Source: Acidocella sp. KAb 2-4
Lineage (GTDB): Bacteria > Pseudomonadota > Alphaproteobacteria > Acetobacterales > Acetobacteraceae
Assembly (NCBI RefSeq): GCF_020567705.1
Contig: NZ_JAJDJU010000025.1
Location: 1-32,499 of the forward strand
Direction of reading: 5' to 3'
Length of the DNA: 32,499 nucleotides
The position numbers and the translations under genes were made by a program. A model generated the notes under the pieces. That model was not told the DNA's origin and made no database searches. It saw nothing but the letters and a program-made list of their open reading frames with translations. Below, piece after piece: positions 1-32,499 of this stretch. Position 1 is the stretch's first letter. Each line of letters begins with the position of its first letter.

Positions 1-368
1 GCATGTCCGACACGATCCTCAACGCGATCGATGCGCGAGACGCGAAGACGGCGGAGAAGATCCGCGAGAATCTATTCACCTTCATCGATCTTATCAGGCT
101 GACAGACCGCTCGATGCAGATCTTGCTGCGTGAGGTTCCTGGCGAAAAACTCGCCCCGGCGTTGCGTCTGGTGGACGAAACTTTGCGAACCCGCTTTTTC
201 CAGAATCTTTCGGCCCGGCAAGTGGAGATTCTCAAGGAGGAGTTGCGGTCCGGCCCACCCATCCGCCGCGCCGATGCGCTCGCCGCGCAAAGCGAAATTG
301 TCGAAGTCGCGCTCAGGCTTTCGGGCGAAGGGCGCATTACCATCAGCGCGACAGAGGAGATGGTCTGA
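1..368 (+). CDS. fliG: Flagellar motor switch protein FliG, C-terminal part (cut by window start)
   Basis: FliG is the rotor protein of the C-ring that interacts with the MotA stator to make torque. The visible 121 residues match the FliG C-terminal domain. A helix rich in charged residues (AEKIRENLFTF) leads into the conserved stretch DRSMQILLREV, followed by the repeat-like segment around residues 66-103 (RFFQNLSARQ, then LRSGPPIRRADAL). Complete FliG proteins are about 330-350 residues, so only the last third is here. The ATG at position 3 is almost certainly internal, since the open frame reaches the window edge. The stop TGA shares its last base with the ATG of fliK, which indicates translational coupling. 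Confidence in the family is high; the true start is not visible. Confidence 0.93.
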   Translation, partial: MSDTILNAIDARDAKTAEKIRENLFTFIDLIRLTDRSMQILLREVPGEKLAPALRLVDETLRTRFFQNLSARQVEILKEELRSGPPIRRADALAAQSEIVEVALRLSGEGRITISATEEMV

Positions 369-1768
369 TGACCGTTCCCGCGATCAGTTCAGTAACCCAA
401 TCGACAGCGCTTGCCGCCGGCAGCGCGTCCAGATCCGATGCGGGGACGTGGTCGAGCGCGCTGGCGCAAGCCAACACCGTCGCGCCGGCTGATGCGGCTG
501 TTCTCGGAATATCGGGCAATGAAGCCGGGTCGGGAGAGCCTGATAAAGGCGCTAGCCAAGCCAAGGTGCCCGCGGACGGCGTTAGCGCCGATCAATCCAC
601 CATTCCCTCGGCGGAGAAAAAGCCTGCGAAGCACATGGCGTTGACGTCGTCGGTTACTTCGAGTGACGCGGCACCTGCCGTGCAGACGGACAAGAGAACG
701 CAGAGCGCGAATCCACTTGCCATAATGCTCGCGGGTAACATGCCGCAAGCCGAAAGGCTGGTGCCGGGTGGTGGCAAAACCCAGATGGCTGCCGATGCCG
801 CGTCGGGTACAAGCGCAACGCCCGCAGATGCGGCCGCCGCCGCGATTCAGCAAGGTCATGGCGCGGTGCCGGACAGTCTTGCTGGTTCGGGAAGCAAGGT
901 GATCGATGTACACCCGGGGGCGCAGGAGGCATTGCACGGCGCGGCGACGAGGCCTGCCGCGGATGTGAAGGCAAATATTGGCGCTTCAGCGATGAGCGCT
1001 CAGAGTGGCGAGGTATCGCGGACAGCCTTGATGCAGCAGGCCAGCGTCGAGCTGATGCAACAGCAGCCTGACGCGGATGGCGAGAGCGCTTCCAGAACCG
1101 GAAATGGCAAAGCGGCCGCCCCAATCGCGGTGTTGCAAACTGCGGGGACGAAGCCAACGCCGAGTACGGTCGCCGGCCTGCTCGCGCGTGGCTTGGTGCG
1201 GCAGACCGTTACGATGGCGGTGCCAACGAAGGCAACCGACACCCCGCGTCGCATTGATGCCAGCTCGATCGCGGTGGTCGCACAGGGTAACGTTGCGGCG
1301 CTTGGTACTCCCATCGCAACGGTCATATCCGGAACGATCTCGGCTCTGCCCGTCGCATTGGGCAGTACCAGCATTGCGGCGAGTTCCTCCTCGGCCTTGG
1401 CCGCCACGGTCAGCGCCATGCATCAGGCTGGTCAGAGTGGCGCCGTGCTCCACATTGATCCGCCGGGCTTGGGTAATCTGTCGGTGCATGTTGGGCTCGG
1501 TCAACAGGGGCAGGTAAACGTATTGTTCGTACCGGATTCCGCTGCGGGGGCGCAGGCCCTGCAATCGGGCCTGAGCGGGTTATCGCAGGCGATGGCGCAA
1601 TCCGGCCTCACGCTGGGTCAAGCGCAGATCGGTGGCCAGTTCGGCCAAAACGCAGGACAGGGCGGACAAAGCGGGCAGGGCTGGCGCGGTGACGGTACCA
1701 GTACGCCCCAACGCAACGCAACGGAAACTTTGCGGCGCGATAATGGTGGAGTGAGCGCTTATGCTTGA
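368..1768 (+). CDS. fliK: Flagellar hook-length control protein FliK
   Basis: FliK is a secreted molecular ruler that measures the hook and switches export specificity from hook to filament subunits by acting on FlhB. The 466-residue protein has the expected form. Residues 1-350 are low-complexity, rich in Ala, Ser, Thr and Gln, and without predicted structure. A compact conserved domain follows at about 355-430, with the pattern IDPPGLGNLSVHVGL, a hydrophobic strand (QVNVLFV) and GLSQAMAQSGLTLGQAQI typical of the Flg_hook domain. The tail is Gly/Gln rich. The start is set by a GAGGAG about 9 bases upstream and by the one-base overlap with fliG. The end overlaps the next gene by 8 bases. The N-terminal region is too variable to help identification; the call rests on the C-terminal domain and position. 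Confidence 0.88.
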   Translation: MTVPAISSVTQSTALAAGSASRSDAGTWSSALAQANTVAPADAAVLGISGNEAGSGEPDKGASQAKVPADGVSADQSTIPSAEKKPAKHMALTSSVTSSDAAPAVQTDKRTQSANPLAIMLAGNMPQAERLVPGGGKTQMAADAASGTSATPADAAAAAIQQGHGAVPDSLAGSGSKVIDVHPGAQEALHGAATRPAADVKANIGASAMSAQSGEVSRTALMQQASVELMQQQPDADGESASRTGNGKAAAPIAVLQTAGTKPTPSTVAGLLARGLVRQTVTMAVPTKATDTPRRIDASSIAVVAQGNVAALGTPIATVISGTISALPVALGSTSIAASSSSALAATVSAMHQAGQSGAVLHIDPPGLGNLSVHVGLGQQGQVNVLFVPDSAAGAQALQSGLSGLSQAMAQSGLTLGQAQIGGQFGQNAGQGGQSGQGWRGDGTSTPQRNATETLRRDNGGVSAYA

Positions 1769-3023
1769 GGAGTTTATGGAGGCGGAAACCATCGATCTTC
1801 TCGACCCCATGCGCGCGCCGCAATTGCGGTCGCTGCTCATGGAGAATCTGTCTGACCGCTTCATGCGGCAGATCGCCTTTGCGCTCTTCCAGCGTATGCG
1901 TCACTCGGTGCAGTTACTTTCCTGCATCAACAACGTGATTAGTCACGAAGCCGCGATATCCGCGCTGCCAGAGGTGATGCTGGCGGGCATTTCCGAACTC
2001 GCGCCGCTGCGTGGACGCATGTTGCTGGCGATTGATGGTGATCTGATCGGTGCGATGGTCGACGCGCTGTGCGGCGCCACGACGGTGCATCCGTTCGAGC
2101 GTTATGAGCTGTCGATGATGGAAACCCGCATCGGCAGGCAGATGATCGATCTGTCGCTCGCGACAATCACAGAGACATTGAATCCCGCGGTACAGTTGGA
2201 CCTTACGCCCATCGCCTATGAAAACGCGACCGGCATGCTCGCGATCGCCGACGGTCAGGACTGGATGATTACAGTCACTGGCATTTTTGAAACCGCGCTC
2301 GGCTCCGGGACGATCAAGCTGATTGCCCCTTATGCGGGGTTCGAGCCGCTGGAGGCCAAGGTGGCGGCGCAATCGGGGCTGCTTGGCGGGCGGGGCGAAG
2401 ATACAAGCTGGATCAACGCCATCGAGTCGCTTGCGGAAATGACGCAGGTTGATCTCCGATTCGAAGTCGCCCGCGCCGTGGTGCCGCTGGCGGTGTTCGA
2501 GCGGGTGGCGATGGGCAGCATCCTGCCGCTCTCCCTCTGGGGCGAGGCGGTCGCGGTTTCTGGCGATGTCGATCTCTTCTGGGCTGATTATGGCCAGGAG
2601 AATGGCCAGGTCTGCTGCCGGGTGAGGGCAATTGACGAAGAGGGAGATGCAAGCATGTCTGAACAGAAAACCCGTGCCAATACAGCCGACCGGCTAGCCG
2701 AGCCGGAGCGCGTTGAACTGGAGCGCCTGCAAGGCCAGCCGCGTGGCGCTCCCATCCTCACCGCGCGCAATGTGCTCGACAAGGTGCAGGTGGCCCTCTC
2801 GGTGGAACTCGGGCGCACGCAGATCACGGTGAAAGATTTGCGCGCGCTGCGGCATGGGCAGATCCTGGCGCTCAACCAGGCGGTTGGAGAACCGCTGGCG
2901 ATTTATGCCAATGACCAGAAGATGGCCTATGGCGAAGTCGTGGCCGTGGGCAATGACCGCTACGGCGTGCGGGTGACGGCGCTGGTTGAGGATTCTACGA
3001 CGGATACCGGAGGCGAGGCATGA
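1761..3023 (+). CDS. FliM-FliN fusion, flagellar motor switch protein
   Basis: This 420-residue protein joins two C-ring switch proteins that are normally separate. Residues 20-195 resemble the FliM middle domain (PLRGRMLLAIDGDLIGAMVD at 82-101, then ERYELSMMETRIGRQMIDL). Residues 215-293 look like the FliM C-terminal SpoA domain. After a charged, flexible linker (294-333), residues 335-410 are a clear FliN SpoA domain (NVLDKVQVALSVELGRTQ, then LRHGQILALNQAVGEPLAIY). The reading frame is uninterrupted from ATG 1761 to TGA 3023. The usual N-terminal CheY-binding motif of FliM is only loosely represented (ETIDLL, 9-14). An internal ATG with a good Shine-Dalgarno could also yield FliN alone (separate entry). 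It overlaps fliK by 8 bases and fliQ by 4. Confidence 0.87.
   Translation: MLEEFMEAETIDLLDPMRAPQLRSLLMENLSDRFMRQIAFALFQRMRHSVQLLSCINNVISHEAAISALPEVMLAGISELAPLRGRMLLAIDGDLIGAMVDALCGATTVHPFERYELSMMETRIGRQMIDLSLATITETLNPAVQLDLTPIAYENATGMLAIADGQDWMITVTGIFETALGSGTIKLIAPYAGFEPLEAKVAAQSGLLGGRGEDTSWINAIESLAEMTQVDLRFEVARAVVPLAVFERVAMGSILPLSLWGEAVAVSGDVDLFWADYGQENGQVCCRVRAIDEEGDASMSEQKTRANTADRLAEPERVELERLQGQPRGAPILTARNVLDKVQVALSVELGRTQITVKDLRALRHGQILALNQAVGEPLAIYANDQKMAYGEVVAVGNDRYGVRVTALVEDSTTDTGGEA
2641..2657 (+). promoter_or_regulatory. Internal ribosome-binding site and ATG inside the FliM-FliN gene
   Basis: AGGGAG (2641-2646) lies eight bases before ATG (2655-2657), in frame with the surrounding gene and exactly at the boundary between the FliM part and the linker to the FliN domain. 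Confidence 0.5.
2655..3023 (+). CDS. fliN: Possible free FliN from an internal start in the FliM-FliN gene
   Basis: An in-frame ATG at codon 299 of the fusion is preceded by AGGGAG at 2641-2646, eight bases upstream, which is ideal Shine-Dalgarno spacing. The product would be 122 residues starting MSEQKTRANT, close to the usual FliN length, with the SpoA domain at about its residues 37-112. The type III secretion homologues SctQ/SpaO/YscQ are known to make both a full-length protein and a C-terminal SpoA fragment by internal initiation, and both are needed for the ring. By analogy, the gene may supply both FliM-FliN and extra FliN. It could equally be a remnant of an ancestral separate fliN whose upstream stop codon was lost. 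Whether this start is used cannot be told from sequence alone. Confidence 0.45.
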   Translation: MSEQKTRANTADRLAEPERVELERLQGQPRGAPILTARNVLDKVQVALSVELGRTQITVKDLRALRHGQILALNQAVGEPLAIYANDQKMAYGEVVAVGNDRYGVRVTALVEDSTTDTGGEA

Positions 3024-3283
3024 GTTCCCAAGGGTTGAGCGTGGGCGCCTGGGTGGCATTTGCTGAGCTCGCCGCGCCAATAATGCTGCTCATGCTGGTC
3101 ATCGGTCTCGCCGTGGGCATTGTGCAAACCGCCACGCAGGTCAAAGAGGCGTCGATCCCCTTTGTATTAAAACTCGCCGGACTAGCGGCGCTCAGCACGG
3201 CGGCAGGGCGGCTGATGCTGGGGGGCGTGGAAGCCTACGCCGCGCGTTTGTTTCTCGCCATTCCGGGGTTGATCCATGGCTGA
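3020..3283 (+). CDS. fliQ: Flagellar export gate protein FliQ
   Basis: FliQ is a small inner-membrane component of the FliPQR export gate of the flagellar type III secretion system. The 87-residue protein has two hydrophobic helices (about 14-35 and 46-80) separated by the conserved polar turn VQTATQVKEASIPFVLKL, which is the FliQ family signature. The length equals the family norm of about 88-90. It starts with an ATGA overlap on the preceding FliM-FliN gene and overlaps flhA by 8 bases, so the three are translationally coupled. The partners fliP and fliR are not in the window. Confidence 0.93.
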   Translation: MSSQGLSVGAWVAFAELAAPIMLLMLVIGLAVGIVQTATQVKEASIPFVLKLAGLAALSTAAGRLMLGGVEAYAARLFLAIPGLIHG

Positions 3284-5375
3284 TGCCGCCGCGCTGCCGC
3301 GCGCCAATCCACTGAGTCTCACGCAGCTTTCCGGGCCCATTGTCGTTCTGCTCGTGCTGGTGATGCTGGTGGTGCCGTTGCCGCCGGCGTGCATATCGTT
3401 TCTCTTCGCGTTGAATATTTCGGCCGGACTCGTGATTCTCGGCGCATCGCTTTACATTCCCTCGCCAGCGGAATTCTCGGCCTTTCCATCCGTGTTGCTG
3501 GCGACAACGTTGATGCGCCTGGCCCTCAACGTCGCCACCGCGCGCGCCATTCTGCTCAATGGCTATGCCGGGCCGGGCGCTGCCGGTCGGGTCATCGAAT
3601 CCTTCGGCCAGTTCGCCGTGGGCGGCAATTATGTGGTTGGCGGCATCATCTTCGTCATCCTCATTATCATTAATTTTGTCGTGGTGACCAAAGGCGCTTC
3701 GCGTGTGGCCGAGGTTTCGGCCCGCTTCATGCTGGATAGTCTGCCCGGCCGGCAAATGGCGATCGATGCCGAGATCAATGCCGGCATCCTTTCGCCCCAG
3801 GCGGCGGAGCGGCGGCGCGAAATGTTGCGGCGTGAGGCGGATTTCTTCGGTGCCATGGACGGCGCCAGCAAATTCGTGCGCGGCGACGTGGTGGCGGCGA
3901 TGATCATCCTCGTTGTCAATATGGTTGGCGGTCTCATCATAGGCACCCTGCAATTCGGCCTGCCGCTAGCCGACGCCGCGCGCACCTACACGCTGTTGAC
4001 GGTGGGTGATGGTCTCGCCGCGCAGATTCCCTCGCTCACCATTTCGGTCGCCGCCGGTTTGGTGGTCACGCGCGTCGCCACGGGCGAGGATATCGGTGGG
4101 CAGATCAAGTCGCAGCTTTCCAAATATCCTCAGGCGCTCGCTATCGCGGCGGCGCTGACCGGCGCGATCGGGCTGATCCCCGAGATGGCGCATATCCCGT
4201 TTTTCGCTCTGGCCGCGGCTTTGGGCACGGCGTCCTGGCGGCTCTCGCGCGCCGCGCAAGCGCCTGAGGCCGCGGCCGAAGCCGGTAAAACTGGCGGCAT
4301 CGACAACCAGCCTGCGGAGGCGAAAGTGGACTCGCTGGTGGATGTCACCGGGGTCGATCCGCTGGGTATGAATATCGGCTTCGCCCTTACGCCGCTAGTC
4401 GGGGCGGGCGAGGGGCGCTTGCTCAACCGCTTGACCGCCGTGCGCCAGCGTTACGGCCGCGCGATGGGATTTCTGGTGCCGGCGGTGCATATCCGCGACT
4501 CCTCGGAACTAACCGCGCATGGCTATCGCTTTACCCTGCGCGGCGCCGCGATTGGCGGTGGCGAGGTGTGGCCCGGCCAGTGGCTGGCGATCGAAGGCCC
4601 GATGGTAACGGAAAAGCTGACCATCGGCCGGGCAGTGAAAGATGCGGCCTTCGGCCAGGCGGCGGTCTGGATTCCGCCAGGCGCGATTCCGGCGGCGGAG
4701 GAGTTGGGCTATACGGTTGTCGACGCGCCGTCGGCCATCGCAACGCATTTTGCCGAGATTTTGAAGCGCTACGGTGCCGAGTTGCTCGGCCGCCCGCAGG
4801 TGGAGGGGCTGATGACCCGCCTCGCTGAAACCACGCCGCGCCTGGCTGAGGATTTGCGAACCAACCTGTCCATTGGCGTCGTCCGGCAGGTCTTGCAAGG
4901 GCTGCTCGCCGAGGAAGTGCCGATCCGTGATTTTGAGCGCATCGCCGAAGCTTTGGTGGAAGCCGCCGATGCTGGAGCGAAGGAGCCGGAGAAATTGCTG
5001 GCGGCGGTGCGCCTGCGGCTCGGGCGCTTTATCGTCAGCCAACTTGCAGGCACAGAGACGACATTGCGTGTGGCCGTGCTGCAACCGAAGCTGGAGGAGC
5101 TGATCGGAAAATCTCTCCGCACGGCCAAGGATGGCGGCATGGGGGCCGAGGTCGAGGCCGAGACGGCGCAGCATCTGCGCGACGCGGCGGTGCAGGCGGC
5201 GCGGACGATGCGGGCGAAAGGCGCGCGGCCGGTGTTGGTGGTGCAGGCGAATATGCGCCGCGCCATCGCGCGCACGGTGTCGGGGCTGCTTCCTGTCGTC
5301 GCGCTGGAGGAAATTCCTGACACGATGCCGCTGCAGGTGATTACCACCGCAGAGCCCGGAGGCGTGCATGCCTGA
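3276..5375 (+). CDS. flhA: Flagellar biosynthesis protein FlhA
   Basis: FlhA is the large export-gate protein that couples proton flow to secretion and docks chaperone-substrate complexes. The 699-residue product has the family length and layout. The N-terminal half (about 20-315) contains roughly eight membrane helices. It carries the highly conserved FHIPEP-family segment around 188-205 (ADFFGAMDGASKFVRGD) and the preceding ASRVAEVSARFMLDSLPGRQ. A cytoplasmic domain follows from about 350 to 690 (DPLGMNIGFALTPLV, then RNSLSIGVVRQVLQGLL-like text). It overlaps fliQ by 8 bases and the sigma-factor gene by 8. In many bacteria flhF and flhG sit between flhA and fliA; here they are absent from that position. 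Confidence 0.97.
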   Translation: MADAAALPRANPLSLTQLSGPIVVLLVLVMLVVPLPPACISFLFALNISAGLVILGASLYIPSPAEFSAFPSVLLATTLMRLALNVATARAILLNGYAGPGAAGRVIESFGQFAVGGNYVVGGIIFVILIIINFVVVTKGASRVAEVSARFMLDSLPGRQMAIDAEINAGILSPQAAERRREMLRREADFFGAMDGASKFVRGDVVAAMIILVVNMVGGLIIGTLQFGLPLADAARTYTLLTVGDGLAAQIPSLTISVAAGLVVTRVATGEDIGGQIKSQLSKYPQALAIAAALTGAIGLIPEMAHIPFFALAAALGTASWRLSRAAQAPEAAAEAGKTGGIDNQPAEAKVDSLVDVTGVDPLGMNIGFALTPLVGAGEGRLLNRLTAVRQRYGRAMGFLVPAVHIRDSSELTAHGYRFTLRGAAIGGGEVWPGQWLAIEGPMVTEKLTIGRAVKDAAFGQAAVWIPPGAIPAAEELGYTVVDAPSAIATHFAEILKRYGAELLGRPQVEGLMTRLAETTPRLAEDLRTNLSIGVVRQVLQGLLAEEVPIRDFERIAEALVEAADAGAKEPEKLLAAVRLRLGRFIVSQLAGTETTLRVAVLQPKLEELIGKSLRTAKDGGMGAEVEAETAQHLRDAAVQAARTMRAKGARPVLVVQANMRRAIARTVSGLLPVVALEEIPDTMPLQVITTAEPGGVHA

Positions 5376-5934
5376 AGCCGTCTCGCGCACCGATGACGCC
5401 GCCTTAACCGCGCTCTACGGTAATTGGATCAAGCGCATGGCGCTGCTTCTCAGGTCGCGGATGCCCTGGGCGGATCTCGACGAACTGCTGCAATGGGGCG
5501 CGATCGGCATGATGGAGGCGACGCAGCGTTTCGACCCGAGCCTGGGGGTTGAGTTCCAGGCCTTCGCCTCGCGGCGGATTCGAGGCGCCATGATTGACGG
5601 GTTGCGCCGCGATGGCGCCCATCGCCGGGGTGAAGCCTCCTTTGACCCTGAGCATGTCGAGATGGTGGCGGTGGAGCGTGGTCTGGCGCCCGAGGATCCG
5701 CTCGCGATCCTGCAGCGCGAGGATAACCGAAGCCTGCTGGTGGCGGCGCTGAAAACTCTGTCCGAGCAGGATTATCAAGTTCTTGCCATGCATTTTTTCA
5801 ACGACATGAATAATCGCGAGATCTCCGCGGTGCTGGAGATCAGTGAGGGGTACGCGTCGCGCATCCGCAAACGCGCGCTTGAGAGCCTCGCGATCTACAT
5901 CAACGCCGCCGCCAAGGAAGAAATGGTGCCATGA
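5368..5934 (+). CDS. fliA: Short FliA-type (sigma-28 family) RNA polymerase sigma factor
   Basis: Sigma-28 directs transcription of late flagellar genes such as flagellin, cap and motility genes, and is held inactive by FlgM until the hook is finished. Region 2 is clear at residues 15-82 (WADLDELLQWGAIGMMEATQ, FQAFASRRIRGAMIDGLR). Region 4, with its helix-turn-helix, is at about 122-178 (LKTLSEQDYQVLAMHF, NREISAVLEISEGYASRIRK). Only about 40 residues separate them, and the product is 188 residues against about 240 for typical FliA, so the sigma-3 domain seems missing or reduced. It overlaps flhA by 8 bases and motA by 4. An flgM-like gene at 19049 supports the sigma-28 assignment. Another sigma-70-family subgroup cannot be excluded, but the IRGAMIDGLR match favours FliA. 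Confidence 0.82.
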   Translation: MPEAVSRTDDAALTALYGNWIKRMALLLRSRMPWADLDELLQWGAIGMMEATQRFDPSLGVEFQAFASRRIRGAMIDGLRRDGAHRRGEASFDPEHVEMVAVERGLAPEDPLAILQREDNRSLLVAALKTLSEQDYQVLAMHFFNDMNNREISAVLEISEGYASRIRKRALESLAIYINAAAKEEMVP

Positions 5935-6734
5935 CGAGTCTACTGGGTTTGATCGCTGGATTTTTGAGCATTATTGGCGGTGCGATATCAGACCATGTGC
6001 CGCTAAGCTCACTGCTCAATTTCACCGCCTTTCTGATTGTGCTGTGCGGATCGTTTTCGGCCTCCACCCTGCATTTCGGCCTGGGCAACATGATCAGCGG
6101 CCTCAAGGCGTTCATGTGGCTGATTAAGCCGCCCTCGGTTGATTTGCATAAATTCATCGATCAGGTGACCGAGTGGTCCTCGCTGGCGCGCAGCCAGGGC
6201 ACGCTGGCGCTGGAAAGCGTGATCCCGGATGTCTCAGATCCGTTCCAGAAACAGGGGCTGCAGATGATCGTCGACAACACCTCGCCCGACGATTTCGCCA
6301 TCATCCTTGGCACGATGGCCGAGAATGCCGCGCATCATCAGCAGATCCCGGCCGAGGTCTGGGAGGCGATGGGAGGCTACTCCCCAACCATCGGCGTAAT
6401 GGGCGCGGTAATGGGGCTGATCCATGTGATGATGCGCCTCGACCACCCGGACGAGCTGGGTGAAGGCATCGCCACCGCGTTCATCGCAACGGTGTACGGC
6501 GTTGGCTTCGCCAATCTGGTCGCGTTGCCACTAGGCAACCGCCTGAAGCAGCTTGCCAAAAAAATGGAACGCGAGCGCGAGGTGGTGATGCAGGGTTTCA
6601 TGCTGCTGGCGGAAGGCAAGCCAGGTATCGTCATCCGGCAAAATCTCAGCTCCTTCCTCGATGACCATGGCAAGAAGAAGGGCAAGGGCGGTGCGGATGC
6701 CGAGCCGGAAGCCGTCGCCGCGCCAGCGGAGTAG
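5931..6734 (+). CDS. motA: Flagellar stator protein MotA (MotC/PomA-like)
   Basis: MotA surrounds MotB in the inner membrane to form the ion channel that powers rotation. The 267-residue protein has two N-terminal hydrophobic segments (about 3-20 and 28-52). A cytoplasmic loop carries the charged residues thought to contact FliG (R87 and E95 in ARSQGTLALE). The conserved third and fourth membrane helices lie at about 150-205 (GGYSPTIGVMGAVMGLIHVM, then GEGIATAFIATVYGVGFANL). The C-terminal tail is Lys/Ala rich. The spacing of these signatures resembles MotC/PomA more than E. coli MotA. It starts with an ATGA overlap on fliA and ends 6 bases before motB. Confidence 0.94.
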   Translation: MTSLLGLIAGFLSIIGGAISDHVPLSSLLNFTAFLIVLCGSFSASTLHFGLGNMISGLKAFMWLIKPPSVDLHKFIDQVTEWSSLARSQGTLALESVIPDVSDPFQKQGLQMIVDNTSPDDFAIILGTMAENAAHHQQIPAEVWEAMGGYSPTIGVMGAVMGLIHVMMRLDHPDELGEGIATAFIATVYGVGFANLVALPLGNRLKQLAKKMEREREVVMQGFMLLAEGKPGIVIRQNLSSFLDDHGKKKGKGGADAEPEAVAAPAE

Positions 6735-6740
6735 CGATGC

Positions 6741-7538
6741 ATGGCGTCTGTACCCAAAAAGAAAGCGAAACCCCAAAAGCCTGAAAATCACGAGCGCTGG
6801 GTTATTTCCTACGCCGATTTGCTGACGCTGCTGCTGGCCACGTTCGTGGTTTTATATGCGTCGTCGCAGCGCGACCGGCACAAGGCGGACGAGGTGGCGA
6901 AATCTTTCCTACAGGCTTTCCAGGGCATGCCGCCCGCAATCACCACGCCCACGCCAACGGGCTCGCGCGGCGTGCTTCAGCATCAGGATTCGGCGGTACC
7001 AAAGCCAAAGGAAACACCGGGAGCCTCGAAACTGCCCAAGACCATGGCGCATCAGCTTTCCGATTCCATGCAGACCCTGCAGGCATTGCAGATGAAACTT
7101 TCCGCCCTGTTCCAGCCGATGATCGAGAAGCATCAGATGACAGTGACCAGCGCGCCGCTGACACTGACAATCCAGCTTGACGCTTCGGTGCTGTTTCCCT
7201 CGGGCGAGGCTGATCTGACGCCGCAAGGCACGGCGCTGTTGAAGCAGGTCGCGGCCGGCTTTGTCAGTCTCCCAGATGGCTTCCGCATCGTCGTGCAGGG
7301 CTATACCGATAATCAGCCCATCGCCACCGCACAATTTCCCTCCAACTGGTCGCTCTCAGCGGAGCGCGCGGTGACAGTCGTGGCGCTGTTTGTCGCCTCC
7401 GGTGTGCAAGGCGAACAACTCGCGGCGGAAGGGTTCGGCGAATTCTCGCCAGTTGCCGATAACAGCACCGATGCGGGGCGCGCGCAGAACCGGCGCGTGG
7501 TCGTTGTGGTGCACGCACCTGATCCAGCGCAGAAATAA
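6741..7538 (+). CDS. motB: Flagellar stator protein MotB (OmpA-domain)
   Basis: MotB anchors the stator to peptidoglycan and supplies the channel aspartate. The basic N-terminus (residues 1-19) is followed by a single membrane helix at 20-42 containing YADLLTLLLATFVVLY. D26 matches the essential proton-carrying Asp of the family. A Pro/Thr/Lys-rich linker follows, and then an OmpA/MotB-type peptidoglycan-binding domain at about 155-262 (VLFPSGEADLTPQG, VQGYTDNQPI, SNWSLSAERA, and the final NRRVVVVVH). The length, 265 residues, is within the MotB/MotD range. It follows motA after 6 bases. A strong AAGGAGG just after its stop serves the next gene. Confidence 0.95.
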   Translation: MASVPKKKAKPQKPENHERWVISYADLLTLLLATFVVLYASSQRDRHKADEVAKSFLQAFQGMPPAITTPTPTGSRGVLQHQDSAVPKPKETPGASKLPKTMAHQLSDSMQTLQALQMKLSALFQPMIEKHQMTVTSAPLTLTIQLDASVLFPSGEADLTPQGTALLKQVAAGFVSLPDGFRIVVQGYTDNQPIATAQFPSNWSLSAERAVTVVALFVASGVQGEQLAAEGFGEFSPVADNSTDAGRAQNRRVVVVVHAPDPAQK

Positions 7539-7550
7539 GGAGGATGGTTG

Positions 7551-7808
7551 ATGGCGAAGGGAGCAAAAAAGCCGAAACTTCTGAAGCCGATGATGCTGAC
7601 CATCGCGGCGGCGGCGGCCTGGGGGGCGGTGCATGAACCGCTGACTTTCACGGTGGCGAGCGCCGGGGTGTGGGCGCTACAGGTGCTGGCGGTGGCGCTG
7701 CTAGTGCGCGCGGCGCTGGCGCTGCTCACACCTGGGATGACTCTCGGCATCGCGCTGCTCGGCGCCGCCCTGCGCCAGACGGCGAACGGTAAGGAGGTGC
7801 AGCCATGA
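7551..7808 (+). CDS. Unrecognised 85-residue membrane protein in the flagellar operon
   Basis: I do not recognise this family. The product has a basic N-terminus (MAKGAKKPKLLKP) followed by two or three hydrophobic stretches at about 14-27, 33-55 and 58-73, and a short polar tail, so it should be a small inner-membrane protein with the N-terminus probably inside. ATG 7551 is chosen because AAGGAGGA (7537-7544) lies six bases upstream; a TTG at 7548 is a possible alternative. It lies 12 bases after motB and overlaps fliH by ATGA, so it is co-translated with stator and export-apparatus genes. A role as a stator accessory or an export-gate helper is possible but unproven. It shows no FliO-like cytoplasmic domain. 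Confidence 0.8.
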   Translation: MAKGAKKPKLLKPMMLTIAAAAAWGAVHEPLTFTVASAGVWALQVLAVALLVRAALALLTPGMTLGIALLGAALRQTANGKEVQP

Positions 7809-8458
7809 GCTTCGTCACGGTATCCGAGGCGCGCAACAAAGCTTTCGTGCAGACAGTGTTGGCGCAAGATATGGCCGATCTGGCCGCGCAGGACGCAGAG
7901 ATCACGCGGCGCGCGCGCCAGGAGGCCGCCAAGCTGCGCGAAAAAGCCGAAGCCGAGGGGCGTGAAGCCGGGCTGCAAACCGCCCTCGCCGAGGCCGCGC
8001 CCTTGCGCGCGGCGCTTACCTCCGCCGCCGGGGCGCTGCAAGCCGCCACCGCCCAGCTCGCCGCGCCGCTGGCGCAGAAGGAGCACGATCTCGCCGGCCT
8101 TGTCACTGAACTCGCCTTTCTGCTGGCAAGGCACATCATCGGCGCCGAGGCTGGCCGCAATGCCGCGGGGTTGCAAACGCTGGTGACCACGCTGCTGGAG
8201 GAAGCCGCCGCCGCGCGCGGGCCGCGCCAATCGCTGCGCCTTCGCCTCAACCCCGCCGACCATGCCGAGATCACCCCGCTGCTCGGGCCGCAAACCGCGC
8301 AATTGATCGCCGATGACAACATCGCGCCGGGCGGCGCGCTGGCCGAACTGAGCAGCCCGGATGGCGATCCGCTCGATAAGATCGAGTGGGACGCGACATT
8401 GCAGGGGCGGGCGGAGGCGATCCGCAACGCGCTCGGCTTGGCGGAGGATATGGCATGA
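7805..8458 (+). CDS. fliH: FliH-family flagellar export ATPase regulator
   Basis: FliH dimerises, binds the ATPase FliI and tethers it to the C-ring. The 217-residue protein has a long Ala/Glu/Lys/Arg-rich amphipathic helical region (about 10-100) and a C-terminal domain. The family motif DDNIAPGGALAELSSPDGD (about 172-190) corresponds to the usual D-x-x-I-x-P-G-G-A segment and is followed by the final helix (LQGRAEAIRNALGL). The start has a near-perfect AAGGAGGTG (7791-7799) five bases upstream and overlaps the previous gene by ATGA. The end overlaps fliI by ATGA. Sequence similarity in this family is weak in general, so the call leans on the C-terminal motif and the fliH-fliI-fliJ order. 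Confidence 0.86.
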   Translation: MSFVTVSEARNKAFVQTVLAQDMADLAAQDAEITRRARQEAAKLREKAEAEGREAGLQTALAEAAPLRAALTSAAGALQAATAQLAAPLAQKEHDLAGLVTELAFLLARHIIGAEAGRNAAGLQTLVTTLLEEAAAARGPRQSLRLRLNPADHAEITPLLGPQTAQLIADDNIAPGGALAELSSPDGDPLDKIEWDATLQGRAEAIRNALGLAEDMA

Positions 8459-9795
8459 TCAACATTGAGGCCGTGCGTGCGCAGGCGCGTGAGCGCGTCC
8501 GCGCGGCGCTGGCGGTGGACCCGGTGCGCCGCTTCGGCCGCATCGTGCGCGCCAGCGGCGATGTGCTGCACGCCAGCGGCATCCGCGCGCCGATCGGGGC
8601 GCGCTGCCTGATCGACATGCCGGACGCCGCCCCGCTACCGGCCGAGATCGTCGGGTTCCAGGAGGGTGGGCTACTGCTGATGCCCGAGCAGGGCGCGCGC
8701 GGGGTGGTGCGCGGCGCGCGGGTGCATGTGGAGGGCGGCACGCACGCGCCGCTGGTCGGCCCGGAACTGCTCGGCCGGGTGCTGGATGCGCGCGGCGCCC
8801 CGCTGGACGGCTTGCCGCCGCCCGCCGTATCGCACCCCTGGCCGCTGATGGGCGTGAGCGTGAACCCGATGACCCGCGCGCGTCTGGACCAGCCCTTCGA
8901 TGTCGGCGTGCGCGCCATCAACGCGCTGGCCACGTTCGGGCGCGGCATGCGTGTGGGGCTATTCGCGGGGTCGGGCGTGGGTAAGACCACGCTGCTCGGC
9001 ATGCTCTCGCGCCATGCCCAGGCCGATGTGGTGGTGGTGGCGATGATCGGCGAGCGCGGGCGCGAGATCAGGGAGTTCATCGAGGACCATCTCGGCCATG
9101 CGCGGCAGCGCAGCGTGGTGGTGGCCTCGCCCGCCGACGATACCGCGCTGAGCCGCGTGCATGGCGCCTATCGCGCCGCCGCCATTGCTGAATATTTCCG
9201 GGCCCAGGGCCAGCACGTGCTGCTGGTGGTGGATAGCCTCACGCGCCTGGCCATGGCGCAGCGCGAAATCGGGCTGGCGGTGGGCGAGCCGCCCGCCACC
9301 AAGGGCTATCCGCCCTCGGTATTCGGCGCGCTCGCGGCCTATGTCGAGCGTGCTGGCAATGGCGCGGAAGGGCAGGGCAGCATCACCGCGATCTACACGG
9401 TGCTGGTGGAGGGTGACGACCACGTGGGCGATCCGGTGGGCGACACGGCGCGCTCGGTGCTGGACGGCCATATCGTGCTGTCCCGCGCCATGGTCGAGGC
9501 TGCGATCTACCCGCCGATCGACATCACCGCCTCGCTCTCGCGCCCCATGCCGGGGCTGGTGCCGCCTGAGCATATGGCGCTTGCCTCGCGTTTCCGCGCG
9601 CTCTGGGCGCGTAAGCGGGAGAAGCAGGATTTCATCGACCTCGGCGCCTATGCGCCGGGGCGGGACAAGTTACTGGACGAAGCCATTCAACGCGCCCCGG
9701 CCATGGAGGCGCTGCTGCGTCAGGACAAAGAGTCCGGCGTAACCCTGGCCGAGAGCGTGGCGGCGCTGCGCGCGGCCCTGGGTGAAGCGGCGTGA
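8455..9795 (+). CDS. fliI: Flagellum-specific export ATPase FliI
   Basis: FliI is the F1-beta-like hexameric ATPase that feeds substrates to the flagellar export gate. Translation from ATG 8455 gives 446 residues, the normal length. The Walker A loop is AGSGVGKT at 171-178, followed by the conserved VVVAMIGERGREIREFIE and a Walker B region in VLLVVDSLTRLAMAQREIG. The typical PATKGYPPSVFGALAAYVERAG and DPVGDTARSVLDGHIVLSR are present. An upstream in-frame ATG at 8386 would add 23 residues overlapping fliH with no supporting homology. ATG 8455 overlaps the fliH stop as ATGA, which is the pattern of the whole operon. The end overlaps fliJ as GTGA. Confidence 0.97.
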   Translation: MINIEAVRAQARERVRAALAVDPVRRFGRIVRASGDVLHASGIRAPIGARCLIDMPDAAPLPAEIVGFQEGGLLLMPEQGARGVVRGARVHVEGGTHAPLVGPELLGRVLDARGAPLDGLPPPAVSHPWPLMGVSVNPMTRARLDQPFDVGVRAINALATFGRGMRVGLFAGSGVGKTTLLGMLSRHAQADVVVVAMIGERGREIREFIEDHLGHARQRSVVVASPADDTALSRVHGAYRAAAIAEYFRAQGQHVLLVVDSLTRLAMAQREIGLAVGEPPATKGYPPSVFGALAAYVERAGNGAEGQGSITAIYTVLVEGDDHVGDPVGDTARSVLDGHIVLSRAMVEAAIYPPIDITASLSRPMPGLVPPEHMALASRFRALWARKREKQDFIDLGAYAPGRDKLLDEAIQRAPAMEALLRQDKESGVTLAESVAALRAALGEAA

Positions 9796-10217
9796 AGGCG
9801 GCGACGCTCGCCCGGCTGGATCTGTTGGCCGCCGAGCGCGAGGCCGCGCTGCTCGAAACCATCAGCCAGCAAAATTTAGCCTTGCAGCAGGCGGCGTATC
9901 AGCGTGGTATGCTGGTTTCCTATCGCGAGCGCCTCGCCGCCAGCTGGCAGGGCGGCGCGGTGGTGAGCGCGGCGCAGGCGCGCCGGGCCGGGCAATTCGC
10001 GGCCGGAGCCCTGGGCGCGCAAGGCCAGCTCACCGACACCGAAGCCGGCACGCGCGCGCGGCTGGATGCGGCCATTGCCGATCTCGCCCGGCTCAAGGCG
10101 CACCGGCGCAAGCTGGCCGAGCGGCTGCGCGCGCTTCAACGCCAGGCCAGCGCGGCAGCGGAGCTGAAGGCGGCGCAAAATCTGCCCTGGCGGGGCCGCT
10201 CCCGCGCCGGTTTGTAA
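9792..10217 (+). CDS. fliJ: FliJ-like flagellar export chaperone
   Basis: FliJ is a small coiled-coil stalk protein that sits in the FliI hexamer and links it to FlhA. The 141-residue product starts with GTG overlapping the fliI stop (GTGA). It is almost entirely helical, with heptad-like Leu/Ala spacing in two long segments (about 5-60 and 75-130) and a basic C-terminus (PWRGRSRAGL). FliJ is poorly conserved, so the call depends on size, predicted antiparallel coiled coil and position directly after fliI. This gene ends the tightly overlapped block that began at fliG; a 47-base gap follows. Confidence 0.72.
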   Translation: MKAATLARLDLLAAEREAALLETISQQNLALQQAAYQRGMLVSYRERLAASWQGGAVVSAAQARRAGQFAAGALGAQGQLTDTEAGTRARLDAAIADLARLKAHRRKLAERLRALQRQASAAAELKAAQNLPWRGRSRAGL

Positions 10218-10264
10218 TCAAACGCTAAGATTTAGCCCGCCATATGGTCCCAAAGGAGACCAAA
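10218..10264 (+). promoter_or_regulatory. Gap before flgL with a loose sigma-28-like promoter and RBS
   Basis: After a long run of overlapping genes, this gap is the first place for a separate promoter. CAAA at 10219-10222 and GCCATATG at 10239-10246 are 16 bases apart, similar to but not identical with the sigma-28 pattern TAAA-N15-GCCGATAA. A short inverted repeat GCTAA-GAT-TTAGC spans 10224-10236. The RBS AAAGGAG at 10252-10258 clearly serves ATG 10265. Confidence 0.3.
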
Positions 10265-11467
10265 ATGGATTTGTCGCTCTTTACCAGCTTCACCGCCTCC
10301 CTCACCGCGCAGGAGGCGCAGATCGCGCAGCTGCAACAGCAGATCTCCAGCGGTGTGGCGGTGCAGACGCCGGACCAGAACCCTGCGGCGTATGAGACTG
10401 GCGTGCTGGGCAATGATCAGATCAGCCAGTTGAACGGTGACAACACCACCCAGGCCGCCGTGCAGGTGCAGCTCGGCAATGTGAGCGACGCTTATTCCTC
10501 GATGAGCACGCTGTTCGACAATGTGCAGACCATCGTCGAGCAGGCGCTGAACGGCACCACCAGCGCCGCCAACATGAACGCGCTCGCGCAGCAGGTGAAA
10601 TCCGCGTCGCAGCAGCTGCTCGGCATCGGCAACAAGACAGCGCCGAACGGCACCTATCTGTTCGGCGGCTCGCGCGGCTCGCTGGCGCCGTTTCAAGCCA
10701 ACGCCAATGGCGATATCGTCTATTTTGGCGATGGCGGAGGCTCGCGGGCCAGCATCGCCCCGGGGCAGACGGCCAGCACCCTCGCCAATGGCGATGTCCT
10801 CGTCTCCAGCCTGGCGGGGGATGGCATCTCCAATGTCACCGCCAACAGCGCCAACACCGGCAGCGGGCAGATTTTGCAACAGGGCGTGGTCAATGCCAGC
10901 GCCGCCAACGCGTTCCAGCAGGGCGGCGCGGCCATCACCGTCACCTTTGGCGGTGGCAACACCTATACCGCGACGCAGAATGGCAGCGCCATCGCCAGCG
11001 GTACGCTTTCCACCAGCAGCGGTACCACGCTGCAACTGGCCGGCGTGGATTATCAGATCACCGGCAGTCCGGCGAATGGCGATCGTTTCACCATTGCCCC
11101 CGCGCGCCCGCAATCGGCCTTCACCCTGCTGCAAAACATCTACAACGCCTTGGCCAGCACCAGCGGCACCCCGGCGCAGGTGGCGCAGACCAACCAGGCG
11201 CTCAACCAAAGTCTCGCGGGGCTGGCCCAGTATCAACAGGCGGTGCTGACCGCGCAGGCGCAGAACGGCGTGACCTTGCAGGCGATCACCACCGCCGCCG
11301 CCAGCAACACCGGGCAGGCCACCAAAACGCAAATCAATGTCGACAACGCGACGGCGGTGAACATGCCGGCGGCGATCTCCAGCCTGACCCAGACCATGAC
11401 CGCCCTGCAGGCCGCGATGAAGACATTCGGCACGGTGCAGAGCCTGAGCCTGTTCAAATATCTCTAA
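10265..11467 (+). CDS. flgL: Flagellar hook-filament junction protein FlgL (HAP3)
   Basis: FlgL joins hook to filament together with FlgK. The 400-residue protein carries the flagellin-like N-terminal helical segment. In it, QQISSGVAVQTPDQNPAAYE (about 26-45) corresponds to the ISSGKRINSPSDDP signature of flagellins and FlgL. A Gly/Ser/Thr/Ala-rich variable middle follows, and a helical C-terminus ends in a run of coiled-coil heptads closing with SLSLFKYL. ATG 10265 is preferred over an upstream ATG at 10244 because AAAGGAG lies six bases before it. FlgK is normally the neighbour but is absent here; the next gene is instead a large glycosyltransferase-type protein. Confidence 0.85.
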   Translation: MDLSLFTSFTASLTAQEAQIAQLQQQISSGVAVQTPDQNPAAYETGVLGNDQISQLNGDNTTQAAVQVQLGNVSDAYSSMSTLFDNVQTIVEQALNGTTSAANMNALAQQVKSASQQLLGIGNKTAPNGTYLFGGSRGSLAPFQANANGDIVYFGDGGGSRASIAPGQTASTLANGDVLVSSLAGDGISNVTANSANTGSGQILQQGVVNASAANAFQQGGAAITVTFGGGNTYTATQNGSAIASGTLSTSSGTTLQLAGVDYQITGSPANGDRFTIAPARPQSAFTLLQNIYNALASTSGTPAQVAQTNQALNQSLAGLAQYQQAVLTAQAQNGVTLQAITTAAASNTGQATKTQINVDNATAVNMPAAISSLTQTMTALQAAMKTFGTVQSLSLFKYL

Positions 11468-11477
11468 GGATGCCGCC

Positions 11478-14400
11478 ATGTCGGACGCGATTTTCATTGT
11501 CGGTTACTACCGCAGCGGCACGTCCGCGCTCTCCGGCGCGCTAATGCGCGCGGGGGTAAAGTTCTATAACGATGCTGACCCAAACGAGCACAACCCGCTC
11601 GGCTTCTATGAAATTCCGGAGCTTATCCAATATGATGCCGATCTGTTCGCGCGCCTGGGCGTGGATTGGACGGATGTGCGCGGCCTGCCGCCCGGCTGGA
11701 CCGAGCGCGCCGATCTCAGTGCCTTCTGGTCGCGCCTTGAGGAAATCATCCGCCGGCGCTTCCTCTCCGCGGATAAGCTCTGGGGGCTGAAGCACCCGCA
11801 TCTGTGCCGCACCCTGCCCGCCTATGAGCGCGCCGCCCGGCAGGCCGGGCACAAGCCGCATGTGGTGCATATCTTCCGCGACCCGTGGACCGCCGCCGCC
11901 AGCCAGCAGCGCAAGAATGGCCTGAGCCGCGCCCATGCCTTGTTGCTATGGATGACCTACGCCACCTCTGGCGAGCGTCTGGCCCGGCATTTGCCGCGCA
12001 GCTGGACGACCTACCAGGATTTGCTCGACAGCCCCTCCGCGCAGCTGCGCCGGATTGCCGTGGAGCTGGATCTGCCGCTCGGTGCGCGCGGGGTGGAGGA
12101 CGCCGCCAGCTACCTCACCACCCAGCTCAACCGTAGCGAGCCGCTTGCGCGCGAGGGGCTGTGCCGCCCGTTGGAGCGCCTCGTTGCCCGCACGTGGGAA
12201 GCGATCCAGGCACGGGAGTTCATCCCCGAAATGTGGGACGGTTTCGCCGAGGAGACCGCCGATCTCGTCGGCTTCCTGAGTGAGATCGGCGCCAGCCGCG
12301 GCCGCGCGCTACCGGCTCTGGGCGGCTCCTTCACCCAGGTCGCCGGGGCGGCGCGGCCCGCCGGTGGCGCCACCGCCCTGCGTCCGCCCGAACGCAGCGA
12401 TGACGGCGCCAGGACCCGCCTGCGCGCGATGCAGGCGGCGGCGGGAGAGCTGCCGCGCCTTGCTGTCGTGATCGCCGCGCCCGCTGGCCGCGCCCACGCG
12501 GTGAACGACACCCTGGCCGCGCTCGACGGGCAGTGGGAGCGGCCAGCCAGGATCATTATCCTGGCCGCCGATCCATTATCGCTCGATGGCCATCAGGTGA
12601 CGGCGGTTGACCCGGCGCCAGAGGCGATGAGCCGCGCCCTCTGCGCCGCGCTGAACGACGCGGCGGCGGGCGCGGATTATCTCGCCGTGCTCAATGCCGG
12701 CGACACGGTCTCCCCCGACGCCTGCCTGCGCTTCGCCCTCCAAGCCGCCGCCACTGGGGCCGAGATGCTGTATTGCGACGAGATCGTCCCGCGTGAAAAC
12801 GGCCAGTGGGTGCGGCGCAAACCGAGCTGGGACATCACCCGCCTGCGTCAGGCCGCCTACCTCGGCGATTGGGTGTGGTACGGCGCGGGCGCCGTGCGCC
12901 GCCTGGGCGGGTTCGACCCGGCGCGCGCCGGGGCCGAGGAGTTCGATGTCCAGCTCCGGCTGGCCGAGGCCGGTGCCAAGGTCGAGCGCCTGCCGGAGGC
13001 GCTGTTCACCCGCAGCGCGCAAAGTCGGCGCGACGACATCCGGGCGGACATATTCTGCGCCCGCGCCGCCCAGGCGGTGCAGGAGCATCTGCGGCGCGCC
13101 GGGCTGCCGGCCGAGGTGCAGAACCGCCAGCATCTCGGGCTGTTCCACCACATGCGCAATGTGGCCGACCCGGGCACCAGCATCATCATGCTCTGCGATG
13201 GCGGCGAGGTTCCGGCCCTCAATGGCTGGCTCACCGCGCTGCTCAGCGGGCAGCCGCTCACCGGCCCGGTGATCCTGGCTGGGGCGGAGCTGAATCCCGG
13301 TCTGCAGAATTATCTCACCGAGGTCAGGCGCCAGACCGCGGCGCTGGAGGGCAAGGTGCTCGCCGTGCCGCCCGCGCCCGGCCTCACCCAGGCCGAGGCG
13401 TTGCGCCAGGCGCTGGCGCTGGTACCCACCCCGCATGTCGCGGTGCTGGATGCGCGGGCCGAGACGGCCTCGCCCTATTGGCGGGAGGCGCTGCGCATGC
13501 GCCTGGCCGACCCCGGCGTGGCCCTGGTGGCGGCACGCACGCTGGTGCCGCTTGAGGGCGCCAACAAGACCCTCACCATGGTGCAGGGGCCGATCGTGAT
13601 CGGCGCCGATACCCGCCTGGGCGCTGGGCATCTGGCCGACGACCCTGGCCCCGGCGGCTGGCTGCTGGTGGACCAGGAGGCCAGCGCCCTGGCGCCGCCC
13701 GGCTTGCTGGCGCGCACCGCCGCCCTGGCCGCCTGCGACTTCCCGGCCCTGAGCGGCGACGCGCTGTGGATCGACCTGTGCGCGCAGATCCGTGCCCAGG
13801 GGGCGCGGCTGGTCTGGACCCCGGATATCTCCTTCGTCATGCCCGCCGGCGCGGTGCAGGCCGATGCCGCCGCTTCGTTCCGCCAGGGGTCGGAAGCCGC
13901 GCGGGCGCTGCCCTGGGCCGATCCCTATCACCATCCCGCGCTCTCCCTGCATGGTGATCTCCTGGCCGACGAAGCCCGCGCCGGGCTGGTGCCCGCCAGC
14001 CCGGCCGACCCGCTGGACCTGCTGGTCACCGGCGCCCCTGGCCCCGGCGCGGCGGCGCTCAACGCGGCGCGGACGCTGCGCCGCGACGGCGTCTGCTCGG
14101 CCGATTGGGCGCCCGAACGGCCCAACGCCGCCGAGCTTGGCCGCCGCGCCCCAGCCGCCTGGGTGCGGGTGAATCCGGCCGTTCCGGCCTTCCCCCACAG
14201 CCCGGCCTACACCGCGCTCTACACTGCCATGCCCGCCGATCTCGACTCGGCCAAGCCCGTGCTGGCCGCCGCCTCCGGCGTTTATGCCACCTCACCCGCG
14301 TTGGTGGCCAAGCTGCGCGGCCTGGTTCCCCCGGGCCAGCCGGTTGGGTTGTGGCGCCCCGGCTTGTCGCGTCACATCTGGGCCGGCCTGCAACCCGGCA

Positions 14401-14924
14401 CTGGGCTCAACACCAAGCCGCGCGTGCTCTGGGTCGATGAGGGCAACAACCCGCCCTGGTTCCAGGAGCTGATCGCCGCCACGCTGGACAGTGCCGCCTG
14501 GATCGTGGTCGAGCGCTCCGGCGAGACCTATCCAGGCGCCATGTCCCGTCTCACTCTGCCCGAGACCGAGGCGGACTGGGCGCAGGCGATGACCGAGCTG
14601 GGGCCGCAGATCATGGTCCGCCCCGCCAATATGGAGGCTTACGCCGATCACTACCCCCTCCTGCTGGCAGCGGCGGCGGGGTGCCATCTGCTGGTGGATG
14701 ACCGCTTCGACATCCCCTCCAGCCTCGGCGCGCTGCGGCTGAAGAACCGCCTTCCAGCCTGGAAGGAGGCGCTCAGCGGCGCGGTGGCCGATCTTACCGC
14801 CACGTTGAAACACGGCCAAAAGACCCGCCAAGCCGCGCTCGCCCTGCCCGCCAGCGAAGACGTCCCGCCCCCCTGGGTTGATTTCAGCGCCAGCGCCGCT
14901 GGGCTGCGGAGCGCGGCGGAGTGA
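11478..14924 (+). CDS. Giant sulfotransferase-glycosyltransferase fusion within the flagellar cluster
   Basis: This 1148-residue protein is a chain of carbohydrate-modifying modules. Residues 1-270 look like a PAPS-dependent sulfotransferase: a 5'-phosphosulfate loop YRSGTSAL at 11-18 and a 3'-phosphate-binding segment FRDPWTAAASQQ at 133-144. Residues 326-515 match a family-2 GT-A glycosyltransferase (YLAVLNAGDTVSPDA, MLYCDE, GAGAVRRLGGFDPA, FDVQLRLAEAGAKVERLPEA). Residues 565-795 resemble a second, more divergent GT2 unit (SIIMLCDGGEVPALNGWLTA, PHVAVLDARAE, ending LVWTPDISF). Residues 845-1090 resemble a GT-B fold fragment (YATSPALVAKLRGLVP, RVLWVDEGNNPPWF, LAAAAGCHLLVDD). No signal peptide or membrane helix is seen, so it should be cytosolic. 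It follows flgL by 10 bases with AAGGA before ATG, and overlaps flgA as GTGA. A role in modifying flagellin or another surface polymer is inferred from context. Confidence 0.8.
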   Translation: MSDAIFIVGYYRSGTSALSGALMRAGVKFYNDADPNEHNPLGFYEIPELIQYDADLFARLGVDWTDVRGLPPGWTERADLSAFWSRLEEIIRRRFLSADKLWGLKHPHLCRTLPAYERAARQAGHKPHVVHIFRDPWTAAASQQRKNGLSRAHALLLWMTYATSGERLARHLPRSWTTYQDLLDSPSAQLRRIAVELDLPLGARGVEDAASYLTTQLNRSEPLAREGLCRPLERLVARTWEAIQAREFIPEMWDGFAEETADLVGFLSEIGASRGRALPALGGSFTQVAGAARPAGGATALRPPERSDDGARTRLRAMQAAAGELPRLAVVIAAPAGRAHAVNDTLAALDGQWERPARIIILAADPLSLDGHQVTAVDPAPEAMSRALCAALNDAAAGADYLAVLNAGDTVSPDACLRFALQAAATGAEMLYCDEIVPRENGQWVRRKPSWDITRLRQAAYLGDWVWYGAGAVRRLGGFDPARAGAEEFDVQLRLAEAGAKVERLPEALFTRSAQSRRDDIRADIFCARAAQAVQEHLRRAGLPAEVQNRQHLGLFHHMRNVADPGTSIIMLCDGGEVPALNGWLTALLSGQPLTGPVILAGAELNPGLQNYLTEVRRQTAALEGKVLAVPPAPGLTQAEALRQALALVPTPHVAVLDARAETASPYWREALRMRLADPGVALVAARTLVPLEGANKTLTMVQGPIVIGADTRLGAGHLADDPGPGGWLLVDQEASALAPPGLLARTAALAACDFPALSGDALWIDLCAQIRAQGARLVWTPDISFVMPAGAVQADAAASFRQGSEAARALPWADPYHHPALSLHGDLLADEARAGLVPASPADPLDLLVTGAPGPGAAALNAARTLRRDGVCSADWAPERPNAAELGRRAPAAWVRVNPAVPAFPHSPAYTALYTAMPADLDSAKPVLAAASGVYATSPALVAKLRGLVPPGQPVGLWRPGLSRHIWAGLQPGTGLNTKPRVLWVDEGNNPPWFQELIAATLDSAAWIVVERSGETYPGAMSRLTLPETEADWAQAMTELGPQIMVRPANMEAYADHYPLLLAAAAGCHLLVDDRFDIPSSLGALRLKNRLPAWKEALSGAVADLTATLKHGQKTRQAALALPASEDVPPPWVDFSASAAGLRSAAE

Positions 14925-15589
14925 ACCGCCGCGCCCTCGCCGCCCTGCTCGCCCTCTGGCCCGGCTTTGCCCTCGCCGGGCAGAACCCCGGCGCGGTGAG
15001 CGCGGCCGTGCGCCAAGCCGCGCAGATGGTGGCGCCGCCCGACGCCACCCTCACCCTGGGGCCGGTGACCGGGGCGGCCTATATGCAGGCCTGCACCGCC
15101 CCGCTGGCCGTGAGCATGAGCGGCGTGGCGCCTTATGAGCAGGCGGCGGTGCATTGCCCCACCCCGGGCTGGACACTCTATGTCGCCGTCACCGTGGCGC
15201 AGAGCGAGGATGTGGTGGTCACCGCGCATCCCGTGGCCGCCGGGCAGAGTTTGGCGGCTGGCGACCTCACCGTGCGGCGCGAGCCGGTGCAGCTTTTCGC
15301 CGGGCGGCAGGTCTTCGCCGACCCCGCCCAGCTCGTCGGTTCCAGCGTCATGATGTCCCTCGCCGCGGGCATGGTTATCACGCAAGACACGGTGCAGGCC
15401 CCGCTGGTCATCAAAGCCGGGCAGACGGTCACGGTTCAGGTTATCAGCGGCGGCGTGGTGCTCTCGGTCAACGCCGTGGCGCAGCAGCCGGGCCGCATCG
15501 GCGACACGATTTTGCTCACCAATCCCTCCTCGGGCCGGCGTTTCTCCGCCGAGGTCACGGCGCAGGGGCCGGTGGTGCAGCTGCAATAA
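14921..15589 (+). CDS. flgA: Flagellar P-ring assembly chaperone FlgA
   Basis: FlgA is a periplasmic chaperone for P-ring subunits. The 222-residue product starts with GTG overlapping the previous stop (GTGA). It has a Sec signal peptide (basic MNRRALAALLALWPGFALAG, cleavage likely near residue 19-20). A variable N-terminal domain follows, and then the conserved C-terminal SAF-like domain (about 95-220): VVVTAHPVAAGQSLAAGDLTV, PAQLVGSSVMMSLAAGMVIT, VIKAGQTVTVQVISGGVVLS, GDTILLTNPSSGRRFSAEV. These are clear FlgA signatures. The position downstream of flgL and the large transferase is unusual, since flgA is more often near rod/hook genes or beside flgM and flgN. Confidence 0.93.
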   Translation: MNRRALAALLALWPGFALAGQNPGAVSAAVRQAAQMVAPPDATLTLGPVTGAAYMQACTAPLAVSMSGVAPYEQAAVHCPTPGWTLYVAVTVAQSEDVVVTAHPVAAGQSLAAGDLTVRREPVQLFAGRQVFADPAQLVGSSVMMSLAAGMVITQDTVQAPLVIKAGQTVTVQVISGGVVLSVNAVAQQPGRIGDTILLTNPSSGRRFSAEVTAQGPVVQLQ

Positions 15590-15699
15590 GCGGCATCTGG
15601 AATTTTTCTGTCGGATAAAATTTTAAGTTGTAAAATATGAAAACAAAACCCGCCAGCCGCGAATAAAGGGGTACGGCAACCTCAAACAAGGAGATCATC
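15590..15699 (+). promoter_or_regulatory. AT-rich leader and likely promoter region of the flagellin gene
   Basis: This 110-base gap is much more AT-rich than its surroundings (15601-15650). It contains GTCGGATAA at 15610-15618, which resembles the sigma-28 -10 element GCCGATAA but lacks a convincing -35 at the right distance. The palindrome TAAAATTTTA lies at 15616-15625. A second loose element GCCGCGAATAA lies at 15656-15666. AAGGAG at 15688-15693 is the RBS of fliC. A late flagellar promoter is expected here, but the exact one is not resolved. Confidence 0.4.
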
Positions 15700-17202
15700 A
15701 TGTCGGCCGTTGGTTCCATCCTGACAAATACCGGTGCCCTCTCGGGGCTCAACTCTCTCGCCAACACCACCGCGAACAACAACAACCTTGAGACTCAGCT
15801 TTCCAGCGGTCTGTCGATCAACTCCCCGTCCGACAACCCGGCGGGCTATATTACCGCGCAGGGCTTCACCTCGCAGCTCAACGGCCTCACCCAGGCGGTC
15901 TCCAACGCCAATCAGGGTGTCTCCCTGCTGCAGACGGCGCAGGGCGCCATTTCCCAGCAGATCGGCATTGTTCAGCAGCTGAACTCCATCGCCGTGCAGG
16001 CCGCCAACGGCACGCAGACCGCCGCTGAGTCGCAGTCTCTGCAAACTTTGGCCAGCCATTTGACCAGCCAGGTCTCCACCATCGCCAAGCAGACGCAGTT
16101 TAATAACATCAACCTGCTCGACGGCTCTTTCCAGGGCGTGCAGTTTCAGGTTGGCGCGAATGAGGGGCAGACGATGAGCCTCTCGATTTCCAACACCAAT
16201 GCCAACGCGATCGGCATGTGGCATTCCTCGGCGGCGAGCGCCGTTTATAAAGGCACCAATGGGTCGGCCAAGAATGGCCAGGTCGGCAGCGCGGCCATCA
16301 CGCTCGGCGCGCCGGGTGCGGCAGTGGGTGCCTTCACGGCCGGCGCCGCGACCATCACCGGCGCCAACGGCGCCAGCCAGGCGGTCACGTCCACCGCCGG
16401 AGAATCCGCCGCCTCCCTGGCGGCCACGGTCAACAACCTGTCGAGCCAGGCTGGCGTGCAGGCCCAGGCCTACACCCAGGCGACTTTCCAGCTGACGGCT
16501 GGCACGAACGGCCAGTACCAGTTCAGCATTCAAGCGGCGAGCAGCGGCGCGACCACGATTGGCAGCCAGCAGAAGATCGTCGCGTCCTCGGCCGCAGGCG
16601 TGGTGTCTGAGATCAACAGCCAATCCTCGACCAGCGGCATCACCGCGTCGCTCGATAAAAACAACAACCTGGTCCTTACGCAGTCCGCTGGTGAGAACAT
16701 CAACATCACCGGTGCCAGCTCCGGCTCTCTGCAGGCGGTTAACTCCAAGGGCACGGCCATCGCTGGCGCGTTGATCAAGACTGGTGCGGCATCGGCAGTG
16801 ATCCAGGGCCAAGTGCAGTTGCAGTCCTCCGGCGCCTTCTCCGTTACCAACGGTGCGGCCATCGGCGTGAAGGGCAACTCCAGCCTTGCCGATCTGGGTG
16901 ACATCAACGTGTCCAACACCAGTGGCGCGAATGCCGCGATCAACGTTGTGAAGTACTCGCTGGCCACGTTGAACAACCAGGGCGGTTCGCTGGGCGCCGT
17001 GCAGCAGAGCCTCACCGCGAACATCAACAACATGAACACCACCAGCCAAAACCTCACCACCGCTCTCGGCGTGGTGCAGGACGCCAACATCCCGGCGGTC
17101 AGCACCAAGCTGACGCAGTCGCAGATTCAGGCGCAGGCCGGTGTGGCGGCGCTCAAGGCCTCCACCCAGCTGCAGCAATCCTACACCTCGCTGCTGCCGT
17201 AA
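15700..17202 (+). CDS. fliC: Flagellin (filament subunit)
   Basis: This is the filament subunit exported through the flagellar channel. The 500-residue protein has the flagellin layout. The N-terminal D0/D1 region (1-165) contains LETQLSSGLSINSPSDNPAG and LQTAQGAISQQIGIVQQLNS. A variable Ala/Ser/Thr/Gly-rich centre (166-399) may be surface exposed. The C-terminal D1/D0 region (400-500) includes TALGVVQDANIPAVSTKLTQ and AGVAALKASTQLQQSYTSLL. It contains no cysteine or signal peptide, as expected. The segment that in enteric flagellins is QRVRELSVQ and binds TLR5 reads QQLNSIAVQ (92-100). The gene has its own leader and a 3' hairpin, typical of a highly expressed monocistron. The rich Ser/Thr centre offers candidate O-linked modification sites. 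Confidence 0.96.
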   Translation: MSAVGSILTNTGALSGLNSLANTTANNNNLETQLSSGLSINSPSDNPAGYITAQGFTSQLNGLTQAVSNANQGVSLLQTAQGAISQQIGIVQQLNSIAVQAANGTQTAAESQSLQTLASHLTSQVSTIAKQTQFNNINLLDGSFQGVQFQVGANEGQTMSLSISNTNANAIGMWHSSAASAVYKGTNGSAKNGQVGSAAITLGAPGAAVGAFTAGAATITGANGASQAVTSTAGESAASLAATVNNLSSQAGVQAQAYTQATFQLTAGTNGQYQFSIQAASSGATTIGSQQKIVASSAAGVVSEINSQSSTSGITASLDKNNNLVLTQSAGENINITGASSGSLQAVNSKGTAIAGALIKTGAASAVIQGQVQLQSSGAFSVTNGAAIGVKGNSSLADLGDINVSNTSGANAAINVVKYSLATLNNQGGSLGAVQQSLTANINNMNTTSQNLTTALGVVQDANIPAVSTKLTQSQIQAQAGVAALKASTQLQQSYTSLLP

Positions 17203-17213
17203 ACCACGCGACG

Positions 17214-17238
17214 GGGCCGGAGCATCACGCTCCGGCCC
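17214..17238 (+). terminator. Hairpin terminator after flagellin
   Basis: GGGCCGGAGC (17214-17223), loop ATCAC, GCTCCGGCCC (17229-17238) form a perfect 10-bp GC-rich stem just after the fliC stop. The following T content is weak (CCCCTCATTT), so partial termination or mRNA 3'-end protection is as likely as full termination before fliD. Confidence 0.7.
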
Positions 17239-17265
17239 ACCCCTCATTTCCGCAATAGGTGATCC

Positions 17266-18663
17266 ATGACGTCCTCGGTGAGCGCGCTTAGTTCGTCCGC
17301 TATTTCCTCGCAAATCAGCAATTACGCGGCCAAGCTGCAGGCGCCGATCACCCAGTTGCAAACCCAGGTCAAGACCGAGCAGGCCGAAATTTCCGCCTGG
17401 GGCAGCATCAGCGGCGCGGTCTCCACGCTGTCGCAATCTTTGGCCAACATCAAAGATTTAAGCACAATCAACAACAAATCCGCGAGCACCGCCAACAATG
17501 CTGTCGCCACCGTCTCGGCCACCAGCTCCGCCGCCACGGGGGCGTATAATCTGAGCGGCGTGAAGCTCGCACAGCCGCAGGAGATCTATTCCTCGCTGCT
17601 GAGCTCCGGCAATGCGACCCTTTCCGGCGGCGCCGGGTCACTGGTCTTCACGCTCGGCGGCGGCAAGAGCGAGACCGTGTCAATCGGCTCCGGCAGTCTA
17701 ACGCTCAATGGTGTCGCCGCGGCCGTCAACAAACAACATGGCGGCGTGCAGGCGAGTCTCATCGGCACCGCAGCCGGCACGCGGTTGGTGTTGCAAAGCA
17801 GCGCCACGGGCGGTTCCGCCGCGTTCACGGTGTCGGGCACAGGTGCGCTCGCGCAATTCTATTTCAACCCGAGTTCCGCAACCGCCCATAGCGGCGAAAC
17901 ACTGGCGCAAGCCGCGCAAGATGCCACGCTGTCTCTGAATGGCGTGCCCATCATCAGCGCCTCCAACACGCTCACCAACACCATCCCGGGAGTAACGATC
18001 ACGCTGGCTGGCTCGGGCGCCACCTCGCTCGCGGTCAGTTCCTCTCCGGCCGGCCTTTCCAACGCCGTGCAAGGCGTCGCCACCAGCCTTAACGCCGCGA
18101 TTTCCGCCATCGCGAAACAGACGAAGTACGTGCCCGCCAGCACCGCCAGCGGGTCAGCCCAGGCTGGCGTGTTGCTGGGGAATTTCTCGGCCACCTCGCT
18201 GAAGAGCGAATTGATGTCGGCGGTCAGCAGCCTCGTCGCCAGCGGCGTCAGCGCCGGCGCGGCGGGATTGTCGATCAGCAGTTCTGGCGCCGTAAGTTTC
18301 AATACGTCCAGCTTCGCCAGCCAATACGCCAAAAACCCGACGGCGGTGCAGAAGCTCATTGGCACGCTCTATCAGAAGCTGAACACCATCTCTGCCAGCG
18401 CCATCGGCAGCGCCGGAGGCTCCAGCGCAAGCACGGGCAGCACGAAGAAAAATACGGGCTTCATCACCGCGCAGACAGCGTCGCTCAACGGTATTGTCAC
18501 CTCGCTCGACAGCCAGATCACGCAGTTGACCAAGCAAGGCTCGGCGTCGCTCAAAAATATGCAGTCGCTCTACACGTCCGCGGAGACGGCCGCCAACTCG
18601 GCGTCCATCACGCAGACTTATCTCAATATTTTCAACACGAACTCCTCTTCTTCGAACGGTTAA
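17266..18663 (+). CDS. fliD: Flagellar filament cap protein FliD (HAP2)
   Basis: FliD caps the growing filament and guides flagellin folding. The 465-residue product has a Ser/Ala-rich N-terminal helical part resembling FliD_N (about 10-115: ISSQISNYAAKLQAPITQLQ, TEQAEISAWGSISGAVSTLS, and the strand VSATSSAATGAYNLSGVKLA). A beta-rich centre follows, and a FliD_C-like C-terminus (about 215-460) contains LSLNGVPIISASNTLTNTIP, VTITLAGSGATSLAV and the closing coiled coil ITQLTKQGSASLKNMQSLYT. The length is typical. It lies 63 bases after fliC and 14 before fliS, the usual fliC-fliD-fliS order. Confidence 0.92.
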   Translation: MTSSVSALSSSAISSQISNYAAKLQAPITQLQTQVKTEQAEISAWGSISGAVSTLSQSLANIKDLSTINNKSASTANNAVATVSATSSAATGAYNLSGVKLAQPQEIYSSLLSSGNATLSGGAGSLVFTLGGGKSETVSIGSGSLTLNGVAAAVNKQHGGVQASLIGTAAGTRLVLQSSATGGSAAFTVSGTGALAQFYFNPSSATAHSGETLAQAAQDATLSLNGVPIISASNTLTNTIPGVTITLAGSGATSLAVSSSPAGLSNAVQGVATSLNAAISAIAKQTKYVPASTASGSAQAGVLLGNFSATSLKSELMSAVSSLVASGVSAGAAGLSISSSGAVSFNTSSFASQYAKNPTAVQKLIGTLYQKLNTISASAIGSAGGSSASTGSTKKNTGFITAQTASLNGIVTSLDSQITQLTKQGSASLKNMQSLYTSAETAANSASITQTYLNIFNTNSSSSNG

Positions 18664-18677
18664 CCGGACGGCGTATC

Positions 18678-19052
18678 ATGGATATCATCAACGAATACCG
18701 TGCTTCGATGTTCGATGGCCAAGCCGATGTTGCGTGGCTGCACCAGGGTTGGCGGGGCCTGCGCCTTTATGGCCGGCGCGCCCGGTTGGCGATCGCGGCG
18801 GGGGATGTCGCGACCAAGGCGATCATGCTCGCGCGGGCCGATGATTTGCTCACGCTGATGAGCGGGATTCTCGACACCAGCGATGCCAGCACGCTCGGCC
18901 AGGCGCTTATGACCATCTATTCCGCCTTGCGTTACACGCTGCTGCGCGCCAATACGGAGAACAGCCTCTCCGCACTCGATGATTTCGAGGCGGCGCTGGC
19001 GATTCTGGATCAGGACATGGCGAAAGTTTCTGAAGGGGCGTTAGTGGCATGA
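18678..19052 (+). CDS. fliS: Flagellin export chaperone FliS
   Basis: FliS binds the C-terminus of flagellin in the cytosol and delivers it to FlhA. The 124-residue product has the family length and is all-helical. It shows the patterns LRLYGRRARLAIAAGDVATK (with the usual Y-x-x-x-x-x-x-A-x-x-x-x-D layout), KAIMLARADDLLTLMSGILD and IYSALRYTLLRANTENSLSA (family form: LYxYxxxxLxxAN). The position directly after fliD is the standard one. It overlaps the flgM-like gene by ATGA. One gap is the unclear RBS before ATG 18678; GGACGG lies a few bases upstream. Confidence 0.9.
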   Translation: MDIINEYRASMFDGQADVAWLHQGWRGLRLYGRRARLAIAAGDVATKAIMLARADDLLTLMSGILDTSDASTLGQALMTIYSALRYTLLRANTENSLSALDDFEAALAILDQDMAKVSEGALVA

Positions 19053-19354
19053 GCAACACCATCCCTCCGCTATCGGCGGCGACATCTGCCGCGGTTACCA
19101 CCGAAGCCGCCCCCCCGCCCGCCACCGCAAAGTCCACCAGTTCGGCAGAGACGACGCCGCAAACCGAGGCCGTGACCTTGAGCGATGCCGCCCAAACCAG
19201 CACCCAACTACTTTCCGCCGCGCAACAATCTGCTGGCATCGACCATGAAGCGGTTGCGCGCATCCGCAACGCGCTCGCCGCAGGCAATTATAACGTCGCG
19301 CCAGAAGATCTGGCGCAGGCCATGGTCGCCGTTCTGAAAGTGACAAGCAAATGA
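19049..19354 (+). CDS. flgM: Anti-sigma-28 factor FlgM
   Basis: FlgM binds and inhibits sigma-28 until it is exported through the finished hook. The 101-residue product has a disordered Ala/Pro/Thr/Ser-rich N-terminus and a C-terminal sigma-binding region (about 60-101) reading AGIDHEAVARIRNALAAGNY, then NVAPEDLAQAMVAVLK. This matches the FlgM consensus of the type VDxxKVxxIRxAIxxGxYxVDxxxIA. It overlaps fliS and the next gene by ATGA on both sides. Its presence supports the FliA assignment at 5368, though the two genes lie 13 kb apart in the cluster. Confidence 0.85.
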   Translation: MSNTIPPLSAATSAAVTTEAAPPPATAKSTSSAETTPQTEAVTLSDAAQTSTQLLSAAQQSAGIDHEAVARIRNALAAGNYNVAPEDLAQAMVAVLKVTSK

Positions 19355-19815
19355 GCATCTCCGGCCAATTCCGCACGCTGGATCTCAAGCCGGAGCCGCC
19401 TGCGGTCGCTGATATACTAGCCCGCGGCCTTGATCTGGTTGAAAGTCTCGGCCTCAAGCTGCATCACTTGGACGATCTGATGCTCACCGGCCGCCCCAAT
19501 GAGATTTCAGACGCCGCCGCCGCGGTCGAAGGCGCGATCCGAGACGCATCACCCACCTTCACGCAGATCGCGGAGACCGTCAGCCGTCTCGGCGCGTCCA
19601 ATTTGGTCACAGCCGCTGAACAATTACGTAAGATTGAAGAAGACGATGCCGCGGGCTTGGCCGAGGCCCTGCGCGGCGCCCTAACCCGCTTTGCGAAGCG
19701 CTCTTTCAGCGCCAATCGGCGCGCGCAGCATCTCAATCGGGGATTGAATGCTGCGCTGCAATCGCTCCAGGCCTTAGGCGTGCAAGAGGGCGGGCGGCTG
19801 ATCGCGGAAGCCTGA
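19351..19815 (+). CDS. flgN: Probable FlgN-like export chaperone
   Basis: FlgN escorts the hook-associated proteins FlgK and FlgL to the export gate. The 154-residue product is predicted all-helical with long amphipathic stretches (LARGLDLVESLGLKLHHLDD, SDAAAAVEGAIRDASPTFTQ, LRGALTRFAKRSFSANRRAQ). This fits the FlgN fold, but the sequence has no decisive motif. The call rests mainly on its position directly after flgM, the usual flgM-flgN pairing, with an ATGA overlap. It closes the flagellar cluster. It could instead be another small flagellar helical protein. Confidence 0.55.
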   Translation: MSISGQFRTLDLKPEPPAVADILARGLDLVESLGLKLHHLDDLMLTGRPNEISDAAAAVEGAIRDASPTFTQIAETVSRLGASNLVTAAEQLRKIEEDDAAGLAEALRGALTRFAKRSFSANRRAQHLNRGLNAALQSLQALGVQEGGRLIAEA

Positions 19816-19980
19816 AAGGGCACAGCCACTGCATAAAAGCCTTCTCGTCAGGCTTGGTCTCACCGATGTTAGAAAGACGTTGCCGAAGCTCTCAGCTTTG
19901 TCATATTGACGAATCCTGCCTTATGGCAGAGTTTGCCGTCGCCGCATGCCGGTAAATCATAATAGCTGAGGAGGTTTAAT
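19816..19980 (+). promoter_or_regulatory. 165-base gap: end of flagellar cluster and permease leader
   Basis: A weak inverted repeat, AAGCCT (19837-19842) and AGGCTT (19850-19855) with a 7-base loop, follows the last flagellar gene. It may be a poor terminator, but it lacks a T-run. The rest presumably contains the permease promoter; TTGACG at 19906-19911 is a possible -35 element without a convincing -10. GAGGAGG at 19969-19975 is a strong RBS for ATG 19981. Confidence 0.35.
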
Positions 19981-21399
19981 ATGGCTACAGTCATGAGGAG
20001 CGGAGAGCGCCTCAAGCGTGACAGTCTAGGTCTGTCACAAATCATCGCATCCACGCTGGCGAATATCGCTCCGGCCATGAGCTTCTTCTTCGGCTTCGGG
20101 GTGATTGTCGGCGGTGCGGGTGTGGGGGCGCCGCTAACCATTCTGCTGGCCATGGTGGTGATCCTGTTCCTCACCAACACCCTCGCGGAATTCTCCAAAT
20201 ACCGCCCTTCCACCGGCTCCTTCGTCACCTTCATCGGCATGACTTTCGGCCCCACGGCCGGCGCCGCCGCCTCCATCTTCGTGGTGGTTGGCTACTGCAT
20301 CGCCGCGGCTTCGGTGGTTGTCATCTCCGGCGGCTGGGCGGCACAGACCCTGCAAATGTTCCTGGGTGTTCACGTTCCCTGGCAGATCATCTCCGTCATC
20401 GCCACCGCCATCGTTGGCATGTTGGTCTCGCGCGGCATCGGCCTCTCCACCACCTGGGCCGCGATCTTCTTCTATTTCGAGTTGATCCTGCTGGTCATCG
20501 GCGCCGTCATCATGCTGGTGATCAATCATGGGGCGATGTCCATCGCGCCGTTCCTGCCGTCCTCGATCTCGGGCGGTCTGGCTGGTGTGGGCGCCGGGTT
20601 CCCGCTCGCCATCTACCTGTTCATCGGCTGGGAGAACTCGGCGATGCTGGCCGAGGAGACCACCAACCCCCGCCGTAACGTGCCTTACGCGCTGCGCGTG
20701 GGCACCATCTCGATCGGCGCACTCTATATCTTCCTCGCCTATGCGGTGGAGACGGCGTTCCACAACAATGCCACGGCCATTGGCAATTCCGCCATTCCGT
20801 TCGTGGATGCCCTCAAGGCCTCCGCCGCGGTGCTGCTGTTCATCGCCTATCTGGCTGGCCTGACCTCCATCTTCTCATCGCTGATCGGCCTGACCAACGC
20901 CCAGGCGCGCATCCTGTTCAGCTCCTCGCGTGAGGGATTGCTGCCGGGCTTCTTTGGCAAGATCCATCCGCAGCACAAGACCCCGCACACCGCCATGTGG
21001 ACCTTCATCGTGGTGGCGCTGCTGCTGGTACTCGGCTTCGGCACGCTGGAGAATATCGACCCGGTGACCCTGTTCGGCGATACCGGCACCATGGGCACCA
21101 TCCCGGTCATCGTCACCTACCTGCTCACCAACCTAGCGCTGCCGGTCTATATGCTGCGTAAGCACCGCGACGAGTTCTCGGTGATCAAGCACCTGATCGT
21201 GCCGCTGCTGGGCACCGCCTTGATGCTGTTCCCGCTTTGGGGCCTCGTGCAGCCGGGTCAGTCCTATCCGTTCAACCTGTATCCCAAGCTGGCGGGCGGC
21301 CTGCTGGTCCTGTCCTTCATCTACGGCGCCATCCTGGCCCGGCGGAATCCGGATCTGGTCCAGCGCATTGGCTCCTACGTCGCCGACGAGGAATACTAA
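19981..21399 (+). CDS. APC-superfamily amino acid/amine permease
   Basis: This is an inner-membrane secondary transporter of the amino acid-polyamine-organocation superfamily. The 472-residue protein has about 12 hydrophobic helices. The first carries the family's substrate-site segment (SLGLSQIIASTLANIAPAMS). A conserved helix-6 region follows (YLFIGWENSAMLAEETTNPR, the usual F-x-G-x-E-x-x-x-x-x-A-E-E-x-x-x-P-x-R). After the middle of the protein the motif SSLIGLTNAQARILFSSSRE, then GLLPGFFGKIHP, is typical of APC carriers. Substrate cannot be read from sequence. It has its own RBS and a strong terminator, and appears monocistronic and unrelated to motility. Confidence 0.93.
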   Translation: MATVMRSGERLKRDSLGLSQIIASTLANIAPAMSFFFGFGVIVGGAGVGAPLTILLAMVVILFLTNTLAEFSKYRPSTGSFVTFIGMTFGPTAGAAASIFVVVGYCIAAASVVVISGGWAAQTLQMFLGVHVPWQIISVIATAIVGMLVSRGIGLSTTWAAIFFYFELILLVIGAVIMLVINHGAMSIAPFLPSSISGGLAGVGAGFPLAIYLFIGWENSAMLAEETTNPRRNVPYALRVGTISIGALYIFLAYAVETAFHNNATAIGNSAIPFVDALKASAAVLLFIAYLAGLTSIFSSLIGLTNAQARILFSSSREGLLPGFFGKIHPQHKTPHTAMWTFIVVALLLVLGFGTLENIDPVTLFGDTGTMGTIPVIVTYLLTNLALPVYMLRKHRDEFSVIKHLIVPLLGTALMLFPLWGLVQPGQSYPFNLYPKLAGGLLVLSFIYGAILARRNPDLVQRIGSYVADEEY

Positions 21400-21409
21400 G
21401 CAAACCAGC

Positions 21410-21435
21410 AAGGGCGGCATCTCGATGCCGCCCTT
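21410..21435. terminator. Bidirectional hairpin terminator between permease and ferredoxin genes
   Basis: AAGGGCGGCAT (21410-21420), loop CTCG, ATGCCGCCCTT (21425-21435) form a perfect 11-bp stem between two convergent genes. The A/T pairs at the stem base give short T-runs in both directions, so it likely terminates both transcripts. Confidence 0.85.
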
Positions 21436-21441
21436 CGCGTT

Positions 21442-21777
21442 TCAAGGCAGCATCAACGCCTTCACCCGCCCCCCGGCGATCATATGCTGTTCCAGCACCT
21501 CATCCGCGGCGGCAAAAGAGTCCAGCTTGTACCACACGCCTTCGGGGTACAGCACCGCGCAGGGACCAAGCTCGCAGCGGTCCAGGCAACCAGCCTGATT
21601 GATCCGAACCCCCTTGATCCCCAATTCCTTCACCCGCGCCTTCATATAATCGCGGATTTTCTCGCTCCCCTTGCTGGCGCAGCAGCCGCGGGGGTGTCCC
21701 TCTGGCCGCCGATTGCCGCAGACAAACACATGGGTCGAGAAATAAAGCGCCGGATCATCGTCTTGCCGCGTGCCCAA
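21442..21777 (-). CDS. Thioredoxin-fold [2Fe-2S] ferredoxin domain protein
   Basis: This small soluble redox protein is of the thioredoxin-like [2Fe-2S] ferredoxin type (as in NuoE C-terminal domains and Azotobacter FeSII-type proteins). The 111-residue product begins STHVFVCGNRRPEGHPRGCC (residues about 14-33) and continues IRINQAGCLDRCELGPCAVL-like text, giving the cluster cysteine pattern C...C and C-x-x-x-C-x-x-x-x-C (GCLDRCELGPC). The open frame extends far upstream, opposite the next gene, but a TTG at 21775-21777 preceded by AGGAG eight bases upstream is the best start. Its electron partner is not evident. It is convergent with the permease and divergent from the DUF255 gene. Confidence 0.85.
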   Translation of the reverse strand: MGTRQDDDPALYFSTHVFVCGNRRPEGHPRGCCASKGSEKIRDYMKARVKELGIKGVRINQAGCLDRCELGPCAVLYPEGVWYKLDSFAAADEVLEQHMIAGGRVKALMLP

Positions 21778-21785
21778 ACCTGTTA

Positions 21786-21790
21786 CTCCT
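21786..21790 (-). promoter_or_regulatory. RBS that fixes a TTG start
   Basis: On the minus strand AGGAG lies eight bases before TTG 21777 of the ferredoxin gene. No ATG or GTG occurs in frame between this site and the conserved first cysteine region other than a GTG inside the conserved strand. Confidence 0.6.
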
Positions 21791-21834
21791 AACTGTTCGC
21801 TCCTATCTAAACGGCAAACCGGGGAGCAGGCAAA

Positions 21835-23823
21835 ATGCGGAACATGCTGGGCGAGGCGTCCTCGCCCTATTTGCAGCAGCACAAGGACAATCCCGTCCAC
21901 TGGCAGCTCTGGTCGCCCGAGACATTGGCGCTGGCCGCGCGGCTCGACCGCCCGATTCTGCTCTCCATTGGCTACGCCGCCTGCCATTGGTGTCACGTTA
22001 TGGCGCATGAAAGCTTCGAGGATCCGGAAACGGCGGCGCTGATGAACCGCCATTTCATTAATATTAAATTGGACCGCGAGGAGCGTCCTGATCTCGACCA
22101 GATCTTCATGTCGGCGTTGCACGCCATGGGTGAACAGGGCGGCTGGCCGCTGACCATGGCCCTCACGCCGCAGGGCGAGCCGTTTTGGGGCGGCACCTAT
22201 TTTCCGCCCGTCCCGCGCTTTGGCCGCCCCAGCTTCCGCCAGATTCTGGCGGCGCTGGCCAATGCCTGGGACACGGATCGCGACCGCATCACCGGGTCCG
22301 CCGCCACGCTGCGCCGCGCCTTGGCCGCGCAAGCCGCGCCCCGCCCCGGCGAACCACCCGGTCCGGCATTGCTGGACGACATCCGCGCCGCCTATCTGCG
22401 CGCCATGGATTGGCAGCATGGCGGCATCGGCCGCGCCCCCAAATTTCCCAATATCCCGATTTTCCGGTTTTTATGGCAGGAATATTGCCGTACTAACGAG
22501 CCAAGCGCCGCGCAGGCGGTCGAATTGCTGCTGGAGCGCATGTCCCAGGGCGGCATCTATGATCATCTCGGCGGCGGCTATGCCCGCTACGCCACCGACG
22601 AAGCCTGGCTGGTCCCGCATTTCGAAAAGATGCTCTACGACAATGCCCTGATCCTCGATCTTCTGGCCTTGGCCCGTGCGCGCCGCCCCACCCCGCTCTA
22701 CGCCGCCCGCGCGCGCGAGACGGTGGCATGGCTGCGGCGCGACATGCGCGCCGAAGGCGCCTTCGCTGCCGCCGAGGACGCGGATTCCGAAGGCGAGGAG
22801 GGCAAGTTCTACGTCTGGACCCGCGACGAGATCGTCGAGTGCCTGGGCGCTGACGTCGATTTTTTCACCCAGCACTACCCCGCCCCCGCCGGAGGGAATT
22901 GGGAGGGCAAGATCATCCTGGAGCGCCGTGCCCCGTTTGCCGAGGAGGAGCGCCTCGCCCCGCTGCGCGCCAGGCTGTTCGTAAGACGCAACGCGCGCAT
23001 CCGCCCCGCGCGCGACGACAAGATCCTCGCCGATTGGAACGCCCTCACCATCGCCGCCCTGGCCCGCGCCAGCGCCGTCTTCGCCGAGCCCGCCTGGCTG
23101 ACGCTGGCTGAAGACGTGTTCGCCAGCATCCTCACCGCCATGTCCGAGCCCGGCGGTAGCGTTGCCCATGCCTGCCGTCACGGCAAAATCTCCGCGCCCG
23201 GTCTGCTGGAGGATCAGGCGGCCATGATCCGCGCCGCGCTGGCGCTGTATCAGGCCACCGCCAAGCCTGAGTATCTCGCCCAAGCGCAAAATTTGCTCGC
23301 CGTCACCGAGCAGAAATTCGCTGATGGCGGGGGTGCTTTCTTCATGTCCGCCGATGCCGCGCAAAGCTTCGCCCCCCGCGCGCGCAATGCGCAGGATGGT
23401 CCGACGCCTTCGGGCATCGCGCTGATGGCCGAGAATTACGCCTTGCTGCACGCCCTCACCGCCGCGCCGGAACTCCGGGAGAAGGCCGAGGCGCTGCTTG
23501 CGGCCTTCTCCGGCGGCGCCGACCGCCTCACCGGCTCGCCGCTGCTGCTCGCGGCGGCTGATCTCCTGGAAAATACCGCCTGCGTCGTCGTCACGCCCGG
23601 CGCCGCCGAACTGGCGCACGCCGCGCTGGCCGCGCCCGATCCGGCGGTGGCCGTGCTGCGTATCCCCGCCGACGCATCCTTGCCCCCCGGCCACCCGGCC
23701 CATGGCAAAACCGCCACCGGCCCCGCCGCCTTCATCTGCCGCGGCGGCGTGTGTTCGCTTCCCGTAACAACGCCGCAAGAGGTGCGCGCCGGTCTTCACC
23801 GCAACGGAGATATTTCGCCATGA
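21835..23823 (+). CDS. Thioredoxin-domain protein of the DUF255/YyaL family
   Basis: This is a large cytosolic protein of unknown exact function, related to YyaL and eukaryotic SPATA20. Its N-terminal domain is thioredoxin-like and its C-terminal part resembles an alpha/alpha toroid such as N-acylglucosamine epimerases. The N-terminus is diagnostic: SSPYLQQHKDNPVHWQLWSP, then the CHWC motif (C50, C53) in YAACHWCHVMAHESFEDPE, then FINIKLDREERPDLDQIFM and QGGWPLTMALTP. Further family blocks are GGIYDHLGGGYARYATDEAW, VPHFEKMLYDNA and ARDDKILADWNALTIAAL. The length, 662 residues, is close to the family norm of 670-700. It overlaps msrB by ATGA, which suggests a shared redox or repair task, but this is inference. 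Confidence 0.95.
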   Translation: MRNMLGEASSPYLQQHKDNPVHWQLWSPETLALAARLDRPILLSIGYAACHWCHVMAHESFEDPETAALMNRHFINIKLDREERPDLDQIFMSALHAMGEQGGWPLTMALTPQGEPFWGGTYFPPVPRFGRPSFRQILAALANAWDTDRDRITGSAATLRRALAAQAAPRPGEPPGPALLDDIRAAYLRAMDWQHGGIGRAPKFPNIPIFRFLWQEYCRTNEPSAAQAVELLLERMSQGGIYDHLGGGYARYATDEAWLVPHFEKMLYDNALILDLLALARARRPTPLYAARARETVAWLRRDMRAEGAFAAAEDADSEGEEGKFYVWTRDEIVECLGADVDFFTQHYPAPAGGNWEGKIILERRAPFAEEERLAPLRARLFVRRNARIRPARDDKILADWNALTIAALARASAVFAEPAWLTLAEDVFASILTAMSEPGGSVAHACRHGKISAPGLLEDQAAMIRAALALYQATAKPEYLAQAQNLLAVTEQKFADGGGAFFMSADAAQSFAPRARNAQDGPTPSGIALMAENYALLHALTAAPELREKAEALLAAFSGGADRLTGSPLLLAAADLLENTACVVVTPGAAELAHAALAAPDPAVAVLRIPADASLPPGHPAHGKTATGPAAFICRGGVCSLPVTTPQEVRAGLHRNGDISP

Positions 23824-24269
23824 CCCGCCGCGACCTGCTCGCAACCAGCGCGCTCGCTCTGCTCGGCCGCCCCGCCGCAGCCTACGAGGTTTCGTACACT
23901 GATGCCCAATGGCGGCAACGCCTCACCCCTGAGCAATATTACATACTGCGCCAACAAGGTACCGAAGCGCCGTTTTCCTCGCCGCTGCTCAACGAGCACC
24001 GCACCGGGGTGTTCGCCTGCGCGGGCTGCGCGCTGCCGCTGTTTTCCAGCCAGACGAAATACGATTCCGGCACGGGCTGGCCGAGCTTTTACGCGCCGCT
24101 GCCCAATGCCGTGCTCACCAGCGCGGATGACTCCCTGGGCATGGTGCGCACCGAAGTGCATTGCCGCCGCTGCGGCGGTCATCTGGGGCATGTGTTCCCC
24201 GACGGCCCGCCCCCAACCGGCCTGCGCTATTGCATGAACGGCGCCGCGCTGCGCTTCATTCCCGCCTGA
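23820..24269 (+). CDS. msrB: Tat-exported peptide-methionine (R)-S-oxide reductase MsrB
   Basis: MsrB reduces the R-form of methionine sulfoxide in proteins. From ATG 23820 (ATGA overlap with the upstream stop) the product is 149 residues. The first 21 residues form a twin-arginine signal (TRRDLLATSALALLG, with cleavage after AAA), so it is likely periplasmic. The MsrB domain is complete: zinc ligands C67 and C70 (CAGC), C115 and C118 (CRRC), the KYDSGTGWPSFYAP block, GHLGHVFPDGP, and the catalytic cysteine C138 in RYCMNGAALRF. An upstream in-frame ATG at 23751 would overlap the previous gene and disrupt the signal peptide, so it is rejected. Confidence 0.94.
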   Translation: MTRRDLLATSALALLGRPAAAYEVSYTDAQWRQRLTPEQYYILRQQGTEAPFSSPLLNEHRTGVFACAGCALPLFSSQTKYDSGTGWPSFYAPLPNAVLTSADDSLGMVRTEVHCRRCGGHLGHVFPDGPPPTGLRYCMNGAALRFIPA

Positions 24270-24275
24270 CGCGGC

Positions 24276-25289
24276 TTATGCCTTGTCGCGGTGATAGTCG
24301 AACGACGCGTTGATCATATCCAGCAGATGCTGCCCCGCCGTGGTCGGCTTGTATTTCGGCGTTTCTCCCGGAGCCAGGCAGGTCGGCAGGCATTCGACCG
24401 GCGCGTAGAAATCCGGGTCGAAGAAAAACGGCAGCGAATACCGCTCCTTGCCCGAGACGTTGATGACGCGGTGATAATTGGATTGGAACACGCCGTTGGT
24501 CCAACGTTCCATCATGTCGCCGATATTCACCACGTAGCTGCCTGGCACGGGTGGCGCGTCGATCCACACGCCATCGCGGCGGCGCACCTGCAACCCGCCT
24601 GATTCGTCCTGATGCAGCAGCGTCAGGCAGCCATAGTCGGTATGCGCGCCCGCGCCCAGCCGCGCCTCGGTGATGCGCCCGGTCTGCGGTGGGTAGTGCA
24701 GGGGGCCGAGGGTGGTCATCGTCACATCCAGCCAGGGGGCGAAGAAATCCTCCTGCAGCCCGAGCGCCAGCGCGAAGGCGCCGATCATCCTGCGGCCCAT
24801 CGCCACCATCTCGTCGTAATAGCCCTGCATCACCTCCCGCCAGCCGGGCAGGAAATCGGGCCACAGATTCGGCCCGTGCAAGGGCAGCCCGGCCAGCACG
24901 CGCGGATGATCCGGCGGCAGGTCCCGGCCGATCTTGTAGCCTTCCTTGAGGTCGCCCTCGGCCTGCTTGGCCGGGTCCAGGTTCTCCCCGCCAATGCGGA
25001 ACCAGCCGCGATGGCAGCTCGATTTCTCGATCGCCACCTTCTCCTTCTCGGCATCGGGCAACGCGAAGAAGCGCCGCGCCTCGGCATAGACCTGCGCGAT
25101 CATCTCCGGCGCCACGCCATGATTCACCGCGTAGAAAAACCCGATCTCCCGACACGCCTTGCCGATCTGCTCGACCATCTCCGCCTTGCCCGGCGCGCCG
25201 CGCAGGGGCGAGATGTCGATGATGGGGATCTGCGTCAGCGGCATGTGCGCGCCGCGCAGGCTGGGGTCGATCTGTATGGTATCCGCCAT
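24276..25289 (-). CDS. 2-oxoglutarate/Fe(II)-dependent oxygenase, isopenicillin N synthase family
   Basis: This soluble non-heme iron oxygenase has an N-terminal DIOX_N domain (IPIIDISPLRGAPGKAEMVE, GFFYAVNHGV) and a C-terminal 2OG-Fe(II) domain. The metal triad is H216 and D218 (GAHTDYGCLTLLHQDESGGL) with H273 (NYHRVINVSG). R283-x-S285 (ERYSLPFFF) is the usual 2-oxoglutarate-binding RxS. Starting at ATG 25289 gives 337 residues. The frame also has an upstream ATG at 25343 and a later one at 25244, neither with a good RBS; 25289 keeps a short preface before the conserved region. The substrate is unknown. It is convergent with msrB (6 bases) and divergent from the FGGY kinase with only 46 bases between starts. 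Confidence 0.9.
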   Translation of the reverse strand: MADTIQIDPSLRGAHMPLTQIPIIDISPLRGAPGKAEMVEQIGKACREIGFFYAVNHGVAPEMIAQVYAEARRFFALPDAEKEKVAIEKSSCHRGWFRIGGENLDPAKQAEGDLKEGYKIGRDLPPDHPRVLAGLPLHGPNLWPDFLPGWREVMQGYYDEMVAMGRRMIGAFALALGLQEDFFAPWLDVTMTTLGPLHYPPQTGRITEARLGAGAHTDYGCLTLLHQDESGGLQVRRRDGVWIDAPPVPGSYVVNIGDMMERWTNGVFQSNYHRVINVSGKERYSLPFFFDPDFYAPVECLPTCLAPGETPKYKPTTAGQHLLDMINASFDYHRDKA

Positions 25290-25335
25290 GCACTCGATGT
25301 TAGTCTGCCTGGGTATCGCTTTCCAGGACAAAAAC

Positions 25336-26826
25336 ATGGGCAATTACCTTCTCGGCATCGATCTCGGGGCGGGCAGCCTCAAGGCCACGATCATCGACGG
25401 CGCCGGGCGCACGCTCGGCGAGGGCAGCCACCCCGTCACCACCTCGGTGCCGCGTTTCGGCTGGTCGGAGCAAGACCCGGCCGAGTGGTTCGAGGCCCTC
25501 TGCGCCGCCGTCCCCAAGGCCATCGCGGCTTCGGGCATTCCGGCCAGCGCCATCGCCGGCATCGGCATCTCCGCCGGGGCGCATATCCCGGTGCTGACCA
25601 ACGCGCAGGGGCAGGTGCTGCGCCCCGCGATCATGTGGAACGACCAGCGCGCCGCCGCCCAGGCCGCCGCTCTGCATGAGCGCGCGGGTGCGCGGATCAT
25701 CGCCACCTCGCTGAACCGGGTGAACCCGACCTGGACGCTGGCCATGCTTGCCTGGCTGCAAGAGAATGAGCCGGACGTGATGGCTGAGGCCAAGCGCCTG
25801 TATCTGGCCAAGGATTATCTGCGTTACCTGCTCACCGGCACCTGGGAGACCGATTTCTCCGACGCCATCGGCGCGCTGCTGGCTGACAACGTCACCAAAT
25901 CCTGGTCGTCCGAACTCTGCGCCCTGATCGGGCTGGACATGGCGTTGCTCCCCCCCATCGTCGCGCCCGAGGCGGTGGTTGGCGGAGTCACGGCCGAGGC
26001 CGCCGCCCGCACCGGCCTTGCCGCGGGCACCCCGGTGGTCTGCGGCGCCAACGACACCACGGTGGAATTCTTCGGCGTCGGCGCCACGCGGCCGGGCATT
26101 AGCGGGGTCAAGCTGGCCACGGCGGGGGTGCTGTTCCTCGCCACCCAGGGGCCGAGCGTGAATCCGCCAATCTCCTGCTACCCGCATATCATGCCCGGCA
26201 TGTATTACACCGCCACCGGCACCAATTCCTGCGCCTCGGCGCATCGCTGGCTGCGCGACCTGATGTTCGCGGCGGACGGGTTCGAGGGCATGGACGCCTT
26301 GGCCGCCGACGCCCCGCGCGGCGCCCGCAGCCTGCTCTTCCACCCCTATCTGCAAGGCGAGCGCGCCCCCTATTGGGACCCGCTGCTGCGCGCCGATTTC
26401 ATCGGCCTCACCATCTCCCACGGCAAGCCCGACTTCGCCCGCGCGCTGTATGAGGGGCTGGCCTTCTCCATTCGCGACCTGCTGGAAGCCGCGCGCGCGC
26501 TTGGCCTCTCCTTCGGCGCCATCCGGCTGATGGGCGGCGGCGCGCGCAGCGCCTGCTGGCGGCAGATCATCGCCGATGTCACCGGCCTCGCCGTCGAGCG
26601 CACCGAGGCCGCCGACGCTTCGTTTGGCGCCGCGCTCATCGCGGGGATTGGCGCGGGCGTTTTCGCCGGGCCGGAAGACGCGGTGGCGCGCTGCGTGCGC
26701 CTGCTCGATACCACCCCGCCCGACGCGGATTCACACGAATTCTACACCAGCCTGTTCGGCGTTTACAAAGATGCGCAGGCGGCCCTGGCCGGGCTCAACC
26801 ACCGCCTGCACGCGCTGTTCAGTTGA
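25336..26826 (+). CDS. FGGY-family carbohydrate kinase, xylulokinase-like
   Basis: Members phosphorylate sugars or polyols with ATP in the cytosol; the fold is that of actin/hexokinase. The 496-residue product begins GNYLLGIDLGAGSLKATIID (phosphate-1 loop). It has the IMWNDQRAAAQAAAL segment near residue 100, the central FCGANDTT-like text CGANDTTVEFFGVGATRPG, and the C-terminal FGGY block SFGAIRLMGGGARSACWRQI, then IADVTGLAVE. These fit xylulokinases best, but substrate cannot be set by sequence alone. ATG 25336 has CCAGGA seven bases upstream. A longer frame from 25159 lies opposite the oxygenase and is not supported. It overlaps the convergent dioxygenase gene by 8 bases. Confidence 0.9.
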   Translation: MGNYLLGIDLGAGSLKATIIDGAGRTLGEGSHPVTTSVPRFGWSEQDPAEWFEALCAAVPKAIAASGIPASAIAGIGISAGAHIPVLTNAQGQVLRPAIMWNDQRAAAQAAALHERAGARIIATSLNRVNPTWTLAMLAWLQENEPDVMAEAKRLYLAKDYLRYLLTGTWETDFSDAIGALLADNVTKSWSSELCALIGLDMALLPPIVAPEAVVGGVTAEAAARTGLAAGTPVVCGANDTTVEFFGVGATRPGISGVKLATAGVLFLATQGPSVNPPISCYPHIMPGMYYTATGTNSCASAHRWLRDLMFAADGFEGMDALAADAPRGARSLLFHPYLQGERAPYWDPLLRADFIGLTISHGKPDFARALYEGLAFSIRDLLEAARALGLSFGAIRLMGGGARSACWRQIIADVTGLAVERTEAADASFGAALIAGIGAGVFAGPEDAVARCVRLLDTTPPDADSHEFYTSLFGVYKDAQAALAGLNHRLHALFS

Positions 26827-27604
26827 ACAGGTAGGAATCCATCCGCAGGAAGCCGAACTCCACCGAGCTGTGCAGCCGCTCGGCCTGGGGCTTCGGCCCC
26901 GCCGCGCCCATCGCCACATGCAGCGGCAGCAGATGCTCATCGGTTGGGTGCTCGTCGCGGGCATGGGGGGCCCGGGTGCGGTATTCCGCCATCGCGGCCA
27001 AGTCGCCGGCCAGGATCTTTTCGTTCATCCAGTCGGAAAACGCCGTCACATCCGGCATTTCCGGCGCGCCGTAATCTCCGCTTGCCACGCGGAAGCGGCG
27101 CAGATCATGCGTGAAGCTGCCGCTGCCGATGATCAGCACGCCTTCCTCGCGCAGCGGCGCCAGCGCCGCGCCCAGCGCCAGATGATGTGCCGGGCCGAGC
27201 CGGGTTTGCAGCGAGAGCTGGATCACCGGAATATCGGCCTCCGGATAGGCCAGCAGCAGTGGCACCCAGGCTCCGTGGTCGAGGCCGCGCTCAGTGTCGG
27301 TGGCGCAGTCCAGCCCGGCGGCGCGCAGCAGCGCGGCCGTGCGCGCGGCCAGCCAGGGGGCGGTGGGCGGTTCATAGCGCAGCTCGTAAAGCGGGCGCGG
27401 AAAACCGTAGAAATCATGGATGGTGGTGTTGCGCGCCGGGGCGTTCACGGCGGGCGCCGCCGTCTCCCAATGCGCCGAAGCGACCAAAATCGCGCTCGGC
27501 CGCTCGGGCAGGAAACTGCTAAGGCCGCCGAGGAAGCGCCGCGCCGGCGTGTCCTCAATCGCGGTCATGGGCGAGCCGTGGCTCAGGAACAGGGTGGGAA
27601 GCAT
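26819..27604 (-). CDS. DODA-type extradiol aromatic ring-opening dioxygenase (YgiD-like)
   Basis: This is a class III extradiol dioxygenase of the 4,5-DOPA dioxygenase/YgiD group, a zinc or iron enzyme acting on catechol-type substrates. The 261-residue product begins MLPTLFLSHGSPMTAIEDTP and has the family blocks SAILVASAHWET, IHDFYGFPRPLYELRYEPPT, RGLDHGAWVPLLLAYPEADI, IIGSGSFTHDLRRF and DEHPTDEHLLPLHVAMGAAG. The conserved histidines in SHGSP, SAHWE, DHGAW and TDEHLLPL are all present. ATG 27604 matches the family start; a frame extension upstream to 27697 has no support. The physiological substrate is unknown. It is divergent from nfu. Confidence 0.93.
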   Translation of the reverse strand: MLPTLFLSHGSPMTAIEDTPARRFLGGLSSFLPERPSAILVASAHWETAAPAVNAPARNTTIHDFYGFPRPLYELRYEPPTAPWLAARTAALLRAAGLDCATDTERGLDHGAWVPLLLAYPEADIPVIQLSLQTRLGPAHHLALGAALAPLREEGVLIIGSGSFTHDLRRFRVASGDYGAPEMPDVTAFSDWMNEKILAGDLAAMAEYRTRAPHARDEHPTDEHLLPLHVAMGAAGPKPQAERLHSSVEFGFLRMDSYLFN

Positions 27605-27746
27605 GGCGCGAGCTTGCCCCAGCCCTGCTAGTCCCGCAAGCGGCGCATTCCACCGCCCAGCCATGCCGCCCCTTGTCAGCGCCGCAAAAACCGCCAAATT
27701 AGAGCGCGATCAGGACTGTATTAGTCCGCTTTTCTGGGGAGCCACC
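27605..27746. promoter_or_regulatory. Divergent intergenic region with a small inverted repeat before nfu
   Basis: This 142-base region separates two divergent starts. GGACT (27713-27717) and AGTCC (27723-27727) form an inverted repeat around GTATT, 20-34 bases before the nfu start; this could be an operator. GGGGAG at 27736-27741 is the nfu RBS. No convincing sigma-70 promoter was found by eye. Confidence 0.3.
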
Positions 27747-28301
27747 ATGTTTATCGAGACCGAAGGCACGCCGAACCCGGCGACGCTGAAATTCCTGCCG
27801 GGCCGCGAGATCCTGGGCGACAAGACCGCCGATTTCGCCGATGCCGATGCGGCACTGATCTCCCCCCTGGCCGAGGCGCTGTTCGGCCTGCCCGGCGTGG
27901 CGCGCGTGTTCCTGGGCGGCGATTTCGTGAGCGTGACCAAGACGCCGGAGGCCGAATGGCCGGCGCTGAAGCCGCAAGTGCTGGGCCTGCTCATGGATCA
28001 TCTGGTCAGCGACCGCCCGATCCTGCGTGAGAACGTGACCCTGGCCGCCGAGGATGTGGATCCCGCCGATGCCGAGATCGTGGCGCAGATCAAGGAACTG
28101 CTCGACACCCGCATCCGCCCCGCCGTGGCTGGCGATGGCGGCGACATCATTTTCCGCGGCTACCGCGACGGCGTGGTGAGCCTCAAGATGCAGGGCTCCT
28201 GCGCGGGCTGCCCCTCCTCCACCGCCACGCTCAAGCACGGCATCGAGAACATGCTGAAGCACTATATTCCTGAGGTGGTCTCGGTTACACAAGCGGCCTG
28301 A
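27747..28301 (+). CDS. Nfu-type iron-sulfur cluster carrier (NifU family)
   Basis: Nfu proteins accept and deliver [4Fe-4S] clusters to target enzymes. The 184-residue product has the Nfu N-terminal domain (FIETEGTPNPATLKFLPGRE at 2-21, then LFGLPGVARVFLGGDFVSVT) and the C-terminal NifU-like domain (IRPAVAGDGGDIIFRGYRDG, then SCAGCPSSTATLKHGIENML with cluster cysteines C152 and C155). ATG 27747 is preceded by GGGGAG and matches the family start; the frame is open far upstream but lacks homology there. It heads a four-gene string with the nitroreductase, tsaB and rimI. Confidence 0.96.
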   Translation: MFIETEGTPNPATLKFLPGREILGDKTADFADADAALISPLAEALFGLPGVARVFLGGDFVSVTKTPEAEWPALKPQVLGLLMDHLVSDRPILRENVTLAAEDVDPADAEIVAQIKELLDTRIRPAVAGDGGDIIFRGYRDGVVSLKMQGSCAGCPSSTATLKHGIENMLKHYIPEVVSVTQAA

Positions 28302-28319
28302 GCTTCAGGAGGGACGCAG

Positions 28320-28904
28320 ATGGCATTGGATGACGCGGCGCTCGACGTGCTGTTCCGCACGGCGCGCACGCATTCGGAGTTCGCGGAAGACCCCGTCACC
28401 GATGACGATCTGAAAGCCATTTACGAGCTGGCGAAGCTGGGGCCGACCTCGGCCAACTCCTCGCCAGCCCGTTTCCTGTTCGTGCGTAGCCCCGAAGGCA
28501 AGCAGACGCTGAAAGCCACGCTCAGCCAGGGCAATATCGAGAAAGTCCTGGCCGCGCCGGTGACCGTGGTCATTGCCTATGACCCGCATTTCTACCTCAA
28601 ACTCCCGCAGCTCTACCCGGCCGCCGACGTGAAGGGCTGGTTCTCCGCCAACCCCGACTTCGCCGAGGACACCGCCTTCCGCAACTCCACCCTGCAAGGC
28701 GCGTATTTCCTCATGGCGGCGCGGGCGCTGGGCTTCGCCTGCGGCCCGATGTCCGGCTTCGACCGCGCCAAGCTCGACCGCGCTCTGTTCACGCAAAGCG
28801 GGTGGAAGTCCAATTTCCTGCTCAATCTGGGCCGCCCGAAACCCGCCGAGCCGCCGCCGCGCCTGCCCAGGCTCGGCTTCGACGAGGTGGCGCAGTTCGC
28901 GTGA
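28320..28904 (+). CDS. RutE/HadB-like nitroreductase (malonic semialdehyde reductase family)
   Basis: This flavin-dependent reductase is of the nitroreductase fold, close to RutE, which reduces malonic semialdehyde in pyrimidine breakdown. The 194-residue product matches RutE throughout: FRTARTHSEFAEDPVTDDDL, AKLGPTSANSSPARFLFVRS, LSQGNIEKVLAAPVTVVIAY, TAFRNSTLQGAYFLMAARAL and CGPMSGFDRAKLDRALF. The remaining rut genes are not in the window, so a function in uracil catabolism is not supported by context; many such proteins are general detoxifying reductases. The RBS AGGAGG lies just upstream. The end overlaps tsaB as GTGA. Confidence 0.92.
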   Translation: MALDDAALDVLFRTARTHSEFAEDPVTDDDLKAIYELAKLGPTSANSSPARFLFVRSPEGKQTLKATLSQGNIEKVLAAPVTVVIAYDPHFYLKLPQLYPAADVKGWFSANPDFAEDTAFRNSTLQGAYFLMAARALGFACGPMSGFDRAKLDRALFTQSGWKSNFLLNLGRPKPAEPPPRLPRLGFDEVAQFA

Positions 28905-29542
28905 GCTGGCTGGCATTGGATGCCTCCGGCACGCGGGCAGGGCTCGCGGTGGTCGGGCAGGATGGCGCGGTGCTGCACCGCGCCGCGGCGCCGCTACGCC
29001 CGGGACTGATCGAGGCGCTGCCGCTGCTGCTGGATGAGGCGGTGAAGTTGGGCGGCATCACCGATGTCGCCGTCACCATCGGGCCGGGAAGCTTCACCGG
29101 CCTGCGTACCTCCATCGCTCTGGCGCAGGGCTTTGCCGCCGCTGCCGGGCTGCCGCTCTGGGGCATCGGGGTGGAGCAAGCCTATCACGCCGCCTTCCCG
29201 CAGTTGCACCGCCCGCTCTGGGTCGCCGTACGGGCGCGGCGCGGCCGCGTTTTTCTGCTGCGTGACGGCGTGGCGGCGGCCTTCGCCGACGAAGACACGC
29301 CCACACCCCGCGCCCCCATCGCGCTTGCGGGCGACGCCGCGGCTGAGATCGCCGCCCGGCTCGCCGCCCGTGGCGCCGATGTGCTGCTGACCAATGCCCG
29401 CGCCATCGACCCCGTATGGGTGGCCAGGGCGGCCATGGCCCAGCACGAGGCTGGCCTCACCCCGCAACCGGCGCAGCCGCTTTACGTCGACCCGCCCGAG
29501 GCCAAGCGCCCTGCCGCCGGGTTGCGCCCGCCGCCGGTATGA
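28901..29542 (+). CDS. tsaB: tRNA threonylcarbamoyladenosine biosynthesis protein TsaB
   Basis: TsaB works with TsaD and TsaE to make the t6A modification at position 37 of tRNAs reading ANN codons. It is a degenerate ASKHA-fold protein. The 213-residue product starts with GTG overlapping the upstream stop (GTGA). It shows WLALDASGTRAGLAVV at the N-terminus, the hallmark VTIGPGSFTGLRTSIALAQG (about 59-78), followed by LWGIGVEQAYHAA and the variable C-terminal part ending in QPLYVDPPEAKRP. The latter matches the usual P-x-Y-x-R/D-x-P-x-A close of the family. It overlaps rimI by ATGA, the common tsaB-rimI pairing. Confidence 0.93.
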   Translation: MSWLALDASGTRAGLAVVGQDGAVLHRAAAPLRPGLIEALPLLLDEAVKLGGITDVAVTIGPGSFTGLRTSIALAQGFAAAAGLPLWGIGVEQAYHAAFPQLHRPLWVAVRARRGRVFLLRDGVAAAFADEDTPTPRAPIALAGDAAAEIAARLAARGADVLLTNARAIDPVWVARAAMAQHEAGLTPQPAQPLYVDPPEAKRPAAGLRPPPV

Positions 29543-29952
29543 TCTCCGCGGGCTTGGCCCATGCCGGGCTGCTGGCCGCGATGCATGAGCAGGCCTTCCC
29601 GCGGGACCCTTGGGACGCCGCCAGCTTCGCCGCCTTGCTCGCCATGCCCGGCGTGGCTGGGCTGATCGATGAGCGCGGCGGCTTTCTGCTCCTGCGCATG
29701 GTGCTGGACGAAGCAGAAATCCTGACCATCGGCGTCACCGCTCCGCGCCAGGGGATCGGTCTGGCGCTGATGCGCGAGGGGCTGCGCCTCGCCGCCATTG
29801 GCGGCGTGCGCGAGATGCATCTCGAAGTCGCCGCCGCCAACGCCGCCGCCCGCGCGCTTTACACCAGGCTCGGCTTCACTCAGACCGGCCTTCGCCGCGC
29901 CTATTACCCCGATGGCGGCGACGCCCTGACATTGCATCTCGTTTTGGCCTAG
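29539..29952 (+). CDS. rimI: Ribosomal-protein-alanine N-acetyltransferase RimI
   Basis: RimI is a GNAT-family acetyltransferase that acetylates the N-terminus of ribosomal protein S18. The 137-residue product from ATG 29539 (ATGA overlap with tsaB) has an N-terminal motif HEQAFPRDPWDAASFAALLA. The acetyl-CoA binding motif A follows (TIGVTAPRQGIGLALMREGL, with R-Q-G-I-G), then motif B (LEVAAANAAARALYTRLGFT) and the terminal TGLRRAYYPDGGDALTLHL. The exact substrate is by family and gene order. It ends the nfu-nitroreductase-tsaB-rimI string. Confidence 0.9.
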   Translation: MISAGLAHAGLLAAMHEQAFPRDPWDAASFAALLAMPGVAGLIDERGGFLLLRMVLDEAEILTIGVTAPRQGIGLALMREGLRLAAIGGVREMHLEVAAANAAARALYTRLGFTQTGLRRAYYPDGGDALTLHLVLA

Positions 29953-29965
29953 AACGGGCCCAGAC

Positions 29966-29982
29966 AATTTTCATGGAAAATT
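29966..29982. promoter_or_regulatory. Perfect palindrome before the Ppx/GppA gene
   Basis: AATTTTC-ATG-GAAAATT is a perfect inverted repeat in an AT-rich island of a GC-rich region, 37-53 bases upstream of ATG 30020. A second TTTTC-TATGA follows, which partly repeats the left arm. It may be an operator or promoter-associated site; the cognate regulator is not known. Confidence 0.45.
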
Positions 29983-30019
29983 TTCTATGATTGAGACGTT
30001 TTCCAGCGGAGCCTAGGCC

Positions 30020-31519
30020 ATGGACCAGATGATTTCCCCGCCCGCCCAGCACGGCCTGCGCCGCGCTGTTGTCGATCTCGGCTCCAACTCCGTGCGCCTC
30101 GTGATCTACGAGGGCGAAGCGCGCAATCCAGTACAGATCTTTAACGAGAAGGCGGTGCTACGCCTGGCCAAGGGCATGACCAAAACCGGCCGCCTCGACG
30201 GCGTGGCCATGGTCCAGACCGAGACCGTGCTGCGCCGCTATGCCGCTATCGCCCGCGCCATGGGCGCGGTGCCGATCGATGTCCTGGCCACCTCCGCCGT
30301 GCGCGACGCCGAAAACGGGCCGGAATTCGTGCGCGATATCGAGGCGCGCATCCCCGAGATGCGGGTTCATGTGCTCTCCGGCGCGCAGGAGGCCGAACTC
30401 TCGGCCGAGGGCGTGCTCTGCGGCATCCCCGGCGCCGATGGCATCCTGGCCGATCTCGGCGGCGGCTCGCTGGAGCTGATCCGGCTCGATGGCGGCCAGG
30501 TTGGCCCGGCGGCGACGCTGCCAGTGGGCGTCATCCGCCTGGCTGACCGCGCGGGGGAGGATCTGCTCAAGGCCCGCGCCATCGTCACCGCTGAGCTGGA
30601 GGGCGTGCCCTTCGCGGCGGAGGCGGCGGGGCGCGATCTCTATGTCGCCGGCGGCGCTTTCCGCGCTCTGGCGCGCATCCATATCGCGCAGACCGGCTAC
30701 CCGCTGAACATGGTGCATCACTACACCATCGGGCGCGAGGAGGCGCGCGACCTCGCCGGCGTGGTGAGCGAGGCGGGGCGCAAGCTGATCGAGCGCATGC
30801 CCGGCGTGCCGCGCCGGCGCATCGAGGATCTGCCCTACGCCGCGGTCATCCTGCGCCGCCTGTTGCGCGCCACCGGCGCCGCGCGCGTGGTGTTTTCGGC
30901 CAATGGGCTACGCGAGGGCTGGTTCACGCGCATGCTGCCCGCGCCGATCCGCGCCGAGGACCCGCTGCTTGCCGCCGGGCGCGACCTCACCCGCGGCATC
31001 ATCCGCGACGCCAATTTGCCGCCCGCCCTGGTGGCCTGGACGGCCTCGCTCTTTCCCGCCGAGACGCCCGCGCAGCGACGCTTGCGCGAGGCCGCGTGCT
31101 GGCTCTCCGATATCGGCAGCCACGAGCACCCCGAATACCGGGCCGAGCAGGCCTTCCTGCGCGTGCTGCGCCAGTCGGGGGTGGGGCTGGACCATCACGC
31201 CCGCGCCTTCCTCGCGCTGACCACGGCGCTGCGCTACGAGGCCCCGGCCGATGCCGGCTTCCTCGCCCCGGCTCGCACGCTGCTCGACCTGCCAGCCGCG
31301 CGCCGGGCCGAAACGCTGGGCACGGCGCTGCGCCTCGCCTACACGCTCTCGGCTGGCACCCCGCATCTGCTCGCGGGCGCGCGGCTGTACCTCTCCGCCA
31401 CGCGGCTGACGCTGCGCCTCACCGAGGCCAACGGGGTGTTCGCGGGCGAAGCCGTGCTGCGCCGGCTAGAGCGGCTGGCCCAGATGCTCGGGCTCGAGGC
31501 CACGACTGAAATCACCTAA
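30020..31519 (+). CDS. ppx: Ppx/GppA family exopolyphosphatase/pppGpp phosphatase
   Basis: The family hydrolyses inorganic polyphosphate or converts pppGpp to ppGpp. The 499-residue product has the ASKHA-type N-terminal domain: phosphate loop RRAVVDLGSNSVRLVIYEGE (about 14-33), LATSAVRDAENGPEFVRDIE, the catalytic-glutamate region VLSGAQEAELSAEGVLCG, and the second phosphate loop ILADLGGGSLELIRLDGG. A helical C-terminal HD-like domain follows (ACWLSDIGSHEHPEYRAEQA, VGLDHHARAFLALTTALRYE). Sequence does not separate Ppx from GppA cleanly; the long C-terminal domain favours a Ppx-like enzyme. It ends 6 bases from the convergent flavin reductase. Confidence 0.9.
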   Translation: MDQMISPPAQHGLRRAVVDLGSNSVRLVIYEGEARNPVQIFNEKAVLRLAKGMTKTGRLDGVAMVQTETVLRRYAAIARAMGAVPIDVLATSAVRDAENGPEFVRDIEARIPEMRVHVLSGAQEAELSAEGVLCGIPGADGILADLGGGSLELIRLDGGQVGPAATLPVGVIRLADRAGEDLLKARAIVTAELEGVPFAAEAAGRDLYVAGGAFRALARIHIAQTGYPLNMVHHYTIGREEARDLAGVVSEAGRKLIERMPGVPRRRIEDLPYAAVILRRLLRATGAARVVFSANGLREGWFTRMLPAPIRAEDPLLAAGRDLTRGIIRDANLPPALVAWTASLFPAETPAQRRLREAACWLSDIGSHEHPEYRAEQAFLRVLRQSGVGLDHHARAFLALTTALRYEAPADAGFLAPARTLLDLPAARRAETLGTALRLAYTLSAGTPHLLAGARLYLSATRLTLRLTEANGVFAGEAVLRRLERLAQMLGLEATTEIT

Positions 31520-31525
31520 GCGTGG

Positions 31526-32041
31526 CTATTTTTTCGCCGGGTGAATGTGGTGATAGGCCCGGCCATGATACACGAGCCCGGAGGCGCTGCTGCCGAGCCG
31601 GATAGCCTGCACGGCGCAGAAAAACACCGTATGGGTGCCAACTTCGACGCTCTGGTCGATTTTGCAGTCCAGGCTGGCGGCGGCGCTCTCCAGCACCGGC
31701 GCGCCGGTGACCAGCCGCGTCCACCGCGCCCGCGCAAATCGCTGCGCCATCGGCAGATCGTCCTTGCCGGCGAAGATCGGCGATAATTCCTCGTGCTCAT
31801 GCCCCAATATGTTCACACAGAGCACCCCGGCGGCCTGCAACACGTCGTGCTGGCGGCTGCCGCGGTTGATGCAGACGAGCACGGTCGCCGGATCATCGGT
31901 GACGCTGCACACGGCGGAAACGGTGAGGCCGACATCGCCCTCCGGCCCCTTGGTGGTGACGATGTTCACCGCGGCGCCGAGCCGGGCCATGGCTTCGCGG
32001 AAGCTGTTGCGGTCAACAGCGGTGGAGTCGTTGCTCATCAT
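31526..32041 (-). CDS. Flavin reductase (RutF/HpaC-like)
   Basis: This NAD(P)H:flavin reductase supplies reduced FMN/FAD to a partner monooxygenase. The 171-residue product has the flavin-reductase-like split-barrel layout: FREAMARLGAAVNIVTTKGP, VGLTVSAVCSVTDDPATVLV, CINRGSRQHDVLQAAGVLCV, NILGHEHEELSPIFAG, and the C-terminal FFCAVQAIRLGSSASGLVYH, then GRAYHHI. No monooxygenase partner is in the window. The gene starts six bases after the dinB stop and its likely RBS (GGCGGA) overlaps that stop, so both probably share a transcript. MM at the start leaves a one-codon ambiguity. Confidence 0.9.
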   Translation of the reverse strand: MMSNDSTAVDRNSFREAMARLGAAVNIVTTKGPEGDVGLTVSAVCSVTDDPATVLVCINRGSRQHDVLQAAGVLCVNILGHEHEELSPIFAGKDDLPMAQRFARARWTRLVTGAPVLESAAASLDCKIDQSVEVGTHTVFFCAVQAIRLGSSASGLVYHGRAYHHIHPAKK

Positions 32042-32047
32042 GCTGGT

Positions 32048-32499
32048 TTATCCGCCTGAACCGGGCTTGGGCAAGCTGCGCCCGCGGCGGATCGCGCCAT
32101 CGCCGAAGCGGGCGCGCAGCGTGTCGATCGCCGTCTGCCGGGCGAGGCGGCGCGGGGTGAGCGTGTCGGCCAGATCGCCCTTATCGGCTAGCGCCGCCTC
32201 GGCCAGCGGCGCGGCGCCGATGCCGATCAGCCGGAAGGCGGTGCCATCCGCCTCGCGGTGCAGCAGCGGGCGGGCGGCGTCGAACAAAATGTCCGGCAAC
32301 TGGGTCGGGTTGGGCAGGCGCTGGCTGCGTGTGCGCGTGGCGAAGGCGGCGGTTTTCAGCTTCAACACGATGCCCGCCGCCGCCTGCTCATCGCGCCGCA
32401 GCCGCCGCCCCAGCGTCTCGCAGAGCCGCCACAGCTCCGCCTCCAGCGGCGCCAGCGCGCGCAGGTCGCTGGCGAAGGTGGTTTCCGCGCTGATCGATT
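32048..32499 (-). CDS. dinB: DNA polymerase IV (DinB), C-terminal part, cut by window end
   Basis: DinB is a Y-family translesion polymerase. The frame is open to the window edge. The visible 150 or so residues correspond to the end of the thumb and the little-finger domain: SISAETTFASDLRALAPLEA near the edge, then AAAGIVLKLKTAAFATRTRS and QRLPNPTQLPDILFDAARPL, FRLIGIGAAPL. The stretch from SISAE-x-T-F through LKLK-x-x-x-F-x-T-R-x is characteristic of Pol IV. The palm with the catalytic carboxylates lies outside the window. The C-terminus ends in a short basic tail (RRGRSLPKPGSGG) where a beta-clamp-binding motif is often found; none is obvious. Confidence 0.88.
   Translation of the reverse strand, partial: SISAETTFASDLRALAPLEAELWRLCETLGRRLRRDEQAAAGIVLKLKTAAFATRTRSQRLPNPTQLPDILFDAARPLLHREADGTAFRLIGIGAAPLAEAALADKGDLADTLTPRRLARQTAIDTLRARFGDGAIRRGRSLPKPGSGG

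Follow-up and report, generated by a model that had tools for sequence, protein, structure and literature searches.

A predicted sulfotransferase-glycosyltransferase kept between flgL and flgA in Acidocella and a few relatives

Between the flagellar genes flgL and flgA of Acidocella lies a gene for a multidomain protein, here termed ST-GT, that is probably a cytosolic enzyme able to glycosylate and sulfate an exported flagellar protein, with flagellin and/or FlgL as the inferred substrate and the catalysis likewise read from sequence and position. By this reading, part of the swimming tail of Acidocella and a few of its relatives may carry a coat of sulfated sugars. The gene is described here from the window, by which we mean the whole 32,499-nucleotide stretch of Acidocella sp. 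KAb 2-4 DNA that was analyzed (Table 1).

Table 1. Coordinates of ST-GT, its predicted domains and neighboring flagellar genes in the window
Feature	Position	Strand	Basis
flgL (hook-filament junction protein), upstream neighbor	10244..11467	+	TIGR02550
ST-GT (sulfotransferase / GT2 / GT2-like / C-terminal domain of no matched family)	11478..14924	+	stop-free ORF
Sulfotransferase domain, residues 1-200	11478..12077	+	Pfam Sulfotransfer_3 at 5-200, sub-threshold
Predicted GT2-type unit 1, about residues 331-560	12468..13157	+	alignment by hhalign with the GT2 domain of ST-GT2-GT2 fusions
Predicted GT2-like unit 2, about residues 561-800	13158..13877	+	hhalign
C-terminal domain, residues 806-1148	13893..14921	+	without credible Pfam or PDB match
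flgA (P-ring chaperone), downstream neighbor	14921..15589	+	TIGR03170 over cut-off, and ChapFlgA
fliC (flagellin), candidate substrate	15700..17202	+	Pfam Flagellin_N/C
fliD (filament cap), additional candidate substrate	17266..18663	+	Pfam FliD_N/C

The reading frame opens with ATG and has 0 internal stops, and its 1148 codons agree with the length proposed in an earlier sequence-only reading of this DNA. The spacing given there is also confirmed: flgL ends at 11467 and thus 10 bases before the ST-GT start, and flgA, which begins with a GTG at 14921, overlaps ST-GT by 4 bases. FlgL scores 168.9 bits against TIGR02550, for which the cut-off is 127.2. Farther upstream, an ORF at 9782-10228 tentatively labeled "fliJ?" encodes 4 Asp+Glu versus 35 Lys+Arg in 148 residues, and given this odd composition it is probably a wrong frame; none of the conclusions draws on it. 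ST-GT itself carries no transmembrane-like segment, its top 19-residue Kyte-Doolittle mean being 1.33. With 40 homologous copies in a common location and an overall dN/dS of 0.13-0.15 relative to two relatives, the gene is more than a product of chance.

Among the genomes sampled, full-length relatives are confined to the genus Acidocella and three further genera of the same family. The sequence-only reading had called for a survey of whether homologs keep to flagellar genes or lie in polysaccharide loci, and for full-length homologs the outcome favors that reading: flgL is directly upstream on the same strand in 39 of the 39 copies readable on that side (one of the 40 is at a contig edge), and flgA is downstream in 36 of 36 (four at contig edges). 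The flgL/ST-GT/flgA order is kept even in the two most distant genera (L070 and L073, one locus scanned per genus), where the upstream genes assigned by Pfam are flgF/flgG-type rod genes, flgI, flgJ, flgK, and flgL instead of fliI and flgL; no fliC query match was found beside ST-GT in the distant loci read (L070-L074). Two genomes (G199 and G004) contain two flagellar clusters each, with one ST-GT per cluster.

Presence of the gene also follows that of FlgL, in counts that ignore shared descent: of 397 family genomes, 20 have a FlgL above the TIGR02550 cut-off and every one of these encodes ST-GT, and 30 of 37 Acidocella genomes have both proteins while 7 have neither. In a 21st family genome with ST-GT, the contig starts inside the gene. 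Across the class more widely, 9 of 289 genomes, that of strain KAb 2-4 included, have a FlgL over this cut-off, and no ST-GT was detected at E≤0.01 near the eight others or one sub-threshold locus (L153-L161) in stretches of ≤1.5 kb per side, two of which (L153 and L154) end at contig ends. Over 20 common loci, ST-GT distances correlate with those of FlgL (r 0.94), motA (0.90), and fliC (0.77). Because the value for motA is high and that for fliC lower, flagellin is not singled out, and distance correlation was dropped as nondiscriminating evidence for flagellin as the coevolving partner.

The domain order of ST-GT matches that of sulfotransferase-GT2-GT2 fusions (ST-GT2-GT2) from other alphaproteobacteria (L143, L144, L145, and L150), so that the fusion is not unique. 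No flagellar genes were detected in the stretches fetched around these fusions, and since they occur at such loci the architecture of ST-GT looks borrowed. The same settings, together with a polysaccharide-export gene in the L150 stretch, lend themselves to another explanation, in which the glycan that ST-GT makes and decorates with sulfate belongs to the cell surface or to slime and is produced alongside flagella, and the position of the gene in a flagellar operon reflects co-expression only. We consider this unlikely, as none of the 40 copies lies apart from flgL/flgA where the sequence is readable, the flagellar ORFs scanned contain no further glycosyltransferase or polysaccharide family, and the presence or absence of ST-GT tracks one FlgL type in the family. 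Against a flagellar glycosylation role, no sugar-nucleotide synthesis family was found among the flagellar ORFs scanned (28 window ORFs scanned overall). The fusions differ from ST-GT in that their GT2 domains exceed Pfam cut-offs and in that their alignment stops short of ST-GT residues 825-1148, and the sulfotransferase domains of the flagellar proteins group, among 46 rows, into a single clade with support of 100/100.

Judged by its motifs, the N-terminal domain appears to be a genuine PAPS-type sulfotransferase, and it is the segment of ST-GT under strongest constraint, with a dN/dS of 0.06-0.08 that is the lowest among five segments. Its motifs YRSGTSAL (residues 11-18) and FRDPWTAAASQQ (residues 133-144) had been read as a sulfotransferase P-loop and a 3'-PAPS segment, an assignment upheld by the alignment of 18 members, down to 33% identity, in which Y10, Y11, R12, G14, T15, S16, and L18 as well as R134, P136, and S142 are invariant; the N-terminal loop YYR(S/T)GTS(A/G)L is present in all 18. 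We take residues 10-18 to be the 5'-PSB loop and R134 and S142 to be the 3'-PB, with KHPH at 105-108 as a further motif. The same genome also has an APS kinase gene. The domain could nonetheless have ceased to sulfate and now serve a flagellar glycosyltransferase as a substrate- or protein-binding module, a reading compatible with the score of the window protein against Pfam Sulfotransfer_3 (22.7 bits, E 1.4e-4), which falls under the gathering score of 27 bits, and with the KHP found at residues 105-107 in 18/18 members, a position at which all four non-flagellar fusions in the alignment carry KDP. Loss of sulfation seems improbable to us, however, given the invariance of the binding-loop residues, R134, and S142 in 18/18 members and the constraint on this segment. 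At E≤0.01, 16 of the 18 members match Sulfotransfer_3.

The glycosyltransferase part was assigned by comparison of profiles. When ST-GT was compared by hhalign with the four ST-GT2-GT2 proteins, a single alignment spanned columns 4-824 (probability 100, E 2e-53), placing about residues 324-560 on one GT2 domain of those proteins and about residues 561-824 on the other. The first unit is well supported as GT2-type: its acidic motifs D409, D434-E435, and E487-E488, which align with the GT2 domain of the fusion set, and R494 are kept in 18/18 members. The second appears GT2-like and partly degenerate, its acidic motifs being incompletely kept in the distant genera (D658 in 15/18 members, with Glu in three; D766 in 14/18, with Glu in the four distant members). 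The earlier claim of two GT2-like units therefore stands for unit 1 and only partly for unit 2, where motifs are lost in the four distant members. These GT2 assignments rest on profile alignment, with all Pfam matches below cut-off: in the window protein Pfam GT2 is matched weakly over residues 405-513 (E 0.027, best 14.7 bits against a cut-off of 27), and a match at E≤0.01 is seen in 1 of 18 members. Sulfation directly on a Tyr or Ser/Thr side chain of a flagellar protein, with the glycosyltransferase part working separately, is highly improbable, for although some sulfotransferases of this clan use protein acceptors, a sugar acceptor is suggested by the fusion to GT2 units in flagellar as well as non-flagellar relatives.

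The GT-B-like tail of the sequence-only reading is not supported and was rejected for want of a profile match. At the level of sequence comparison, residues 806-1148 have no credible match in Pfam (11 members scanned) or, by profile, in the PDB, and hhalign with one Pfam-verified GT-B protein gives a probability of 1.2. Searches of solved structures with the whole protein, its profile, and two domains likewise gave no usable match. The C-terminal domain has a dN/dS of 0.12-0.13 (residues 806-1110).

In our model of ST-GT as a flagellar sulfoglycosylation enzyme, we infer the catalysis, the order of steps, the substrate, and the biological role. A cytosolic multidomain enzyme serving one flagellar type would use a GT2 unit to place a sugar on Ser/Thr of an exported axial protein before it passes the flagellar export gate, the acceptor being most likely flagellin and possibly FlgL or other hook-associated proteins. 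The sulfotransferase domain would then transfer sulfate from PAPS to that sugar, leaving the filament, or else the junction, with a sulfated glycan. Unlike carboxylates, a sulfate ester stays negatively charged in an acid habitat, and this charge could substitute for that missing in these flagellins. More tentatively, ST-GT is possibly a sulfoglycosyltransferase dedicated to one flagellar type, whose sulfated sugars would give charge-depleted axial proteins an acid-proof, negative filament surface.

Maf-type glycosyltransferases act in flagellin glycosylation; no match to PF01973, presumably Maf, was found in the genome of Acidocella sp. KAb 2-4, a weak test in that its controls were positive only in archaea. 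We know of no sulfotransferase part in Fgt1 or Fgt2 of Pseudomonas syringae. According to PMC3927599, the genes of these flagellin glycosyltransferases, fgt1 and fgt2, lie upstream of fliC and are thus, like ST-GT, glycosyltransferase genes adjoining flagellar structural genes, and the flagellin glycan consists of rhamnose and modified viosamine. By position ST-GT resembles loci of the Fgt/FgtA kind, being a predicted glycosyltransferase gene conserved among late flagellar genes (flgL 39/39, flgA 36/36 where readable). In Halobacterium salinarum, VNG1056C and VNG1057C are glycan sulfotransferases, and sulfate is present on the glycan of the swimming filament, as described in PMC11980604; this system differs from ST-GT in having an archaeal N-glycan, an archaellum, and two separate sulfotransferase genes. 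In that species, loss of glycan sulfation altered motility little (PMC11980604), which counts against the role proposed here.

Flagellar glycosylation is already known, and the sulfate is the interesting part. Among the literature matches listed, there is no example of a sulfated bacterial flagellar glycan, nor is a paper evident on a sulfotransferase in bacterial flagellin glycosylation; if our reading is true, such a glycan would be the first as far as the literature search reaches. One gene, seemingly capable of both glycosylation and sulfation, retained between flgL and flgA across four genera and present twice where the flagellar cluster is, offers a single-gene test of bacterial flagellar sulfation and of whether sulfate permits filament function when the pH is low. 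Such a test is open to named species of Acidocella; the cultivable A. aromatica and A. aquatica each carry a copy.

The low charge of FlgL is at most a hint of sulfation, from a comparison in which habitat, ancestry, and the type of FlgL are confounding factors: the set (n=14; L108-L117, L155, L156, L157, and L161), drawn from previously fetched loci with class loci L153, L154, L158, L159, and L160 left out, represents another, mostly sub-threshold FlgL type in frames picked by a composition rule. Charged residues make up 6.0% of the fliD product and 4.6% of the fliC product, the latter with 23% Ser+Thr. The putative sulfation enzyme is encoded, then, beside a nearly charge-free flagellin.

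The large open reading frame that a sequence-only reading had placed between flgL and flgA is present and intact, with 1148 codons encoding a protein that we term ST-GT, in which a sulfotransferase, a GT2 unit, a GT2-like unit, and a C-terminal part follow one another. The closest named genome for this protein is that of Acidocella aromatica DSM 27026 (85% protein identity). The same-strand gene order in the window is fliG (end), fliK, fliM, fliQ, flhA, sigma factor, motA, motB, fliH, fliI, flgL, ST-GT, flgA, fliC, fliD, fliS, and flgM. A small ORF 3′ of flgM recurs at this position in many Acidocella clusters (46–80% identity) and gave no match at E ≤ 0.01 in a Pfam scan. The survey of homologues suggested by the same reading bears out the linkage: among 40 ST-GT copies from 38 genomes (two genomes have two copies each), the gene immediately upstream, on the same strand, is flgL in 39 of 39, and flgA follows downstream in 36 of 36, where the locus extends that far. 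In the most distant two genera (L070 and L073, one locus scanned each), the upstream genes are flgF/flgG-type rod genes, flgI, a flgJ-type glucosaminidase gene, flgK, and flgL, in contrast to the fliH-fliI-flgL arrangement of Acidocella. Because the left-side genes differ yet flgL, ST-GT, and flgA are kept together, the triplet has outlasted rearrangement on its left side.

Coordinates of ST-GT, flagellar proteins of the window, and related open frames
Feature	Sequence	Position	Strand	Length (aa)	Charged residues
FlgL	window	10244-11467	+		6.9%
ST-GT	window	11478-14924	+	1148	
FliC	window	15700-17202	+	500	4.6%
FliD	window	17266-18663	+		6.0%
ORF 3′ of flgM	window	19351-19815		154	
GT2-GT2 protein	L087 (G000:C45)	7803-10361		852	
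Sulfotransferase-like/GT2/GT-B frame	L149	7911-12497		1529	

Residues 1–200 are predicted to be a PAPS-type sulfotransferase domain, as had been claimed. The Pfam Sulfotransfer_3 match to the window protein lies below the gathering score (E = 1.4e-4), 16 of the 18 members aligned (homologues down to 33% identity) match the family at E ≤ 0.01, and the residues that we take to be the PAPS binding-loop and 3′-phosphate motifs are unchanged in all 18. The GT2-like units are barely detected by Pfam; hhalign against four proteins from other alphaproteobacteria that join a sulfotransferase to two GT2 domains (ST-GT2-GT2 proteins) aligns residues 4–824 as one piece, with sulfotransferase onto sulfotransferase and each GT2 unit onto a Pfam-verified GT2 domain. 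The first of the two GT2-like units in the sequence-only reading stands, its acidic residues being retained in 18 of 18 members, and the second stands in part, some of its acidic residues being altered in four distant members. The proposed GT-B-like tail has no support from sequence: residues 806–1148 are conserved and match no family reached. No hydrophobic stretch sufficient for a membrane segment was found in ST-GT.

Compared with two relatives at 84–85% identity (L032 and L036), ST-GT has an overall dN/dS of 0.13–0.15, with the lowest values in the sulfotransferase domain (0.06–0.08), ratios that are rough at the dS of these pairs (0.5–0.9). That the lowest ratio falls in this putative domain speaks against its decay. 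One further copy (G002, loci L012/L048) has a single in-frame stop after about residue 1018, reflecting a broken gene or an assembly error.

A search of 61 relatives found ST-GT in 30 of 37 Acidocella genomes (4 of the 30 clipped by a contig end) and not in the other 7. Within partial samples holding one genome per species, it occurs in 21 of 397 Acetobacteraceae genomes, of which 14 belong to Acidocella and the other 7 to three further genera, with identities of 57% (two genomes), 37–38% (two), and 34–36% (three). With the best two candidates per genome scored, an ST-GT profile at E ≤ 1e-30 matched 14 of 385 class and 21 of 329 phylum genomes from samples of the same kind; in each set the window's own genome gave the only full-length match, and the remaining genomes match in the sulfotransferase domain, save one whose match lies in the GT region.

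An FlgL above the TIGR02550 cut-off was found in 20 of the 397 family genomes, all among the 21 with ST-GT, and in the 21st the contig begins within the gene; a further 306 have an FlgL-profile match at E ≤ 0.001 but under that cut-off. Some sampled members of the three other genera have both ST-GT and such an FlgL and others neither; Acidocella has both in 30 of 37 genomes and neither in 7 drafts (73–98% complete, absence not being certain for each), co-occurrence counts that include kinship and are inflated by shared descent. Outside the family, FlgL exceeds the cut-off in 8 of 289 class genomes, with at most about 31% identity to the window FlgL over long stretches. ST-GT was not found in the sequence adjoining flgL of these 8 nor, for one of them (G048), in the search of 61 relatives, and none is among the 14 ST-GT-matching class genomes, whose searched set does not necessarily hold all 8. 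Two genomes (G199 and G004) have two flagellar clusters each with one ST-GT per cluster (L075/L076 and L077/L078); the paired copies share 52% and 56% identity, and their FlgL 53% and 57%. In the 20 loci where all eight genes are present, the correlation of ST-GT distances is 0.94 with FlgL, 0.90 with motA, 0.88 with FlgA, 0.86 with FliD, 0.77 with FliC, 0.70 with FliI, and 0.68 with FlhA; the corresponding values in an uneven set that reaches 30 loci at most are 0.96, 0.89, 0.95, 0.87, 0.60, 0.67, and 0.48. These correlations support co-inheritance of ST-GT with the cluster and FlgL, not with one specific partner.

ST-GT is genuine and conserved, is linked to the flagellum, and has a predicted sulfotransferase domain together with one GT2-type unit or more; it probably takes part in the modification of flagellar proteins. 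Modification of flagellin takes place ahead of export in the cytosol, the compartment that contains PAPS and sugar nucleotides. A soluble GT2-sulfotransferase chain would fit such modification, and the window's own genome encodes an APS kinase. The 500 residues of the window FliC include 12 Asp+Glu and 11 Lys+Arg, and charged residues average 4.0% of FliC across 21 loci. Window FliM, FlhA, FliH, FliI, and FliS have 17–23%. The FlgL median is 5.9% in 30 loci with ST-GT versus 18.7% for 14 FlgL whose loci lack it, a contrast that would be equally expected from habitat, descent, or FlgL type. Acidocella has an acid habit. Since a sulfate ester stays ionised at acid pH, a sulfated glycan would be an attractive charge source, and we hypothesize that it would supply charge to these charge-poor flagellar proteins; such a glycan is plausible, if tentative.

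Pseudomonas provides known cases of glycosyltransferase genes adjoining those for flagellar structure: in P. syringae, the genes fgt1 and fgt2 are located upstream of fliC, and Fgt1 reportedly puts rhamnose on a flagellin serine (PMC3927599). Sulfated glycans are described for Halobacterium archaella, yet sulfate was undetected in one study (PMC6591318); two sulfotransferases were identified later, and their loss had little effect on motility (PMC11980604), a caution that sulfate may count little for swimming. Among the matches listed from an open library with few subscription journals, we found no paper visibly concerned with a sulfotransferase in bacterial flagellin glycosylation.

Twelve flagellar sulfotransferase domains form one clade in a tree of 46 rows (support 100/100), and its stem, at 1.33 changes per column, is too long for the donor to be named. 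Because the ST-GT2-GT2 domain order is also seen at loci in which no flagellar gene was detected, the simplest story is that a fusion of this type was recruited into the flagellar cluster and then spread vertically or cluster-wise. The GT2-GT2 protein of L087 is a distant paralogue of the GT part, and matches like it, in open frames of about 830–905 aa, recur across many family genomes. The L149 open frame, which combines a sulfotransferase-like match at its N terminus with a GT2 domain and GT-B domains, represents another sulfotransferase-glycosyltransferase design.
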